From Qaidamihabitans albus (GTDB lineage: Bacteria; Actinomycetota; Actinomycetes; Mycobacteriales; Pseudonocardiaceae), in assembly GCF_016464705.1 (NCBI RefSeq), contig NZ_JAEHOB010000001.1:310001-374000 (forward strand): a stretch of DNA of 64,000 nt, given 5' to 3'. How positions within the stretch are numbered: position 1 is the first letter of the stretch; every line of letters begins with the position of its first letter. Shown here piece by piece: positions 1 through 64,000 of the stretch. Position numbers and translations under genes: made by a program. The notes under the pieces are model-generated. The model saw nothing but the letters and a program-made list of their open reading frames with translations, ran no database searches and was not told the origin of the DNA.

Positions 1-586
1 GGGCGAGGCCGGTCAGCGAGTAGGCGAACAGCGGCGCCCCGCAGCCGTCCACGCCGGTGGCCGCGATCGGCTCACCGGTCAGCTCCGCCACCGTGCCGGC
101 GATGGCCTGCTGCAGCCGGTGCCGCTCATCCAGGTAGTCGCCCGTGGACCAGCCGTTGTGCACGCAGGTGGCCAGCATCCCGGCGTGCTTGCCCGAGCAG
201 TTCATCGCGCCGCGGCGGCTGCCGGGCCACGCGCGGATCGCGGCCAGCCTGCTCGGCTCGTGCAGCGGGTAGTCCGGCGGGCAGCGCAGGTCGTCCTCGG
301 TGAGCCCGGCCCGGCCGAGCAGCGCCGAAACGCCCTCGACATGCGCGGACTCCCCGCTGTGTGACGCGCACACCAGCGCCAGCTCGGCGGCGTCGACCCG
401 CAGGCCCGCGCGCAGCATGCCGAGGGCCTGCAACGGCTTCGTCGACGAGCGCGGATACACCGGCCGGTCGGTCTCGCCGATGGCGAGCCGCACGGAGCCG
501 TCCGGGGCGGTGATCACCAGTGCGCCGTGGTGGACGCTCTCGACGACCCCGGAGCGAACGACCTCGACGAGGGCGGGCCCGGTCAA
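1..586 (-). CDS. L-asparaginase II family protein, 3' part cut by window edge
   Basis: Reading from a TTG at 586, the protein begins TGPALVEVVRSGVVESVHHG and carries RSSTKPLQALGML, then MNCSGKHAGMLATC and GVDGCGAPLF. These are landmarks of the asparaginase II family (PF06089), which is thought to hydrolyse asparagine. About 195 residues are visible and the C-terminus lies beyond position 1. The TTG overlaps the TGA of the upstream rsiG gene (TTGA), so the two are probably translationally coupled. The start is inferred from this overlap because no ATG or GTG fits better. The family assignment is firm; the substrate is inferred. Confidence 0.85.
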   Translation of the reverse strand, partial: MTGPALVEVVRSGVVESVHHGALVITAPDGSVRLAIGETDRPVYPRSSTKPLQALGMLRAGLRVDAAELALVCASHSGESAHVEGVSALLGRAGLTEDDLRCPPDYPLHEPSRLAAIRAWPGSRRGAMNCSGKHAGMLATCVHNGWSTGDYLDERHRLQQAIAGTVAELTGEPIAATGVDGCGAPLFAYSLTGLA

Positions 587-1161
587 TCCGCGTCGTCCCT
601 CCGCCGCTCGCTGGCCAGCAGCTCGTCCACCGACGCCGTGCCCTGCGCGTAGCGGCCGGCGATCTCGGCGTTCAACGCGTCGACCACGGCCTGGACCTCG
701 CGCCGGCGCATCGAGACCGACGCCTCCTGCTCGCGGTAGGTGCTCAGCGTCTCGGCCAGCTTCTCGTCGGTGAGCGAGGACACGTCCGAGAGGTCCGCGT
801 CACCCACGAGCGCCTCGGCGCGCCGCCGGTACTCGCCCGCCCGGGACGGTTCGAGCGGCTGGTGACGGCCGGATCCCGCCGCCGGGCCGATGGCGTTGTC
901 GGCGAGGATCGTGGCGAGCTGGTCGACGATGCTGGCCTCGCCGCCGGAGCTGCGGCGCTGCTGCTCGGCGCGGACGATGTCGATGCGGGCGTGCAGCAGG
1001 CGGCGCAGGTAGGACAGGTCCGTCTCCTCCTGGGCGGCCTCGTCCCGCCGCTCGCGCAGGTTCGCCAGCGTCAGGGTGTTCAGGTCACGCACATAGTCGG
1101 CGGCGAGGACACGGTCGATGCGACGGCGCCCGCCGGGCCGGACTTCGATCACGGGGGTCAT
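583..1161 (-). CDS. rsiG: RsiG-like c-di-GMP-binding anti-sigma factor (AmfC family)
   Basis: This 192-residue protein is predicted to be two long helices. It has two copies of the RsiG c-di-GMP motif E-x3-S-x2-R-x3-Q-x3-D. The second copy is exact (E146, S150, R153, Q157, D161). The first has His in place of Gln (E46, S50, R53, H57, D61). In Streptomyces, RsiG armed with c-di-GMP sequesters the sporulation sigma factor WhiG (established for that family). The downstream asparaginase-family gene overlaps its stop codon. ATG at 1161 is used. No WhiG gene lies in this window, so the partner is inferred. A GGDEF protein is encoded at 16.8-17.6 kb. Confidence 0.85.
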   Translation of the reverse strand: MTPVIEVRPGGRRRIDRVLAADYVRDLNTLTLANLRERRDEAAQEETDLSYLRRLLHARIDIVRAEQQRRSSGGEASIVDQLATILADNAIGPAAGSGRHQPLEPSRAGEYRRRAEALVGDADLSDVSSLTDEKLAETLSTYREQEASVSMRRREVQAVVDALNAEIAGRYAQGTASVDELLASERRRDDAD

Positions 1162-1254
1162 CCTGCTCTACATCGGTCGGACACACCAGGGTGGGCACGC
1201 GACGGTACCGCAGTCACGTGATCGCTTGCCGCCGGTCCGGGCCTGAGCGCGTGT

Positions 1255-1303
1255 CCCCGATGCGGCGTTGGTTGCGTTGAGCGCACGCGGTGCCGCATTG
1301 GGG
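1255..1303 (-). terminator. Possible hairpin after ygfZ
   Basis: CCCCGATGCGGC (1255-1266) and GCCGCATTGGGG (1292-1303) pair over 11 of 12 positions around a 25-nt loop. The element lies 17 nt past the ygfZ stop and before rsiG on the same strand. The loop is large and there is no T tract, so a terminator role is only a suggestion. Confidence 0.35.
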
Positions 1304-1319
1304 CGCTGTGCTGTCGCTG

Positions 1320-2441
1320 CTACCCCCGCAGGCGCTGCGCCGCCTCCCGGCCCGGCGCCACCCGCTCACCGGGCACCGAGTCCGGATCGATCGAAGCCTG
1401 CACCACCCGGTCCTCGGCGCCGACCAGCAGCTCGGCTTCCGTCGGCGTCGAACGCTTGACCAGCGCGAGGGCGACCGGGCCCAGCTCGTGGTGCTGCGCC
1501 ACGCTGCCCACCCGGCCGACCGTCCGGTCGCCGAGCAGCACGGGATCACCCGTCTCCGGGTAGATCTCCGGCGACCCGTCGAGGTGCAGCAGCACCAGAT
1601 GCCGCGGCGGCTTCCCGACGTTGTGCACCTTCGACACCGTCTCCTGCCCCCGGTAGCAGCCCTTCGCGACGTGCGCGGCCGAGCCGATCCAGTTCACCTC
1701 GTGCGGGATCGTGCGCTCGTCGGTGTCGACGTCGAGACGCGGGCGCAGCGACTCCACCCGCAGCGCGTCGAACGTCCAGATCCCGGCGGGCCGCGCACCC
1801 GCGTCGGTGAGCCTGCCCCACCATTCATCCAGCGCGGTCCTCGGCACGAGCAGGTCCACGGCGTCGTGGCCGGGCCAGGGCATGCGGCGCGCGAACCCGC
1901 CGCCGGGCAGATCGGCGACGGCATAGGGCTCGCCGGCGAGCTCGACGTCGAGGACCTTCGGGATCTCCGGGCCGAGCAGCGTGAGCACGGCCAGCTCGCC
2001 GGTGGCGTCGGTCAGCTCCACCTTGGCCCAGAACTTCATCGCCTCGAGGTACTCCAGCAGGGTCTGCTTCCCGCCCTTCGGCAGCGCACTGGTCGCCTGC
2101 GGCTGCGGATCCGAGTCCAGCCAGACGGTGCCGTCGGTGTGCGCGAGCACCATGTGCGTGTCGATCCGGCCGTGGCTGTCGAGCACGAGTGCCTCCGTGC
2201 CCGATCCCTCGGGCAAGGCGGTGACGTGCTGCGAGATCACCAGGTGCAACCACGACAGCCGCTCCTCGCCGCGGACCGCGATCACCTCCCGGTGCGATCG
2301 GTCCACGACGGTGACCCCGCGCACCGCCGTGCGTTGCTCGGCGAACGGGTCACCCCAGTGCCAGGGGATCCCGGTCTCCGGATGGCCTTCGGGCGTTGCG
2401 ACCGCGCCATGGTGGTCGAGCAGCGGCGACTGGTACGTCAT
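1320..2441 (-). CDS. ygfZ: YgfZ/GcvT-type folate-binding protein, Fe-S cluster maintenance
   Basis: This 373-residue protein carries the YgfZ signature KGCYRGQETV at about residue 260; the family motif is K-G-C-Y-x-G-Q-E with a redox-active Cys. The N-terminal half has the aminomethyltransferase (GcvT) fold. YgfZ proteins use folate to support assembly or repair of certain iron-sulfur proteins. The start at 2441 (MTYQSPLLDHHG) was preferred because longer in-frame reading runs antisense into the divergent pabC. The two starts are only about 30 bp apart, so their promoters share this gap. Confidence 0.88.
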   Translation of the reverse strand: MTYQSPLLDHHGAVATPEGHPETGIPWHWGDPFAEQRTAVRGVTVVDRSHREVIAVRGEERLSWLHLVISQHVTALPEGSGTEALVLDSHGRIDTHMVLAHTDGTVWLDSDPQPQATSALPKGGKQTLLEYLEAMKFWAKVELTDATGELAVLTLLGPEIPKVLDVELAGEPYAVADLPGGGFARRMPWPGHDAVDLLVPRTALDEWWGRLTDAGARPAGIWTFDALRVESLRPRLDVDTDERTIPHEVNWIGSAAHVAKGCYRGQETVSKVHNVGKPPRHLVLLHLDGSPEIYPETGDPVLLGDRTVGRVGSVAQHHELGPVALALVKRSTPTEAELLVGAEDRVVQASIDPDSVPGERVAPGREAAQRLRG

Positions 2442-2472
2442 GTCCTCGATCGTATGTGAGTACGGTGGCCCC

Positions 2473-3324
2473 ATGCGCGTGCTCGCCTTCCTCGACGGAA
2501 CCCTGGCCGATCCCACCGCGGCCCACATCCGGGTCGACGACCTCGGATTGCTCCGCGGTGACGGCGTCTTCGAGACGGTCCTCGTCGTCGACGGCCGGCC
2601 CCGGGAGCTCGGTCCGCACCTCGACCGGCTGGCCAGGTCCGCGGCGATGCTCGACCTGCCCGAGCCGGACCGGGCGGCGTGGGAACGGGTGACGCGGCTG
2701 GTGATCGACAACTGGTCCGGCCCGTCCGAGATGGCGCTGAAGCTGGTCTACACGCGCGGCGTCGAGGACGACCCGACCGCGACACCGACCGCGTTCGCGG
2801 TGGGCAGCGAGATCAGCGACAGGTACGTGCGGGCCAGGGCCGACGGCGTCGCCGCGGTCACCCTCGACCGGGGCATCGACCCGGGGCTGGCGGACCGTGC
2901 GCCGTGGCTGCTGCTCGGCGCCAAGTCGCTGTCCTACGCCATCAACATGGCGGCCTGGCGGGAGGCCGCCCGGCGCGGCGCCGCGGACGTCATCTTCACC
3001 GGCACCGACGGCTCCGTGCTGGAAGGGCCGACCTCCAACGTGATCCTCGCGCGCGGCCGGACGCTCTACACGCCGCCGCCGTCCATCGGCATCCTGCGCG
3101 GCACCACCCAGGAGAGCGTGTTCCGGGCCGCCGAGCGGCTGGGCTGGAGCACGAAGGTCGAACCGCTGGCGGCGGCGGATCTGCCCTCGGCGGACGGCGT
3201 TTTCCTCGCCTCGTCGGTGCGCAAGCTGACCAGGGTGCACACGCTGGACGGCGAACCGTTGCCGGACTCCGCCGCGATCCACGCGGAGCTGGCGCAGGCC
3301 TACGAGGACGAGTACGCCTCGTGA
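2473..3324 (+). CDS. pabC: Class IV aminotransferase, probably aminodeoxychorismate lyase
   Basis: This 283-residue fold-type IV PLP enzyme has a Schiff-base lysine in GAKSLSYAINMA (K151) and the cofactor-phosphate loop EGPTSNVI. PabC releases pyruvate from aminodeoxychorismate to give p-aminobenzoate for folate. A branched-chain or D-amino-acid aminotransferase cannot be excluded from sequence alone. It is divergent from ygfZ. Its C-terminus ends in Ala-Ser and the TGA (3322-3324) lies inside the left arm of a dispersed palindrome, so the repeat supplies the stop. The neighbouring folate-binding YgfZ and the position next to a nitrobindin gene match the mycobacterial order. Confidence 0.8.
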   Translation: MRVLAFLDGTLADPTAAHIRVDDLGLLRGDGVFETVLVVDGRPRELGPHLDRLARSAAMLDLPEPDRAAWERVTRLVIDNWSGPSEMALKLVYTRGVEDDPTATPTAFAVGSEISDRYVRARADGVAAVTLDRGIDPGLADRAPWLLLGAKSLSYAINMAAWREAARRGAADVIFTGTDGSVLEGPTSNVILARGRTLYTPPPSIGILRGTTQESVFRAAERLGWSTKVEPLAAADLPSADGVFLASSVRKLTRVHTLDGEPLPDSAAIHAELAQAYEDEYAS

Positions 3325-3363
3325 GTGCGCACGCGAGTTAGAACTCGTGTGCGCACTCACGAG
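3318..3363. repeat. Dispersed 46-bp palindrome, copy 1
   Basis: Two 22-nt arms flank a 2-nt centre. The left arm starts CTCGTGAGTGCGCAC and the right arm ends GTGCGCACTCACGAG. One arm position differs, and it can still form a G-U pair in RNA. The copy lies between convergent pabC and the nitrobindin gene and contains the pabC stop codon. It is likely to act as a two-way terminator. It is the best conserved of six copies in this window (3318, 13480, 18320, 23872, 46367, 55056). Confidence 0.9.
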
Positions 3364-3368
3364 GGGCG

Positions 3369-3998
3369 TTAGCCGACGACGCGGTGCAGTAGCGCCGACG
3401 CGTGCGGCGTCATCGGCTCGCCGACCATGGCGCGTTCCTCGACGTAGCCGAGGTCGCCGTTGCCCACGATCCCGTAGAGCCGCTTCGCGGCCGTGACGTC
3501 CTTGGCGCTGACGCTGCGCACGACCGCGTCGGTGCCCAGCTCCCACGCCGTCTGCTTCGTCGGCTTGCCGTAGAACAGTTCGAGGATGCCGCTGGAGTGG
3601 GTGAGCAGCAGTTCGATCGTGTCGTCCGCCTGCGGCCGCCACCAGCCGGTCTCGCGCGCGGCGGGCCGGATCACGTTGCCGTCGGCGTCGAGCAGCCACG
3701 AGCGGGCCTCGTGGCACAGAAAAGGGCGACCGTCGTGGGAGATGGTGAGCTGCTGCGCGAACCGGAACGGGCCGTCGATCGTCGGATAGCTGATCTCACC
3801 CTCGCCGCGCCACACACCGACCAGGGGCAGCAGCGCCAGGCAGGCGTCGTTGAGGCTCGGCCCCTCGCGCAGGTTGGCCGTGTCGCCCTGGATGGGCAGG
3901 TCGTCGAGCTGTGGGATGTTGCGCCCGGCCGTGCTCTCGGCTCGCTCGGCCGCGGCGCGGATCGCCTCGTCACCGCTGGAAGTCATCGAACCCGGCAC
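3369..3998 (-). CDS. Nitrobindin-like heme-binding beta-barrel protein
   Basis: This 209-residue protein belongs to the FABP-like THAP4/nitrobindin family (PF08768). The N-terminal barrel motif [12 protein letters not shown] matches the family G-x-W-x-G-x-G. Members bind ferric heme and are linked to NO or peroxynitrite handling; the M. tuberculosis relative is Rv0813c. GTG at 3998 follows immediately after the TGA of the upstream 32-residue membrane peptide, which favours this start through coupling. An ATG at 3986 ([10 protein letters not shown]) is the alternative. The 3' end faces pabC across a palindromic repeat. Confidence 0.8.
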
Positions 3999-4097
3999 TC
4001 AGCGCTGATCGGAGTACAGCCGGTAGACGACGTAGCCACCGAACCATGTCGTGGCGACGATGGCCAGCACCAGCAGCGTCGTAAACAGAATTTCCAC
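3999..4097 (-). CDS. 32-residue single-pass membrane peptide
   Basis: From a GTG at 4097 the frame reads MEILFTTLLVLAIVATTWFG, then a short C-terminus ending YSDQR. One hydrophobic helix (about residues 3-24) spans the membrane and the charged tail follows. A purine-rich GGAGGGG lies upstream. Its TGA abuts the GTG of the nitrobindin gene, so the two form a coupled pair. I do not recognise a named family. The coupling and coherent composition argue that it is real. Confidence 0.6.
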   Translation of the reverse strand: MEILFTTLLVLAIVATTWFGGYVVYRLYSDQR

Positions 4098-4177
4098 GGG
4101 CGAAGGATAACCCCTCCGCCCCGGACGCGGTGAAGGCCACCAGCACGGATGCCGGTGGCCTTCACTACACGAAACCG

Positions 4178-4483
4178 TCAGGCGACCGCGATGGCGACCT
4201 GGTGCAGCCCGGGGCCTTCGGCGCTGACCGAAGCCTCGCCGTTGCCGGAGCGGTGCAGCGCGCGCACCGTCCAGCTGCCCGGGGCGGCGTAGAACCGGAA
4301 GTCACCCTCCGCGGAGGCCTGCACCTCGCCGGCGAACTCGCCGTCGGCGTCGAGCAGCCGCACGAAGGCGCCACCGAGCGGCCCTTCGCCGCCGGTCACC
4401 TTGCCCGCGACGACGACCTGTCCGTTCGTGTCCGCGTCGGCGGCGATCGCCGTCTGCGCGGGGGCACCGCAACCGTCACTCAT
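4178..4483 (-). CDS. sseC: DUF1416 protein SseC, partner of sulfurtransferase
   Basis: This 101-residue protein starts MSDGCGAPAQTA and is predicted to be a small beta-sandwich (transthyretin-like) fold. It matches DUF1416, known in mycobacteria as SseC, which is always found next to a CysA/SseA-type sulfurtransferase. The biochemical role is not established. The ATG overlaps the TGA of sseA (ATGA), so translation is coupled. It is the last gene of the sulfur operon reading leftward. About 80 nt then separate it from the membrane peptide gene. Confidence 0.88.
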   Translation of the reverse strand: MSDGCGAPAQTAIAADADTNGQVVVAGKVTGGEGPLGGAFVRLLDADGEFAGEVQASAEGDFRFYAAPGSWTVRALHRSGNGEASVSAEGPGLHQVAIAVA

Positions 4484-5319
4484 CACTTCGCTCCCGTCTC
4501 GACCGGCACGCCGACCAGCGAGCCGTACTCCGTCCACGAACCGTCGTAGTTCTTCACGTCCTCGAGCCCGATCAGCTCGTGCAGCGCGAACCAGGTGTGG
4601 CTGGAACGCTCGCCGATCCGGCAGTAGGCGATGGTCGGCTTCGAGGTGTCCAGACCCGCCTCCCGGTAGAGCTCGGCGAGCTCCTCGGCGGACTTGAACG
4701 TGCCGTCCTCGTTGGCCGCCTTGGACCACGGCACGTTCACCGCACTCGGGATGTGGCCGGCCCGCTGCGCGGACTCCTGCGGCAGGTGCGCCGGCGCCAG
4801 CAGCTTGCCGGAGAACTCGTCCGGCGAGCGCACGTCCACCAGGTTCTTGGTGTTGATCGCGTCCACGACCTCGTCCCGGAACGCCCGCAGGCTGAGGTCC
4901 TGGTCCTTGGCGGTGTAGTTCGTGCGCTCGCGCTTGACCTCGTCGGTGCTCAGCTCGCGGCCGTCGAGCTCCCACTTCTTGCGGCCGCCGTCGAGGAGCT
5001 TGACCTTGTCGTGGCCGTAGAGCTTGAAGTACCAGTACGCGTACGCGGCGAACCAGTTGTTGTTGCCGCCGTAGAGGACCACCAGGTCGTCGTTGCCGAT
5101 GCCCTTCTCCGACAGCAGCGCCTCGAAGCCGGCCCTGTCGACGAAGTCCCGGCGGACCGGGTCCTGCAGGTCGTTCTTCCAGTCGATCTTCACCGCCCCC
5201 GGGATGTGCCCGCCGTCATAGGCGGTGGTGTCCTCGTCGACCTCGGCGAACACCACGCCGGGAGTGTTGAGGTTGTCCTCTGCCCACTGGGTGGTGACCA
5301 GGACGTCTTCACGGCTCAT
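4483..5319 (-). CDS. sseA: Thiosulfate sulfurtransferase (two rhodanese domains)
   Basis: This 278-residue tandem rhodanese has an inactive N-terminal domain (about 1-130) and a catalytic C-terminal domain. The active loop CRIGERSS begins at C233, the persulfide-carrying cysteine. It transfers sulfane sulfur from thiosulfate to cyanide or thiol acceptors and feeds sulfur metabolism. The mycobacterial counterparts are CysA2/CysA3, also paired with SseC. It lies 49 nt downstream of the DUF4395 gene and overlaps sseC. The cysteine leader peptide upstream of DUF4395 probably controls it too. Confidence 0.9.
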   Translation of the reverse strand: MSREDVLVTTQWAEDNLNTPGVVFAEVDEDTTAYDGGHIPGAVKIDWKNDLQDPVRRDFVDRAGFEALLSEKGIGNDDLVVLYGGNNNWFAAYAYWYFKLYGHDKVKLLDGGRKKWELDGRELSTDEVKRERTNYTAKDQDLSLRAFRDEVVDAINTKNLVDVRSPDEFSGKLLAPAHLPQESAQRAGHIPSAVNVPWSKAANEDGTFKSAEELAELYREAGLDTSKPTIAYCRIGERSSHTWFALHELIGLEDVKNYDGSWTEYGSLVGVPVETGAK

Positions 5320-5368
5320 TGAGCGGCACTCACTTTCTCTACTCGTTTTCTCGATCGGGGGACTGTCT

Positions 5369-5803
5369 TCACGCTTGCCCGGCGCGTGGTGTGAACCGCC
5401 GGAGGAGCAGGTAAGCCTCGCAGCCGAGGCAGAAGTTGAACGCCGCGTTGAGGAACGCGGCGAACAGGGCGAACGCCGTCGCCACGATGCCCACCGTCGT
5501 CAGCCCGGACGCGTAACCGACCGTGCCGACGAGGGCGAACACGAAACCGACCGCCTGCGCGAACCGCAGCGGCGCCGCATCCTCACGTTCGGTGGTCGGC
5601 CGCAGCCGGGGCGCGACGAGCAGCCGGTAGAGCACCGAGTACGGGGCCGGCCGCAACCCCACGAAGGCACCGATGGCGAACACCACCGTCTGCGCCGCGA
5701 GCAGCGGCCACCAGCCGGTGACCAGCACCACGGCCAGCACCACCGTGGTCACCGCCGCGGCGAAGCGCGGGCCGCGGGGGTCGACCGCGGGACTTGCTGA
5801 CAT
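5369..5803 (-). CDS. DUF4395 integral membrane protein
   Basis: This 144-residue protein has about four hydrophobic segments (roughly 15-35, 38-55, 80-100, 105-130) and a C-terminal FCLGCEAYLLLRR. The C-x-x-C is typical of DUF4395 and could be redox-active at the membrane. An AGGAGGTGCC ribosome site directly precedes the ATG at 5803. It is found beside thioredoxin and sulfurtransferase genes in many actinobacteria and probably works with them, perhaps moving reducing equivalents (inference). The 31-nt gap to the cysteine leader peptide suggests attenuation control. Confidence 0.78.
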   Translation of the reverse strand: MSASPAVDPRGPRFAAAVTTVVLAVVLVTGWWPLLAAQTVVFAIGAFVGLRPAPYSVLYRLLVAPRLRPTTEREDAAPLRFAQAVGFVFALVGTVGYASGLTTVGIVATAFALFAAFLNAAFNFCLGCEAYLLLRRFTPRAGQA

Positions 5804-5834
5804 GGCACCTCCTGAGCTGGACGTCGAGCCGGAA

Positions 5835-5924
5835 CTATCGGCACGACGAACACAGGCTGCTGCGCACGCGGCACAGATCCACCGCGCGGCGCTGCGTCAG
5901 GAGGTGAAGGGGCAGCCGGTCCAC
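5835..5924 (-). CDS. Cysteine-rich leader peptide (cis-acting attenuator)
   Basis: A 29-residue reading frame starts at GTG 5924 and contains RRAVDLCRVRSSLCSSCR, ending directly at TAG. The R-x-VDL-x-R-x-x-S-x-x-C core is the signature of actinobacterial sulfur-operon leader peptides. Polycysteine leaders of this kind act as cysteine-responsive attenuators in mycobacteria (established there). A TACCCT -10 lies 7 nt before the GTG, so the transcript is probably leaderless. Ribosome stalling at the three Cys codons would then govern DUF4395, sseA and sseC. The peptide lies after thioredoxin and before DUF4395. Confidence 0.75.
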   Translation of the reverse strand: MDRLPLHLLTQRRAVDLCRVRSSLCSSCR

Positions 5925-5931
5925 GGCGCCA

Positions 5932-5937
5932 AGGGTA
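5932..5937 (-). promoter_or_regulatory. -10 element for leaderless cysteine-leader transcript
   Basis: TACCCT (minus strand) ends exactly 7 nt before the GTG of the leader peptide. This matches the TANNNT spacing of leaderless actinobacterial promoters. A weak TTCCCA lies 17 nt further upstream as a possible -35. Confidence 0.5.
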
Positions 5938-6019
5938 CCCAGACTCCCTGACAGTGGGAACAGCGTTCAGTCTGTGGGACGAGCGGCGCCGGCGCCGTCC
6001 TACCAGGTGGGAGGGCCGC

Positions 6020-6445
6020 TCAGCCGAGGTGCGGTTCGAGAGCGGCGAGCAGCTCCCCGCTCCGGGGGACGCCGCTGACGCGCAGCAACTCCTCACCGGC
6101 GCGGCCGAGCGCGAGGGTGGTCGGGGTCCGGAGCACGCCGAGTTCCTGTGCCACCTGCGGCCGGTTCGTCACGTCCAGCTCGACGTGGTGCAGCCCTTCG
6201 GTGCGCTCGGCCAGGCCGGCCAGCACCGTGCGGGCCTGCCTGCACGGCGCGCAGAAGGTGGTCGAGAGCTGGACCAGGGTCACGCTCGCCGCGGGGTCGA
6301 GGGCCTCCACGACCGGCCCCGGCAGTGTCCGTGGTGTCTGTCCGGCCCGCCCCGAACCGCGGATCCGCCCGTTGCGGGCGGCGAGCACGCCACCCGCGAC
6401 CAGGCCGGCCACCAGCGTGGCGACCAGGACCCACAGACCGGTCAT
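6020..6445 (-). CDS. Membrane-anchored thioredoxin-family protein
   Basis: This 141-residue protein has an N-terminal hydrophobic anchor (about residues 3-24) and a thioredoxin domain with redox motif FCAPCRQA near residue 65. The cis-proline region follows as LRTPTTLAL. It corresponds to the ThiX position (Rv0816c) in mycobacteria. GAGGAAC precedes the ATG at 6445. It lies between lmeA upstream and the cysteine leader downstream, so a separate promoter drives the genes after it. The likely role is extracytoplasmic or membrane thiol exchange. Confidence 0.82.
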   Translation of the reverse strand: MTGLWVLVATLVAGLVAGGVLAARNGRIRGSGRAGQTPRTLPGPVVEALDPAASVTLVQLSTTFCAPCRQARTVLAGLAERTEGLHHVELDVTNRPQVAQELGVLRTPTTLALGRAGEELLRVSGVPRSGELLAALEPHLG

Positions 6446-6459
6446 GGCATGTTCCTCGG

Positions 6460-6491
<32 letters not shown>

Positions 6492-7373
6492 TCACTGTCC
6501 CGCGGACGCCCCGGAGAAGGTCACGTTGCTGGCCTTGCCCTTGATGGTGATGGAGCCGGGATCGACCTTGACGGTCGTCGGCGTCACCGTGAAGGGCAGC
6601 TCACCGGTGTTGATGTCCGCCTCGAAGTTCGGCAGGAGCGCCTCCTGCACCTCCCGGGGAACGACCGTCGTCTCCCGGTCATTCCCGAACTGGAGCCGCT
6701 GCGGCGTGATGCGGATCGCGGTGCCGTCGAGTTCGATCATGGCGAAGGCGAAGATCTCGACCCGCTCCCCCGCGATCTGTGCCTCGCCGGAGAGCCGCAC
6801 GCCCGCGGTCGAGCCCTCCTCCGAGTCCGTCGAGCCGGAGCCCGAGTCCGGGTCGCCCGTGCCGTCGGAGCCCTCGCCGCTGCGGACGTACTCCTCCGAG
6901 GCCGGTTCGATCCGCAGGTTCTCGATGTTGGTCAGCGGCTCGACGCGGGAGATGTCGCTGGCCTTCAGCGTCACCTGTCCCTCGAGGTCGCCGATGGTGA
7001 TCGCCTCCATGTTGCCCGCGGTCAGGTCCGACAGCGGCGCGGTGACGTCGCGCAGGTCGGCCCGGATCGCGACGTCGCGGAGCGTGTCCTGCACCGGAAC
7101 CCCCTCCGCGGAGACGGTGATGTGGTCGTACTCGCCGGACAACGCCTGGGTGGCGAACGGGAAGCCGTTGATCGTCACCGCCGGGTCGTCGGCGAGGCCG
7201 AGCTGCTCGCGGGCCTTCTGTGACACGGTGTGCTCGGCGAACGCGGCGGCGGCGAAGTCGGCACCCACGAGCAGTCCGACGAAGACCACGAGTACGACGA
7301 AGATCTTCCTCGCCCGGCGGCCTTTGCGCCGGCCGGAGGGCCGGGTTTGCCGAGTCACCACAGCGTTGCTCAC
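6492..7373 (-). CDS. lmeA: LmeA-like DUF2993 lipid-binding protein
   Basis: From GTG 7373 the 293-residue product has a short basic N-terminus, one membrane helix (IFVVLVVFVGLLVGADFAA) and a DUF2993 domain. Mycobacterial LmeA (Rv0817c) is a periplasmic phospholipid-binding protein needed for lipomannan mannan elongation. An acidic Ser/Gly/Asp-rich linker (about residues 165-190) interrupts the domain. A longer in-frame extension to 7523 exists but runs through the glnR promoter region, so GTG 7373 is preferred. It heads the leftward sulfur/thioredoxin run and is divergent from glnR. Confidence 0.75.
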   Translation of the reverse strand: MSNAVVTRQTRPSGRRKGRRARKIFVVLVVFVGLLVGADFAAAAFAEHTVSQKAREQLGLADDPAVTINGFPFATQALSGEYDHITVSAEGVPVQDTLRDVAIRADLRDVTAPLSDLTAGNMEAITIGDLEGQVTLKASDISRVEPLTNIENLRIEPASEEYVRSGEGSDGTGDPDSGSGSTDSEEGSTAGVRLSGEAQIAGERVEIFAFAMIELDGTAIRITPQRLQFGNDRETTVVPREVQEALLPNFEADINTGELPFTVTPTTVKVDPGSITIKGKASNVTFSGASAGQ

Positions 7374-7540
7374 AATCGCGTCCGATCTGTTACCTGGCAG
7401 GCTCTTTACCCCGTGGGACCCCGTACGACCTCGTGTGATGCCGATTTCACGGGCGAGACAGTCCGGTTTCCACCCGCTATTCTCCTTGAGGACCGGCCGG
7501 AGCTGTACGCGAGGCGATCCCAAGATATAGGGCGGTGGCC

Positions 7541-8296
7541 ATGAGCCTGGACCTACTGGTACTCACAGCGGAGTCCGACGCCACATCGGTACTGCCCGCT
7601 CTCGACCTGCTCCCGCACACGGTCCGGGTGCGTGCTCCCGAGGTGACCGCCCTGCTCGACGCCGGTCACCGGGACGTCATCCTGCTCGACGCCCGCAGCG
7701 ACCTGGCCTCCGCCAAGAGCCTGTCGCGCCTGCTCAAGGGCGCGGGCGACGACGAGGCAAGCACGCCCGTCGTCGCGGTGGTCGGCGAGGGCGGCCTCGT
7801 CGCGGTCAGTGCCGAGTGGCGCGCCGACGACATCATGCTGCCCACCGCGGGCCCGGCCGAGGTGGACGCCCGGCTGCGGCTGGCCACCACGCGTGACGGT
7901 GTCACCACGCAGGTCGACGCGGAGCTGCGGGTGGGGGATCTGGTCATCGACGAGGCGACCTACACCGCGCGCCTGCGCAAGCGCACGCTGGAGCTCACCT
8001 ACAAGGAGTTCGAGCTGCTCAAGTACCTGGCGCAGCACGCGGGCCGGGTGTTCACCCGGGCCCAGCTGCTGCAGGAGGTCTGGGGCTACGATTTCTTCGG
8101 CGGTACCCGCACGGTGGACGTGCACGTGCGGCGGCTGCGCGCCAAGCTCGGCCCCGAACACGAGCAGATGATCGGCACCGTGCGCAACGTCGGTTACAAG
8201 TTCGAGCGGCCCGCCAAGGCCATCGGCCCGGTGCGGGGCGGCACGCCGCAGGCCGCGCGTCAGCCGTCCGAGGCGAACGAGTTCTCGGCCAGGTAG
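7541..8296 (+). CDS. glnR: Nitrogen regulator GlnR, orphan OmpR-type
   Basis: This 251-residue protein ([13 protein letters not shown]) has an atypical receiver domain followed by an OmpR-type winged helix (about 135-225) with [17 protein letters not shown] and [15 protein letters not shown]. GlnR is the global actinobacterial nitrogen regulator and has no cognate kinase; it matches Rv0818 in position. ATG 7541 is preferred over an in-frame GTG at 7535. TATAGG lies just upstream. It is divergent from lmeA and followed 15 nt later by mshD. Confidence 0.92.
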
Positions 8297-8311
8297 CGAT
8301 AGTGTCGACTC

Positions 8312-9244
8312 ATGCTCAACACGGCGTGGGTCGACGATCTGGACGATGCGCGGACCGAACGCGTGCGCGCGCTGCTGCTCGCGGCCCGGGAGACCGACGG
8401 CAGGCCCGAGGTGGAGACCACGGGTCCGCTGCCCCCCGAGTTCTCCGGTGGCAGTCACCTGCTCGCTCGCGAGGGCGATGAGCTCCTCGGCTACGCCCAC
8501 CTGGACGAGCGCGGCGACGCGTTCGGCCGGAAGGTCGCCGAGCTGATCGTGCATCCCGGGCGCCGCAACAGGGGCTACGGGCGGACCCTGCTCGACGCGT
8601 TGGCCGAGCGAGTACCCACCGGGCTCCGGGTCTGGGCCCACGGCGATCACCCCGCCGCCGCGCGGCTGGCCGCGAGGGCCGGCCTCGAAAGGGCCCGCGA
8701 GCTGCTCGTCATGCGCGCCCTGGTCGGTGACGCCGACTGGCCGGAGCCGGCGCCCGCAGGCGGGGTGAGGATGCGCACGTTCGTGCCGGGCCAGGACGAG
8801 CAGGCCGTGATCGACGTCAATGCCCGGGCCTTCGACTGGCACCCCGAGCAGTCGGCGTTCAGCGTGGCGCAGCTTCGCGAGGCCGAGTCGGAGAGCTGGT
8901 TCGACCCGGACGGGTTCTTCCTGGCCGAGAACGCCGAAGGTGAGCTCGTCGGCTTCCACTGGACGAAGGTCCATCCGCCCGACCCGCATCGGTTCGGCGG
9001 GGAACCCGTCGGCGAGGTCTACGTCGTCGGCGTGGACCCGCGGGCGCAGGGCAGCGGGCTCGGCAAGGCCCTCACGCTCGCGGGCCTGCGCCACCTCCGC
9101 GCCCTCGGGCTGCGCCAGGTGATCCTCTACGTCGAGGGCGACAACGCTGCGGCCGTCGCCGTGTACCGCAAGCTGGGCTTCGAACCGTACGAGGTCGACG
9201 TCCAGTACGCGGGGCCGGATCAGCCGAAGCGGCCCGAGATGTAG
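8312..9244 (+). CDS. mshD: Mycothiol synthase
   Basis: This 310-residue protein has two GNAT domains (about 10-140 and 150-305). It catalyses the last step of mycothiol synthesis, acetylation of Cys-GlcN-Ins by acetyl-CoA. The acetyl-CoA loops appear as [14 protein letters not shown] in the first domain and [13 protein letters not shown] in the second. Mycothiol is the actinobacterial thiol, which fits the sulfur genes nearby. It follows glnR closely as in M. tuberculosis (Rv0819). Its last 25 bases overlap the end of convergent pstB. Confidence 0.95.
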
Positions 9245-9999
9245 TCCTCGGTCGCCTTGTTGCTCGGGGTGGAGAAGATCTTCGTGGTCTCGTCGATCTC
9301 CACCAGCTCGCCCGGCTGGCCGACGCCGCGCAGGTTGAAGAATCCGGTGACGTCACTGACCCGGGCCGCCTGCTGCATGTTGTGGGTCACGATGACGATC
9401 GTGTAGTCGGACTTGAGTTCGAGCATCAGGTCCTCGATCGCCTGCGTGGAGATGGGGTCGAGCGCAGAGCAGGGCTCGTCCATCAGCAGCACGCCCGGCT
9501 GGACCGCGATCGCCCTGGCGATACACAGCCGCTGCTGCTGCCCGCCGGAGAGGCCGGAGCCGGGCCGGTTCAGCCGGTCCTTGACCTCTTCCCACAGGTT
9601 CGCCGAGCGCAGCGAGCGCTCCACGAGTTCGTCCAGGTCGGCCTTCTTGATCCGCGTGCTGTTCAGGCGCAGCCCGGCCGCGACGTTCTCGTAGATGGAC
9701 ATCGTCGGGAACGGGTTGGGCCGCTGGAAGACCATGCCGATCTCCCTGCGGACGCTCACCGGGTCCACGCCGGGACCGTAGAGGTCCTCGTCGTCCATGA
9801 AGATCTTGCCGTCGACCCGGGCGTTGGGCACCAGCTCGTGCATCCGGTTGAGCGTGCGCAGGAACGTCGACTTTCCGCAGCCGGACGGGCCGATCAGTGC
9901 GGTGATCGACCGCGGCTGGATCGTCATCGACACGCCCTGCACGGCGAGGAACTTGTCGTAGTAGATGTCGAGGTCCTTGACCTCGATGCGCTTGGCCAC
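9220..9999 (-). CDS. pstB: Phosphate ABC transporter ATP-binding protein
   Basis: This 259-residue ATPase has Walker [10 protein letters not shown], signature LSGGQQQR, Walker B VLLMDEP and H-loop [11 protein letters not shown]. It powers high-affinity phosphate uptake with PstA and PstC. It starts with GTG at 9999, 27 nt after pstA, and is the last gene of pstSCAB. Its 3' end overlaps convergent mshD by 25 bp. Confidence 0.97.
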
Positions 10000-10026
10000 A
10001 GTGCTTCCTTTGCTCCGGTGTTGCCG

Positions 10027-11109
10027 CTAGCCGCGGGTCTTCGGTGCGAACAGTCGGGAGATGAGCCGGGCGGCGAGGTTGAGCACCATCACGATGATGA
10101 TGAGCGTGAGCGCTGCTGTCCACGCCCGGTTGAGTGCCGGGTCCGGCGGTACTCCGGGCGTCACGTACTGGTAATACGAGAATACCGGCAGTGTCGCCAT
10201 CCGTCCGTCGAACGGATTGAAGTTGTCACTCGACGTGATCCCGACCGTGACCAGCAGCGGTGCCGTCTCGCCGATCACCCTGGCGACGGCGAGCGTCACC
10301 CCGGTCGCGATCCCGGCGAGCGCGGTGGGCAGCACGACCTTCACGATGGTGCGCCACTTCGGCACCGCCAGCGCGTACGCCGCCTCCCGCAGCTCGTTCG
10401 GCACGATCTTGAGCATCTCCTCGGTGGACCGCACGACCACCGGGATCATCAGCACGCTCAACGCGACGGCACCCATGATGCCCATCCGGACACCCGGCCC
10501 GAAGATCAGCGCGAACAGCGCGTAGGCGAACAGCCCGGCGACGATCGAGGGGATGCCGGTCATCACGTCGACGAAGAAGGTGATCGCCCTGGCCAGCTTG
10601 CCGCGGCCGTACTCGACCAGGTAGATGGCCGTGAGCAGGCCGATCGGGACGGAGATCAGCGCCGCGAGGCCGGTGATGATCAGCGTGCCCATGATGGCGT
10701 GGTAGGCGCCGCCGCCCTCGCCGACGACTCCGCGCATCGAGTACGTGAAGAACTGGTCGTCGAACCGGGGGGCGCCCTTGGAGATCACGGTGAACACCAC
10801 CGAGATCAGCGGGATGAGCGCGAGCAGGAAGGCACCGGTGACCACGGCCGTGACCAGCCGGTCGGTGGCCTTCCTCGGCCCCTCGACCGCGCGGGACCAG
10901 GCGTAGACCACGACCGCGTAGCCGAAGCCGGCGACGATCGCCGCCGCGGCGACGTTCCAGCCGCTCAGCAGGAGTGCGATGCCGGCCACCAGGGCCGCGA
11001 GGAAGACGGACTGGGGCGCGCGGCGCGGAAGTTGCCCGTGGGTCAGCGGCGCCGCGTTCAGCGGCGTGTGCAGGTCGGGTCCCTGGTCGCGGGACGTCGT
11101 CGTAGGCAT
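10027..11109 (-). CDS. pstA: Phosphate ABC transporter permease PstA
   Basis: This 360-residue permease has six or more membrane helices and the EAA loop ELREAAYALAVPKWRTI near residue 230. The first 30 residues are an unusual hydrophilic extension with two hydrophobic segments after it. With PstC it forms the transmembrane channel. Its ATG overlaps the pstC stop (ATGA), so the two permeases are translated as a coupled pair. Confidence 0.96.
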   Translation of the reverse strand: MPTTTSRDQGPDLHTPLNAAPLTHGQLPRRAPQSVFLAALVAGIALLLSGWNVAAAAIVAGFGYAVVVYAWSRAVEGPRKATDRLVTAVVTGAFLLALIPLISVVFTVISKGAPRFDDQFFTYSMRGVVGEGGGAYHAIMGTLIITGLAALISVPIGLLTAIYLVEYGRGKLARAITFFVDVMTGIPSIVAGLFAYALFALIFGPGVRMGIMGAVALSVLMIPVVVRSTEEMLKIVPNELREAAYALAVPKWRTIVKVVLPTALAGIATGVTLAVARVIGETAPLLVTVGITSSDNFNPFDGRMATLPVFSYYQYVTPGVPPDPALNRAWTAALTLIIIVMVLNLAARLISRLFAPKTRG

Positions 11110-12053
11110 CAGTTGGCTCCCGAGAATTCACGACGCCGGTTGATCACCGCGCGGGCCGCCATGTTCACCAGCAGGGTGACGGCGAAGAGGACGAGGCCGG
11201 ACGCGATCAGGGTGTTCACCGCGATCCCGGTCGACTCGGGGAAGTCCAGCGCGATGTTCGCGGCGATCGTCTTGGGGTTGCCGCTGCTGATCAGGTTGAA
11301 GGTGACGCCGCCGGACACCGACAGCACGATCGCGACGGCCATCGTCTCGCCGAGTGCGCGGCCGAGGCCGAGCATCGAGGCGCCGATGATGCTGGAGCGG
11401 CCGAACGGCAGCACCGCCATCCGGATCATCTCCCAGCGCGTCGCGCCGAGCGCGAGCGAAGCCTCCTCGTGCAGCCGGGGCGTCTGGCGGAAGGCCTCCC
11501 GGACCACCGCTGAGGTGATCGGCAGGATCATCACCGCGAGCACGATCACCGCGACGAGCATGGTGCGGCCGGTCGATGTGGCGGGGCCCGCGAACAGCGG
11601 GATGAACCCGAGGTTCTCGGCGAGCCACTCGCTGGGTTCCACGGAGAGCGGCGCGAGCACGGCGATGCCCCACAGGCCGTAGATGATGCTCGGCACCGCG
11701 GCCAGCAGGTCGATGAGGTAGCCGAGTGCCTGGGCGATCCGGCGCGGGGCGTAGTGGGTGATGAACAGGGCGATGGCCACGGCCAGCGGCGCCGCGATCA
11801 GTAGTGCCAGGAAGGCCGAGAGCAATGTGCCGAACAGCAGCGGCCAGATGTAGATGGCGACGCCCTCGCCGCCGGGAATGTCCTCCGCGGGGGCCACCAG
11901 CGCGGGCCAGGCCTCGGTGAGCAGGAAGGCGGCGACCCCGGCCAGGACGACGAGGATGAGGACTCCCGCCCCGGTCGAGAGCCCGGCGAAGACGCGGTCC
12001 CCCGGCCGTTGCGGCGCCCGGTGGGCCCGTGTCCTCTCTGTGCTGGAGGGCAC
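11109..12053 (-). CDS. pstC: Phosphate ABC transporter permease PstC
   Basis: This 314-residue six-helix permease has the EAA-type loop RLHEEASLALGATRWEMI. GTG at 12053 follows AAGGGAGAAACA, a good ribosome site. It lies 96 nt after pstS, separated by a perfect hairpin that probably lowers its expression relative to the binding protein. Confidence 0.96.
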   Translation of the reverse strand: MPSSTERTRAHRAPQRPGDRVFAGLSTGAGVLILVVLAGVAAFLLTEAWPALVAPAEDIPGGEGVAIYIWPLLFGTLLSAFLALLIAAPLAVAIALFITHYAPRRIAQALGYLIDLLAAVPSIIYGLWGIAVLAPLSVEPSEWLAENLGFIPLFAGPATSTGRTMLVAVIVLAVMILPITSAVVREAFRQTPRLHEEASLALGATRWEMIRMAVLPFGRSSIIGASMLGLGRALGETMAVAIVLSVSGGVTFNLISSGNPKTIAANIALDFPESTGIAVNTLIASGLVLFAVTLLVNMAARAVINRRREFSGAN

Positions 12054-12094
12054 TGTTTCTCCCTTTCTCGATGCTCTGTCGCAGAAGTCCAGAA

Positions 12095-12132
12095 GTCTCC
12101 GGTGGTCACCTGCTCAGGTGACCACCGGAGAC
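12095..12132 (-). terminator. Intercistronic hairpin between pstS and pstC
   Basis: Perfect 18-bp arms (GTCTCCGGTGGTCACCTG and its complement) flank a 2-nt centre. With no T tract it is likely an RNA stabiliser or partial terminator, giving more PstS than channel subunits. Confidence 0.75.
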
Positions 12133-12149
12133 CATAAGGGCTGGCCGGA

Positions 12150-13250
12150 CTAGCTGCCGGAGGAGATGGCGTCGACGGCCGGCTGGATCTGCTGCCGCAG
12201 AGCATCAGAGATCGGTGCGGACCCGGCGGACTCGGCCGCGGCCTGCTGACCCTCCTCGCTGATCATGTAGTTGAAGTAGGCCTTCACCAGCTCGGCCTTG
12301 TTCGCGTCGTCGTAGTTGGCGCACGCGATGCCGTAGGACACCAGCACGATCGGGTAGGTGCCCGCCTCGGTGGTGTCGCGGGCGAGGTCGTAGGCGAAGC
12401 TGTAGTCACCACGGCCCTCGACGCGCTCCGAGACCTCAAGCACCTTGGCGGCCGCCTCGGGCGAGTACTGGACGAACTCGCCGCCCACGCCGACCTTGGC
12501 AGTGCTCAGCTCGCGGGCCTGGCTGGCGTCGGCGTAGCCGATCGTGCCGTCGCCACCGGAAACGGCCTGGACCACGCCGGAGGTGCCCTGCGCCGCCTCG
12601 CCGCCGGCCACCGGCCAGTCACCGCTGACCTCGTGCGGCCAGTCCTGCGGGGCCGTGGCCTTGAGGTACTCGACGAAGTTCTCCGTGGTGCCCGACTCGT
12701 CCGAGCGGTTCACCGGCGTGATCGTCTTGTCCGGCAGCTGTACGCCGGGGTTGTCCGCGGCGATGGCCGGGTCGTTCCAATTGGTGATCTGCTGGTTGAA
12801 GATCTTGGCGATCGTGGCCGGCTTCAGGTTGAGCTCGTTGACGCCCTCGACGTTGAAGATCACGGCGATCGGCGAGACGTATGTCGGCACCTCGACGACC
12901 TGGCCGCAGCGCTCGTTGGCACCGGCCAGCTCCTCCTCGTCCAGGTAGGCGTCGGTGCCGCCGAAGTCGGAGCCGCCGTTGACGAACTGCTCACGGCCGC
13001 CGCCGGAACCGATCGGGTCGTAGTTGACCGTCACGTCGGGGTTCGCCTCGATGAAGCCGGCGCGCCAGGCCTGCTGCGCGGCGTCCTGCGAGCTGGCGCC
13101 AGCACCGGAGATGGTGCCGGACAGTCCCGAACCGCCACCGTTGCCACCGCTGTCGCTGGGCTCGTTCGCCGAGCCACAGGCCACCAGGCCGAAGGTGAGC
13201 GCTGCTGCCGCTGGGAGGGCGAGAGCGCGGCCCAGGGTGGTACGCTTCAC
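12150..13250 (-). CDS. pstS: Phosphate-binding lipoprotein PstS
   Basis: This 366-residue protein starts at GTG 13250 (MKRTTLGRALALP) after AGAGGTTAATT. A lipoprotein signal with lipobox LVAC puts the lipidated Cys at position 25. A Gly/Ser linker leads into a phosphate-binding domain with NRSDESGTTENFVEYL and IGSGGGREQFVNG. It captures phosphate outside the membrane for PstCAB. A PHO-box-like direct repeat lies about 98 nt upstream. It is the first gene of pstSCAB. Confidence 0.97.
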   Translation of the reverse strand: MKRTTLGRALALPAAAALTFGLVACGSANEPSDSGGNGGGSGLSGTISGAGASSQDAAQQAWRAGFIEANPDVTVNYDPIGSGGGREQFVNGGSDFGGTDAYLDEEELAGANERCGQVVEVPTYVSPIAVIFNVEGVNELNLKPATIAKIFNQQITNWNDPAIAADNPGVQLPDKTITPVNRSDESGTTENFVEYLKATAPQDWPHEVSGDWPVAGGEAAQGTSGVVQAVSGGDGTIGYADASQARELSTAKVGVGGEFVQYSPEAAAKVLEVSERVEGRGDYSFAYDLARDTTEAGTYPIVLVSYGIACANYDDANKAELVKAYFNYMISEEGQQAAAESAGSAPISDALRQQIQPAVDAISSGS

Positions 13251-13347
13251 AATTAACCTCTTCCGAAGTTTTCCGGTCGGCCTGAGCCGACTCGTGGACA
13301 TGCTCACGGGCTGGACGCTAAGTGCGGGACATGACACCGCAGGGCAG

Positions 13348-13369
13348 TGCGGGTGAACGAAACATGAAT
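13348..13369 (-). promoter_or_regulatory. PHO-box-like direct repeat upstream of pstS
   Basis: On the minus strand two adjacent 11-nt units read ATTCATGTTTC and GTTCACCCGCA, sharing TTCA at 11-nt spacing. This resembles the PhoP-binding PHO box of Streptomyces. A matching pair lies upstream of phoU (14231-14252), so the two are probably co-regulated by phosphate. Confidence 0.65.
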
Positions 13370-13479
13370 GAAGCCCGACAAGAAAGCGTCGTCACGGCTA
13401 CATCACAGAGACGTAACTGTGTGTTGTCATGGAGTGTGAAGGCCGTCATACAAAAGGTGGACGTCAGGTAAGCAACAGG

Positions 13480-13526
13480 CTCGTGAGTGTTTGCGGCGAG
13501 TGAGAACTCGTCTCCGCATTCACGAG
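13480..13526. repeat. Dispersed palindrome, degenerate copy 2
   Basis: The outer CTCGTGAGTG and TTCACGAG are kept but the middle is diverged. It lies directly after the phoU stop and before the pstS promoter region, on a same-strand junction. Confidence 0.7.
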
Positions 13527-13527
13527 A

Positions 13528-14199
13528 TCAGATGTCGTCGCTGGTGTAGCCCGGCATCTTTCCGGTGACGACGAACACCATGCGCCTGGCCACCGAGACG
13601 GCGTGGTCGGCATAGCGCTCGTAGAAGCGGCCGAGCAGGGTCACGTCCACCGCGGAGGCGACGCCGTGCGGCCACTCCTTGTCCATGATCACCGTGAACA
13701 GGTGCCGGTGCAGGTCGTCGACCCGGTCGTCGTCGGACTCGATGGTGCGGGCCGCGTCGACGTCCCTGGTCTTGATGACCTGCTCCGCCTGCCTGGCCAG
13801 CCGGACGGCGACCTCGCCCATCTCGGAGAAGTACGAGCGCACCGCGTCCGGCAGCACCGGCTCGGGATGTCTGCGGCGGGCCGCCTTCGCGACGTGCAAG
13901 GCCAGATCGCCCATGCGCTCCAGGCTCTCGGCCGCGTGGATGGCAGCGAGCACGGTACGCAGGTCGGTGGCCACCGGAGCCTGCAACGCGAGCAGCGCGT
14001 AGGCCTGCTCCTCGCACTCGGCTCGTGCGTCGTCCACCTTGACGTCGTCGCTGATGACCTGCTCGGCCAGCTCCAGGTCGACCTCCAGCATGGCCCGCGT
14101 CGCCCGCTCCATGGCGTCGGCGACCTGGCTGGACATCCCGGCCAGGTTGTTCGCCAGGTTTTCGAGTTCAACGTGGTAAGCCTCGCGCATGGCCGCCAC
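13528..14199 (-). CDS. phoU: Phosphate signalling protein PhoU
   Basis: This 223-residue protein is made of two three-helix PhoU repeats. The acidic metal-binding motifs appear as ESLERMGDLALHVAKA and RFYERYADHAVSVARR. PhoU links Pst transport to the PhoR/PhoP two-component system and represses the Pho regulon when phosphate is ample. It corresponds to PhoY2 (Rv0821c). A PHO-box-like pair lies 32 nt upstream of its ATG, so it is probably itself under PhoP. Confidence 0.95.
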   Translation of the reverse strand: MAAMREAYHVELENLANNLAGMSSQVADAMERATRAMLEVDLELAEQVISDDVKVDDARAECEEQAYALLALQAPVATDLRTVLAAIHAAESLERMGDLALHVAKAARRRHPEPVLPDAVRSYFSEMGEVAVRLARQAEQVIKTRDVDAARTIESDDDRVDDLHRHLFTVIMDKEWPHGVASAVDVTLLGRFYERYADHAVSVARRMVFVVTGKMPGYTSDDI

Positions 14200-14230
14200 T
14201 TTACGTCCAGTGCAGCACCGGTGCCGGGCC

Positions 14231-14252
14231 GCGGAGTGAACCGGACATGAAT
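14231..14252 (-). promoter_or_regulatory. PHO-box-like direct repeat upstream of phoU
   Basis: Minus-strand units ATTCATGTCCG and GTTCACTCCGC are adjacent 11-mers. They agree with the pstS pair at most positions, notably ATTCATGT and GTTCAC. Confidence 0.65.
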
Positions 14253-14298
14253 GCGGGCTTACATGTTCGGCTCCAGTTGTGGTGCCGGGCCGGTTCGG

Positions 14299-16599
14299 CT
14301 ATGCGGGCGCGGCCTGCTGGCCGGTCACGGTGGGTGGGCTGCTGGGCTCGGGCTCCTCGCCGGGCAGCGGCGTGTCCTGGATCAGCGCCTGGAACAGCTC
14401 GCCGGTGTCCTTCTCCAGCAGGACCTCGTTGCCGCGTTCATTGGCCTCCCCGACCGTCGGCACGGTCATGAAGACCACGCTGCCCGCGTCCAGGCCACGC
14501 ATGGACTGGGCCAGCGTCAGCAACTGGTCGACGCCGATGTTCTCGCCGAAGGTGGAGGCGGCGAACGCGTTGACGAAGTCGGTCAGCTTGCCCATGTCCA
14601 GCAGCACCTTGCGCGACATCGTGGTCTTGAGCAGCGAGGACATGAACTCCTGCTGCCGCTGCATCCGGCCGTAGTCGGAGAAGGTGGGGTCGCCGTACAC
14701 CTTGCGGGCGCGGACGAAGTTCAGGGCCTGGTCGCCGCGCAACACGACGTCCCCGGTCTGGGAGATGATCATTCCGAGCTCGGCGTCCCGCATCGGCTCG
14801 TCGACGTGCACCGGCACGCCGTCGACGGCGTCGACCATGCCCTTGAAGCCCTGGAAGTCGATACCCACGAAGTGGTTGATCTTCATTCCGGACAGCTGCT
14901 GGACCACCTTCGTGATGCACCGGGGGCCGCCGACCGCGAAGGCGGTGTTCAGCTTCACCTGGTCGCCGCCCGCGACGACTTCGCCGTACTCGCCCGTCTC
15001 GGGGTTCCAGCGCGCGCAGTCCGGGCGGCTGACCTCGAGATCCCGGGGAAACGACACCACCACGGCGCGGTCGCGATCCTTGGGAACGTGCGCCAGCATC
15101 ATGGTGTCCGAGCGCGCTCCTGGGACGCCGCCCGTGTCCCCGATGTTGTCCTCGAGCTCGGCGCCCTCCCGGGTGTCCGAGCCGATGATGAGGAAGTTCT
15201 CGTCGCCCAGCTGTGCCGAGGCGTTGCGGATGTCGGCCGAGTTCTCGTCCAGCGCGAGGATCTCGGTGAACTTCGCGTTGAACCACGTCTTGGTGCCCCA
15301 GGCCGCGCCGGTCGCGAGGAACACCAGCGCGGCGGCCACGACCGCGGTGATCCGTCCGGCCCGGCCGACGCGGCGGCCACGCCGCTCCTTCTTCTCCTGC
15401 AGGCGCGTCTGGCCCGCTCCGCCGGTGCCGGAGTCGTGGTTCTCGCGGTCCCGCCCGGAAAGCGCGGGCCGTGGCGGCGGGGCATCGGCAGGCACGCTGC
15501 GCGTGGTGCGGTCCGGATCGACGGCGGCGGCGTTGTTCTCGCTGTCCGCGTCGTTCGCGTCGTTCTCGGCGTTTTCGGGGTGACCGGCGAGCAGGGGCTT
15601 CGGCAGCCGCTGCGAGGTCGCGGACACCACCCGCTGCAGCTTCGTCCGGGTCTGGTCCAGCCGCTCGGCCAGCCGCTCCCGGCGCTGCCTGCGCTGCCGC
15701 TCCTCGGCTTCGAGCTCGTCATGTGCGGCGGAGAAGCGGGCCAGCGAGTCATCGATCTTGCGGCGGTACTTCGTGGCGTCGTCGACCGGTTCCAGCTGGT
15801 CCGTCATCGTCAGCCGGTCCTCGAGCGACGGCTTCGGCCGCTCCATGGGGCGCCGGGGCCGCGGCGGCGGTGCGACCGGCGGTGGCTGCTTCGGCGGCGG
15901 CGGCGGCGTGCGCCGGGTCGGCGGCTCGCTCTCGGGTAACGGTGGAACGGGCCCGGCCATGTTCCGGCCGCTCCTGTTCCGGACCGGTTCGGCGGGCGGC
16001 TCCCGGCGCGGCGGTGCGACCACCGGCGGCGGGGGGACCGGCCGGCCAGGGCGCCGCACGTCCGGGCGGGCGGGCTCCGCGCGGGACGGATGCTGTTCCG
16101 GGCGCTGTTGTTCCGGGCGTGGTGCTTCCGGGCGTGGCGGTTCGGCCCGCGGCGGCTCCGGCCGGGGCGCGGGGCTCACCCGTGGCGGCGCCGGTGCCGG
16201 TGGCGCGGCCTGCGGCGGCTGCCTCCGCGGCGGTGGTGCCTGCGGAGCCTCGGACGGGAACGGTCCGGAGTTCATCGGCGGACGCCGCCGCGGCGGCTCG
16301 TCCGGTCTTGCGGCAGGTGGCCGCCGTGGGCGGACAGGACGCTGCGGTTCGGCGGCGGGCGGTGGGGCAGGCCGCTCGGGCGGCCTGCTCACCGGTTTCG
16401 GTGGCACCGGCTGCTGCCCGGTCTCGAACTGTGGCCGTCTGCCGGTGTGCCGGGCGACCACCTCGGAAACGCTGATGCCGCCCTGGCCCTCCATGGAGCG
16501 GCGCCGCCTGCGCTCCGCTGCCCGGCGGTTCTGCTGGGCTTGGGCGCGCCACTCGTCGGCCTGCGAACTCTCGCCGGGAGCGTTGCGGTCCTCTGACAC
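14299..16599 (-). CDS. LytR-CpsA-Psr (LCP) cell-wall ligase with long proline-rich tail
   Basis: This 766-residue protein starts at GTG 16599 after GAAGGGAGA. Residues 1-410 are a cytoplasmic Arg/Pro/Glu-rich disordered region, including the motif GISVSEVVARHTGRR near residue 40. One membrane helix (about 412-435) follows, then an extracellular LCP domain (about 470-710) with DTMMLAHVPKDRDRAVVVSFPR and catalytic-type arginines (FVRARKVYG). LCP proteins attach arabinogalactan or wall polymers to peptidoglycan. Its place beside phoU and near dusB matches Rv0822c. The tail probably binds cytoplasmic partners (inference). Confidence 0.88.
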   Translation of the reverse strand: MSEDRNAPGESSQADEWRAQAQQNRRAAERRRRRSMEGQGGISVSEVVARHTGRRPQFETGQQPVPPKPVSRPPERPAPPPAAEPQRPVRPRRPPAARPDEPPRRRPPMNSGPFPSEAPQAPPPRRQPPQAAPPAPAPPRVSPAPRPEPPRAEPPRPEAPRPEQQRPEQHPSRAEPARPDVRRPGRPVPPPPVVAPPRREPPAEPVRNRSGRNMAGPVPPLPESEPPTRRTPPPPPKQPPPVAPPPRPRRPMERPKPSLEDRLTMTDQLEPVDDATKYRRKIDDSLARFSAAHDELEAEERQRRQRRERLAERLDQTRTKLQRVVSATSQRLPKPLLAGHPENAENDANDADSENNAAAVDPDRTTRSVPADAPPPRPALSGRDRENHDSGTGGAGQTRLQEKKERRGRRVGRAGRITAVVAAALVFLATGAAWGTKTWFNAKFTEILALDENSADIRNASAQLGDENFLIIGSDTREGAELEDNIGDTGGVPGARSDTMMLAHVPKDRDRAVVVSFPRDLEVSRPDCARWNPETGEYGEVVAGGDQVKLNTAFAVGGPRCITKVVQQLSGMKINHFVGIDFQGFKGMVDAVDGVPVHVDEPMRDAELGMIISQTGDVVLRGDQALNFVRARKVYGDPTFSDYGRMQRQQEFMSSLLKTTMSRKVLLDMGKLTDFVNAFAASTFGENIGVDQLLTLAQSMRGLDAGSVVFMTVPTVGEANERGNEVLLEKDTGELFQALIQDTPLPGEEPEPSSPPTVTGQQAAPA

Positions 16600-16801
16600 G
16601 CAGTCTCCCTTCGCAGTCGGTCCGATCAGGTCGCCGGTTTCTCAATCCGGCGTGGTGGTGCCGTGGCAGCCTTTCTCAGCAAGGTTCTCCCGCTGAGTCT
16701 GATCGCCCGGCGGGCAGCGTTCGTTATCGTACGGATACCCGCCGTTCGTGACGACACCATGCCGTGAGTTTTTTACGCAGAGTTGTTCTATCGTCCCGAG
16801 G
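16600..16801. other. Noncoding gap between LCP and GGDEF genes
   Basis: This 200-bp stretch carries the LCP promoter region (minus strand). TACGAT followed by AACG is a candidate -10 about 130 nt before the LCP GTG. No RNA gene or clear riboswitch fold was recognised. Confidence 0.4.
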
Positions 16802-17635
16802 TCAGCCACGGTCGAGGGATGCCGCGCAGTTCCATTCGCGGGCATGGCCGAACGGTACGCCACGGACAGTGCGCACCGTGTCGATGCGCTCACGTTCCCG
16901 GTAGGCGACCAGATTGCGTCCGGCGCGCTTGGCCGCATAGAGCATGGAGTCGGCCTCGATGAGCTGTTCCTGCGGGTCACCGGGGGTGTCCGCGCGGAGC
17001 GCGACCCCGGCGCTGATCGTCACTTCGAGGCCATGACGCAGGCGTGACCAGGTATGCGCGGCGACGCGGGCGCGAGCACGCTCCGCGATCATGACGGCGG
17101 CGCGTAGTCCGGTGTCGGGAAGCACGAGCACGAACTCCTCACCGCCGTAGCGGGCGCAGAAGCCGTTCGGCGGCAGGCTCTGCTGCAACAGGGCGACGAC
17201 CAGGCGGAGTACCTGGTCGCCGACCTGGTGGCCGTACGTGTCGTTGACCCGCTTGAACAGGTCCAAATCGACCAGCGCGATCGCGGGTGCGGGGAGATCG
17301 ACGAGGCGGCGGTCGAGGTAGCGGCGGTTGAACGTCGCCGTGAGGGCGTCGGTCAGGCTCTCGCGGCGCAGTTGCTCGACCTCGTGCCGGTACTGCTCGG
17401 GCACGTGCGGCTGCGGGGACCGGGTCTCGCGGGCCAGGTCGAGGGCCGAGCGCAGGTGCTCGTAGGCCCTTCGCCAGTTTCCCTGTGCGGCGAACATGTC
17501 CGCGACGGACTCGTGCACCGCGAGCAGGTCTGTGCAGTCACGGGCTTCCACGCCGTCCTGCGCCCTGTTTCGTACCACCACGCCGGCCTCCGTCGCGCTG
17601 CCCGATGCATCGGTTGTCGTCTGTAGAGACAGCAC
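16802..17635 (-). CDS. GGDEF-domain diguanylate cyclase
   Basis: From GTG 17635 the product is 277 residues. Residues 35-80 look like helical TPR-type segments ([18 protein letters not shown]). The C-terminal GGDEF domain has [33 protein letters not shown] and an active GGEEF ([11 protein letters not shown]). No RxxD inhibitory site is seen before the motif. It should make c-di-GMP from two GTP. No membrane segment is present, so it is cytosolic. A longer start at 17731 falls inside a terminator hairpin and was rejected. The c-di-GMP reader RsiG is encoded at 0.6-1.2 kb. Confidence 0.85.
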
Positions 17636-17725
17636 GGCGCCGCGCTGGGGACGGCCGAAAGGCGAATATCGCTCAAGGGGACGACGGGTAGCCGGACGGT
17701 GTGGTGGGGGACGGACACGGTGCGC

Positions 17726-17780
17726 AGCCATACGCCCCGCCGAACGGTTCCACCACTCGTTCGAGGCGGGGCGTATGGCT
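17726..17780. terminator. Strong bidirectional hairpin after VOC gene
   Basis: AGCCATACGCCCCGCC (17726-17741) pairs perfectly with GGCGGGGCGTATGGCT (17765-17780). The inner GAACG/CGTTC extends the stem past a 2-nt bulge. It follows the VOC-family gene reading leftward. Confidence 0.75.
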
Positions 17781-17819
17781 GTGTCGGTTACTGTCGTCGC
17801 TTACTGTCGCCTGCTCTGC

Positions 17820-18233
17820 CTACTGCTGCGCCGCGGAGGGGTCCATCCACATGATCTCCCAGTGGTGCCCGTCGAGGTCCTGGAAGCTGCGGCCGTACAT
17901 GAACCCGTGGTCCTGCGGGTCGTTCGCGGGCTGCCCGCCCGCTGCGAGCGCCTTGTCGGCCAGCTCGTCGACCGCCGCTCTGCTCTCGGCGCTCAGGCAC
18001 ACGATCGCCTCGGTCGACTTCGTGGCGTCGGCGATCTCCTTCTTGGTGAACGTCTGGAAGAACTGTTCTTTCAGCAGCATCACGTGGATGGTGTCGCTGA
18101 TGACGATGGCCCCAGCGTTCTCGTCGGTGAAGTTCTTGTCGTTCGAGAAGCCGAGCTGCTCGAAGAAGGCGATCGACTTGCCCAGGTCCTGGACGGGGAG
18201 GTTGATGAAGACCTTGGTGGGTGCAGCGGACAT
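17820..18233 (-). CDS. VOC-family (glyoxalase-like) protein
   Basis: This 137-residue protein (MSAAPTKVFINLPVQDLGKS) has two beta-alpha-beta-beta-beta units of the vicinal oxygen chelate fold, with DLDGHHWEIMWMDP at the end supplying typical metal-ligand His/Glu. The substrate is unknown; close homologs are simply VOC proteins. Start 18233 was chosen over longer frames that run into a dispersed repeat. A nested palindrome in its upstream region suggests control by a regulator, possibly the HxlR protein next door. Confidence 0.8.
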   Translation of the reverse strand: MSAAPTKVFINLPVQDLGKSIAFFEQLGFSNDKNFTDENAGAIVISDTIHVMLLKEQFFQTFTKKEIADATKSTEAIVCLSAESRAAVDELADKALAAGGQPANDPQDHGFMYGRSFQDLDGHHWEIMWMDPSAAQQ

Positions 18234-18261
18234 CAGGTGCCTCGATTCTTCTCGACTGCTC

Positions 18262-18294
18262 GGTTGCTTGAGAGCAAGCTTGCTAAAAGCAACC
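18262..18294. promoter_or_regulatory. Nested palindromic operator upstream of VOC gene
   Basis: Outer arms GGTTGCTT (18262-18269) and AAGCAACC (18287-18294) enclose the perfect 12-bp palindrome AGCAAGCTTGCT (18273-18284). A minus-strand TTGACA lies just upstream, so the palindrome covers the probable promoter. Confidence 0.6.
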
Positions 18295-18319
18295 ACGCTT
18301 GTCAAGAGTTGACTCATCG

Positions 18320-18365
18320 GTCGTGAGTGGCTACGCGAGTTAGAACTCGTGTGCGCACTCACGAG
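18320..18365. repeat. Dispersed palindrome, copy 3
   Basis: The right arm (AACTCGTGTGCGCACTCACGAG without its first bases) is conserved and the left arm has a few changes. It lies between the HxlR regulator 3' end and the VOC promoter, both on the minus strand. Confidence 0.85.
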
Positions 18366-18380
18366 AGGTGACCAGGCTGC

Positions 18381-19022
18381 TCAGATCCGGAAGACCTCGG
18401 CGAAGCGGTCCAGCAGGGCGGTGTCCCCGGTGACCCGGACGCTCCCGCTCTCGACCGCCTCGGCGGGCGTGAGCTCGGCCGCCAGCAGCGACCTGATCGC
18501 CGGTCCGGCCTCGATGACCAGATCCGCGTCCGCCTGGGCACCCGCCGCCACCTTCAGCTCGCCGTGGTCGATGCGCAGGTGCACGACCACGTCGCCGACC
18601 CGCAGCTCGTAGCTCGCCTGGAGGCCGAGTGCCGCCTCCCGGCGGAACGTCGAGCGCATGGCCATCACCAGCGAGTCCGGCGTGACGATGTCCTCAGGGC
18701 CCGGTTCGCCCATCGTGCGCGCCCCCCACCGGCCGAGCGCGAGCACGATCGCCTCCAGTTCGTTGCCGTAGTCGGTGAGTTCGTAAACCACGGAGCCGTC
18801 CGGCCGCGGCAGCACTCGGCGCTGGATGACCCCGGCGCCTTCCAGCTGCTTGAGCCGGCTGGAGAGCACGTTCGTCGGAATGCGGGGCAGTCCGCGTCGC
18901 AGGTCGGTGAATCTCTTGGCGCCGACTAGCAGATCGCGAACGATCAGCAGGGTCCACCGCTCACCGACGAGGTCCGCGGCGTGCGCCAGCCCGCAGAACT
19001 GTCCGTACTGTCGCTTGGCCAT
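18381..19022 (-). CDS. HxlR-family transcriptional regulator with C-terminal SCP2-like domain
   Basis: This 213-residue protein has an N-terminal HxlR winged helix (about 8-95) with LVGERWTLLIVRDLLVGAKRF and GLPRIPTNVLSSRLKQLE. It lacks the usual N-terminal redox cysteine, having C10 in QFCGLAHA instead. The C-terminal half (about 110-205) resembles an SCP2 sterol-carrier domain. It is divergent from an ECF sigma gene with only 46 bp between them, where a 12-bp palindrome is a candidate autoregulatory site. Confidence 0.85.
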   Translation of the reverse strand: MAKRQYGQFCGLAHAADLVGERWTLLIVRDLLVGAKRFTDLRRGLPRIPTNVLSSRLKQLEGAGVIQRRVLPRPDGSVVYELTDYGNELEAIVLALGRWGARTMGEPGPEDIVTPDSLVMAMRSTFRREAALGLQASYELRVGDVVVHLRIDHGELKVAAGAQADADLVIEAGPAIRSLLAAELTPAEAVESGSVRVTGDTALLDRFAEVFRI

Positions 19023-19044
19023 GGTACTTATTGTAGCGTCTTAT

Positions 19045-19056
19045 TCTCTGCAGAGA
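19045..19056. promoter_or_regulatory. 12-bp palindrome between HxlR and ECF sigma genes
   Basis: TCTCTGCAGAGA is a perfect palindrome in the 46-bp divergent gap. It is placed where a regulator would cover both promoters. Confidence 0.45.
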
Positions 19057-19068
19057 GTCTACTTGCTC

Positions 19069-20025
19069 ATGGAAACTACGGTCGCACAACTGGAACCGTA
19101 CCGTGCCGGGCTGACCGGCTACTGCTACCGGATGCTGGGTTCGGCGTTCGAGGCGGAGGACGCCGTGCAGGAAACGTTGCTGCGCGCTTGGCGGGCGTTC
19201 GAGCGGTACGACGAGCGGCGGGCGAGCCTGCGCACCTGGTTGTACTCGATCGCGACCAACGTTTGCCTCGACATGCTGTCGAGCAGCCAGCGCCGCGCGC
19301 TGGCAATGGATCTGGGGCTGCCGTCCCGGCCCGGCGGGGCGCTGGGCGCGCCGCTGCCGGAGAGCACGTGGGTCCAGCCCGTCCCGGAGAGCCGGGTGCT
19401 GCCCCCGCATGCCGACCCGGCCGAGGCCGCGGTGCTGCGGGAGTCGATCCGGCTGGCGTTCGTCGCGGCACTGCAGCACCTGCCACCCCGTCAGCGCGCG
19501 GTGGTGATCCTCCGGGACGTCCTGCGCTGGCGGGCCGCCGAGGTCGCGGGGCTGCTCGGCGGCACGGTCGCCGCCGTGAACAGCGCGCTGCAGCGTGCCA
19601 GGGCGACCCTGGCGGACGTCGACTCCGCGCCTGCCGAGCCGCTGCGTCCGCTCGACGAGAGGCAACGGGACCTGCTCGCCCGCTACGTCGCGGCGTTCGA
19701 GCGGCACGACGTCGACACGCTCACCGCGCTGCTGCACGAGGACGCGACGATGTCGATGCCACCGTTCGCCTGGTGGCTGCGTGGCCGCGCCGACATCCGG
19801 CAGGTGTTCGAGGCTGGGGGCGATGCGTGCGCGGGCGACCGGCTCGTGCCCACCGAGGCCAACGGCAGGCCCGCGTTCGGGCAGTACCGGCCCGGTGCGG
19901 ACGGTCTGGAACCGTTCGCGCTCGTGCTGCTGGACGTCGTGGACGACCACATCACCGGGACGACCACGTTCCTCGGCTCGGCCGGACTGTTCCCCCGGTT
20001 CGATCTGCCCGCCCGGTTGCGCTGA
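19069..20025 (+). CDS. ECF sigma factor with C-terminal SnoaL-like domain (TIGR02960 type)
   Basis: This 318-residue protein has region 2 (about 5-75; GYCYRMLGSAFEAEDAVQET, RTWLYSIATNVCLDML), region 4 (about 130-185; LPPRQRAVVILRDVL) and a C-terminal SnoaL/NTF2-like domain (about 200-315). Such ECF factors have no anti-sigma gene and are controlled through the C-terminal domain. The HxlR neighbour may set its transcription. ATG 19069 follows the divergent palindrome. A GyrI-like ligand-binding gene follows 30 nt downstream. Confidence 0.88.
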   Translation: METTVAQLEPYRAGLTGYCYRMLGSAFEAEDAVQETLLRAWRAFERYDERRASLRTWLYSIATNVCLDMLSSSQRRALAMDLGLPSRPGGALGAPLPESTWVQPVPESRVLPPHADPAEAAVLRESIRLAFVAALQHLPPRQRAVVILRDVLRWRAAEVAGLLGGTVAAVNSALQRARATLADVDSAPAEPLRPLDERQRDLLARYVAAFERHDVDTLTALLHEDATMSMPPFAWWLRGRADIRQVFEAGGDACAGDRLVPTEANGRPAFGQYRPGADGLEPFALVLLDVVDDHITGTTTFLGSAGLFPRFDLPARLR

Positions 20026-20055
20026 GTTTTCGGCCGCCCCGTCGTACCACCTGTT

Positions 20056-20550
20056 ATGGACATCCGACCCACCATCGAGCACCGGGCCCCGCTGCGGTAC
20101 GTCGGCGTCCGGCACCACGTCAGCGGGCGGGCCTTCGGCGAGCTGAACGCCCGTGTCCCGGAGCTGTTTGCGTTTCTCGCCGGGCAGGGCACCGGGCCCG
20201 AGGGGCCGCCGTTCTACCGGTTCGAGGTCGTCGGGGACGGCCGGCACGTGGTCCAGGCCGGGGTGCCCGTGGCGGCGGACGTGCCGACCGAAAGCGACCT
20301 GTTCCTGGGGACTCTGCCGGAGGGCAGGTACGCGACGGTGCTCCACCGGGGCCATCCGGACGCCCTGTTCGACGTCAACGCCGCGCTGCTGGAGTGGGCG
20401 GGCCGGAAAGGCCTGCGGCTCGACCGCACGACGGCCGCCGATGGGGAGCACTGGGGCTGCAGGCTGGAGGTGTTCCGCACCGACCCGCAGGTCCAGCCCG
20501 ACCCGGCGCAATGGGAGACGGAGGTGGCGATCCGGCTCTCCGGCGGCTGA
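20056..20550 (+). CDS. GyrI-like small-molecule-binding protein
   Basis: This 164-residue protein has the AraC effector-binding/GyrI fold as a stand-alone domain, with ending YATVLHRGHPDALFDVNAAL and HWGCRLEVF. Members bind amphipathic compounds and can act as drug or toxin buffers. It follows the ECF sigma gene and may be its target (inference). Its TGA forms half the centre of a perfect 26-bp palindrome shared with dusB. Confidence 0.78.
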   Translation: MDIRPTIEHRAPLRYVGVRHHVSGRAFGELNARVPELFAFLAGQGTGPEGPPFYRFEVVGDGRHVVQAGVPVAADVPTESDLFLGTLPEGRYATVLHRGHPDALFDVNAALLEWAGRKGLRLDRTTAADGEHWGCRLEVFRTDPQVQPDPAQWETEVAIRLSGG

Positions 20551-20563
20551 TCAGCCGCCGGAG
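20538..20563. terminator. 26-bp perfect palindrome joining two stop codons
   Basis: CTCCGGCGGCTGA and its exact complement meet with no spacer, so the TGA of the GyrI gene abuts the TGA of dusB on the other strand. Both proteins end Ser-Gly-Gly. It probably ends transcription from both sides. Confidence 0.8.
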
Positions 20564-21690
20564 TGCATCATGTCCGCGCCCTCCGGCACGCATGGGTCGT
20601 CGGGGTCGTTCAGCCAGCCGTGCGGCAGGGTGACCTTGCCGGGCGAGCCCTGGCGCCCGCGCGGGCCGAGGGCGTCGGCCGGGAACGGCACGTCGGGGTC
20701 GAGCTGGGCGATGAGCTCGTCGAGCTCGTCGAGCGCGGACACCGTGGCGAACCCGCGGCGCAGCTCGGAGCCGACCGGGAAGCCCATGAAGTACCACGCC
20801 ATGTGCTTGCGCAGGTCGCGCATGGCCTTGTCCGGCCCGTCGTGCTCGATGAGCAGCTCGGCGTGCCTGCGCAGCACGCGGGCCACCTCGCCGAGCCGGG
20901 GCCCCTCGGGCACCGGCCTGCCCTGGAAAGCGGCTTCGAGCTCGCCGAACAGCCACGGCCTGCCGAGGCAGCCGCGGCCGACGACGACGCCGTCGCAGCC
21001 GGTCTCGGCCATCATGCGCAGGGCGTCGTCCGCCGCGAAGATGTCCCCGTTGCCGAGTACGGGGATCGTGGTGACGGCTTCCTTGAGGCGGGCGACGTGG
21101 CTCCAGTCCGCCTGGCCGGAGTAGCGCTGCGCCGCCGTCCGCGCGTGCAGGGACACCGCGGCGGCGCCCTCGGCCTCGGCGATCCGGCCCGCGTCGAGGT
21201 AGGTGTGGTGGTCCTCGTCGATGCCCACCCGGAACTTCACCGTGAATGGGACGCCCTCGGCCGCGGCCGCCTCGGCGGAGGCCCGGACGATCTCGCCGAA
21301 CAACCTGCGCTTGTACGGCAGCGCCGCGCCCCCGCCCTTGCGGGTCACCTTGCTCACCGGGCAGCCGAAGTTGGCGTCGACGTGGTCGGCGAGGCCCTCG
21401 CTGACCACGATCTTCACGGCTTCGCGCATCGTCGCGGGGTCGACGCCGTAGAGCTGCATCGACCGGGGGAACTCGCCCTCGTCGAACGACATCATGTGCA
21501 TGGTGCCGGGGTGACGCTCGACCACGGCGCGGGCGGTGATCATCTCGCACACGTAGAGTCCGGCGCCGTACTCGCGGCACAACCTGCGGAACGCCACGTT
21601 GGTGATGCCCGCCATCGGCGCGAGCACCACCGGCGGATCGACCTCGTAGGGGCCGATCCGCAGGGCGGGCTTGGTCAGAGCTGCGGTCAC
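20551..21690 (-). CDS. dusB: tRNA-dihydrouridine synthase
   Basis: This 379-residue flavoenzyme has an N-terminal TIM barrel with APMAGITNVAFRRLC, the catalytic-cysteine loop NFGCPVSKVTRKGGGAAL and FMN-phosphate loops (GNGDIFAADDALRMM, GVVVGRGCLGRPWLF). It reduces uridines in the tRNA D-loop using NADPH. Start is GTG 21690 (MTAALTKPALRIGPY). It corresponds to Rv0823c and closes the syntenic block. Confidence 0.93.
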   Translation of the reverse strand: MTAALTKPALRIGPYEVDPPVVLAPMAGITNVAFRRLCREYGAGLYVCEMITARAVVERHPGTMHMMSFDEGEFPRSMQLYGVDPATMREAVKIVVSEGLADHVDANFGCPVSKVTRKGGGAALPYKRRLFGEIVRASAEAAAAEGVPFTVKFRVGIDEDHHTYLDAGRIAEAEGAAAVSLHARTAAQRYSGQADWSHVARLKEAVTTIPVLGNGDIFAADDALRMMAETGCDGVVVGRGCLGRPWLFGELEAAFQGRPVPEGPRLGEVARVLRRHAELLIEHDGPDKAMRDLRKHMAWYFMGFPVGSELRRGFATVSALDELDELIAQLDPDVPFPADALGPRGRQGSPGKVTLPHGWLNDPDDPCVPEGADMMHSGG

Positions 21691-21733
21691 GCCTCCATTG
21701 TCGCAGGCACGGCGAGTCCCCCGTTCCTACCCG

Positions 21734-21775
21734 CGAGTCCTGCGTACAGGAGCACGAGTTCCGCGTTCAGAACGC
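21734..21775. repeat. Two near-identical 21-nt tandem units
   Basis: CGAGTCCTGCGTACAGGAGCA-type unit (21734-21754) is followed directly by a variant (21755-21775) sharing CGAGT, GCGT and CAG at the same offsets. Each unit is itself a short dyad. It lies in the gap between the dusB start and the SOD gene end. Confidence 0.6.
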
Positions 21776-21806
21776 CGGACGACGCCGTCGCGGCACCTCC
21801 GGGCGC

Positions 21807-22382
21807 CTAGAAGTCCACGTTGATGCAGGCGAGCCGGTCACCGGCATCGCCTGCCTCGCCTGGCGCGGTGGAGGTGTGGTGGTCGTGGATGACGATCGAC
21901 TGCGGCCGCCGCTCGCCGAACGCCCACTCGACGCTCGACATCGCGAAGCCGTTGCCGGACGCGCGGGTGGTGAAGTCGAGCCAGATCTCGTTCTCCGGGT
22001 TGGCGAAGGCGGGGTCGTCGGAGGGGCCCTGCACGTGCTGGAAGTGCGGTCCGGCCGCGGAGCCGGTCTCACCGCAGGGCTCGGTGTGCGCGTGGGCGCC
22101 GTACTCCCGGTTCGGCACGAGCCCGGACACGTGGAGCGCGGTGCGCGTGCCGAAGGCGGACTTGGAGACCGCGAACACACCCGCCCGCGCGCCCTCGGGC
22201 ACGAGTTCGGCGTCGTAGGTCACGGCGGTGCGTCCCTCGCGGTACTCACCGAACTTGCCGTGCTCGATGGTGACCGGGCCGCCCGACCCGGCGGGAGTCG
22301 CGGCCGCCTGTCCGGCCCCGGCGAGCACCAGCGCGGAGGCGGCGGCGAATGCGGTGACGGTAGCGGGGAGAAGTCGTTTCAT
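21807..22382 (-). CDS. Secreted Cu/Zn superoxide dismutase family protein
   Basis: This 191-residue protein has a signal peptide (MKRLLPATVTAF to about residue 28). The copper-type ligands appear as YGAHAHTEPCG, GPHFQH and IVIHDHHTST, and a second Cys near the end (LACINVDF) could pair with C in HTEPCG. It is annotated as a SOD-family protein; the full zinc site is not obvious, so enzymatic activity is probable rather than certain. It is divergent from an EamA transporter gene. Confidence 0.78.
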   Translation of the reverse strand: MKRLLPATVTAFAAASALVLAGAGQAAATPAGSGGPVTIEHGKFGEYREGRTAVTYDAELVPEGARAGVFAVSKSAFGTRTALHVSGLVPNREYGAHAHTEPCGETGSAAGPHFQHVQGPSDDPAFANPENEIWLDFTTRASGNGFAMSSVEWAFGERRPQSIVIHDHHTSTAPGEAGDAGDRLACINVDF

Positions 22383-22496
22383 GCCTCCCCTAAACCAGAC
22401 ATGACGTGCGTTCGCAACTCGGCGAAGGATGTGGGGGACCTCCCACTGGCTGGTACGGCGAGCCCACCGTGCACCGGAGGCTCGTAACCTGGGTCC

Positions 22497-23417
22497 GTGA
22501 AGACGGACCGGACCTGGCTGGTGGCGATCGCCGCGGCGCTGTGGGGCACGGACGGGCTGCTCCGGCTGCCGCTGGCCGACGCGTTGCCGGCCGCGACCGT
22601 CGTGTTCTGGGAGCACCTGCTCGTGGCGGTCGTCCTGCTGCCGCTGTTACCCGCCGCCGTGCGGTCGCTGAGCCGGTGCGGGCCGCGGGAATGGGCCGCG
22701 GTGCTCGTGATCGGGGGCGGTTCCTCTGCGCTGGCGACGGCGCTGTTCACCGCCGCCTTCCAGGCGGGCGACCCGGTGACCCCGCTGGTGCTGCAGAAGC
22801 TGCAGCCGCTGTTCGCGGTGCTGGCGGCCTTCGTCGTGCTCGGCGAGCGGCTGCGGCCCGGTTACCTGCTGTTCGCCGTGCCTGCGGTGCTGGGTGCGTG
22901 GCTGCTGGCCTTCGCCGATCCGCTGGACGTGCGGGTCACCGCGTTGCGTGCCGCACTGCTGGCGCTCGGCGCGGCGGCACTGTGGGCGGCCGGCACCGTG
23001 CTCGGCAGGCTGGTCTCGACGCGGCTGCGCCCGCGGGACGTGACCGCGCTGCGGTTCTCGATCGGCCTGCCCTTCGCGGCGCTCATCGTCCTCGGCACGG
23101 GCAACGAGTTCGCCGTGAGCCGGGACAACGCCGTCGGCCTCGTCCTGCTCGCGCTGGTGCCGGGACTGCTCGCGCTCAGCCTCTACTACGTCGGGCTCCG
23201 GGCCACCCCGGCGGCTCGGGCGACGCTGGCGGAACTGGCGTTCCCGGCCACCGCGGCGATCATCGGCGTGTCCTTCCTGAACGCGACACTGACGCCGACC
23301 CAGTGGCTCGGACTGGTGGTCGTGGTCGTCTCGATCACCGCGCTGGGCTGGCACGAGCGCCGGGCACGGCGGGCGCCGGTCGTGGCCGAGCCCGAGCTGG
23401 CGGGGGTGGCCGGATGA
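22497..23417 (+). CDS. EamA/DMT-family transporter
   Basis: This 306-residue protein has about ten membrane helices in two EamA repeats (about 8-140 and 150-290). Family members export metabolites or amino acids; the substrate is not evident. Start is GTG 22497 (MKTDRTWLVAIAAALWG). Its TGA overlaps the next gene's ATG (ATGA). Confidence 0.85.
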   Translation: MKTDRTWLVAIAAALWGTDGLLRLPLADALPAATVVFWEHLLVAVVLLPLLPAAVRSLSRCGPREWAAVLVIGGGSSALATALFTAAFQAGDPVTPLVLQKLQPLFAVLAAFVVLGERLRPGYLLFAVPAVLGAWLLAFADPLDVRVTALRAALLALGAAALWAAGTVLGRLVSTRLRPRDVTALRFSIGLPFAALIVLGTGNEFAVSRDNAVGLVLLALVPGLLALSLYYVGLRATPAARATLAELAFPATAAIIGVSFLNATLTPTQWLGLVVVVVSITALGWHERRARRAPVVAEPELAGVAG

Positions 23418-23878
23418 GCCCGAGCGAGGAGCCCCGGCACCAGCGGCTCGCCCGTAACGTCAACGAGTTGCTCGGCGAGCTGCGCGTGGCCCAGGCCGGT
23501 GTGCAGATCCTGTTCGGCTTCCTGCTCGCGGTCGCCTTCACCAGCACGTTCCGCGACGCCAGCGGGTTCGAGAAGGCGCTGCACCTGATCACCGTGGTGT
23601 TCACGGCGGCGGCCACGGCGCTGCTCACCGCGCCCGCCGTCTGGCACCGGGTGCTCTTCCGAACCGGCAGCCGCGACGAGATCCTGCGGGTGGGCAACCG
23701 GCTGGTGCTCGCGGGCCTCGGCTGCCTTTCCGTCGCGGTCACACTCACCGTCGGCCTCATCGCCAAGGTCGTCTACGGGCCGATCGCGATGGCCGCGGTC
23801 GGCGTGCCCATCGGAGCCATGTTCGTGACGCTGTGGTTCGTGATGCCGTACCGCCTCCGGAGGCCCGGCGCCTCGTGA
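23414..23878 (+). CDS. DUF6328-family membrane protein
   Basis: This 154-residue protein has a hydrophilic start (MSPSEEPRHQRLARNVNELL) and four hydrophobic segments. The LLGELRVAQAGVQILFGFLL core is typical of DUF6328, once misannotated as sodium:proton antiporter. The function is unknown. It is coupled to the EamA gene by ATGA. Its TGA (23876-23878) lies inside a dispersed palindrome that also holds the stop of the facing gene. Confidence 0.8.
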   Translation: MSPSEEPRHQRLARNVNELLGELRVAQAGVQILFGFLLAVAFTSTFRDASGFEKALHLITVVFTAAATALLTAPAVWHRVLFRTGSRDEILRVGNRLVLAGLGCLSVAVTLTVGLIAKVVYGPIAMAAVGVPIGAMFVTLWFVMPYRLRRPGAS

Positions 23879-23917
23879 GTGCGCACATGAGTTCTAACTC
23901 GGGTAGGCACTCACGAG
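23872..23917. repeat. Dispersed palindrome, copy 4, holding two stop codons
   Basis: The left arm starts CTCGTGAGTGCGCAC and the right arm ends CACTCACGAG, with diverged inner bases. The TGA of the DUF6328 gene (23876-23878) and the TGA of the convergent GH13 gene (complement of 23911-23913) lie symmetrically in the two arms. Confidence 0.9.
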
Positions 23918-25479
23918 GGTGAGGGCGCGGGTTCGGTCCACCACGCCGCGCTGTCCGGCGGCAGCGTGACGGTACGGCCGGTGCCGCCGAACTCCGACCT
24001 GGCTGTGCTGGTCAGCAGCAGCCGCCCCGGCCGGGGCATCGTCACCGGTGCCGAGCCGAAGTTGACCGTGCAGGTGAAGCCCGTCCCCCGGTGGAACGCC
24101 AGCACGTCCGGGCCGGTCTCGGCCCAGCGCAGCGGCGCGGCGGGCAGCTCCCGGCGCAGCCGCAGGGCCGCGCGGTAGAGCGACAGCGTCGACTCCGGGT
24201 CCGGTCGCTGTGCCGCCACGGTCAGCCGGGCCCAGTCGGCGGGCTGCGGAAGCCAGGACGAGGCGCCGAAGCCGAACGGCGGCTCGCCGCCCGACCACGG
24301 GATCGGCACCCGGCAGCCGTCGCGGCCACGCTCGGTGTAGCCGGAGCGCCGCCACTGCGGATCGGCGAGCACCTCGTCCGGCAGGTCGGTCACCTCGGGC
24401 AGCCCCAGCTCCTCGCCCTGGTACACGTAGACCGAACCGGGCAGCGCCAGCGTCAGCAGCGCCGCCGCCCGCGCGCGGCGCAGGCCGGTCTCCCCACCGC
24501 CGTAGCGGGTCACGTGCCGCACGATGTCGTGGTTGGAGAGCACCCACGTGCACGGCGCGCCGACCCGCGCCACGGCGTCGAGGGACTCCTCGATCACGGT
24601 GCGGAACTGCGCGGCCGACCATTCCGCCTTCACGTAGTGGAAGTTGAACGCCTGGTGCAGCTCGTCGGGACGCAGGTAGAGCGCCAGCCGCCCGGCGCTG
24701 GGCGCCCACGCCTCAGCCAAACCGATGCGCTCGCCCGGATAGGAGTCGAGGATCTTGCGCCACTCGCGATAGATCTCGTGCACGCCGTCCTGGTCGAAGT
24801 ACGGCAGCTCCGCCGAACCGAGCAACGCGCTCTGTCCGGTCCGGCCCGCGTCCGGCAGGCCGTCGGCCTTCACCATGCCGTGTGCCACGTCGATGCGGAC
24901 GCCGTCGACCCCCCGGTCGAGCCAGAACCGCAGGACGTCGGCGAACTCGGCGTGCACCTCGGGGTTCCGCCAGTTCAGGTCCGGCTGCGCCGGGTCGAAC
25001 AGGTGCAGGTACCACTGGCCGTCCGGCACCCGGGTCCAGGCTGGACCCCCGAACACCGACTCCCAGTCGTTGGGCGGCCGGTCCCCCACGCCGTCACGGA
25101 AGATGTAGCGCTCGCGGGCCCGCGAGCCGGGCCCGGCCGACAGCGCCTCGACGAACCAGGGATGTTGGGCGGAGGTGTGGTTGGGCACGATGTCCACGAT
25201 CACGCGCAGCCCGAGCCGGTGGGCGTCGGCGATCAGCGCCTCCGCCTCGGCCAGGTCGCCGAACAGCGGGTCCACCGCGCGGTAGTCGGCGACGTCGTAG
25301 CCGCCGTCGGCCATCGGCGAGGTGTAGAACGGCGTGATCCACAGTGCGTCCACCCCGAGATCGACGAGGTGGCCGAGCCGGTCGCGCACCCCGGCCAGAT
25401 CGCCGACGCCGTCGCCGTTGCCGTCGGCGAAGCTGCGGACGTAGACCTGGTAGATGACGGCGGAGTGCCACCAGCTCAT
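23911..25479 (-). CDS. GH13 alpha-glucosidase (oligo-1,6-glucosidase type)
   Basis: This 522-residue cytosolic enzyme has the (beta/alpha)8 barrel of glycoside hydrolase family 13. Catalytic residues are D197 in GVDGVRIDVAHG, E256 in GLAEAWAP and D318 in VLSNHD. QVYVRSFADGNGDGVGDL near the N-terminus is typical of alpha-glucosidases that act on short oligosaccharides. The start at 25479 (MSWWHSAVIYQ) follows GAGGGGTGGTCT. Its stop codon is in a dispersed palindrome. Confidence 0.88.
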   Translation of the reverse strand: MSWWHSAVIYQVYVRSFADGNGDGVGDLAGVRDRLGHLVDLGVDALWITPFYTSPMADGGYDVADYRAVDPLFGDLAEAEALIADAHRLGLRVIVDIVPNHTSAQHPWFVEALSAGPGSRARERYIFRDGVGDRPPNDWESVFGGPAWTRVPDGQWYLHLFDPAQPDLNWRNPEVHAEFADVLRFWLDRGVDGVRIDVAHGMVKADGLPDAGRTGQSALLGSAELPYFDQDGVHEIYREWRKILDSYPGERIGLAEAWAPSAGRLALYLRPDELHQAFNFHYVKAEWSAAQFRTVIEESLDAVARVGAPCTWVLSNHDIVRHVTRYGGGETGLRRARAAALLTLALPGSVYVYQGEELGLPEVTDLPDEVLADPQWRRSGYTERGRDGCRVPIPWSGGEPPFGFGASSWLPQPADWARLTVAAQRPDPESTLSLYRAALRLRRELPAAPLRWAETGPDVLAFHRGTGFTCTVNFGSAPVTMPRPGRLLLTSTARSEFGGTGRTVTLPPDSAAWWTEPAPSPS

Positions 25480-25510
25480 AGACCACCCCTCGACTCGTGT
25501 CCCGCCCACG

Positions 25511-25555
25511 GTACGGCCGCCGCCATCGCCTCCGGTGCGATGACGGCGGCCGTAC
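25511..25555 (-). terminator. Hairpin after the S1 protease gene
   Basis: Nineteen-nt arms (25511-25529 and 25537-25555, starting GTACGGCCGCCG) with one mismatch and a 7-nt loop lie just past the protease stop reading leftward. Confidence 0.65.
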
Positions 25556-25567
25556 GCGGAACCGGTG

Positions 25568-26482
25568 TCAGGCGGTCGCGGCCGCGTTGTAGGCGGACTG
25601 GATGGTGGAGCCGAAGTACGGCCCGTACATCGTCGAGGGGTCGGAGGTGTACTTGAAGCTGTTCACCGAGTTGATCCGGCCACTGGTGAGCCAGCCGCCG
25701 CCCGACGAGCCGCCGGTCATGTCGCAGGTCAGGCCCTGGTCGTTGGAGCCGCCGACGCGGTCCGGCCGGGCCGTGCCCGAGCACGAGTACAGCGACTCGC
25801 CGTCGAACGGACGCGCGGCCGGGTAGCCGTACGCGGTGTAGCTCAGCCCTCGCGCGAGGTTGAACGCGATCGGGTAGGCACCCACCACGTCGGTGAGGCT
25901 GCGCCCGCTGGAGTTCTCGTTCATCACCGCGAACCCGGCGTCGTAGTTGAAGTCTCCCGAGTTCGCCCACTGAGAGGTGGTGACCAGCCGCTCGGCCGTC
26001 CACGTCCCGTACGGCCGGGAGCCGTTGTCATATGCGGGCACGAACGCGAAGTTGGTCGCGAACGCGCCGGGGCCCTCGTTGAGGCAGTGTCCCGCCGTGG
26101 TCACCACGTCGGCGTTGCTGCTGCTGGTCGCCGTGCCGGAGCACACGTAGTTCTGCCCGCCGAGCGTGAAGAACACCTTGCCCAGCCGGGGTTGCGGGTT
26201 CTCCGGAACGGCGGCCGCCCTCGCCTTCTTGGCCGCAGGCGCCTTCTTGCCCGCCTCGGCGAACCGGACGTCGGCGGGCAGCGCCTCCGCCATCCGTTCC
26301 GCGGTCCAGTAGGCACTGACGCGGGACTGCTCGCCCTTCGTCGTGGCCGCCTCGTGGCGGACCACGGCCCTGTCGGCCGCCGCGTCGGCGGACGGGGCGG
26401 CGACGGCGGGAACGGCGAGCGCCGCGGACCCGCCGGCCAGGGCGAGGCCCGCGATCAGTGAGCGAATGAGAGGTCGTTTCAT
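25568..26482 (-). CDS. Secreted trypsin-like (S1) serine peptidase
   Basis: This 304-residue protein has a signal peptide (about 1-29, ending AVPAVAAP). The catalytic triad reads His in VTTAGHC, Asp in FNYDAGFAVM and Ser in MTGGSSGGGW. The first 90 mature residues form an Ala/Lys-rich region, perhaps a propeptide. Cys pairs flank the His and Ser. It is an extracellular protease of the glutamyl-endopeptidase-like subgroup; the specificity is not deduced. Confidence 0.88.
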   Translation of the reverse strand: MKRPLIRSLIAGLALAGGSAALAVPAVAAPSADAAADRAVVRHEAATTKGEQSRVSAYWTAERMAEALPADVRFAEAGKKAPAAKKARAAAVPENPQPRLGKVFFTLGGQNYVCSGTATSSSNADVVTTAGHCLNEGPGAFATNFAFVPAYDNGSRPYGTWTAERLVTTSQWANSGDFNYDAGFAVMNENSSGRSLTDVVGAYPIAFNLARGLSYTAYGYPAARPFDGESLYSCSGTARPDRVGGSNDQGLTCDMTGGSSGGGWLTSGRINSVNSFKYTSDPSTMYGPYFGSTIQSAYNAAATA

Positions 26483-26843
26483 GGCTGATCTCTCCCGTTA
26501 GTGTGAAAATCACCGAGCAGGGTTGACGGTGATAGCGGCGAACGCTATTAGCGGGAGATCGTCGTGTGCAGCCTTGTATTCCGGCGCGTGATCGGTTAAT
26601 GGCTCACCGGCTGTCAGCCTCGAATCACTCTCCGAGACTAAGACGAAAGGTGGGCTCACCCGGCGTGTTCGCCATCAGTGGTCATCCTCGGCTCGGCGCG
26701 GCCGAGAACGGGCGCCGGCCCCAAATGGGGCGTAAAGGAAATTGCGGACCGTTAGAGTCGCATATTTATTACTGACCGCGGCCGCCGCCTGGTGCCACAC
26801 TCGAAAGTGGTTGTTGTCCCGCCACGCTCGAAAGGTGCGAAGA
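26483..26843. other. 361-bp noncoding stretch between protease and SPW genes
   Basis: ATAGCG-N5-CGCTAT (26532-26548) is a perfect 6-bp dyad. On the plus strand it lies in a TTGACG-N17-TATTAG arrangement. An A/T-rich pocket (CATATTTATTACTGACC) lies near 26760. No convincing gene was seen; a 69-codon open frame has poor composition. Confidence 0.5.
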
Positions 26844-27293
26844 ATGTCGAGTCGTCATTTCTGGACAGGACCGACGACCGAGGGCCGGACGACCCCCAGT
26901 CTGCCGAGTTCGCTGATGTTCCTGTGCGCGGTCTGGCTCGGCTTCGCGCCGTTCGCGCTGCACTACGGCTTCCCCACGCTCTCCGCCGCGGTGGACACCA
27001 ACGACGTCACGGTCGCCGTCGTCGTCGGCGCGCTCGCGTTCACGCGGGTGGTGGCGCCGCGCGATCTGCCGTGGTTCAGCGTGCTCAGCGCGGTGCTGGG
27101 CGCGTGGCTGGTCCTGGCTCCGCTGGTGCTCGACTACTCGGCGGCGCGGCAGCCCGGCTACGCCGTCGTCAACGACGTCGTGGTCGGGCTCGCCCTGCTC
27201 GTGCTCGGCACGGTGAGTGCCACGATGACCTACCGGCAGCGCGCCGCCGAGCGGGCCGCCGGTCAGGCGGGCGAGCCCTCGTCGGTCAGGTAG
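26844..27293 (+). CDS. SPW-repeat-like membrane protein
   Basis: This 149-residue protein has four hydrophobic helices arranged as two similar pairs (LMFLCAVWLGFAPFALHY and WFSVLSAVLGAWLVLAPLVL), the pattern of SPW-repeat proteins. The function is unknown. GAAAGGTGCGAAGA precedes the ATG. The last 31 bases overlap the convergent unrecognised gene. Confidence 0.7.
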   Translation: MSSRHFWTGPTTEGRTTPSLPSSLMFLCAVWLGFAPFALHYGFPTLSAAVDTNDVTVAVVVGALAFTRVVAPRDLPWFSVLSAVLGAWLVLAPLVLDYSAARQPGYAVVNDVVVGLALLVLGTVSATMTYRQRAAERAAGQAGEPSSVR

Positions 27294-28330
27294 GGATGCA
27301 GCGTCTCGGCGTCGATCAGGTGCCGGTGCGGCTGGAACCAGTTCTCCACGGGCGGTGTTTCGGCTGAATCGCCGGTGGAATCGTAAAGCGATTCGTGGTC
27401 GCGATTCTCGAATGCGTGCTCGTCGAAGACGGCGAAGATCTCGGCGAGCCGCTCGCCGTCGACCACCTCGGCGAGATCGAGCTCGATCTCCGCCCGGGAT
27501 TTCGCGATGTGCAGGGCGAGTGCCTCGGCCGTGCACAGGGGCGGCGTCCATCCCGGCCGGGTGAGCCGGTGGCCGAGGATCGAGGTGGCGACCAGGAACT
27601 GCTTGGCGAACAGCGTGCTGTAGCCGGCGGCGAACTGCTGGGGGAGCTCGTCCAGGACCCACAGCGCGTCCACCTGGTCGGCGGTGGTGTCCTCGTCCTC
27701 CAGCGTCTGGATGTCGCCGAACAGCTCGTCGGTGAGCATCTCGACGCCGTGCAGAAGGGCGCCGGCCACGTACCTGGCCTCCTCGGCGGACACGCCGTCG
27801 GCGCCGCCGTGCCCGAAGGCGTCCAGGCCGAAGGCACGCAGGTGCCTCGACGCGTCGAGCAGCCGGGACCGCCGTTCGGCGAGTTCCTCCTCGGTCAGCC
27901 CGGTGAACTCGACGACCTCCCCGTTCTCGGGCACCTCGCCGACGGCCAGCGCGCTGGCGAGCTGGTCGTCGGTCGCGGTCACCGCACAGTGCTTGACCTC
28001 CCAGCCGATCAGCAGCTCCGTCTCTTCGAGCAGCTGTTCGAGCACCGTTCTGGTGGCGTCCTCGGCGAACACCAGCGCGGGCGCGTCCAGCAGCCAGTGG
28101 ACGATGGCGCCCCCGGGATGGGCGTTGATGGAGTGCTCGACCGGCGCGATCTCCATACCGTCGGGCCCCTCGATGCTGACGAGGCTGTTCAGCCGCGTGT
28201 CCAGCAGCGATACAACCCCGGCCTGCTGGAGCGGGTCCAGGTCGGGCGCGTCCACGGGTGCCGTGATCTCGGCCGTGAGTTGATACTCCACGCCGGGCAG
28301 TCTGGCATGTTCGCTCAGCGGGCCGCCCAC
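27263..28330 (-). CDS. Unrecognised 355-residue acidic protein
   Basis: No family was recognised. The protein is acidic and soluble, with no signal or membrane segment. It is rich in Glu/Asp/Leu and has helical segments such as GLTEEELAERRSRLLDAS and TAEALALHIAKSRAEIELDL. The N-terminal 110 residues look like a small alpha/beta domain and the rest is helical. It starts at GTG 28330, 9 nt after the LAL regulator stop, so the two may form an operon. Regular codon use argues it is a true gene. Confidence 0.7.
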   Translation of the reverse strand: MGGPLSEHARLPGVEYQLTAEITAPVDAPDLDPLQQAGVVSLLDTRLNSLVSIEGPDGMEIAPVEHSINAHPGGAIVHWLLDAPALVFAEDATRTVLEQLLEETELLIGWEVKHCAVTATDDQLASALAVGEVPENGEVVEFTGLTEEELAERRSRLLDASRHLRAFGLDAFGHGGADGVSAEEARYVAGALLHGVEMLTDELFGDIQTLEDEDTTADQVDALWVLDELPQQFAAGYSTLFAKQFLVATSILGHRLTRPGWTPPLCTAEALALHIAKSRAEIELDLAEVVDGERLAEIFAVFDEHAFENRDHESLYDSTGDSAETPPVENWFQPHRHLIDAETLHPYLTDEGSPA

Positions 28331-28339
28331 CCAGCCCGG

Positions 28340-31084
28340 TCACCCTGTCAGGTCGAGCGTGGCGAGTTCACCCCGGGAGGCGACGCCCAGCTTCGGGTAG
28401 GCCTTGTAGAGATGGTGGCCCGCCGTGCGGGGACTGAGGTAGAGCCGCGCGCCGATCTCGCGGTTGCTCAGCCCGCGCGCGGCGAGGCGCACGACCTGCA
28501 GCTCCTGCGGGGTCAGCCGGTCGAGCGAGCCTGCGGCCCGGTCCGCGGTGTGCAGGCTCTCCCCCGTGGCGCGCAGCTCGTTGCGGGCCCGCTCTGCCCA
28601 TGGCCGCGCGCCGAGCCGCTCGAAGATCGTCAGCGCCGAACGCAGCGGCGTCCTTGCCTCGCTGCGGCGCCGTTCACGGCGCAGCCATTCGCCGTACAGC
28701 AGCTCGGTCCTGGCCCGCTCGAACGGCCGTCCCGGCTCCTCGCCATGCAGCTCGACGGCGCGTACGAAGCTGCGCTCGCTGTCCTCCCCGGTGGCCAGCA
28801 GTGCCCGGAGACGCAGCGTGACCGCCTCCGCCCACGGCTGGCCGCTCAGCCCGGCCCATGCGCCGAAATCGTCTGCCGCCTCCCGCGCCCGGTCCGGCCG
28901 CCCGGCCCGGACCGCGGCCTCGGCGAGATCGGGCAGCCCGGTCAGTACGGCGAGCCGGTCGGGCCCGGGGACAGGTGTGGCCGGCCGGTCCAATGCGGCC
29001 TCGTGCCTGCCGAGGCCGAGGTCGAGCAGGCTCAGCACGCTCGCCGCGCGCACCGGCGACGCGTCCCGCACCAGTTCCGCGACGCGCTGCCCGTCCCCGG
29101 CGATGGCCGCGAGCTCGGCCAGCACGCCCGTGAGCTCGGCGGCACTCTCCGCCTGCCCGGTGTCCCGCGCGATGCGCAGCCCTTCCGCCGCGCCGGCCAG
29201 CGCCTCGCGTGGCCGCCCGAGGTACAGCCGGGTGCGGGCGAGCAGGGCGTGCGTGTGCGGCAGCACGCCGACCGCTCCCTGTGCGTGGCCGTCCGCCTCG
29301 ACCGAGAGGGCGATGTCGTGTGCGGCCAGGTGGTCGCCGAGTAGCAGGTGCCAGCCGGCGACCCGCGTTCGTCCGCGCATCGCCAGCGGGCCTTCGCCGC
29401 ACCCGGCGAGCAGCGGGTCCGCGTTGCCGAGCAGCCGGCGCAACGCGCGCGGGCCCTCCGGGCTGAGCCGGTGCAGGCCCAGCGCGGCGGTCGCCAGGGT
29501 CCGCACGTGGCCTTCCCGGTCGGCGCCGAGTGCCTCGGCCTCGTGCGCGGTCCGGTCGACGGCGCCGAGGTCACCTGCCGACCAGGCGGCGTCGACGGCC
29601 CAGAACAGCAGCGTGGTGGCGAGTTCCGGGGCGTGCCCGCTCGCTCGCCGGGCAGCGGCGGCCAGCATCCGGTGGGCGTCGATCGGCCGGTCGCGCTCCA
29701 CGGCGACGGCGGCGTGCACCATCGCGGCCCTGGCCCGCTCGCCGGGGTCGGTGAGCTGGGTCGTCGCCTCCCGGGCTAGTTCGGACGCACGGTCGAGCTG
29801 CCCTGCGTCGGCGGCGGCCGTGGCCGCCGCGGCCAGCCGCCTGCCGCGCTCGCCCTGACCGGGGCTGAGCCTGGCGGCGCGCTCGTACGCGGCGGCGACG
29901 GCCGCGTGGCCGCCGCGGGCGCGCGCGTGCTCGGCACTGCGTTCCAGCGCGGTCGCGACCTGCTCGTCCGGTCCGGTGCTGGCGGCGGCGAGATGCCAGG
30001 CGCGCCGATCGGCGTTGGTTTCCTCGTCCAGCACCTCGGCCAGCGCGCCGTGCACGGCGATCCGTTGCAGCAGCGTCGCGCCCTGGTACGCGGCGGAGCG
30101 GATGAGTGGATGCCGGAAGCCGAGGCAGTTGTCGGTGAACATCAGCAGGTGGGCGTCCTCGGCGGCGCGCAGGTCCTCGGCGGATGCGCCGAGCAGCTCA
30201 CCTGCCGCGAGCACGGTGCCGGTGTCGCAGGTGCCGTCGGCGGCGGCGACCAGCACGATCGACCTGGCACGCTCGGGCAGTGCGGCGATCCGGTCGGCGA
30301 AGGTGCGCTGGATACGGCTGTGCGTGGGCAGCTCCGGCACCCGGAAGGGCTGCCCGTCCGGGACCATGAGCCTGTCCTCGCGCCGCGCGTCGGCCAGTTC
30401 GAGCAGCGCGAGCGGATTGCCCGCGGCCTCGGCGGCGATCTGGTCGCGGACGTGCCGGGGCAGGTCGCCCGCGTGTTCGGCGAGCAGACCGGCAGCGGCC
30501 GTCGCGTCGAGGCCGTCCAGCCGCAGCTCGGGGATGCCCGGCGCGGGGAACGGCGGCGCGTACAGGTCACGCGCGGTGAACAACAGGACTACGCCGTCCG
30601 CCTCGAGCCTGCGCGCGGCGAAGAGCAGCACGTCGGCGGAGGCGTGATCGAGCCAGTGGGCGTCGTCGACGAGCGCCAGTACCGGGCGGTCGTCGGCGAG
30701 GTCGGCGAGCAGGGTCAGCACGGCGAGCCCGATGGTGAACCGGTCGCCGGCGCGGCCCTCTCCGGTGCCGAGCGCGCAGCGCAGCGCCTGCGCCTGTTCC
30801 GGTGGCAGCGCGTCGATGCGGTCGGTGACGTGCCGCAGCAACAGGTGCAGTCCGGCGAAGGGCAGTTCGGCCTCCGACTCGATGCCGGTGCCCCGCAGGA
30901 CCCGCAGGCCGTCACCGGCCGCGGCGGCGTGATCGAGCAGTGCCGACTTGCCGACCCCGGCCTCGCCCCGGATGACGAGGCTGCCGCTGCGGCCGGCGCC
31001 GGCGCCGGTGAGCAACTCCTCGATGGTGGACAGTGCGTCCGCGCGCCCGTGGAGGGTGGCGGGACGGATGGCGGTCAGCGTCAT
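28340..31084 (-). CDS. LAL-type LuxR transcriptional regulator
   Basis: This 914-residue protein has an N-terminal AAA/NB domain (Walker A GEAGVGKSALL at about 40; Walker B PVLALVDDAHWLD), a long helical TPR-like middle and a C-terminal LuxR helix-turn-helix (LTPQELQVVRLAARGLSNREIGARLYLSPRTAG). Large ATP-binding LuxR proteins often control pathway or catabolic genes. Start 31084 (MTLTAIRPATL) is preferred over TTG 31099. Its target is not evident. Confidence 0.9.
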   Translation of the reverse strand: MTLTAIRPATLHGRADALSTIEELLTGAGAGRSGSLVIRGEAGVGKSALLDHAAAAGDGLRVLRGTGIESEAELPFAGLHLLLRHVTDRIDALPPEQAQALRCALGTGEGRAGDRFTIGLAVLTLLADLADDRPVLALVDDAHWLDHASADVLLFAARRLEADGVVLLFTARDLYAPPFPAPGIPELRLDGLDATAAAGLLAEHAGDLPRHVRDQIAAEAAGNPLALLELADARREDRLMVPDGQPFRVPELPTHSRIQRTFADRIAALPERARSIVLVAAADGTCDTGTVLAAGELLGASAEDLRAAEDAHLLMFTDNCLGFRHPLIRSAAYQGATLLQRIAVHGALAEVLDEETNADRRAWHLAAASTGPDEQVATALERSAEHARARGGHAAVAAAYERAARLSPGQGERGRRLAAAATAAADAGQLDRASELAREATTQLTDPGERARAAMVHAAVAVERDRPIDAHRMLAAAARRASGHAPELATTLLFWAVDAAWSAGDLGAVDRTAHEAEALGADREGHVRTLATAALGLHRLSPEGPRALRRLLGNADPLLAGCGEGPLAMRGRTRVAGWHLLLGDHLAAHDIALSVEADGHAQGAVGVLPHTHALLARTRLYLGRPREALAGAAEGLRIARDTGQAESAAELTGVLAELAAIAGDGQRVAELVRDASPVRAASVLSLLDLGLGRHEAALDRPATPVPGPDRLAVLTGLPDLAEAAVRAGRPDRAREAADDFGAWAGLSGQPWAEAVTLRLRALLATGEDSERSFVRAVELHGEEPGRPFERARTELLYGEWLRRERRRSEARTPLRSALTIFERLGARPWAERARNELRATGESLHTADRAAGSLDRLTPQELQVVRLAARGLSNREIGARLYLSPRTAGHHLYKAYPKLGVASRGELATLDLTG

Positions 31085-31131
31085 GCCGCCAGGCTGCAAC
31101 CTCGACCTTGGTGGAGGTCAATGCGCGGCGG

Positions 31132-31698
31132 TCACGCGGCGTAGGGGCGGGCCTCGCGGGCCTCCCGCAGCGCGGTGCCCCACCAGGCGAGCTGCCCCAG
31201 CATCGACCGCGCGGCGGCGCTCGCCGACTCCGCGTCCTTCGGCCGCCCTCCGGCGTCGAAGCGGTCCCAGAACTGGGCGAAGCTGAGCGTGTCGCGCACG
31301 GTGGTGGCGTGCAGCTCGGCGAACACCTGGCGCAGGTGCTCGACGGCGCGCAGGCCGCCCGCCATCCCGCCGTAGGAGACGAAGCCGACGGGTTTGGCCT
31401 GCCATTCGGCGTGGAAGTGGTCGATCGCCGTCTTCAGCGCGGCCGGGTAGCTGTGGTTGTACTCCGGCGTCACGACGACGAACGCGTCGGCCGCCGCGAG
31501 GCGGGGCCCGAGGGCGGCGACGTCCATGGAGTGGTCGAGCGTGTCCGGCAGTTCCATGTCGGCCAGGTCGATCAGGTCGACCTCGATGCCGTCGTGTCCG
31601 GCCGCCTCCGCGGCGAACCACTTCGCCGGTACCGGGCAGAACCGGTCCTTGCGCGTACTGCCGATGATGATCGCGAGGTTCAACTGCGTGTCGGTCAT
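31132..31698 (-). CDS. NADPH-dependent FMN reductase
   Basis: This 188-residue flavodoxin-like reductase has IIIGSTRKDRF binding FMN phosphate and VVVTPEYNHSYPAALKTAID, the family motif. It transfers electrons from NAD(P)H to FMN or quinones. It is divergent from a monooxygenase-like gene and may supply its reduced flavin (inference). Two direct repeats lie between them. Confidence 0.88.
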   Translation of the reverse strand: MTDTQLNLAIIIGSTRKDRFCPVPAKWFAAEAAGHDGIEVDLIDLADMELPDTLDHSMDVAALGPRLAAADAFVVVTPEYNHSYPAALKTAIDHFHAEWQAKPVGFVSYGGMAGGLRAVEHLRQVFAELHATTVRDTLSFAQFWDRFDAGGRPKDAESASAAARSMLGQLAWWGTALREAREARPYAA

Positions 31699-31732
31699 GC
31701 CGCTCACGCTAGGAACGGGCCCTGCACCCGGG

Positions 31733-31774
31733 CATCTGTCGGTCGACCGGCGTCCGCGCCATCTGTCGGTCGAC
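31733..31774. promoter_or_regulatory. 15-bp direct repeat in divergent promoter region
   Basis: CATCTGTCGGTCGAC occurs at 31733-31747 and again at 31760-31774, 27 bp apart. It lies between the FMN reductase and the monooxygenase-like gene. TAGCGT at 31801-31806 is a -10 candidate for the latter. Confidence 0.6.
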
Positions 31775-31812
31775 TGATGCCGCGAGCGCGCCCTGCTTTC
31801 TAGCGTTCGGGT

Positions 31813-32502
31813 ATGGACAACAACACGATGCCGGACATCACCCGCCCCGACTCCCGCCTGGTCTGGGCGAGTGAATGGTTCGTCGGCTCGCCGGAGGTGC
31901 AGCGCAAGGTCGCGGATGCCGCACTGGGTGCCTGGGACTCCGCGCCGTGGCCGGAAGGGCTGCTGTCGCACAACGTGCTGCTGAGCACCGATGGTGAGCG
32001 GGTGGCGCACTATTCACAGTGGACCGGGCGGGAGGCCGTGCTCGCGTTCAGGCGCACCGATCCGCCGGAGCGGGTGCGCGGCCTCCTCGCCGAGGTGCCG
32101 GAGATCGACCGGCGTCAACTCGTCGAGTACGAGCTGTACCGGAGCGCGTTCACGCCGGGTGACACGCGGGTGCCCGGCTGCGTCGTGCTCGTCGAGGTGG
32201 AGTTCGACGGCCCGGACCCGCGGCGGCAGCGAGACTGGATCGACGCGGTGTTCGAGGCACTCGAAGCGGACCCGGCGCCGCATCCCGGTGGCATCTCCGG
32301 CCACTTCCACGCCAGCACCGACGGCACCCGGGTGCTCAACTACGCGGAATGGGAGACCGAGCAGGCACACATCGACGCGCTCGCCGCCTCCGGGGACGGC
32401 GTCGGCTCCGGGGGCGCGAAGTGGGACCGGGTCCAGAACTACCCCGGGATGGTGCGCAGCCGGGTCACGCGGTACCGCTTCTACCAGGGCGCGACGGCCT
32501 GA
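31813..32502 (+). CDS. Antibiotic biosynthesis monooxygenase-like protein, two ABM domains
   Basis: This 229-residue protein has two repeated ferredoxin-like ABM modules (about 15-110 and 120-225), shown by paired HNVLLSTDGERVAHYSQWTG and GHFHASTDGTRVLNYAEWET. ABM proteins oxidise or cyclise aromatic substrates without cofactor. The substrate is unknown. Start is ATG 31813. Its -10 shares CTAGCGTT with the region before the next small gene. Confidence 0.8.
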   Translation: MDNNTMPDITRPDSRLVWASEWFVGSPEVQRKVADAALGAWDSAPWPEGLLSHNVLLSTDGERVAHYSQWTGREAVLAFRRTDPPERVRGLLAEVPEIDRRQLVEYELYRSAFTPGDTRVPGCVVLVEVEFDGPDPRRQRDWIDAVFEALEADPAPHPGGISGHFHASTDGTRVLNYAEWETEQAHIDALAASGDGVGSGGAKWDRVQNYPGMVRSRVTRYRFYQGATA

Positions 32503-32616
32503 GGTTACATAGTGAAACCGCCATGTATCACCCGGGCAGTGGTTCCCCGGCATGTTCGGCCTGCCTAGCGTTGGTCACCGGCAGAGTGCCGCGCGCACGG
32601 AAGGTCGGTGATTCAC

Positions 32617-32682
32617 ATGGGTGGATGCGGTTGCTGTGGTTCGTGTTCCGGTCCCGGATGCGGCTGCTGCGGGAAGTGCTAG
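32617..32682 (+). CDS. 21-residue cysteine-rich microprotein
   Basis: An ATG at 32617 opens a 21-codon frame ending TAG. It contains eight cysteines and seven glycines. The module CGCC-G-S-C is repeated as CGCC-G-K-C, separated by SGPG, so the peptide is two tandem C-x-C-C-x-x-C units. GGAAGGTC lies upstream and a -10-like TAGCGT near 32565. A perfect hairpin follows at 32706. The composition suggests a metallothionein-like metal chelator or a modified peptide. I do not recognise a named family. Confidence 0.6.
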   Translation: MGGCGCCGSCSGPGCGCCGKC

Positions 32683-32705
32683 CCGCCTGAGCGGGATCGC
32701 GGAAA

Positions 32706-32735
32706 CGGCGCGTTCGCAGCGTCGCGAACGCGCCG
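32706..32735. terminator. Hairpin after the cysteine-rich microprotein
   Basis: CGGCGCGTTCGC (32706-32717) pairs perfectly with GCGAACGCGCCG (32724-32735) around the loop AGCGTC, 23 nt past the stop codon. Confidence 0.7.
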
Positions 32736-32891
32736 CCTCCACGGACGATCAGTCACGGCGAATGCGGGAACAACAAGCCGCATCGCATACGTTCGAATAG
32801 GATTTCTGCGCCTCGCCGCATCGAATTCCTTTTGTTCTTTCCCGATCGGACTGTTCGACGGGCTCCGGAGCCACTGGCTTAACCTGGTCGG

Positions 32892-34496
32892 GTGAGCGAC
32901 GTGGGTGACCTGGTCGCAGGCCGGTACCGGCTGCGACGCCGTATCGGCAGTGGGGCGATGGGCGTCGTCTGGCAGGCCGACGACGAGCGGTTGCGCCGTG
33001 CCGTCGCCGTCAAGCAGCTGCTGCCGCAGCCGGGCGAGGATCCGGCGCGGGCCGAGGAGGCACGGCACCGGGCGATGCGGGAGGGCCGGATCGCCGCGCG
33101 GCTGCAGCACCCGAACGCGATCGCCGTGCACGACGTCGTCGAGGACCATGGCCTGCCGGTGCTGGTCATGGAGTACCTGCCCTCGCGCAGCCTCGCCGAC
33201 CTGCTCACCGAGCGGGGTGCCCTCGACCCCGCCGTAGTCGCCGACATCGGCACGCAGGTCGCCTCCGCGCTGGCCGCGGCGCATGCCGCGGGAATCGTGC
33301 ATCGCGATATCAAGCCCGGCAACGTCCTGATCGACGACGACGGCGTCGCCAAGATCGCCGACTTCGGCATATCACATGCCACCGACGACGTGTCGGTCAC
33401 GCGTTCCGGCCTGGTCGCGGGCACGCCCGCCTACCTCGCGCCGGAGACGGCGCGGGGTAGCCCGCCGACGCCCGCCTCCGACGTCTTCTCGCTCGGCGCC
33501 ACGCTGTACGCGGCGGTGGAGGGCGTGCCGCCGTTCGGTGTCGAGGACGAGAACTCACTGGCGTTGCTGCACCGGGTGGCGGAGGGCACCGTCCCGCCGC
33601 CGCGCCGGGCGGGACCGCTCGAACCGGTACTGCTGGGCATGTTGCGGCCCGACCCGGCCGAGCGGCTGGGCGCGGCTCAGGTCCGCGACGCCGCGCGGGC
33701 CGTGGCCGCGGGCCGTCCGGTGCCGGACGCGCTCGCGCGTGCCGCGGGTGACTGGCACACGCAGCCACTGGCCGCGGTCCCGGCCGCCGGCCCCGCGGGA
33801 ACCAGGCTCGACGCCGTGCCGGCCAGGGCCGCCCGGCCCCGGCGCGGGCGGCTGTTTGCCGTGGTGGGGGGCGTGCTCGTCGCCCTGTTGGCCGGTGTGC
33901 TGCTGCTGACCCAGCTCAACTCCGGTGAGCAGAGCGCCGCGCGGCAGCCGCAGGCGAGCGGTACCCGGCCGGTGGCGGCGGCCGAGCTGGAACGGGCGGT
34001 CGCCGAGTACTACGCACTCCTGCCGGATCGGCCGGGCGCGGCCTGGGCACGGCTGGGACCCGGGCTTCGCGCCGAGGGCAGGCAGGAGTACGAGAGCCGG
34101 TGGGCGAAGGTGTCCGAGCTGGACGTGGTCTCCCAGCCGCGCGAGACCGGGGAGCGCACCGTGCATGTGGGCACCGAGCTCGTCCTGGACGACGGGGCCA
34201 TGGTCACCGAGTTCCACCAGCTCGGCCTGATCACCGACGGTGACGCGCTCTTGATCGACTCCGACACCCTCCTGCACAGCGAGAGCACCGCGCCCCCACC
34301 GCCCGAGGACAAGGACGACAGCAACGACAGCAGCGACAAGAACGACAGCAACGACAAGAACAACAAGAACAACAAGAACAACAAGGAGGACAAGGGCAAG
34401 GAGGACGAGAAGGGCGAGAAGGGCGAGAAGGGTGAGGACCGCAAGGGCGAGGCGGACGAGAAGGGGGAGCGGGACAAGAAGGGTGAGCGGAACTGA
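32892..34496 (+). CDS. Transmembrane Ser/Thr protein kinase with Asn/Lys-rich tail
   Basis: This 534-residue protein has an N-terminal Hanks kinase domain (about 8-270) with IGSGAMGVVWQ, VAVKQL, HRDIKPGN, DFG and APE. A membrane helix (about 320-340) follows, then a small extracellular domain (about 365-470). The last 60 residues are a low-complexity tail of Asp, Asn, Lys, Glu and Gly (DKNDSNDKNNKNNKNNK). No PASTA repeat is present. It starts with GTG, preceded by TAACCT and a 6-nt spacer, so the transcript may be leaderless. Confidence 0.9.
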   Translation: MSDVGDLVAGRYRLRRRIGSGAMGVVWQADDERLRRAVAVKQLLPQPGEDPARAEEARHRAMREGRIAARLQHPNAIAVHDVVEDHGLPVLVMEYLPSRSLADLLTERGALDPAVVADIGTQVASALAAAHAAGIVHRDIKPGNVLIDDDGVAKIADFGISHATDDVSVTRSGLVAGTPAYLAPETARGSPPTPASDVFSLGATLYAAVEGVPPFGVEDENSLALLHRVAEGTVPPPRRAGPLEPVLLGMLRPDPAERLGAAQVRDAARAVAAGRPVPDALARAAGDWHTQPLAAVPAAGPAGTRLDAVPARAARPRRGRLFAVVGGVLVALLAGVLLLTQLNSGEQSAARQPQASGTRPVAAAELERAVAEYYALLPDRPGAAWARLGPGLRAEGRQEYESRWAKVSELDVVSQPRETGERTVHVGTELVLDDGAMVTEFHQLGLITDGDALLIDSDTLLHSESTAPPPPEDKDDSNDSSDKNDSNDKNNKNNKNNKEDKGKEDEKGEKGEKGEDRKGEADEKGERDKKGERN

Positions 34497-34508
34497 GCGG
34501 TCCCGTCG

Positions 34509-35528
34509 TCAGCGGGCCGGAGGACCCGTGCTGTCCCGCACCACGAGCTCGGTCGCCAGCTCGACCCGAGGGCTCTCGATGGCCTCGCCCCGGACGAGCC
34601 GCTGCACGGTACGCACCGCGAGCCTGCCCATCTCCGCCATCGGCTGCCGCACCGTGGTGAGCGGCGGGGACGACCAGCGCGCCTCCGGCAGGTCGTCGAA
34701 GCCGACCACGCTGACCTCCTCCGGCGCCCGCAGGCCCCGCCGGCGTAGTGCCTCGTGTACCCCGAGTGCCATCTGGTCGCTGGCCGCGAAGACGGCCGTC
34801 GGCGGCTCGTCGAGGACGAGCAGCCGCTCGGCGGCGCGGAAACCCGACTCGTAGTCGAACTCGCCCGGCGCGATCAGCTCGGCCTCGACCGCGAGACCGG
34901 CGGTCTCCAGGCCCGCCCGGTAACCGTCGAGGCGGGCACGGCTGCACCACAGCTCCGGGCGTCCCGCGACGAAGCCGATCCGCCGGTGCCCGAGGCCGAT
35001 GAGGTGCTCGGTGGCGCTGAGCCCGCCCGCCCAGTTGGTGGCGCCGATGGTCGGCACGTCGAGGCCCGGCACTCCCGCGGGGTCGATGACCACCGCGGGC
35101 ACGTGCAGCTCGCGCAGCTCGGCGTGCAGGGGCGAGTCCAGATCTGTCGTGACGAGAATGGCGCCGTCGCTGGCCCGCGAGCGGATGTTCGCCAGCCACT
35201 GCCGGGTCGAGCTGGCCCGCCGGTGGATGGCCGAGACCACGGTCCCGGTGCCGCTCGCGTGCGCGGCGTCCTCGACCCCGCGAATGATCTCGACCGCCCA
35301 CGGGCTGTCGAGATCGTTGAAGACGAGGTCGAGCAGGCCGATCCGCTCGCCCTGCCGGGCGCCTCTGCGCTGGTAGCCGTGGGTTCGCAGGAGCTGCTCG
35401 ATGCGCTCCCGGGTCGCCGGGGCCACGTCGCCGCGCCCGTTCAGGACGCGGGAGACCGTCGGCGCGGACACGCCCGCCTCCGCGGCGATGGCCGAGATGG
35501 TGACGGCGCGAGGCGAGGGGGCGGTCAC
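34509..35528 (-). CDS. LacI-family transcriptional regulator, probably of xylanase
   Basis: This 339-residue protein has a LacI helix-turn-helix (TISAIAAEAGVSAPTVSRVLNGRGDV, about 10-40) and a periplasmic-binding-like sugar domain ending SSPPLTTVRQPMAEMGRLAV. GTG 35528 follows a strong AAGGAGGACC. It is divergent from the GH10 xylanase and most likely represses it at the operator 35620-35640, induced by a xylo-oligosaccharide (inference). Confidence 0.88.
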   Translation of the reverse strand: MTAPSPRAVTISAIAAEAGVSAPTVSRVLNGRGDVAPATRERIEQLLRTHGYQRRGARQGERIGLLDLVFNDLDSPWAVEIIRGVEDAAHASGTGTVVSAIHRRASSTRQWLANIRSRASDGAILVTTDLDSPLHAELRELHVPAVVIDPAGVPGLDVPTIGATNWAGGLSATEHLIGLGHRRIGFVAGRPELWCSRARLDGYRAGLETAGLAVEAELIAPGEFDYESGFRAAERLLVLDEPPTAVFAASDQMALGVHEALRRRGLRAPEEVSVVGFDDLPEARWSSPPLTTVRQPMAEMGRLAVRTVQRLVRGEAIESPRVELATELVVRDSTGPPAR

Positions 35529-35580
35529 GTGGTCCTCCTTCGTACCCGCCCAGCGTACGAGCGCGCGAAGCCGCGGTGCC

Positions 35581-35609
35581 TTGACGGTCCCCCGCGGACA
35601 GCTTAATGT
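35581..35609 (+). promoter_or_regulatory. Xylanase promoter
   Basis: TTGACG (35581-35586), a 17-bp spacer and TAATGT (35604-35609) give a textbook housekeeping promoter. The start point would fall near 35616, just before the operator. Confidence 0.6.
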
Positions 35610-35619
35610 CCGTCGTTCA

Positions 35620-35640
35620 GGAAACTTCCGGAACTTTTCC
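35620..35640. promoter_or_regulatory. Tandem palindromic operator before xylanase
   Basis: GGAAACTTCC (35620-35629) and GGAACTTTTCC (35630-35640) are adjacent inverted repeats sharing GGAA/TTCC arms. They lie right after the probable transcription start, where LacI binding would block the polymerase. The form recalls CGAA-N3-TTCG sites of Streptomyces xylanase genes. Confidence 0.6.
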
Positions 35641-35658
35641 GAAAGTAGGAGCTCGTCG

Positions 35659-36861
35659 ATGAAGCCGATCCGCCTCGTCACCGCCTCGCTCGCCGCCGCG
35701 GCGCTCGCCGTGTCCCTCGCCGCACCGGCCGCCGCCGCGCCGCCTGCGGGCGACCCGCCCCGGGGGCACGCCAAGCACGACACCCTGCGCTGGGTGGCGC
35801 CGAAGGGCTTCCACATCGGATCGGCCGTCGCGGGTGGCGGCCACCACGAGTCGCAGCCCTACCCGGATCCGTTCACCTCGGACCGGCCGTACCGCAAGAT
35901 CCTGGCCAAGGAGTTCAGCTCGGTCTCGCCCGAGAACCAGATGAAGTGGGAGTACATCCACCCGGAGCGCGACCGCTACGACTTCGCCATGGCCGATGCC
36001 ATCGTCGGCTTCGCCAAGGCCAACCGCCAGGTCGTGCGCGGGCACACGCTGCTGTGGCACAGCCAGAATCCGACCTGGCTGGAGGAGGGCGACTTCTCGG
36101 CGACCGAGCTGCGCGAGATCCTGCGCGAGCACATCATGACCGTGGTGGGCCGCTACGCGGGCCGCATCCAGCAGTGGGACGTCGCCAACGAGATCTTCGA
36201 CGACGACGGCAACCTGCGGACGCAGGACAACATCTGGATCCGGGAGCTCGGGCCGGGCATCGTCGCGGACGCGTTCCGCTGGGCACACCAGGCGGATCCG
36301 GTGGCGGAGCTGTTCCTCAACGACTACAACGTCGAAGGCGTCAACGCCAAGAGCGATGCCTACTACGCGCTCGTCCAGGATCTGCTGGCGCAGGGCGTGC
36401 CGGTGCACGGGTTCTCCGCGCAGGCACATCTGAGCATCAGGTACGGCTTCCCGGGCAGCCTGGAGGAGAACCTGCGGCGGTTCGACCGGCTCGGCCTGGC
36501 CACGGCCATCACGGAGCTCGACGTCCGGATGGACCTGCCGGAGAGCGGGGAGCCGACCGAGGAGCAGCTGGCGCAGCAGGCCGACTACTACCGGCGGACG
36601 CTGGAGGCGTGCCTGAACGTCAGTGGCTGTGACTCGTTCACCATCTGGGGCTTCACCGACAAGTACTCGTGGGTCCCGGTGTTCTTCTCCGGACAGGGTG
36701 CGGCGACGGTGATGTGGGACGACTTCACCCGCAAGCCCGCCTACCGGGCGCTGCGGTCCACGCTCGCGGAGGCCGCGCGCTGCGGCGCGCAGCGGCCGGG
36801 GCGTGGCTGGGCTCCCGGGCACGCACCGCGTTCGGCGTCGTTCACGGATGGGCGCCGGTGA
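35659..36861 (+). CDS. Secreted GH10 endo-1,4-beta-xylanase
   Basis: This 400-residue enzyme has a signal peptide (about 1-27, ending PAAAAPP). The catalytic acid/base is E178 in WDVANEIF and the nucleophile is E286 in AITELDVRMD. WHSQNPTWL is the substrate-binding WHSQ motif. It hydrolyses internal xylan bonds. No carbohydrate-binding module follows. Its last 20 bases overlap the end of convergent folE. Confidence 0.93.
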   Translation: MKPIRLVTASLAAAALAVSLAAPAAAAPPAGDPPRGHAKHDTLRWVAPKGFHIGSAVAGGGHHESQPYPDPFTSDRPYRKILAKEFSSVSPENQMKWEYIHPERDRYDFAMADAIVGFAKANRQVVRGHTLLWHSQNPTWLEEGDFSATELREILREHIMTVVGRYAGRIQQWDVANEIFDDDGNLRTQDNIWIRELGPGIVADAFRWAHQADPVAELFLNDYNVEGVNAKSDAYYALVQDLLAQGVPVHGFSAQAHLSIRYGFPGSLEENLRRFDRLGLATAITELDVRMDLPESGEPTEEQLAQQADYYRRTLEACLNVSGCDSFTIWGFTDKYSWVPVFFSGQGAATVMWDDFTRKPAYRALRSTLAEAARCGAQRPGRGWAPGHAPRSASFTDGRR

Positions 36862-37441
36862 GCGCGAAGAACTCCTGCCGGGAGCGGGCGTCCCGGCGCA
36901 GGTTGCCCAGCAGTGTGGAGGTGACGGTGTGAGAACCGGTGGCCTGAACACCGCGCAGTGTCATGCAGGTGTGCTCCGCCTCGATCACCACGCCGACGCC
37001 CTTCGGGCGCAGGTGCTCGTCCAGCCAGTCGGCGACCTGCTTGGTGAGGCGTTCCTGCACCTGCGGGCGGCAGCCGAAGTGCTCGACGATACGGGCCAGT
37101 TTGGACAGTCCGAGAATGCGTTCGCCGGGGAAGTAGCCGACATGCGCAACGCCGACGAAGGGCAGCAGGTGGTGCTCGCAGACCGAGCGCACCGGGATCG
37201 CGCGGGCGAGCACCAGCTCGTCGTAGCCTTCCTCGTTCGGGAAGGTGGTCAGGTCGAACGGGCGCGGGGTGAACAGCTCGGCGTAGGCGCGGGCCATCCG
37301 GCCGGGCGTGCCCGAAAGGCTTTCGGAGTCGGTCGGGATGCCCAGCGCTCGCAGGAACTGCCCCGCGGCACGTTCGGCGGCGTCGAGATCGATGCCGATG
37401 TCGGGTTCGTGCACGACACGCAGTGCGGCAGCGGGGCGCAT
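36842..37441 (-). CDS. folE: GTP cyclohydrolase I (FolE)
   Basis: This 199-residue enzyme has the zinc ligands in VRSVCEHHLLPF and EAEHTCMTLRGV, and the GTP-binding QERLTKQVADWL and RPKGVGVVIE. It makes dihydroneopterin triphosphate for folate or pterin. GAGGAAGCCC precedes the ATG 37441. It is apart from other folate genes and is divergent from a cysteine-bearing regulator, so it may be a stress-induced second copy. ACTAA-N6-TTAGT lies in its promoter. Confidence 0.9.
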   Translation of the reverse strand: MRPAAALRVVHEPDIGIDLDAAERAAGQFLRALGIPTDSESLSGTPGRMARAYAELFTPRPFDLTTFPNEEGYDELVLARAIPVRSVCEHHLLPFVGVAHVGYFPGERILGLSKLARIVEHFGCRPQVQERLTKQVADWLDEHLRPKGVGVVIEAEHTCMTLRGVQATGSHTVTSTLLGNLRRDARSRQEFFALTGAHP

Positions 37442-37485
37442 GGGCTTCCTCGTGGGTCGATGGTGCGACTGGACGCCGTATTTCA

Positions 37486-37501
37486 CTAAAAGACGTTAGT
37501 T
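37486..37501. promoter_or_regulatory. Inverted repeat ACTAA-N6-TTAGT in folE promoter
   Basis: ACTAAAAGACGTTAGT, about 45 nt before the folE start, is an exact 5-bp dyad in an A/T-rich pocket that is unusual in this genome. It is a candidate binding site for the divergent ArsR-like regulator. The coordinates given are approximate to one or two bases. Confidence 0.5.
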
Positions 37502-37585
37502 TTACTTTGCTCAAGAAGCAACACGTCCCGGGATACGGCCAGCAGCGGTATACGGCCGTTGGCGTATCCACGCTACGGTGGCAGG

Positions 37586-38299
37586 GTGAGTACGGGAGCG
37601 GAACCAGGCTTCTCGATCGCGGCCGTCGCCACGCTGGACGACGAGTCGCGGCGCGGGATGTACGAGTTCATCCGCCGTGCCCGGCGTCCGGTGAACCGGG
37701 ACGAGGCCGCGGCCGCGGTCGGGATCTCCCGCAAGCTCGCGGCGTTCCACCTGGAGAAGCTCGTCGATGCCGGGCTTCTGCAGGCCGGGTTCGAACCGGC
37801 CTGCGGCATCCGCAGGGCGGGGCGTAAACCGAAGGTCTACGAACCCGCGGGCGTGGACGTACGTGTCAGCATCCCCCAGCGTCAGCACGACCTGCTCGCC
37901 GAGATCCTGCTCGAAGCCGTCGACACCGAAGGCGCGGACGAGAACGCCCGGCAGGCCGCGCTGCGCACCGCAGGCAGCCACGGTCGCCGTCTCGGCGCGG
38001 CCGAGCGGGAACGCGCCCGCCCGGGCAGGCTCGGTACCGAGCGCGCACTGACCCGCGCCGAAGCGGTGCTCGCCGGCTACGGCTTCGAACCCACCCGCGA
38101 GTCGTCCACCTGCGTGCGGCTGCTCAACTGCCCCTTCCACCCGCTCGCCGCCAGGTCGCCGGAGCTGGTCTGCGCGATCAACCACGCCTTCCTCGTAGGC
38201 TTTCTCGCCGGGCTGCGAGCCACGACCGTGGCGGCCACCCTCGCCCCGCGTGCAGGCGAATGCTGTGTCCGGCTGGGGCGGCCGGTCACCGGCTCCTGA
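37586..38299 (+). CDS. ArsR-like (COG2345/SufR type) regulator with C-terminal cysteines
   Basis: This 237-residue protein has an N-terminal winged helix (about 10-75; VNRDEAAAAVGISRKLAAFH). The C-terminal domain carries Cys in STCVRLLNCPFHPLA, VCAINHAFLVGFL and GECCVRLG. In SufR-like proteins such a set holds an iron-sulfur cluster. It may therefore sense Fe-S or redox state and control divergent folE (inference). GTG 37586 is preceded by TACGGT with 6 nt between, so the message is probably leaderless. Confidence 0.78.
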   Translation: MSTGAEPGFSIAAVATLDDESRRGMYEFIRRARRPVNRDEAAAAVGISRKLAAFHLEKLVDAGLLQAGFEPACGIRRAGRKPKVYEPAGVDVRVSIPQRQHDLLAEILLEAVDTEGADENARQAALRTAGSHGRRLGAAERERARPGRLGTERALTRAEAVLAGYGFEPTRESSTCVRLLNCPFHPLAARSPELVCAINHAFLVGFLAGLRATTVAATLAPRAGECCVRLGRPVTGS

Positions 38300-38321
38300 T
38301 CCGCGTGTCCCTTCACTTGAG

Positions 38322-38552
38322 GCCGCGACGTTGCGCGCGACCCATTCGGCGAAGGTGCGTGGCGGTCGGCCGAGGATGTGCTCGACCTCGGGGCTCACCC
38401 GCTGCTCCGCCGGGGAGCGGCTGCCCAGGATGTCGAGCGTGGTGGCGACGACCGGCTCGGCGTGAACCGCAGCATCTCCACCCGGGCCTGCGCGCGGCTC
38501 TGCTCCGGGAACCGCACCGGTTCACCCAGCGCGCCCCGATCGGAGGTCTGGA
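38322..38552 (-). pseudogene. Remnant of NmrA-type NAD(P)H-binding oxidoreductase
   Basis: Reading leftward, one frame gives LGEPVRFPEQSRAQARVEML, and after a one-base frameshift near 38460 a second gives EPVVATTLDILG then ILGRPPRTFAEWVARNVAA. Together these are the C-terminal third of an NmrA-like oxidoreductase. The 5' part has been replaced by the adjacent DUF2071 gene and no stop follows in frame. The gene is therefore a broken remnant. Confidence 0.65.
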
Positions 38553-39293
38553 TCAGGTCGGGCGCCCGGCTGTGTGGATGGCTGCCGGTGTCGCCACACC
38601 GATGCGGACGTCACGTACGCCGGTGGAGTAGTGGACGAGTGGCTCGGCCGGCGGTCGCAGCCCGGCCGCGGCCGTGAGGGTTTCCCGCAGTTCCACGATC
38701 GTGGCCTCGCAGAGCGGCCACGGTTCGTGCTGCACGGCTGTTTCGAGCAGCATGCCGAAACGCCGCGTGTAGGCGCGCCAACGGGAGGTCAGCCATACGT
38801 CGTGATCGGAAGGCTCGGACCGTGCGCCCGGCCGGATGCGCAGCTGGTAGGAGGCGTTACCGCCGCGCCGGGTACCGGCATAGCACCGTGTGCCGTCGTG
38901 TTCGGTCACACTGAGATCGCCGAGGTGGTAGGGCGCTCCCACGGCGGTGCGGGCCGCCAGGGCCAGGACCGGGCTGGCGACGTCGAGGGAAAGGAACCAC
39001 AGGCCGTCCCTGTCGCGCGGGCCCTTCACGTAGGTGCGCAGGTTGGTCTCCGGGAACGTGGCGAGCCTGTCCAGGCCCCGCGACACCGGCAGGCCCAGCG
39101 GCCGTACATCGGCCATCAGGAATGGGGTGAAGCTGACCCAGGCCTGGTCGTCGTACTGGTCGACGACCAGCCCAGGGGGCAGCAGCTCCTGAACGAGGGC
39201 AGGTGGGAAGGGCCAGTGAACGAACGGCTGGTCCAGCCAGCGGGCCCGCAACACCGGCACACGGACCGTCTCCTCCGCGACGACAGACGCCAT
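38553..39293 (-). CDS. DUF2071 (YqjF-like) protein
   Basis: This 246-residue protein begins MASVVAEETVRVPVLRARWL and contains the DUF2071 landmarks HWPFPPALVQELLPPGL, SFTPFLMADVRP and FPETNLRTYVKG. The fold resembles acetoacetate decarboxylase, but the function is unknown. Start 39293 is preferred over 39326. The neighbouring oxidoreductase remnant lies at its 3' end. Confidence 0.82.
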   Translation of the reverse strand: MASVVAEETVRVPVLRARWLDQPFVHWPFPPALVQELLPPGLVVDQYDDQAWVSFTPFLMADVRPLGLPVSRGLDRLATFPETNLRTYVKGPRDRDGLWFLSLDVASPVLALAARTAVGAPYHLGDLSVTEHDGTRCYAGTRRGGNASYQLRIRPGARSEPSDHDVWLTSRWRAYTRRFGMLLETAVQHEPWPLCEATIVELRETLTAAAGLRPPAEPLVHYSTGVRDVRIGVATPAAIHTAGRPT

Positions 39294-39353
39294 CCCGGCG
39301 GTATGCCCCGGCCGCCGACCCGGCAAACGGTCGTCTCGGCCGGTCGTCAGCGT

Positions 39354-39740
39354 TCAGGCCCGGTCCCGGTGCGGCTCCGGGCCGTCGATGCGCTCACAAG
39401 CGGCCAGGGCCGCGCCGTTGTCGGCGGCGAGCGCGCGAGCGAGCATCACCAGCTCGGCCACTCGCGGGTCGGCCACCCGGTAGTAGCACCAGCGGCCCTC
39501 ACGGCGGGCCCGCACGTAGCCACAGTCGGCCAAGCACGCCAGATGGGTGGAGACCCGCCCCTGCGACAGGCCGATGTGGGCCACGCAGTCGCTGACCGAG
39601 TGCTCGCCGTCGAGCAGGAACTCCAGCAGCCGAAGCCGACTCGGATCCCCAAGGGCACGGAAGAACTTCGCCACCGTGCCGACGTCGTCGCCTTCGCCGA
39701 GCAGGGGCGTCACCGAAGCGGTTCTCGCGGTCTTGCTCAT
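39354..39740 (-). CDS. merR: ArsR-family metalloregulator of the mercury locus
   Basis: This 128-residue ArsR/SmtB repressor has a helix-turn-helix SDCVAHIGLSQGRVSTHLAC. Several cysteines (C in VSDCVAH, LACLADCGY and RWCYYR) could bind Hg(II). It is divergent from merA-merB, the arrangement of Streptomyces mer operons where the repressor called MerR is ArsR-type. The name follows that usage. The dyad 39763-39782 is its probable operator. Confidence 0.82.
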   Translation of the reverse strand: MSKTARTASVTPLLGEGDDVGTVAKFFRALGDPSRLRLLEFLLDGEHSVSDCVAHIGLSQGRVSTHLACLADCGYVRARREGRWCYYRVADPRVAELVMLARALAADNGAALAACERIDGPEPHRDRA

Positions 39741-39762
39741 CCGGGCTCCCAGCTACGTGAAC

Positions 39763-39782
39763 ATATTCGCCAAAGCAGATAT
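39763..39782. promoter_or_regulatory. Probable mer operator
   Basis: ATATTCGC and GCAGATAT face each other across CAAA, matching at six of eight positions, in an A/T-rich island between the ArsR-type gene and merA. Confidence 0.55.
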
Positions 39783-39841
39783 TATGCGGGCCAGAGGCAA
39801 CGAGGTGCGGCACGCCTCGGGAACGAGGAAGGACGGCAGGC

Positions 39842-41257
39842 ATGGGCTTCGACCTGGCGATCATCGGTTCCGGTGGTGCGGCCTTCGCGGCGGCGATCGC
39901 CGCCCGGCGAGAGGGCCGCTCGGTGGTGATGATCGAGCGCGGCACCGTCGGGGGCACGTGCGTGAACACCGGATGTGTGCCGTCGAAGGCGCTGCTGGCG
40001 GCCGCGGAGGCCAGGCACGTGGCGCTGTCGGCCGACCGGTTTCCAGGGGTTCGGGCCTGCGCCGACGAGGTCGCCTTCGCCGAGCTGATCGCGGGCAAGG
40101 CCGAGTTGGTGGCCGGAATGCGGCAGGACAAGTACGCCGGGCTGGCTGCCGAGTACGGCTGGGACATCGTGACCGGCCAGGCCCGGTTCGTGGACGGTCC
40201 CGCCCTGGAGGTCGGTCTCGCCGATGACGAGACGCGCCGGATCGAGGCCGGGCACTACCTCGTCGCCACCGGCGCGGTCCCGTGGACGCCGCCGGTGGAC
40301 GGGCTTGGCGAGGTGGGCCATCTGACCTCGGCCACGGCGATGGAACTCGATACCCTGCCGGAGTCGATGCTGGTCGTCGGCGGCAACTATGTCGGCCTCG
40401 AACAGGCGCAACTGTTCTCGCGCCTCGGGGTGCGCGTGGACGTCGTCGAGATGGAAGATCGGCTTGCCCCTGCCGAGGAACCCGAGATCTCCGAAGCGCT
40501 CGCGCGGGTCTTCGCCGACGAGGGCATCGGCGTGCACCCCGGTACCGTCCTGGTACGGGTGCACCGCGAGGGCGGCCAGGTCATCGCCGAGCTGCGTAAC
40601 CCGGGCGGGCGCACCCGCCGGCTGCGGGCCGGCGAGTTGCTGATGGCCACGGGCCGCAGGCCCTTCACCGAAGGGCTCGGCCTGGACGCCGTCGGGGCGC
40701 GGACCGGGGAGCGCGGCGAGGTCGTCGTCGACGAGCACCTGCGCACAGGAAACCCGAGGATCTGGGCCGCCGGTGATGTGACCGGGCACCCCCAGTTCGT
40801 CTACGTCGCGGGCGCGCACGGCGCGGTCGTGGTCGACAACGCCTTCCACCACGCCGGGCGCACGCTCGACTACCATCACCTGCCGCGGGTGACCTTCACC
40901 AGCCCCCAGGCGGCCGCCGCCGGGCTTACCGACGCCGAGGCGCAGGCCATGGGCCACGACTGCGAGTGCCGGGTCCTGCCGCTGGAACACGTACCCCGCG
41001 CCCAGGTCAACCGGGACACCCGCGGGCTGGTCAAGCTGGTCGCCGAACGCCACACCGGACGGCTGCTCGGCGCGCACGTACTCGCCGACGGCGCAGGCGA
41101 GGTGATCGCCACCGCCGTCTACGCGCTGCAGCACCGGATGACCGTCCACGAGATGGGCGAGCTGTGGTGCCCGTATCTGACGATGGCCGAAGCCCTCAAG
41201 CTCGCCGCCCAGACCTTCACCCGCGACGTGGCCAAGCTCTCCTGCTGCGCCGCCTGA
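39842..41257 (+). CDS. merA: Mercuric reductase
   Basis: This 471-residue flavoprotein has FAD motif IIGSGGAAFAAAIA, the redox pair C40/C45 in GTCVNTGCVPSK and the C-terminal Hg-binding pair C468/C469 (KLSCCAA). It reduces Hg(II) to volatile Hg(0) with NADPH. The N-terminal NmerA metal-binding domain is absent. No merT/merP transport gene is nearby. AAGGACGG precedes the ATG. merB follows after 28 nt. Confidence 0.93.
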   Translation: MGFDLAIIGSGGAAFAAAIAARREGRSVVMIERGTVGGTCVNTGCVPSKALLAAAEARHVALSADRFPGVRACADEVAFAELIAGKAELVAGMRQDKYAGLAAEYGWDIVTGQARFVDGPALEVGLADDETRRIEAGHYLVATGAVPWTPPVDGLGEVGHLTSATAMELDTLPESMLVVGGNYVGLEQAQLFSRLGVRVDVVEMEDRLAPAEEPEISEALARVFADEGIGVHPGTVLVRVHREGGQVIAELRNPGGRTRRLRAGELLMATGRRPFTEGLGLDAVGARTGERGEVVVDEHLRTGNPRIWAAGDVTGHPQFVYVAGAHGAVVVDNAFHHAGRTLDYHHLPRVTFTSPQAAAAGLTDAEAQAMGHDCECRVLPLEHVPRAQVNRDTRGLVKLVAERHTGRLLGAHVLADGAGEVIATAVYALQHRMTVHEMGELWCPYLTMAEALKLAAQTFTRDVAKLSCCAA

Positions 41258-41285
41258 GTTCGCCGACGGTAGGAAGGTACGAACC

Positions 41286-41930
41286 ATGACGACCGGACAC
41301 GAGCGTATAGCGTCCACATTGGACTCCGTCTTTCGTCCCGATACGGACGTGAGCGGAGGATGGCGCGGGATCACGCTCCTGCGGCTCCTCGCCCGTGGCG
41401 AACCGGTCACGCTCGGCGCACTGGCCGCCGCGCACGGCCAACCGGTCGAGGATGTTCGCCGGGCATTGGCGACCTCGCCGGACATCGAATACGACGGCCA
41501 CGGCCGCATCGTCGGCGCCGGCCTGACGCTGCGGCCCACCCCGCACCGGTTCGAGATCGACGGGCGGGTGCTCTACACCTGGTGTGCCATGGACACCCTG
41601 GTCTATCCCCGACTGCTCGCAAGCCCGGCCCGCATCACGTCGCCCTGCCAGGCGACCGGCGCCCCCATTGACCTCGCCGTCGACGACACCGGGGTGACCG
41701 AGATCGATCCAGCGACGGCCGTGGTCTCGCTGGTCACTCCCGGCGATCTGACCTCGGTGCGTACCGCGTTCTGCGACCATGTGCACTTCTTCGTCAGCCG
41801 GCAGGCCGCGCGGCCGTGGCTGGCCGGCCACCCGGACGCCTCGTTGCTACCGGTCGCCGGGGCATACGACCTCGGGCGCGATCTCGTCGACTCCTCGTGC
41901 CGGCCGGGCGGAACCGAGAGCTGCTGTTGA
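41286..41930 (+). CDS. merB: Organomercurial lyase
   Basis: This 214-residue enzyme has the catalytic set C100, D103 (LYTWCAMDTL) and C163 (TAFCDHVHFF), equivalent to C96/D99/C159 of the plasmid R831b enzyme. It cleaves carbon-mercury bonds and hands Hg(II) to MerA. The C-terminus has an extra cysteine pair (GGTESCC) that could pass on the metal. It is the second gene of the mer operon. Confidence 0.93.
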   Translation: MTTGHERIASTLDSVFRPDTDVSGGWRGITLLRLLARGEPVTLGALAAAHGQPVEDVRRALATSPDIEYDGHGRIVGAGLTLRPTPHRFEIDGRVLYTWCAMDTLVYPRLLASPARITSPCQATGAPIDLAVDDTGVTEIDPATAVVSLVTPGDLTSVRTAFCDHVHFFVSRQAARPWLAGHPDASLLPVAGAYDLGRDLVDSSCRPGGTESCC

Positions 41931-41949
41931 GGTACGAGTCGCGGCCGTG

Positions 41950-42711
41950 CTACGCGGTCGTGGCCAGGAGGAGGGAGATCGCGGGCAGGAAGTTGTTCGT
42001 CTGATGCGCCACGACGCTGGCGAGTACGTTGCCGGTGAACATCCGGGCCAGCCCGACCGGGATCGAGATCACGAGCAGCAGCGGCGTACGCAGCAGCTCC
42101 AGGTGAGCCACCGAGAAGACCACGGTCGTGACGGCGAAGACGAGCCAGCGGTTCCATCGCCAGTGCTCCAGCGCACGCCACAGCACGCCGCGGTAGACGA
42201 TCTCCTCGCCGAGCGGCGCGAGCAGCCACACGCCCAGGAAGACGGCCACGGCGATGCCCGGGGCGAGTTGCCTGCCCGCGAAAGCCTCACCGACCGCCGA
42301 GTTGGCGTCGCTACCGGCCCAGGCCGCCCACAGCGCTGCCGCCGGCACGGTGATCAGCAGGCCACCGAGCCCGATCAGCAGCCCGGTGCCCATGTCGCGC
42401 AAGTTCCAGTGGATCGCCAGCTCCCGGCGGACGCGGTGTTCCCGGGAGCCGCCGCCCAGCAGTGCCGTGCCGGCCAGCGCGATCAGCGCGGCCAGCAGTG
42501 TCGGGACGACCAGCAGCGTCACCAGCGGCCCGATCGGCAGTCTTTGCTGCTCGGCCAGGCTCGGGTCGTTCGCGGCGAACGGGACGAGCAGGAACACCGA
42601 CGCCAGCAGCCATGTCACCTCCGCGGCGAGGAACACGAGCAGCATGAGCAGCCCCACCCGCACGCCCCGTGCGGGTGCGGCCTCGCGCCGGGCGAGCAGA
42701 GAACTCCGCAC
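41950..42711 (-). CDS. CPBP-family intramembrane metalloprotease
   Basis: This 253-residue protein has about seven membrane helices. The CPBP/Abi motifs are EEIVYRGVLWRAL and VFSVAHLELL, which supply Glu and His for the zinc site. Members cleave membrane proteins or prenylated substrates; the role here is unknown. Start is GTG 42711. It converges on merB. Confidence 0.82.
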   Translation of the reverse strand: MRSSLLARREAAPARGVRVGLLMLLVFLAAEVTWLLASVFLLVPFAANDPSLAEQQRLPIGPLVTLLVVPTLLAALIALAGTALLGGGSREHRVRRELAIHWNLRDMGTGLLIGLGGLLITVPAAALWAAWAGSDANSAVGEAFAGRQLAPGIAVAVFLGVWLLAPLGEEIVYRGVLWRALEHWRWNRWLVFAVTTVVFSVAHLELLRTPLLLVISIPVGLARMFTGNVLASVVAHQTNNFLPAISLLLATTA

Positions 42712-42774
42712 TGACCGACCTCCTACCTGAACGCTTACCAGGCGGGTTCCCGGTAGCGCCGCCCCTGACGCGGG

Positions 42775-43584
42775 TCAGGCGCCGTCCCGGTCACCTGAAG
42801 CCTGCGCCTGCTCGGCGGCCTTCTGCGCCAGCGGCCGGAGGGTGTCCACCAGCCGCATGATCTCGATGGGCAGCGGGAAGATCAGTGTGGAGTTCCGTTC
42901 ATCGGTGATGTCGGCCATCGTGGACAGCACGCGCAGCTGCATCGCCGCGGGATGTTCCTCCAGGACACCGGCCGCGTCCCCCAGCGTCTCGGCCGCCTCC
43001 ATCTCACCCTTGGCGTGGATGACCTTGGCGCGACGTTCGCGCTCGGCCTCGGCCTGCCGGGCCATCGCGCGGCGCATGGCCTGTGGCAGCTCGACGTGCT
43101 TGACCTCCACGTGGTCGACCTTGACGCCCCACGGGTTGGTCACCTCGTCGATGATCTGTTGCAGCCGCTGGTTGATCTCGTCACGGTTGACCAGCAGCTC
43201 GTCCAGGTCGATCTGGCCGAGAATGCTCCGCAGCGTCGTCTGCGCCATCTGCGAGGTGCCGCCCACATGGTCCTCGATGGAGATCACCGAACGCACCGGG
43301 TCGACGACATGGAAGTAGGCCACCGCGTTCACGGAGACGGTCACGTTGTCCTTGGTGATCACGTCCTGGGGAGGAATGTCCATGGTGATTGTGCGCAGCG
43401 AGACCTTCACCATCCGGTCGACGATCGGGATGATGAAGAACAGGCCGGGGCCCTTCGCGTCGATCACCCGTCCCAGCCGGAAGATCACCCCACGTTCGTA
43501 TTCCGGCACGATGCGCACAGCCGCGAATAACACCGCCAGCACGAACAGTGCGGCGATTCCCCAGCCGATCAGCGTTGCGTTCAT
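42775..43584 (-). CDS. Slipin/stomatin-like (SPFH) membrane protein
   Basis: This 269-residue protein has an N-terminal helix (about 5-27), an SPFH domain with [22 protein letters not shown] and a coiled coil ([22 protein letters not shown]). SPFH proteins build membrane scaffolds. Its ATG overlaps the NfeD stop (ATGA), and the nfeD-slipin pair is a conserved membrane-protease partnership. Confidence 0.9.
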
Positions 43585-44924
43585 TGCTCCTCCTCGTCGA
43601 CAGGTTCGACGAGCAGCGTCAGGTCCTGCACGTCGACGACTCTCACCCGCTGACCGTCGGAGAGCGGGCCGCTCCGGCTCCGCACGTTCCACCACGTGCC
43701 CTCGACTCGCGCCCGGCCACGCTCGTCCCTGGCATCCCGCACCACCGTTTCCTGCCCCGCCATGGCGCTCTCGCCGCTGACCGGCTCGGCGCGGCGGGCC
43801 CGTAGCGCCAGCCTGCCCGCGAGCACGGTGCCGGCGCCGACCGCCACGGCCACGGGCCACAGCACGGCCGGGTCCACCGTCAACGGCCTGTCGAAGAGGA
43901 ACAGCCCCGACACCCCCAGCGCGATCGCGCCGCCACCGGCGAAGACGCCGATGCCGGGAGTGAAGATCTCGGCGACCAGCAATGCGACGGCCAGCACCAG
44001 CAGCAGGATTCCGGCGACGTTCACCGGCAGGACGCTGAGCGCGGCGAAGCCGAGGATCAGCAGGACGGCGCCGATGACGCCGCCGAGCCCGGCGCCGGGA
44101 GTGGCCAGCTCGTAGATGGCCGCGAGGCTGCCGAGGGAGATGAACAGGAACGCCAGGTTCGGGTCGGCCAGGGTCTGCAGTATCCGCGTGAACAACCCCA
44201 TCTCGTGGTTCACCACCGGTGCGCCCTGCGTGCGCAGGGTCACCGCCGTGGAGTCCGCGAGCGTCACGGTCCGCCCGTCGAGGGCGGCGAACAGAGCCGA
44301 ACGATCGGCGGCCATCAGGTCGGCCACGTTCATCCGCACCGCCTGCTCCGCGGCCACCGCCCTGCCTTCCCGCACGGCGGCCTCGGCGAACTCGACACTG
44401 CGGCCGCGTTCCCGTGCGACCGACTCGGCGAACGCGGCCGCGTCGTTGATCACCTTGTCGGTGATCTCGCCGCCCTGCAGGTCGACGGGTGTGGCGGCGC
44501 CGATGCTGGTACCGGGCGCCATCGCCAGGGTGTGGGCGGAGAAGCCGATCAGCGCACCCGCGGATGCCGCTCTGGCTCCCGACGGCGAGACATGGACGAT
44601 CACCGGGACCTCCGCGCCCAGGAAGGTCTGCACGATCTCCCGCATCGAGGTGCTCAGCCCGCCCGGCGTGTCCAGCTCGACCAGGAACGCCTGGTGGCGT
44701 TCGTCTTCGGCGCGCCGCACCCCGTCCACAAGGTGGTCGGCCACGATGGGGGTGATCTGCTCGTCGACCCGTGCCGTCAGCACACTCCGCTGCTGCTCCT
44801 GCTGCCGTTCCGCGGGGGCGGCGGGCGAATCGAGTGCCCCGAGCATCGGCCAGGCACAGGCCAGCACACCCGCGGCCACAATGACACGCGCGGCTGCTGC
44901 GCCGAGCCAGGTCGGCCTCCTCAC
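43581..44924 (-). CDS. nfeD: Long-form NfeD membrane serine protease
   Basis: This 447-residue protein begins with a signal anchor, then a ClpP-like protease domain (about 55-220) with [10 protein letters not shown] and the nucleophile Ser in [11 protein letters not shown]. Four or five membrane helices follow (about 260-375), then a C-terminal OB-fold (about 385-445, ending VDEEEQ). It cleaves stomatin-type partners; the slipin is next in the operon. GTG 44924 is chosen; an upstream GTG is possible. Confidence 0.88.
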
Positions 44925-45060
44925 CAGTCGTCCAGCCTGGGCATCGTGTCCACTCCCCACGGGTCGGGCTAACGCGACATACGGGAGCTGACGAACAGGT
45001 CCGCACAATCTGGATGACCGCGTTCGCCCGGACGCAAACCAGTAGCGGAACGACTCGCCG

Positions 45061-45106
45061 CCCCGGCGCCGGGGCCCGCGGGGCCGGCACGCCGTGACCC
45101 CGCGGG
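45061..45106. terminator. GC-rich hairpins after broken epoxide hydrolase
   Basis: CCCCGGCGCCGGGG (45061-45074) is a perfect palindrome. CCCGCGGGG (45075-45083) pairs with CCCCGCGGG (45098-45106). Both lie just after the epoxide hydrolase stop reading leftward. Confidence 0.6.
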
Positions 45107-45114
45107 CGCTCTGG

Positions 45115-46262
45115 TCAGCGCACCTTGCCGAAGAACTCGCGAACGTCGACGGCGAGCAGGTCCGGCGCCTCCATCGCGGCGAAGTGCCCGCCGCGGTCGT
45201 ACTCCGACCAGTGCACGACGTTGTTCTGCTGTTCGGCGATCGCCCGGACCGTGCCGTCCCCCGGGAACAACGCGCATCCGGTCGGCACCCCGGAGCTCTC
45301 CAGCGGAGCGCCCCACTGCTGCGACTCCTTGTAGATCCGGATCGACGACGCCAGGGTCCCGGTCAGCCAGTAGATCGTCACGTTGGTGAGCAGCGCGTCC
45401 CTGCCGACCGCGTCCTCGGGCAGTTGCTTCGCCGGGTTGGAGAAGATGTGGAACATGTCGGCCAGCCAGCCGAGCAGTCCGGCCGGCGAGTCGTGCAGGC
45501 CGAAGGCCAGCGACTGCGGCCGGGTGGACTGTATCGCCGCGTAGCCGCCGACCTCCTCGAATGCCTGCAGCTCCGCCAGCCGCCGCTGGTCCGCTTCGTC
45601 GTATCCGCTGGTGTCCTCGTCCCAGCCCCGATGGTGAGCAGTCCGTTGACGTGCACACCGGCAACGTGCTCGGTGTCGATCCGGCCGAGCTGCGGAGAGA
45701 CGAACGACCCCAGGTCGCCGCCCTGCGCGCCGTACCGGTCGTAGCCGAGCCGGGCCATCAGCTCGGCTGTCACCTCGGCGTACCGATCGCTGTTGGCGTC
45801 CCCTGCCTTGCGCGTCGGGCCGGAGAAGGCGAACCCGGGCGGTGACGGGATGACCAGGTGGAACGCGTCGGCAGGGTCACCGCCGTGCGCGCGTGGATCG
45901 GTCAACGGATCGATCACGTCGAGGAACTCCGCGAATGTCGCGGCCCAGCCGTGCACCATGACCAGCGGCAGCGCGTCCGGCTCGGGCGAGCGGACGTGCA
46001 GGAAGTGGACCCGCTGCCCGTGGATCTCCGTGACGAACTGCGGGTAGGAGTTCAGCCTCGTCTCCTGGGCTCGCCAGTCGAAGCTCGTCCGCCAGTACTC
46101 GGCGAGCTCCTTCAGGTACGAGACGGGCACGCCGTAGCTCCAGCCGACGTCCGGGAGCTCGTCGGGCCAGCGGGTGCCGGCCAGTCTCGCGTTGAGATCG
46201 TCGAGTTGAGTCTGTGGGATATCGATGCGGAAGGGCCTGATGCCCTGCTGAGTGCCTGCCAT
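45115..46262 (-). pseudogene. Epoxide hydrolase with a frameshift
   Basis: The 5' frame ([20 protein letters not shown]) carries the epoxide hydrolase N-terminal domain, [16 protein letters not shown] (oxyanion HGW) and [14 protein letters not shown] (nucleophile Asp in GGDLG). Near 45630 the frame is lost: [11 protein letters not shown] should continue as [20 protein letters not shown] in another frame. That frame ends with HWSEYDRGGHFAAMEAPDLL and stop 45115. One base appears missing. The enzyme would otherwise be about 382 residues. It may be a pseudogene or a sequencing error. Confidence 0.75.
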
Positions 46263-46366
46263 GGAGCTGACGCTAAGGGCGTTTTAGGACACTTCTCGTC
46301 CTGATTGCGGCGATCAACGCCGCTGGCCCGACAGCGCCTTCGCCGGCGTTGTGTGGCTGGTCGGCT

Positions 46367-46412
46367 CTCGTGAGTGCGCACGCGAGTTAGAACGCTGTTA
46401 CGCACTCACGAG
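46367..46412. repeat. Dispersed palindrome, copy 5
   Basis: CTCGTGAGTGCGCAC and GCACTCACGAG are kept with changes near the centre. Unusually, it lies in a divergent gap, between the epoxide hydrolase start and furA. Confidence 0.85.
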
Positions 46413-46474
46413 CGGTGACCTGCGATGCCAGGCGATTCTTGATTCGTTCCAGAAAGTAGGGCACACTGCCGGGC

Positions 46475-49160
<2,686 letters not shown>

Positions 49161-49166
49161 TCCACA

Positions 49167-49203
49167 GTGGCCAGGTCGGCCGCTCGTCGGCCGACCTGGC
49201 CAC
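49167..49203. terminator. Bidirectional terminator between katG and XRE gene
   Basis: Perfect 16-bp arms (GTGGCCAGGTCGGCCG and complement) with a CTCGT loop lie between two convergent genes. Confidence 0.85.
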
Positions 49204-49217
49204 CCTCGTGATCCAGA

Positions 49218-49802
49218 TCAGTTGCGTCGGTAGCGGGCTTTGACGTGGAAGCGTTCACCCTGCGGGCCGAGGATGCTCAGGAACTCCACCGAATGTGCGT
49301 CGGCGTTGCCGAACCAGTGCGGTAGGTGGGTGTCGAATTCGGCGACCTCGCCGGGGGCGAGGACGAAGTCCTGGTCGCCGAGTACCAGGCGCAGCCGCCC
49401 CTTGAGGATGTACAGCCAGTGATATCCCTCGTGCGAGCGGGGTTCGGATTCGTGCTCGACCAGGCCTACCGGGAGTATCTGCTTGAATGCCTGCAGCCCT
49501 CCGGGTCTGCGGGTCAGCGGGATGACGGTCATGCCGTTGTGCTCGATCGGCCGGGGGTGCAGCCGGGGGTCGCCGCCGGACGGGGCGCCGACGAGGTCGT
49601 CGAGTGGCACCTGGTGGGCCTTGGCCAGGGGTAGCAGCAGTTCGAGGCCGGGCTTGCGCTGCCCGGACTCCAGCCGGGACAGAGTGCTGATCGGGATACC
49701 GGTCGTTTCCGACAGTGAGGTCAGGGTTGCTCCGCTGCGGCGGCGCAGCTCGCGGAGTCGTGGCCCGACCGCGGCCAGCACCGCGTCGAACTCGTCGCTC
49801 AT
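49218..49802 (-). CDS. XRE-cupin transcriptional regulator
   Basis: This 194-residue protein has an N-terminal XRE helix-turn-helix (TLTSLSETTGIPISTLSRLESG) and a C-terminal cupin (about 100-190; HEGYHWLYILKGRLRLVLGD). Such regulators sense small molecules through the cupin. Start is ATG 49802. It is divergent from a broken epoxide hydrolase, with a clear inverted repeat between. Confidence 0.86.
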   Translation of the reverse strand: MSDEFDAVLAAVGPRLRELRRRSGATLTSLSETTGIPISTLSRLESGQRKPGLELLLPLAKAHQVPLDDLVGAPSGGDPRLHPRPIEHNGMTVIPLTRRPGGLQAFKQILPVGLVEHESEPRSHEGYHWLYILKGRLRLVLGDQDFVLAPGEVAEFDTHLPHWFGNADAHSVEFLSILGPQGERFHVKARYRRN

Positions 49803-49822
49803 ACACCCCACGGTGTACCATG

Positions 49823-49841
49823 CTTTGCGACTTTCGCAAAG
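49823..49841. promoter_or_regulatory. Inverted repeat operator for XRE-cupin regulator
   Basis: CTTTGCGA and TCGCAAAG flank CTT with perfect 8-bp arms, 21 nt from the regulator start. Confidence 0.65.
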
Positions 49842-49922
49842 AATTTGTCAGTGCCTTACGGGTGTTGTCCCGAAGGAGCGCCCGTGTTCTCGGTCCGCTG
49901 ATCTCGCCGGAGAATGAGCGCC

Positions 49923-50942
49923 ATGTCATCGAGCGGTCCTGTGATCCAGGTGTCCGACGAGGAACTGAAGGAACTGCGCGACAGACTTCCGGCTTCGACT
50001 GGCGAGCACAGAAGGCCATGATCAACGGCCTTCCGTCCGGCTTCGAGACCGTGGCCGGCACGGCGGTCCACTACCTCCGATTCGACGGCGAGACGCCGGA
50101 GGCGACTCCGATCGTGCTGACCCACGGCTGGCCGAGCACGTTCCTGGAACACGTCGAGCTCGCGCGACGGCTGGCCCGCCCCTCCGAACACGGCGCGGCG
50201 GGGGAGGAATCCTTCACCGTGATCGTGCCCTCCCCGCCGGGTTTCCGTTCACCCCGCAGCGGCCGGAGATGCCCGCCATGCCGACACACGAGTTGTGGCA
50301 TCGGCTGATGACCCAGCTCGGGTTCTCCCGTTACCTGGCGCATGGCGGGGACCTCGGCGCCGGTATCAGCGCCCGGCTCGCCGCCGCCCACCCTGACGCC
50401 GTCTCCGGGATCCACGTGCTCGCCGTCGCCGATCCGGAGGACCAGGACAACCTGACCGACGACGAGCGCGCCTACCTCGCGCAAGCCCGCCGATGGCACG
50501 CGGAGGAAGGCGGCTACGAGCACCTGCAGCGCACCCGGCCACTTTCGGCCGCCTATGGCCTCAACGACTCTCCCGCAGGCCTGCTCGCCTGGCTGTTGGA
50601 GAAGTACCATGCCTGGACCGACCACCAGAACGGTGCGCCCGGCTTGCACGACGACCTCGTCCTGACCCAGGCCGGCCTGTACTGGTTCACCGACGCGATC
50701 GCCCCGTCCTTCCGCCCGTACTGGAGCACAAGAACGTCCCGCCGGGTCCGGTCACGCTCACCGTCCCCACCGCCCTGGCGGTGTTTCCCGCCGACCTCGT
50801 GCAGCCGCCCCGGAGTTGGGCCGAGCGCGGATATGACGTCACCCGCTACACCCGCATGCCCCGGGGCGGCCACTTCGCCGCCCTCGAAGCGCCCGGCCTG
50901 CTCGCCGCCGACATCCGCTCCTTCGCACGGACACTGAGCTGA
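49923..50942 (+). pseudogene. Second epoxide hydrolase, multiply broken
   Basis: The frame starts MSSSGPVIQVSDEELKELRD, then shifts. FDWRAQKAMINGLP, VLTHGWPSTFLEHVE and VIVPSPPGF follow in a second frame, then PTHELWHRLMTQLGFSRYLA with HGGDLGAGISARLA in a third, and VPPGPVTLTVPTALAVFPAD to MPRGGHFAALEAPGLL in a fourth. At least two single-base losses (near 50251 and 50723) and an N-terminal deletion near 49997 are needed. It is the same family as the gene at 45.1-46.3 kb, more degraded. Confidence 0.75.
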
Positions 50943-50993
50943 ACGTGCCGGGACAGCGTCGCGCTTCAGGAATGAACCGATCGGCGCACGACC

Positions 50994-51641
50994 TCAGGAG
51001 CGCGGCCGGCTCGTATCGGCGCCGTAGCGCAGTCCGTCGACGAGGAGCGCGACCATGCGCCGGCTGTACGCGGATCCCTCTTCGCTCACGGGCATGCACA
51101 GGCTGGAGACGGCGTACAGCAGGTCCTTGGGGCTGATGTCGGCGCGGATCTCGTCGGCGGCGGCGGCTGCTTCGAGCAATGACCCGAGGGCAGGTCCGAG
51201 TTGCTGCATGAAGTAGCCGGGCAGGGCGTCGAACGCCGGGTCGCCCGAGTGAAGGGCTGTCGCGAGTCCTCGTTTTGCTGCGAGGAACTCGATGTAGCGG
51301 TGGAGCCATTTCTCGAGCGCTACGCCTGGCTCATGCGCCGCGGCCAGCGCCGGGGCCGCGTCGGCGCAGGCATCCACCTCGCGCCGAAACACGGCCTTGA
51401 CCAGGTCCGAGCGCTGCGGGAAGTGCCGGTACAGCGTCCCGACTCCGACGCCGGCCACGTCAGCGATCTCCTTCGCGGGCGCGTCCACGCCTGATGTGCC
51501 GAAGACGGCCTTCGCTGCCTCGAGCAAGGAGTCGATGTTGCGTTGCGCGTCGGCACGCAGCCGACGCGGCGCGCGTTCGCGTGCGCCAGGACTCGCTGGG
51601 CCGGTCGAGTCGGCCCTGGTCGACACCGTGTTCTCCGTCAC
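50994..51641 (-). CDS. TetR-family repressor
   Basis: This 215-residue protein has an N-terminal TetR helix-turn-helix (DAPAKEIADVAGVGVGTLYRHFPQRSDLV). GTG 51641 follows AAGGAG. It is divergent from an aldo/keto reductase and probably represses it through the dyad in that promoter. Confidence 0.88.
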   Translation of the reverse strand: MTENTVSTRADSTGPASPGARERAPRRLRADAQRNIDSLLEAAKAVFGTSGVDAPAKEIADVAGVGVGTLYRHFPQRSDLVKAVFRREVDACADAAPALAAAHEPGVALEKWLHRYIEFLAAKRGLATALHSGDPAFDALPGYFMQQLGPALGSLLEAAAAADEIRADISPKDLLYAVSSLCMPVSEEGSAYSRRMVALLVDGLRYGADTSRPRS

Positions 51642-51654
51642 GACACTCCTTCGC

Positions 51655-51683
51655 TTGCTAACCGGAATACCTTTCCGTATAGT
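51655..51683 (+). promoter_or_regulatory. Promoter of aldo/keto reductase with operator in its spacer
   Basis: TTGCTA (51655-51660), 17 bp, TATAGT (51678-51683). The spacer holds CGGAA-N5-TTCCG (51663-51677), where the TetR protein could block the polymerase. Confidence 0.65.
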
Positions 51684-51767
51684 TCTGGAAGAGCGTTCCG
51701 CTTCGGTCCACGGTACGGCATCGACAGAGCGTTCACCACACCTCCACCACCACCTCAGGGGAACCGT

Positions 51768-52799
51768 ATGCAATACCGCACCCTCGGCCGGACCGGCATC
51801 AAGGTCAGTCCCTACGCGCTCGGCGCGATGATGTTCGGCGCGTCCATCGGCAACACCGACCACGACGACTCGATCCGCATCATCCACAAAGCACTGAGTG
51901 CGGGGATCAACTTCGTCGACACCGCCGACGCGTATTCCCGCGGCGAGTCCGAAGAGATCGTGGGAAAGGCGCTCAAGGGGCGTCGCGCCGATGTCGTCCT
52001 GGCGACCAAGGTGCATCTCCCGATGGGGGATGACCCCAACCACCGAGGCAACTCGAGGCGCTGGATCATGACCGCGGTCGAGAATTCACTGCGCCGCCTG
52101 CAGGCCGACCACATCGACCTCTACCAGATCCACCGGCCGGACCCCGACACCGACATCGAGGAGACGCTGTCCGCGCTCTCGGACCTGGTCCACAGCGGCA
52201 AGGTCCGGGTGATCGGGTCGTCCACAATGCCCGCCTCCGACATCGTCGAGGCCCAGTGGGTGGCCGAACGGCGCGGTCTGGCACGGTTCCGTACCGAGCA
52301 GCCGACGTACTCGGTCCTCAACCGCGGCATCGAGGCCGAGGTGCTGCCCGCCGCCCAGCGCTACGGGATGGGCACGCTGGTATGGAGCCCGCTCGCGAAG
52401 GGGATGCTCACCGGGCGCATCCGCAAGGGCCAGCAGACCGACCTCCGCCGCGCTGCCATGCTCACGAGTTTCAGTGATGAGCGCCGACTCGACGCCGTCG
52501 AACAGCTCATTCCGCTCGCCGAGGAGGCGGGCTTGCCAATGACGCACCTCGCGATGGCGTTCGCGATCGCTCATCCTGGCGTGTCCAGCGCGCTCCTCGG
52601 GCCGCGCACGATGGAACACCTCGACGACCTGCTCGCCGGTGTCGACGTCACGCTCACCGACGAGATCCTCGACCGGATCGACGAGATCGTGCCGCCCGGC
52701 ACCGATGTCGGCACGCCCGACCAGTCCGCCTACCTTCCCCAGGCCCTCCAGCGCCCGGCCCTCCGCCGCCGACCCGTCGACGAACGCGCCGCCGCCTGA
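51768..52799 (+). CDS. Aldo/keto reductase
   Basis: This 343-residue TIM-barrel oxidoreductase has NFVDTADAYSRGESE (catalytic Asp and Tyr), LATKVHLP (Lys) and DLYQIHRPDPDTD (His). It uses NADPH to reduce carbonyl substrates, which are not identified here. The C-terminal 20 residues are Arg/Pro-rich. It is divergent from a TetR gene. Confidence 0.9.
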   Translation: MQYRTLGRTGIKVSPYALGAMMFGASIGNTDHDDSIRIIHKALSAGINFVDTADAYSRGESEEIVGKALKGRRADVVLATKVHLPMGDDPNHRGNSRRWIMTAVENSLRRLQADHIDLYQIHRPDPDTDIEETLSALSDLVHSGKVRVIGSSTMPASDIVEAQWVAERRGLARFRTEQPTYSVLNRGIEAEVLPAAQRYGMGTLVWSPLAKGMLTGRIRKGQQTDLRRAAMLTSFSDERRLDAVEQLIPLAEEAGLPMTHLAMAFAIAHPGVSSALLGPRTMEHLDDLLAGVDVTLTDEILDRIDEIVPPGTDVGTPDQSAYLPQALQRPALRRRPVDERAAA

Positions 52800-53091
52800 C
52801 CGCATCCCCTTGCCACTCCCCGCACGGCGGGCGCATCCGCGGCGCCCGCCGTGCTTGGCGTCGGCGACGCTCAGCGGCGTGCTGTACCTGGCTGCCGCCG
52901 CATTGGTCATGGCGGCGGCTCGCCGGCGTGGCGAGTCCGGACTCGCGCGCTTTTCTCGCGTGTCAGCGTGATCATGGTGGCCATCGGATTCGCCGGCGGG
53001 GCCGCGTTGGCGACCGCGGCGCTCGGCGTGGTGTACCTGTGTATCGCCGTCGTCATGGGCTGGGCATGGCTTTCACGAGAAGGGACACGCA
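52800..53091 (+). other. Possible remnant of a small membrane protein gene
   Basis: ATLSGVLYLAAAALVMAAAR in one frame is followed, after a stop, by MVAIGFAGGAALATAALGVV and IAVVMGWAWLSRE in another. Both halves are strongly hydrophobic and could be pieces of one membrane protein split by an indel. The evidence is too thin for a gene call. Confidence 0.3.
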
Positions 53092-53541
53092 ATGAGATTT
53101 CGAGCCGAGCTGGAATCGACCGGCAGGACCGCCGCGGGCTTCGAGGTGCCGGAGCCGGTTGTCGAGGAGCTGGGCGGGGGCGGCCATCCGAAGGTGGCCG
53201 TCACGGTCAACGGCTTCACTTTCCGGACATCGATCGCGAAGATGGGCGGCCGCTACCTGCTGGGGGTGAGTGCTGCGCGGCGAGAGGAAGCAGGCATCGA
53301 GGCCGGTCAGGTGCTCGACGTGGACGTGGAGCTGGACACCGCGCCCCGCGAGCTCGACGTGCCCGACGACCTCGCCGCCGCGCTGGCCGCCGACGCGAAA
53401 GCCAAAGCGTTCTGGGACACGCTGTCCCACAGCAAGCAGTCGTGGCACGTACACCAGGTCACCAGCGCGAAGAAGGCGGAGACGCGCGCATCCCGCGTGG
53501 AGAAGTCGGTCGCCATGCTCCGCGAGGGTCGGGCCCGCTGA
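53092..53541 (+). CDS. DUF1905/YdeI-like protein
   Basis: This 149-residue protein has an N-terminal DUF1905 beta-barrel (about 1-85) and a C-terminal YdeI/OmpD-associated helix (FWDTLSHSKQSWHVHQVTSAKKAETRASRV). The family is widespread and of unknown function. GAGAAGGGACACG precedes the ATG. Confidence 0.82.
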   Translation: MRFRAELESTGRTAAGFEVPEPVVEELGGGGHPKVAVTVNGFTFRTSIAKMGGRYLLGVSAARREEAGIEAGQVLDVDVELDTAPRELDVPDDLAAALAADAKAKAFWDTLSHSKQSWHVHQVTSAKKAETRASRVEKSVAMLREGRAR

Positions 53542-53569
53542 GGCCGGGCAGGTCACCGGCCGGACTTTC

Positions 53570-53632
53570 TCAACCAGGCGGTTGACAATGCCGGGTCGGT
53601 GACCTAACTTCGTACTCAACCAAGGAGTTGAG
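53570..53632 (+). promoter_or_regulatory. Promoter and two ArsR-type operators
   Basis: TTGACA (53582-53587), 17 bp, TAACTT (53605-53610). TCAACC-N4-GGTTGA (53570-53585) overlaps the -35 and CTCAAC-N6-GTTGAG (53615-53632) covers the start. Both share the CAAC/GTTG arm, as expected for one autoregulating ArsR dimer. Confidence 0.65.
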
Positions 53633-53640
53633 GAAGACCG

Positions 53641-54009
53641 GTGGACGAGACTACGGAGCAGCTCAACCGGGCGTTCGCGGCACTGGCCGACCCGACCCGG
53701 CGCAACCTGGTGGCCCGGCTGGCCGGCGCGGACGCGACCGTGGGCGAGCTGGCGGAGCCGTACGACATGAGCCTCCAGGCGATCTCCAAGCACGTGAAGG
53801 TGCTCGAGGACGCCGGACTGGTGACCCGCAGCAAGGAGGCCCAGCGTCGGCCGGTGCACCTGGACGCGGAGGTGTTCGGCCTGATGACGAAGTGGATCGA
53901 GCGCTATCGCCAGGAGGCCGAGGAGCGCTATCGACGCCTCGACGCCCTGCTGGGCCGGATGGCCGACGACGAGGACCAGAAGCAAACCCACACGAAGGAC
54001 GCATCATGA
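53641..54009 (+). CDS. ArsR-family regulator of SRPBCC operon
   Basis: This 122-residue winged-helix protein (RAFAALADPTRRNLVARLAG, SLQAISKHVKVLEDAGLV) is of the ArsR type that precedes AHSA1/SRPBCC genes. It lacks metal-binding cysteines and probably senses an organic ligand. Start is GTG 53641. Its TGA overlaps the next ATG (ATGA). Confidence 0.88.
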   Translation: MDETTEQLNRAFAALADPTRRNLVARLAGADATVGELAEPYDMSLQAISKHVKVLEDAGLVTRSKEAQRRPVHLDAEVFGLMTKWIERYRQEAEERYRRLDALLGRMADDEDQKQTHTKDAS

Positions 54010-54488
54010 CCAAGCACGAGACCGAGATCATGGCCGACGAGAAGGTCCCGACGATCGAGATCGTCCGGGAGTTCGACGCGGCTCCCGAGCGTGTGTTCCG
54101 CGCCCACGTCGACCCCGAGCTCTATGCGCAGTGGGTCGGGCCGCACTCCGTGACCACGAGGATCACCAGGTGGGACGCCCGCACGGGCGGCGCGTGGGCC
54201 TTCGCCAACGACCGTGACGGCGAGGAGATCGCCTCCTTCTACGGCAGCTTCCACGAAGTGCGACCGCACGAGCGGATCGTGTGGACGTTCACCTACGAAG
54301 GCGAGCCCGATGGAGTCGCGCTGGAGACGCTGACCTTCGAGGAGGTCGAAGGCGGACGTACGCGGCTGAGGGTGCTGAGCGTGGTGGAGGACTTCGAGAC
54401 CCGTGACGGCATCCTCTCCAGCGGCATGGACGCCGGGGTCAACGAGGGCTTCGACAAGCTCGACGGGCTGCTCGCGAAAGGAGCCTGA
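54006..54488 (+). CDS. SRPBCC/AHSA1-family protein
   Basis: This 160-residue protein has a helix-grip lipid-binding fold with REFDAAPERVFRAHVDPELYAQWVGP. It is coupled to the ArsR gene by ATGA and probably binds or transforms a hydrophobic ligand that the regulator senses (inference). The next gene starts one base after its stop. Confidence 0.86.
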   Translation: MTKHETEIMADEKVPTIEIVREFDAAPERVFRAHVDPELYAQWVGPHSVTTRITRWDARTGGAWAFANDRDGEEIASFYGSFHEVRPHERIVWTFTYEGEPDGVALETLTFEEVEGGRTRLRVLSVVEDFETRDGILSSGMDAGVNEGFDKLDGLLAKGA

Positions 54489-54489
54489 C

Positions 54490-55062
54490 ATGACGCCCGT
54501 TCCCGGGAGTCCGGCCCAGCGGCATGCGTACGACGCGGCCTGTTTCACCGAGCTGGCCGAGTCCGCCTCGGCCGGGGACTGGGCGCGGCCCAGCCCGGTC
54601 GCGGGGTGGGCGGCTCTCGACATCGTGAAGCATCTTGTCGAGTGGTCCCGTGGCTTCCTCAAGGGTGCCGGGATCGACCTCCCGGCCCTGGACGTCGAGG
54701 CCGACCCGGTCGCCGCCTGGAAGCAGCACGTCACCGACATCCAGGCCGTCCTCGACGACCCCGCCGGGCGGGTGCTCGGCAACCCGCACACCGGCGACAA
54801 ACCCGTGGACGAGGCGATCGACGAGTTCTACACCGCCGACATCTGGATGCACTCCTGGGACCTTGCCAAGGCCCTCGGCCGCGAGCCCGACCTGGGCGAG
54901 GAGCGCTGCAGCGCCGCGCTGGCGGCCATGGAGCCGGTGGAGCGGATGCTGCGCGACAGCGGGCATTTCGGTCCCGCTGTGCCCGTAGCCGACGGAGCCT
55001 CCGCGCAGGACAGGTTGATGGCCTTCATCGGCCGCGACCCAGCCTGGTCACCTCCCTCGTGA
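54490..55062 (+). CDS. TIGR03086/DinB-like metal-binding protein
   Basis: This 190-residue protein has the maleylpyruvate isomerase N-terminal helical bundle, with metal-ligand histidines in IVKHLVEWSRGF and IWMHSWDLAKAL. Relatives use mycothiol as cofactor. It is the third gene of the ArsR operon. Its TGA lies inside a dispersed palindrome. Confidence 0.82.
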   Translation: MTPVPGSPAQRHAYDAACFTELAESASAGDWARPSPVAGWAALDIVKHLVEWSRGFLKGAGIDLPALDVEADPVAAWKQHVTDIQAVLDDPAGRVLGNPHTGDKPVDEAIDEFYTADIWMHSWDLAKALGREPDLGEERCSAALAAMEPVERMLRDSGHFGPAVPVADGASAQDRLMAFIGRDPAWSPPS

Positions 55063-55100
55063 GTGCGCACACGAGTTAGAACACGGTTCTTCATTCACGA
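55056..55100. repeat. Dispersed palindrome, copy 6
   Basis: The left arm CTCGTGAGTGCGCACACGAGTT is intact and the right arm is diverged (ATTCACGA). It lies between convergent genes and supplies the stop of the TIGR03086 gene. Confidence 0.8.
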
Positions 55101-55114
55101 CCGGTGCGACCGTC

Positions 55115-55771
55115 TCAGCTCCCCACGATGCCCGCTTCGTGGGCGATGAGGCCGGCCTGGGTGCGGTTCGCGCAGCCCAGCTTGTCCAGCGTCCGCGACA
55201 CGTAGCCCTTGATGGTGGCCTCCGAGAGGTACAGCCGCGCCCCGATCTGCGCGTTCGAAAGGCCCTCACCGAGGCCGGCCAGTACCTCGGCCTCTCGCTC
55301 GGTCAGCGCCTCGACGAGCTTCCGCGCGCGGTGACGGCCGGAGAGGTTGTCGGTCGATGCCGCGACCAGCCGGCGAGCGGCGGCCGCCGACAGCACGGTG
55401 TGCCCCTCGGCGGCCACCCGCACGAGCCCGATCAGGTCCTCGGGCGGCGTGGACTTGACGAGGAAACCCGCCGCGCCGGCTCGCAGGGCGCGTAACACGT
55501 ACTGGTCGGCGTCGAAGGTGGTCAGAACCACGATCGCCGGCGGGTCGGCGAACTCGGTGATGCGCTCGATCGCGGTGAACCCGTCGACGCCCGGCATGCG
55601 CAGGTCCAGCAGAACGACGTCCGGCCGGCTGCGCGCGACCGCCTCGACACCGGCCGCCCCGTCGTGTGCCTCGGCGACCACCTCGATGTCGTCGGCGGAG
55701 TCGAGAATCGTGCGCAGGAACACGCACACCATCGCTTCGTCATCGACGACGACAACCCGGACCACGCTCAC
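55115..55771 (-). CDS. NarL/LuxR-type response regulator
   Basis: This 218-residue protein has a receiver domain with acidic DDE, phosphoacceptor in VVLLDLRMPG and Lys in FLVKSTPP, then a LuxR helix-turn-helix (LTEREAEVLAGLGEGLSNAQIGARL). It pairs with the kinase upstream, which it overlaps (GTGA). Confidence 0.92.
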   Translation of the reverse strand: MSVVRVVVVDDEAMVCVFLRTILDSADDIEVVAEAHDGAAGVEAVARSRPDVVLLDLRMPGVDGFTAIERITEFADPPAIVVLTTFDADQYVLRALRAGAAGFLVKSTPPEDLIGLVRVAAEGHTVLSAAAARRLVAASTDNLSGRHRARKLVEALTEREAEVLAGLGEGLSNAQIGARLYLSEATIKGYVSRTLDKLGCANRTQAGLIAHEAGIVGS

Positions 55772-56964
55772 ACCACCGATTCCGCGGTCGGGACGTACGC
55801 GGGCAGCGTGGCCTCGACGCTGAACCCGCCGTCCGGCGCGGGTCCGGCGCGCAACGTGCCGTGCACGAGCTCGAGGCGTTGGCGGAGGTTGGCGAGGCCA
55901 AGGCCCGATCCGGTGCCGACCAGGGCGTCGCTGGGCTCACGGGGCGGCGGCGTGTTGCGGACGGTGAGCCGCACCTGCGCGTCGCCGTACTCGACCCGGA
56001 CCGTCACGCGCGCGCCGGGTGCGTGCTTGCGGACATTCGTCAGCGCCTCCCGGACGATCCGGTACGCCGTGCGCCCGACCACCGGCGAGGCGAGTGCCCG
56101 ATCGCCGTCCTCTACCAACTCGGCCGGTGTCCCCACCGCGGTCGACTCCGCGACCAACGTGGCGAGACCCGCGGCCGACGGTGTCTGGTCCTCTTCCGGC
56201 ATCGTGCGCAGGATGCCGACAAGGTCCCGGAGCTCGTCCAGCGCCTGGCAGCCCGCTCCCCGCAGTTCCTCCGCCGCCTGCCGGGTGGCCTCGTCGGTCG
56301 CTGTCATTCCGAGCGCTCCGGCCTGCAGCACCATCAGGCTCACCCGGTGGGTCACGATGTCGTGCATCTCGCCGGCCAGCCGCGCACGCTCCTCGGCTCG
56401 TGCCTGCTCGGCGAGCAGGTGGCGCTCCCGCTCGGCGCGCTGGGCGCGTTCGGTCAGCGCCAGCACCAGCCGCCTGCGGGCGGTGAAGTACAGGGCCAGC
56501 AGCGGCCCGGCGGCGGTCCTGAGCAACCCGATGGTCATGACCGTGAGCGACGGCTCCCACGGTCGCATGATGATGACGGTGAAGATGGCGAGCGCGACCA
56601 AGGCCGTCCGCCGATCCTGCCGGTAGTAGAGCGGCCCGTACGCCGCCAGGACCGTCGCGAAGGGCGCCCACACGTTCGAGCCGGACGCCGGTGTCAGTGC
56701 GCCCACCGGTGAGATCAGCAGTGTCACCGCGAGCGTGAACGCGCCGAGGACGGCGAGGACCGTGAGTGGCGCGCGGCGGCGGGCGGCCAGCGCGAGGCAG
56801 GCGAGCGCCTGCACGCCCAGCATGACCCAGGCCAGCGTGCCCGGGTGGGCGGGCCACCACGTCAGGCCCGCCAATGTCGTCCCGGTGTCGAGCACCACGA
56901 AGAAGGCCGCGATCGCCACGTCGGCGGCGAGCCGGTGTCGCCGGTGCCACGGCCTTTCCGTCAT
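55768..56964 (-). CDS. NarL-type sensor histidine kinase
   Basis: This 398-residue kinase has four to six membrane helices (about 12-150), a HisKA_3 domain with EMHDIVTHRVSLM (phosphoacceptor His) and an HATPase domain with REALTNVRKHAPGARV and TGSGLGLANLRQRL. The signal is not identified. GTG overlap with the regulator shows coupling. Confidence 0.9.
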   Translation of the reverse strand: MTERPWHRRHRLAADVAIAAFFVVLDTGTTLAGLTWWPAHPGTLAWVMLGVQALACLALAARRRAPLTVLAVLGAFTLAVTLLISPVGALTPASGSNVWAPFATVLAAYGPLYYRQDRRTALVALAIFTVIIMRPWEPSLTVMTIGLLRTAAGPLLALYFTARRRLVLALTERAQRAERERHLLAEQARAEERARLAGEMHDIVTHRVSLMVLQAGALGMTATDEATRQAAEELRGAGCQALDELRDLVGILRTMPEEDQTPSAAGLATLVAESTAVGTPAELVEDGDRALASPVVGRTAYRIVREALTNVRKHAPGARVTVRVEYGDAQVRLTVRNTPPPREPSDALVGTGSGLGLANLRQRLELVHGTLRAGPAPDGGFSVEATLPAYVPTAESVV

Positions 56965-57132
56965 GCCGCACACGCTATGGCATCGCCGCGCGTGCCCGGT
57001 CCGACGGAAGACTTTCGGCAGCGGCCGGACCTACGAAAGTCGCACACCGACTCCGCGCAGCAGTCCTTCGTCGGTGCGGGAACCGACCGCTCGCCCTGCC
57101 ACGCGGCACCCCGGCTGTTGTCTAGTGGACAC

Positions 57133-57648
57133 ATGAACACGAAACGAGACCATGGCACAGCCACACCGCAGCTGGGCCGCTACGAGATCGACACGAGCAA
57201 CTCGGCCGTCACCTTCAGGAGCAGGCACCTGTTCGGGCTGATGCCGGTGCGCGGCACCTTCGCGATCCGGACCGGAACGGTCGACGTCGCCGAGCCTCTC
57301 GCCTGTTCGAGCGTCCACGTCGAGATCGAGACGGCGAGTTTCCACACCGGCAACGAGCGGCGGGACAGCGATGTCCGGTCGGCGCGCTTCCTCGACACCC
57401 ACCGGCACCCGGTTCTGACGTTCGTCGCCGAACACGTCGACGCGAGGACGATCGCCGGCACGCTCACCGCACTGGGTGTCACCCGGCCGGTCGACCTATC
57501 GGTCGAGCAGTTCGACGTATCACCAGGAGCGTTCACCGCCCGCGCCACGACACGGATCGACCGGACCGAGTTCGGGGTGACCGCGGCCCGAGGGCTGGCC
57601 GGACGCCACCTCGACGTGTCACTGGCGGTCAAGTGCGTACGCCTGTGA
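57133..57648 (+). CDS. YceI-family lipocalin-like protein
   Basis: This 171-residue protein has YEIDTSNSAVTFRSRHLFG at the N-terminus and the YceI strand pattern VEIETASFHTGNERRDSDVRS. YceI proteins bind isoprenoids; no signal peptide is present here. Its TGA overlaps the GTG of the ABC ATPase (GTGA), suggesting a shared operon. Confidence 0.86.
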   Translation: MNTKRDHGTATPQLGRYEIDTSNSAVTFRSRHLFGLMPVRGTFAIRTGTVDVAEPLACSSVHVEIETASFHTGNERRDSDVRSARFLDTHRHPVLTFVAEHVDARTIAGTLTALGVTRPVDLSVEQFDVSPGAFTARATTRIDRTEFGVTAARGLAGRHLDVSLAVKCVRL

Positions 57649-58583
57649 CGTCCGGCGCGGTCGTGGTGGCGGATCTGCACAAGAGCTACGGCGCGGTGGA
57701 TGCCGTGCGCGACGTGAGCTTCACGGTCGAGCAGGGGGAGATTCTCGCGCTGCTCGGGCCGAACGGTGCCGGCAAGTCCACCACGCTGGAGATCCTCGAG
57801 GGGTTCCGCACGCGGGACGCAGGGCGGGTCGACGTGCTCGGCATCGATCCCGGCGACCGGGCCACGGGACGGGAGCTGCGTGAGCGGATCGGGCTGGTGC
57901 TGCAGGACATCGCGGTTGAGCCATACCTGACGGTTCGCGAGACGGTCGCTCGCAACGCGGGCTACTACCGCTCACCACGGGATGTCGACGAGGTGATCGG
58001 ACTGGTCGACCTCGCCGGGCTGGAGCGGCGGAAAGTCAGGACACTTTCCGGCGGGCAGAAGCGACGCCTGGACCTTGCCCTCGGCATGATCGGCAACCCG
58101 CGCCTGCTGTTTCTCGACGAGCCGACGACCGGATTCGACCCGGGTGCGCGCCGGAGCGCGTGGCAGCTGGTGCGCAACCTGCGGGACGCGGGGACCACCA
58201 TCCTGCTCACCACGCATTACCTGGAAGAGGCACAGGTGCTGGCCGACCGGGTGGCGGTGATGTCCGGCGGCACGATCGTGTCTGAGGGAACACCGTCGAC
58301 CCTCGGCGGACGGGACAGCGCCCTGGCGCGGATCCGCTTCGCCCTGCCGGAGGGCTGTACCGCGGCCGAGTTGCCGGTCGCCGCCGCCGTGCCGGACGAG
58401 GGCCTGGTCACCGTGCAGACGCGGGAGCCGACCGCAACGCTGCGTCAACTGACGGGCTGGGCGCTGCGGCGCGGCAGTGTGCTCGACCGGCTCACCGTCG
58501 ACCGGCCGAGCCTGGAGGACGTCTACCTGCGGCTGACCGAGCGCGACGTCGCGGAACGCACGATGGACGGGAGTGCACGGTGA
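57645..58583 (+). CDS. ABC-2 type exporter ATPase
   Basis: This 312-residue ATPase has Walker A LLGPNGAGKST, signature LSGGQKRR, Walker B LLFLDEP and H-loop TTHYLEEA. The C-terminal extension is typical of drug or lipid exporters (DrrA-like). Start GTG 57645 is preferred over 57633 by its overlap with YceI. It overlaps the permease start. Confidence 0.88.
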   Translation: MTSGAVVVADLHKSYGAVDAVRDVSFTVEQGEILALLGPNGAGKSTTLEILEGFRTRDAGRVDVLGIDPGDRATGRELRERIGLVLQDIAVEPYLTVRETVARNAGYYRSPRDVDEVIGLVDLAGLERRKVRTLSGGQKRRLDLALGMIGNPRLLFLDEPTTGFDPGARRSAWQLVRNLRDAGTTILLTTHYLEEAQVLADRVAVMSGGTIVSEGTPSTLGGRDSALARIRFALPEGCTAAELPVAAAVPDEGLVTVQTREPTATLRQLTGWALRRGSVLDRLTVDRPSLEDVYLRLTERDVAERTMDGSAR

Positions 58584-59368
58584 ACACAACCACGCATCGG
58601 CCCCTGCACCGGGACCTCACGCTGCTACGTCACCAGATCCGCTACGAGCAGCTGAGCTTCTGGCGAAACCCGCAGAGCGCGTTCTTCACGTTCGTGTTCC
58701 CGGTCGTGATCATCACGATCTTCGGCGCGCTGTTCCACGACGTGCCGGCAGGCCCGTACTTCCAGGGGCTGTCGGCCCTGCAGTACTACGTGTGCACGAT
58801 CGCCGGGCTTTCCGTGCTGGGCTCCTGCTACAGCCAGCTGGCCATTGTGCTCTCGACGCGGCGCCAGGACGGGATCCTCAAGCGGGTGCGGGCGACGCCG
58901 CTGCCGAGCTCGATGTACTTCATCGGCCTCCTGGCGCACTGCATCATGGTGAGTGTCGTGACCGTGTCGCTCATCGTCGGCATCGGCAGCCTCTTCGGCG
59001 TACCGCTGCCCGGCCACGCGCAATGGCCGGCGATCGTGGTGACGCTCGTTCTCGGTGCGGCAAGCTTCTGCGCGTTGGGCGTGGGAGTGGCCTCCCTGAT
59101 CCGCAATGCCGAGGCCGCGCCTGCCGTCGTGCAGTTCGTCCTGTTCCCGCTGCTTTTCGTGTCCGGCACCTACCTGCCGATCCAGTCCGACCTGCTGAAC
59201 GGCATTACCAGCGCCTTGCCGGTGAAGCCGTTCAACGAGTCCCTGCTCGGCGCGTTCGCCAGGGATGCCGATCTCGCCTGGCAGAACCTCGGTGTGCTGC
59301 TCCTCTGGGGCGCTGCCGGGGCGGTCGTCGCCATCCGCCGTTTCCGCTGGGATCCCCGGCCGTCGTAG
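58580..59368 (+). CDS. ABC-2 type permease
   Basis: This 262-residue permease has about six helices, including FFTFVFPVVIITIFGALF and FVLFPLLFVSGTYLP, the pattern of DrrB-like exporters. It is coupled to the ATPase by GTGA. The two may export an isoprenoid or antibiotic-like compound with YceI. Confidence 0.88.
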   Translation: MNTTTHRPLHRDLTLLRHQIRYEQLSFWRNPQSAFFTFVFPVVIITIFGALFHDVPAGPYFQGLSALQYYVCTIAGLSVLGSCYSQLAIVLSTRRQDGILKRVRATPLPSSMYFIGLLAHCIMVSVVTVSLIVGIGSLFGVPLPGHAQWPAIVVTLVLGAASFCALGVGVASLIRNAEAAPAVVQFVLFPLLFVSGTYLPIQSDLLNGITSALPVKPFNESLLGAFARDADLAWQNLGVLLLWGAAGAVVAIRRFRWDPRPS

Positions 59369-59410
59369 CATCACAAGCCGTACTCACTCGGACCCAGGGG
59401 ACCTCGACAC

Positions 59411-59770
59411 ATGCGCGCCAGCCTGCGTGACGACCTGAAAGCGGCCCTCAAAAGCCGGGACCGCGCCGCCATCACCGCACTCCGCTCCGCCCTCGCGGCG
59501 ATCGACAACGCCGAAGCCGTCCCCGCGGACCATCCGTTGGACGGCAGCACGGGGAGCGAACACGTCGCAGGAGCGGCGAGCGGCCTTGGCGCGGCGGAAG
59601 CCGAACGCCGTCACCTCACTGACACCGACCTGCGGTCGATCATCGAGAAGGAGGTTCGGGAACGCTCGGTGGCCGCGGAACAGTACGAGCAGGCCGGCCG
59701 CACCGACCTCGCCGAGCGCCTGCGTGCGGAGGCTCAGGTGCTGAGTCGGCACCTGAGCCCGCTCGGCTGA
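59411..59770 (+). CDS. GatB/YqeY-domain protein
   Basis: This 119-residue protein has the YqeY helical bundle with RASLRDDLKAALKSRDR and a charged C-terminus. The domain resembles the tRNA-interacting tail of GatB; the role is unproven. Alternating Asp/His insert (residues 45-65) is Gly/Ala-rich. Confidence 0.78.
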   Translation: MRASLRDDLKAALKSRDRAAITALRSALAAIDNAEAVPADHPLDGSTGSEHVAGAASGLGAAEAERRHLTDTDLRSIIEKEVRERSVAAEQYEQAGRTDLAERLRAEAQVLSRHLSPLG

Positions 59771-59813
59771 CCCACGCGGCCCCGTGGCGATGGGCGGGGG
59801 TGCCGCCCAAAAA

Positions 59814-59828
59814 GTTATGAGCTAACAT
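59814..59828 (+). promoter_or_regulatory. TetR gene -10 within a short dyad
   Basis: GTTATGAGCTAAC is a 4-bp dyad with 5-nt centre overlapping the TAACAT -10 (59823-59828). The start is 6 nt downstream. Confidence 0.5.
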
Positions 59829-59834
59829 TTTGCG

Positions 59835-60407
59835 GTGACAACGAGCGGCCAGGCGGCGGGCAAGCGACGGCGAACGTCCGCGCGCATCCTGGAGTGCGCG
59901 CTGGAGCTGTTCGAGCGCAACGGGTTCGAGAGCACAACGGTCGCCCAGATCGCGGCGGCGGCGGGGGTCACGGAGATGACCTTCTTCCGGCACTTCCCCG
60001 CCAAGGAGCAGGTTCTGCTCGACGATCCCTACGACCCGCTCATCGCTGCCGCGGTCGCCGACCAGCCCCGCACCCTCCGCCCGCTGGTGCGCACGGTCCG
60101 CGGGATCCGGCAGGCGTGGAGCCGGCTCAGCGAGCCGGAAAGTGACCTGGTTCGGCGCCGTGTGCGGATCGTCGCGGAGTCCCCGGCGTTACGGGCCGCG
60201 GCGTGGCGCAACAACGCCGAGACCGAACGGCTGATCGTCGACCAGCTCGTCCGCGACGGCACCGACCGGCTGCGAGCGCACGCCGCCGCCGGGGCCGCGC
60301 TGGCCGCGCTCATGGCCGCCCTGTTCGAGTGGGCCCGGCACGACGACATCCTGCTGGCCGGCTGCATCGACATTGCGCTGGACACAGTGGACAGTGACGA
60401 TGGCTGA
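59835..60407 (+). CDS. TetR-family regulator of ABC exporter
   Basis: This 190-residue protein has the TetR helix-turn-helix TVAQIAAAAGVTEMTFFRHFP. GTG 59835 is preceded by TAACAT and a 6-nt spacer, so the message is probably leaderless. GTTA-N5-TAAC lies over that -10 as a candidate operator. The next gene starts within its last codons. Confidence 0.88.
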   Translation: MTTSGQAAGKRRRTSARILECALELFERNGFESTTVAQIAAAAGVTEMTFFRHFPAKEQVLLDDPYDPLIAAAVADQPRTLRPLVRTVRGIRQAWSRLSEPESDLVRRRVRIVAESPALRAAAWRNNAETERLIVDQLVRDGTDRLRAHAAAGAALAALMAALFEWARHDDILLAGCIDIALDTVDSDDG

Positions 60408-61155
60408 ACCCGCGTTGCCCGCACCCCGGCTTGCCGCGCGGGGGCTGTCCAGGACGTTCTCCGCGGAGGCTGGAGTCCACGACGTGGACCTCGAGATCGG
60501 TCCGGGGGAGATCCACGCTCTCGTCGGGCTCAACGGGGCAGGGAAGACCACCCTGATGCGCCTTGTGCTCGGTATGCTGCGGCCTCATTCCGGTGACACC
60601 CGCCTCGACGGCCGCGACATCCGCGCTGCGGACGCGCAGACCTGGACACGAGTCGGGCACCTGGTCGACCACCCGCTCGCGTACGGCGAACTCGACGCCC
60701 GGACCAACCTGGCACTCGCCGCGCGCCTGCACGGCGTCCCGCGCTCGCGCGTCAACGACGCCGTGGAACGCATCGTCGCCGACCTGGACCTGAGCCGCTA
60801 CGTCACCATCCGCGCGCGGAACCTCTCCCAGGGCAACCGGCAACGCCTCGGACTCGCCGCCGCGCTGCTGCACCATCCCACCGTCATCGTCCTCGATGAA
60901 CCGACCAACGCCCTCGACCCGGCCGGCGTCATCCTGCTCCGGGAGATCCTCCTGGGCCGCGCCCGCGCCGGCGCGGGCATCCTCGTCTCCAGTCACCATC
61001 TCGACGAAGTGGCCCGCGTCGCCGACCGCATCACCGTCGTCAACCACGGCAGGACCATCGGTGCGCTCGACCCCGGCGGCATCGACATCGAACGCGCCTT
61101 CTTCAGGCTCGTCCACGCCGACGAGGCCAACCAGGCCGGAGGGCGTCCGGGATGA
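60400..61155 (+). CDS. ABC transporter ATPase
   Basis: This 251-residue ATPase has Walker A LVGLNGAGKTT, signature LSQGNRQR (a degenerate form), Walker B VIVLDEPTNALDP and SSHHLDEV. It belongs to the ABC-2 or lantibiotic-immunity group. ATG 60400 overlaps the TetR stop and its end overlaps the permease. Confidence 0.86.
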   Translation: MAEPALPAPRLAARGLSRTFSAEAGVHDVDLEIGPGEIHALVGLNGAGKTTLMRLVLGMLRPHSGDTRLDGRDIRAADAQTWTRVGHLVDHPLAYGELDARTNLALAARLHGVPRSRVNDAVERIVADLDLSRYVTIRARNLSQGNRQRLGLAAALLHHPTVIVLDEPTNALDPAGVILLREILLGRARAGAGILVSSHHLDEVARVADRITVVNHGRTIGALDPGGIDIERAFFRLVHADEANQAGGRPG

Positions 61156-61919
61156 ACCGTGCCGCGTTCACCGCCGCCATCGCCGTCGAGAGCCGCAAGA
61201 CCCTGGCGTCCAGGGTCGTCATCACCTCGACGGTCCTTCTCGTCGCCGGCATCGCCGTCCTTGCCGGCTCCCTCACCTGGGCCGCGAGCACCGGCAACGA
61301 GCAGGTACTCGCCCAGATGGGACCGATGGCCGACAGAACCGGCTGGGACCGCCTGATGGGCGTGGTCGCACAGGTCACCGCCGCCGCGGCCGTACTCGGC
61401 TTCGGCGTCACCGTGAGCTGGATGTTCGGCCGCGAGTTCACCGACGGCACCATCACCGGGCTGTTCGCCCTCCCGGTGAGCCGACCGGACATCGCGCTCG
61501 CCAAACTCGTGATCTACCTGGCCTGGGCCCTGGTCGTCGCCACCGTGCTCGTCCTGCTGCTGGGCCTCGTCGGCCTCGCCATCGATCTCGGGCCGGTCAC
61601 CGGCGACGTACTCGCCGCCCTCGCCCGCCAGCACGCGCTCACTGGGCTGTCCGCGGTCATCGCCATCCCCGCGGCCTTGGCGGCCACCCTCGGCCGCGGC
61701 CTCCTGCCCGGTATCGCCACCACCATCGGCATCGTCGTCACCGCGCAGGTCGTGGTCGTCGCCGGGAGCGGAGCATGGTTTCCACTCGCCGCACCGGCGC
61801 TGTGGGCGCTCGAGCCTGCCCGTGTGACATCCACCCAGCTCGCACTCGTCACCGTGGTTCCAGTGATCTTCGTGCCCGCGATCCTCGCCACGTGGCGGCG
61901 CCTGCAGCTCGACCGCTGA
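61152..61919 (+). CDS. ABC transporter permease
   Basis: This 255-residue protein has six predicted helices (VITSTVLLVAGIAVLAGSL to PVIFVPAILATW). It is coupled to the ATPase by ATGA. The TetR, ATPase and permease form a self-regulated exporter cassette. Confidence 0.86.
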   Translation: MNRAAFTAAIAVESRKTLASRVVITSTVLLVAGIAVLAGSLTWAASTGNEQVLAQMGPMADRTGWDRLMGVVAQVTAAAAVLGFGVTVSWMFGREFTDGTITGLFALPVSRPDIALAKLVIYLAWALVVATVLVLLLGLVGLAIDLGPVTGDVLAALARQHALTGLSAVIAIPAALAATLGRGLLPGIATTIGIVVTAQVVVVAGSGAWFPLAAPALWALEPARVTSTQLALVTVVPVIFVPAILATWRRLQLDR

Positions 61920-62048
61920 CCGGCGCGACCACCGTCGATCGAACGGTTCGGGGAAGCCCCGGACGAGATCAGCGCCTGGTCGCCGCTGAGTTGGTGCCCT
62001 GGGGTGCGCGATGGAGAGGAATGATCAGCCAGGGGCTTCGTTCATGAC

Positions 62049-62453
62049 TCAAGCGAGCAAGCTCGAGTCCTGACGGGTTCCTTCGACGCCATCCGCGGCG
62101 AGCTTCCTTTTCACCGAGCCCGAGATCGCTTCGAAGATCGGCGTGGGCTCTGCAGAAGTCCGTTCGGGGCGATGTGACTCGTCGGCCATGGTGTCAGCAT
62201 TTACGAGCGCCGAAACCTGGGTGTACGCAGTGAGCAGCTCGCTATGGACATTCGCCCGGCAGTTGGACGCCGAGTGGCGCAAGGCAGCGTTGATCGCGGC
62301 GAGGATCGTCGATTCGTCGCCGCCCAGTTCGGAGCCGGCCGCGACCGCGAGCGAGTGGACGGCTGTCACCATCTGCGCCGTCACTTCGTTTTTCGCCTCG
62401 TGCCGGACAACAAGATCTCCCAGTTGCTCGTGCAACTTGTCCAGTACGTCCAC
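62049..62453 (-). CDS. Unrecognised 134-residue protein
   Basis: No family was recognised. The protein is mostly helical (MDVLDKLHEQLGDLVVRHEA) and soluble. Codon use includes GGA, CTT, GTT and TTG, which suggests it entered by transfer. Start is GTG 62453 with a weak ribosome site. It lies where the G+C begins to fall. Confidence 0.5.
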   Translation of the reverse strand: MDVLDKLHEQLGDLVVRHEAKNEVTAQMVTAVHSLAVAAGSELGGDESTILAAINAALRHSASNCRANVHSELLTAYTQVSALVNADTMADESHRPERTSAEPTPIFEAISGSVKRKLAADGVEGTRQDSSLLA

Positions 62454-62502
62454 AGGCCGGGAATCCTTCGCGCTCGTCCTCGATCCTGAACTGCCCGGAA
62501 TG

Positions 62503-62544
62503 CTGCGGCCCGTAACCGCGGACGACCGCGGTTACGGGCCGCAG
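62503..62544. terminator. Perfect 19-bp hairpin
   Basis: The stem (CTGCGGCCCGTAACCGCGG and complement) has an ACGA loop. It lies past the end of the secreted peptide gene reading leftward. Confidence 0.8.
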
Positions 62545-62602
62545 CGATTCGATGTGACCTGTTCCTCAGATCACCCCGTAATAGCGTGAAATCCGCGGCA
62601 CG

Positions 62603-62887
62603 TCACAGAGGCAGCGCGCCAGAGACGGAGCCGAGCAGCGAGCGAGCGCCGGCCGCACCCGAAGCGGGGTTGCAGTAGGTGTAGTTGTTCTGCGAGCCCG
62701 ACGGACCGTAGGCCGCACCCCACAGGAGGCCTTCCACACCCGACTTCGGTGCCGACGACCACTCGCAACCCTCGAGCCCCGGGGGGCGGGGGCTGTTGGC
62801 TGACGCGGCCGGTGCGAGGGCCACGCTAATGGTGAGCGCGGCGGCACCGCCGGCGATAACAGCAGCGGTACGACGGAATCGTTTCAT
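62603..62887 (-). CDS. Small secreted peptide of unknown function
   Basis: This 94-residue protein has a signal peptide (MKRFRRTAAVIAGGAAALTI to about residue 30) and a short mature part with two cysteines (LEGCEWSS and YTYCNPAS) that could form one disulfide. GAAAGGGG precedes the ATG. No family was recognised. It probably acts outside the cell. Confidence 0.7.
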   Translation of the reverse strand: MKRFRRTAAVIAGGAAALTISVALAPAASANSPRPPGLEGCEWSSAPKSGVEGLLWGAAYGPSGSQNNYTYCNPASGAAGARSLLGSVSGALPL

Positions 62888-63078
62888 TACAAGAAACCCC
62901 TTTCAAAGCAACTTACCATTTCCGGACCATGGAAGACATCTTGCCGATGGCCCGGAAATGCGTACAAAGAAGAGGTTACCCGGCAGGTTGAAGCAGACAA
63001 GCCGAATTGATATTGCGAGCCAATCGCGCGACGCTCTACCGAATGATGCCCCGTTGCTCACGAGCCGCTCGCTGGCCA

Positions 63079-64000
63079 CTAGTAACTATCCGTGTCGGAG
63101 TCAGGTTCCCCATCGGACGACAGGATATGTTCGTTCGCGTTTCCGGCTCCGTTGAGTGTGCGAGCACCATGCCGGCGCTCGACAAGGAACAGCTGCCCAT
63201 CCCACGAGAAACCGCGGTCACCGGTGCGCAACCAGGTTCCAGCAAAGGACCGGGTCGTCGCGCGTAGATCGCGATAGTAGCCAAAGGTCACAGACGGGCC
63301 TCTGATCTGAACCTCGCCGACGACGCCGTCACCCGAGAGTTGGCCGCCGGTGTCTACAATGCGCAGTTCGACTCCCGCGACCGGTGGGCCTACGGATACG
63401 TACGGCCTGGCGCTCGGCATGCTTGGCTGAACGAGGTCGACCGTCCCGTCACAGGCCAGCTTTTGGTCGTCCACGACCACCGTCAGGGCACTGGCGTTCG
63501 GGTGTTTCGAGGTCACCACCGCAGCGGCTTCCGTCAACTGGTACACCGGATGCATTGTGGTCGGGGCGACATTGGCGCGTGCGAACGTCGCCTTGAAGCG
63601 GCCGATGGTGCCGGCGGTAACCTGCTCGCCTCCGTTGAACGCGACCCGCCATCGAGACAGGTCGATGCCATCGGATTGCTTTGAGGACATCGCGGTACAG
63701 AGACGTTCGTAAGAAGCGTTGTCGCCGAGGGTGACGGTTGCCTTCCGGTCGGCGAGGTATCGGAGGAGCTTGTGTGGTTGCCTGCGTAGCACACCAGGGC
63801 TGAAGACGTGTGAGGTTCCACCGTCGACGATCTGGCCTACCAGCGCGGCCAACCCCATGTGGCTGGACAGCGGAAGCCACTGGACAAGGATGTCGGCGGG
63901 GTTCAGCAACGCCGCTCGGCGCATTGCCCGGATACCGGCCATCACCTCGCCGTGATTCAGAGCCACGCCCTTCGGAACGCCGGTGGTACCCGCGGTGAAC
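63079..64000 (-). CDS. Acyl-AMP ligase (FAAL-like adenylation enzyme), 5' end outside window
   Basis: The visible 307 residues begin at the A3 ATP-binding motif FTAGTTGVPKGVALNHGEVM and include LVQWLPLSSHMGLAALVGQ, ATVTLGDNASYERL, VYQLTEAAAVV and the A7-like TWLRTGDRGF. This is the middle of a fatty-acyl-AMP ligase-type enzyme. It stops at TAG soon after GQLFLVERRHG, so most of the C-terminal lysine domain is missing or altered. G+C is lower than elsewhere. It probably belongs to a secondary-metabolite cluster lying to the right. Confidence 0.75.
   Translation of the reverse strand, partial: FTAGTTGVPKGVALNHGEVMAGIRAMRRAALLNPADILVQWLPLSSHMGLAALVGQIVDGGTSHVFSPGVLRRQPHKLLRYLADRKATVTLGDNASYERLCTAMSSKQSDGIDLSRWRVAFNGGEQVTAGTIGRFKATFARANVAPTTMHPVYQLTEAAAVVTSKHPNASALTVVVDDQKLACDGTVDLVQPSMPSARPYVSVGPPVAGVELRIVDTGGQLSGDGVVGEVQIRGPSVTFGYYRDLRATTRSFAGTWLRTGDRGFSWDGQLFLVERRHGARTLNGAGNANEHILSSDGEPDSDTDSY

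Follow-up and report, generated by a model that had tools for sequence, protein, structure and literature searches.

The locus raises the question of whether a reading frame of 21 codons, eight of them for cysteine, is a gene at all and, if so, what so small a peptide might do for Qaidamihabitans albus. The frame lies within a stretch of 64,000 nucleotides that was analyzed as a whole (here, the window), and positions 32617 to 32682 of the forward strand read as MGGCGCCGSCSGPGCGCCGKC followed by the stop codon TAG, that is, 21 residues with eight cysteines. The initial annotation had described two CGCC-G-x-C modules around SGPG, and both its coordinates and its sequence were correct. Its contention that the cysteine pattern exceeds chance was upheld as well, given that the window contains a single copy of the eight-cysteine DNA pattern, which 100 dinucleotide shuffles never reproduced. 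The conserved part, C-x-C-C-x-x-C-[ST]-G-P-x-C-G-C-C-x-x-C (positions 32626 to 32679, forward strand), consists of two Cys4 modules.

Conservation of the cysteine pattern among relatives had been proposed as the test of the claim, and when this test was run, the pattern was kept. The core GCxCCxxC[ST]GPxCGCCxxC recurs within the Pseudonocardiaceae, the family to which the window belongs. With a profile built from 14 members (A1), matches at an E value of ≤1e-3 were obtained in 148 of 297 family genomes, spread over 35 of 46 genera, and another built from 35 members (A2) matched 199 of the 297 genomes and 40 of the 46 genera at an E value of ≤0.02. Since about one-third of the 297 genomes had no peptide match with A2 even at this last threshold, the peptide is not essential to the family. 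At the level of the order, 15 of 200 genomes were matched, all of them inside the Pseudonocardiaceae, and in phylum-wide searches the genome of origin was the sole match, both at an E value of ≤1e-3 (1 of 346 genomes) and at ≤0.02 (149 genomes). Bacteria beyond the phylum were covered by a profile scan of contigs, in which the nine named loci among the matches listed came from Prauserella, Longimycelium, Lentzea, Saccharomonospora, and Saccharopolyspora, all genera of the Pseudonocardiaceae. A nucleotide query of 201 bases had matches in 22 of 100 related genomes, the genome of origin among them, and most of these matches were confined to the ORF. The peptide was encoded at 18 of the 20 loci fetched from this search; its spacing was standard at 15 of them, and at three (L010, L011, and L012) one cysteine was shifted, with the total still at eight. 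No peptide was encoded at the other two (L015 and L020). A further 20 places had eight cysteines in all cases; they were chosen as profile matches and thus confirm these matches rather than providing an independent count. A tblastn search of one extended form against plasmids returned nothing, and PADLOC reported none. In the titles, abstracts, and parts of papers covered, no description of this peptide was found, which leaves its absence from the literature unproven.

Coding selection was evaluated over 39 of 40 loci, with L089, which also has eight cysteines, omitted because of a one-residue shift. In the frame of the peptide, pS was 0.72 and pN was 0.18; the pS/pN values of the other two frames were 0.21/0.35 and 0.26/0.32. 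Along similar lines, mean entropy over the same loci was 0.48, 0.43, and 1.21 for codon positions 1, 2, and 3, respectively. All eight cysteines were invariant in 39 of 39 loci, their codons alternating between TGC and TGT, and Gly 12 and Gly 16 were likewise kept in all 39 and Pro 13 in 35. In the variants beginning MSGCGCGCGKC and MGGCCGCSNC, one cysteine has moved and the total is still eight, which would make sense if it is the thiolate count that matters. Judging from this conservation within the family and the purifying selection in frame, the frame is a real gene, conserved across the Pseudonocardiaceae, and the 21-residue peptide is presumably translated in vivo. A chance ORF was ruled out by the conservation, the codon pattern, and the shuffles. 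A noncoding RNA was rejected too: Rfam gave four subthreshold matches only, and the excess of substitution at third positions favors coding.

The members of this family start at different places. Taking the nearest start codon as the assumed one, 21 of 40 loci start at the MGGC start or one residue before it, and the other 19 carry an N-terminal extension of 3 to 14 residues, often acidic. The core is identical in kind between the short and extended forms. Some genomes, such as G010, have two matches, and G032 has one of each form. In 12 of 36 mapped loci, the downstream gene was on the opposite strand and belonged to one family, recognized by eye as an alpha/beta hydrolase; all 12 were extended forms. 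Extended forms (L053 to L090) were also often found near genes that by eye looked to be hemE, hemG, hemQ-like, msrB, and ligD-like.

The proposal that the frame is a gene for a microprotein, served by a promoter and a hairpin of its own, was also borne out by conservation. Upstream of the frame, a 19-nt element with imperfect dyad symmetry, TCACCCGGGCAGTGGTTCC (positions 32528 to 32546, forward strand), is conserved in relatives, and the hexamer TAGCGT (32566 to 32571), which had been singled out as −10-like, follows it at 19 nt and behaves as a −10. The suggested ribosome-binding site corresponds to GGAAGG..GGTGAT (32599 to 32612), whose complementarity was counted against what we take to be the anti-Shine-Dalgarno sequence at the 3′ end of the 16S rRNA. 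Farther upstream, a block noted by eye, ACATAGTGA (32507 to 32515), recurs in several close relatives; all these features are on the forward strand. The 19-nt element followed after 19 to 22 nt by a TANNNT-like −10 satisfied the script in 27 of 40 loci, and the promoter was weaker or had one part missing in the remaining 13. By eye, the dyad showed no strict covariation.

A profile of this promoter unit (R1) drew on 25 of the 27 loci that qualified (L085 and L086 were omitted). In the genome of origin, its best match was the window locus, itself one of the 25 training loci, with an E value of 4.7e-6, the next one listed being 0.144. Across genomes, 60 of 60 were matched at an E value of ≤1, mostly weakly. 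The peptide was present at 24 of 30 fetched loci by script, plus L149, and absent at five (L157, L159, L162, L164, and L166); most of the peptide loci matched were training loci, those held out among the fetched ones being in G053, G034, G057, G059, G056, and G002. Searched for as a plain pattern, the element turned up in 36 of 60 genomes, the genome of origin not among them. Thirty of these loci were fetched and 29 read (L094 was dropped by the centering filter), and TANNNT lay 14 to 24 nt on in seven of the 29, six of them at the peptide; at L093, the plain element stands at the peptide without TANNNT. One locus, L105 (G027), has the element with TANNNT and no downstream cysteine peptide. 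A regulon defined by a shared promoter was considered and rejected, as the pattern and R1 matches mark no recognizable metal regulon, and we know of no metal-regulator site that the element resembles.

Downstream, a perfect hairpin of 12 bp (32706 to 32735, forward strand) begins 23 nt after the stop codon. It had been put forward as a terminator, of which the hairpin itself was confirmed; given that it has no T-run and that a consensus terminator scan reports nothing there, we infer the terminator role, with support from hairpins in the corresponding position in relatives: in 30 of 40 loci, the first 100 nt after the stop contain a strong hairpin (z ≤ −2 versus shuffles). It is probably a U-less terminator.

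Neighboring genes were counted with a crude gene caller. A gene was found within 400 nt downstream in 24 of 36 loci, on the opposite strand in 18 of the 24 and on the same strand in 6, and overall, the next gene downstream was on the opposite strand in 23 of the 36. Neighbors differ from locus to locus, and within 6 kb, the gene caller revealed no family of genes common to the short and extended forms in these 36 loci. Among the few neighbors read or scanned, no metal genes were recognized. In the window itself, the next gene downstream is a kinase gene on the same strand, and an FMN reductase was seen upstream of the peptide. In four loci (L052, L063, L082, and L083), the closest gene upstream, oriented divergently, belongs to one family (cluster 15), and its position suggests that it corresponds to the FMN reductase of the window. 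The Ser/Thr kinase (32892 to 34496) ends in a long low-complexity tail rich in Asp, Glu, Lys, and Asn (34300 to 34496); a comparable charged tail, whose repeats differ, is present at L052 (Prauserella shujinwangii).

What the peptide might do is best approached through its composition. In 39 cores, the 20 residues are C, G, S, P, T, N, A, and K, rarely D, H, or R; aromatic residues are absent, as are aliphatic side chains beyond Ala and Pro, and His appears once. Together, the invariant cysteines, the small spacers, and the lack of aromatics point to a metal-thiolate peptide. Like metallothioneins, it is very small, very rich in cysteine, and free of aromatics (21 residues and eight cysteines in the window), and the CxC, CC, and CxxC arrangements are conserved in 39 of 39 loci. 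No match to a known metallothionein family was obtained, peptides this short being hard for such searches: Pfam gave 0 families for 35 members and NCBIfam 0 for the window peptide (both at an E value of ≤1), PDB sequences gave 0 matches at an E value of ≤10, and PHROG gave no match. Therefore, the peptide is called metallothionein-like from its features, rather than a metallothionein.

Among the functions offered in the initial annotation, a minimal metallothionein seems to fit best on composition and invariant cysteines, while a precursor of a modified peptide is disfavored by the short-form starts and the lack, within 6 kb in the 36 mapped loci, of a neighbor family shared by both forms. With moderate confidence, we favor a peptide that acts on its own, much as a metallothionein would, and that binds a soft metal, Cu(I) or Zn(II), through its thiolates. 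A dedicated promoter would drive its expression from an autonomous one-gene transcription unit, and the resulting cytosolic microprotein would wrap a small metal-thiolate cluster with its eight invariant cysteines, the two C-x-C-C-x-x-C modules being joined by [ST]GPx. The soft metal would be buffered or sequestered, Cu(I) being the likelier of the two. Composition and conservation suggest metal binding; the choice of metal and regulation by metal are presumed. A role as a metal sensor, also offered initially, is possible.

The same motif was found in viruses. Over 19 residues, it lies with all eight cysteines inside larger proteins of four viral contigs of IMG/VR (L189, L190, L191, and L192), three of them head-module-like; a profile scan confirmed at least two contigs, and the exact pattern gave four, those two included. 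One protein is a fusion of 1,259 residues whose matches are portal, Mu F, and RNA-ligase-like, and two others, of 439 and 365 residues, had weak matches to a head maturation protease family (E values of 6.1e-6 and 0.001). The segment of the fourth contig is 79% identical to a segment of the 365-residue protein, and the identity of the latter to A2 is 76% over 21 columns. A tblastn search of two viral pieces against phages returned nothing. The likeness over about 19 residues may reflect shared descent or convergence. That the peptide might be the free-standing form of an eight-cysteine module of about 20 residues found also inside phage head-morphogenesis proteins, among the smallest autonomous metal-cluster domains and exchanged between bacteria and phages, with the bacterial copy either buffering metal or serving as decoy or donor to its phage counterpart, is an idea that we consider doubtful.

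The viral proteins also bear on a second function for the motif, a structural or interaction module in which two zinc knuckles would attach to a partner protein or to a sensor rather than buffer metal. The motif may act likewise inside the large viral proteins, and the conserved Gly 12, Gly 16, and Pro 13 between cysteines suggest a defined fold. However, the short form, at 21 residues, has few side chains with which to contact a partner, no neighbor is conserved, and the AlphaFold model of a 67-residue phage segment is of low confidence (pLDDT of 53.5), so that we hold this explanation to be unlikely. Eight cysteines would also suit thiol-disulfide redox or oxidant buffering, as would the divergent gene upstream in four loci, an FMN reductase if its position is a guide; that neighbor is not general, though, and no other redox link was found, making such a role decidedly unlikely.

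Varying neighbors and a mostly convergent next gene argue against both an attenuator and an operon for a ribosomally synthesized and modified peptide (RiPP). A RiPP precursor, in which the extended forms would carry a leader, could draw on their 3 to 14 extra residues, often acidic, in 19 of 40 members. Nevertheless, the two forms share the same core, the 21 that start at or one residue from the short-form start (start codons assumed) leave no room for a leader, and no gene family goes with both forms within 6 kb (36 loci, with maturase-domain scans that covered few neighbors); this origin appears highly unlikely. As for a Cys-responsive attenuator leader peptide, the window does present a short cysteine-rich ORF, a hairpin, and then the kinase gene on the same strand, and mycobacterial polycysteine upstream ORFs are also short, cysteine-rich, and actinobacterial (PMC9031893). 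These, however, are leaderless, with contiguous cysteine codons, and regulate downstream genes. In our case, the predicted −10 leaves a 5′ untranslated region with a ribosome site, which makes a leaderless mRNA improbable; conservation extends to Gly and Pro positions, and of the 24 loci that have a gene within 400 nt downstream, just 6 have it on the same strand. We regard attenuation as extremely unlikely.

In order to put the metallothionein-like reading into perspective, the peptide can be set beside known systems. Fungal Cu-thioneins (metallothionein family 8 of Neurospora and Agaricus, and the units of Tremella TmMT) are likewise very short and cysteine rich, with CxC-type spacing and small Pro spacers; the layout of the window peptide resembles the seven-cysteine unit of one such protein, CXCX3CSCPPGXCXCAXCP, and, according to a 2016 paper, the fungal peptides of 26 residues with seven cysteines were the shortest metallothioneins reported when the classification was made (PMC4755600). 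The window peptide differs in having 21 residues and eight cysteines, CxCC instead of CxC, a bacterial origin, and no family match; the likeness may be convergent, and metal binding here would be by analogy. MymT, the mycobacterial copper metallothionein, is also encoded by a small, nonannotated, cysteine-rich actinobacterial ORF, but at 4.9 kDa, it is more than twice as large and has a reported role in Cu resistance (PMC7558416); this comparison is by description, not by sequence. SmtA-type bacterial metallothioneins are small and cysteine rich as well, yet their fold is that of a zinc finger, with a hydrophobic core (PMC10612145, PMC7558416), for which the window peptide lacks the residues. 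COG0523 metal chaperones share the C-x-C-C metal site (PMC2770081, PMC7895991), in their case a single motif inside a GTPase, whereas the window peptide has two motifs and almost nothing else.

The Pseudonocardiaceae thus have a conserved gene smaller than those that gene callers usually handle, family-wide in these bacteria and absent from the family libraries searched. If it binds metal as expected, the peptide would fall below the 26 residues of the fungal peptides in length and would provide a tiny synthetic system for metal-thiolate clusters.
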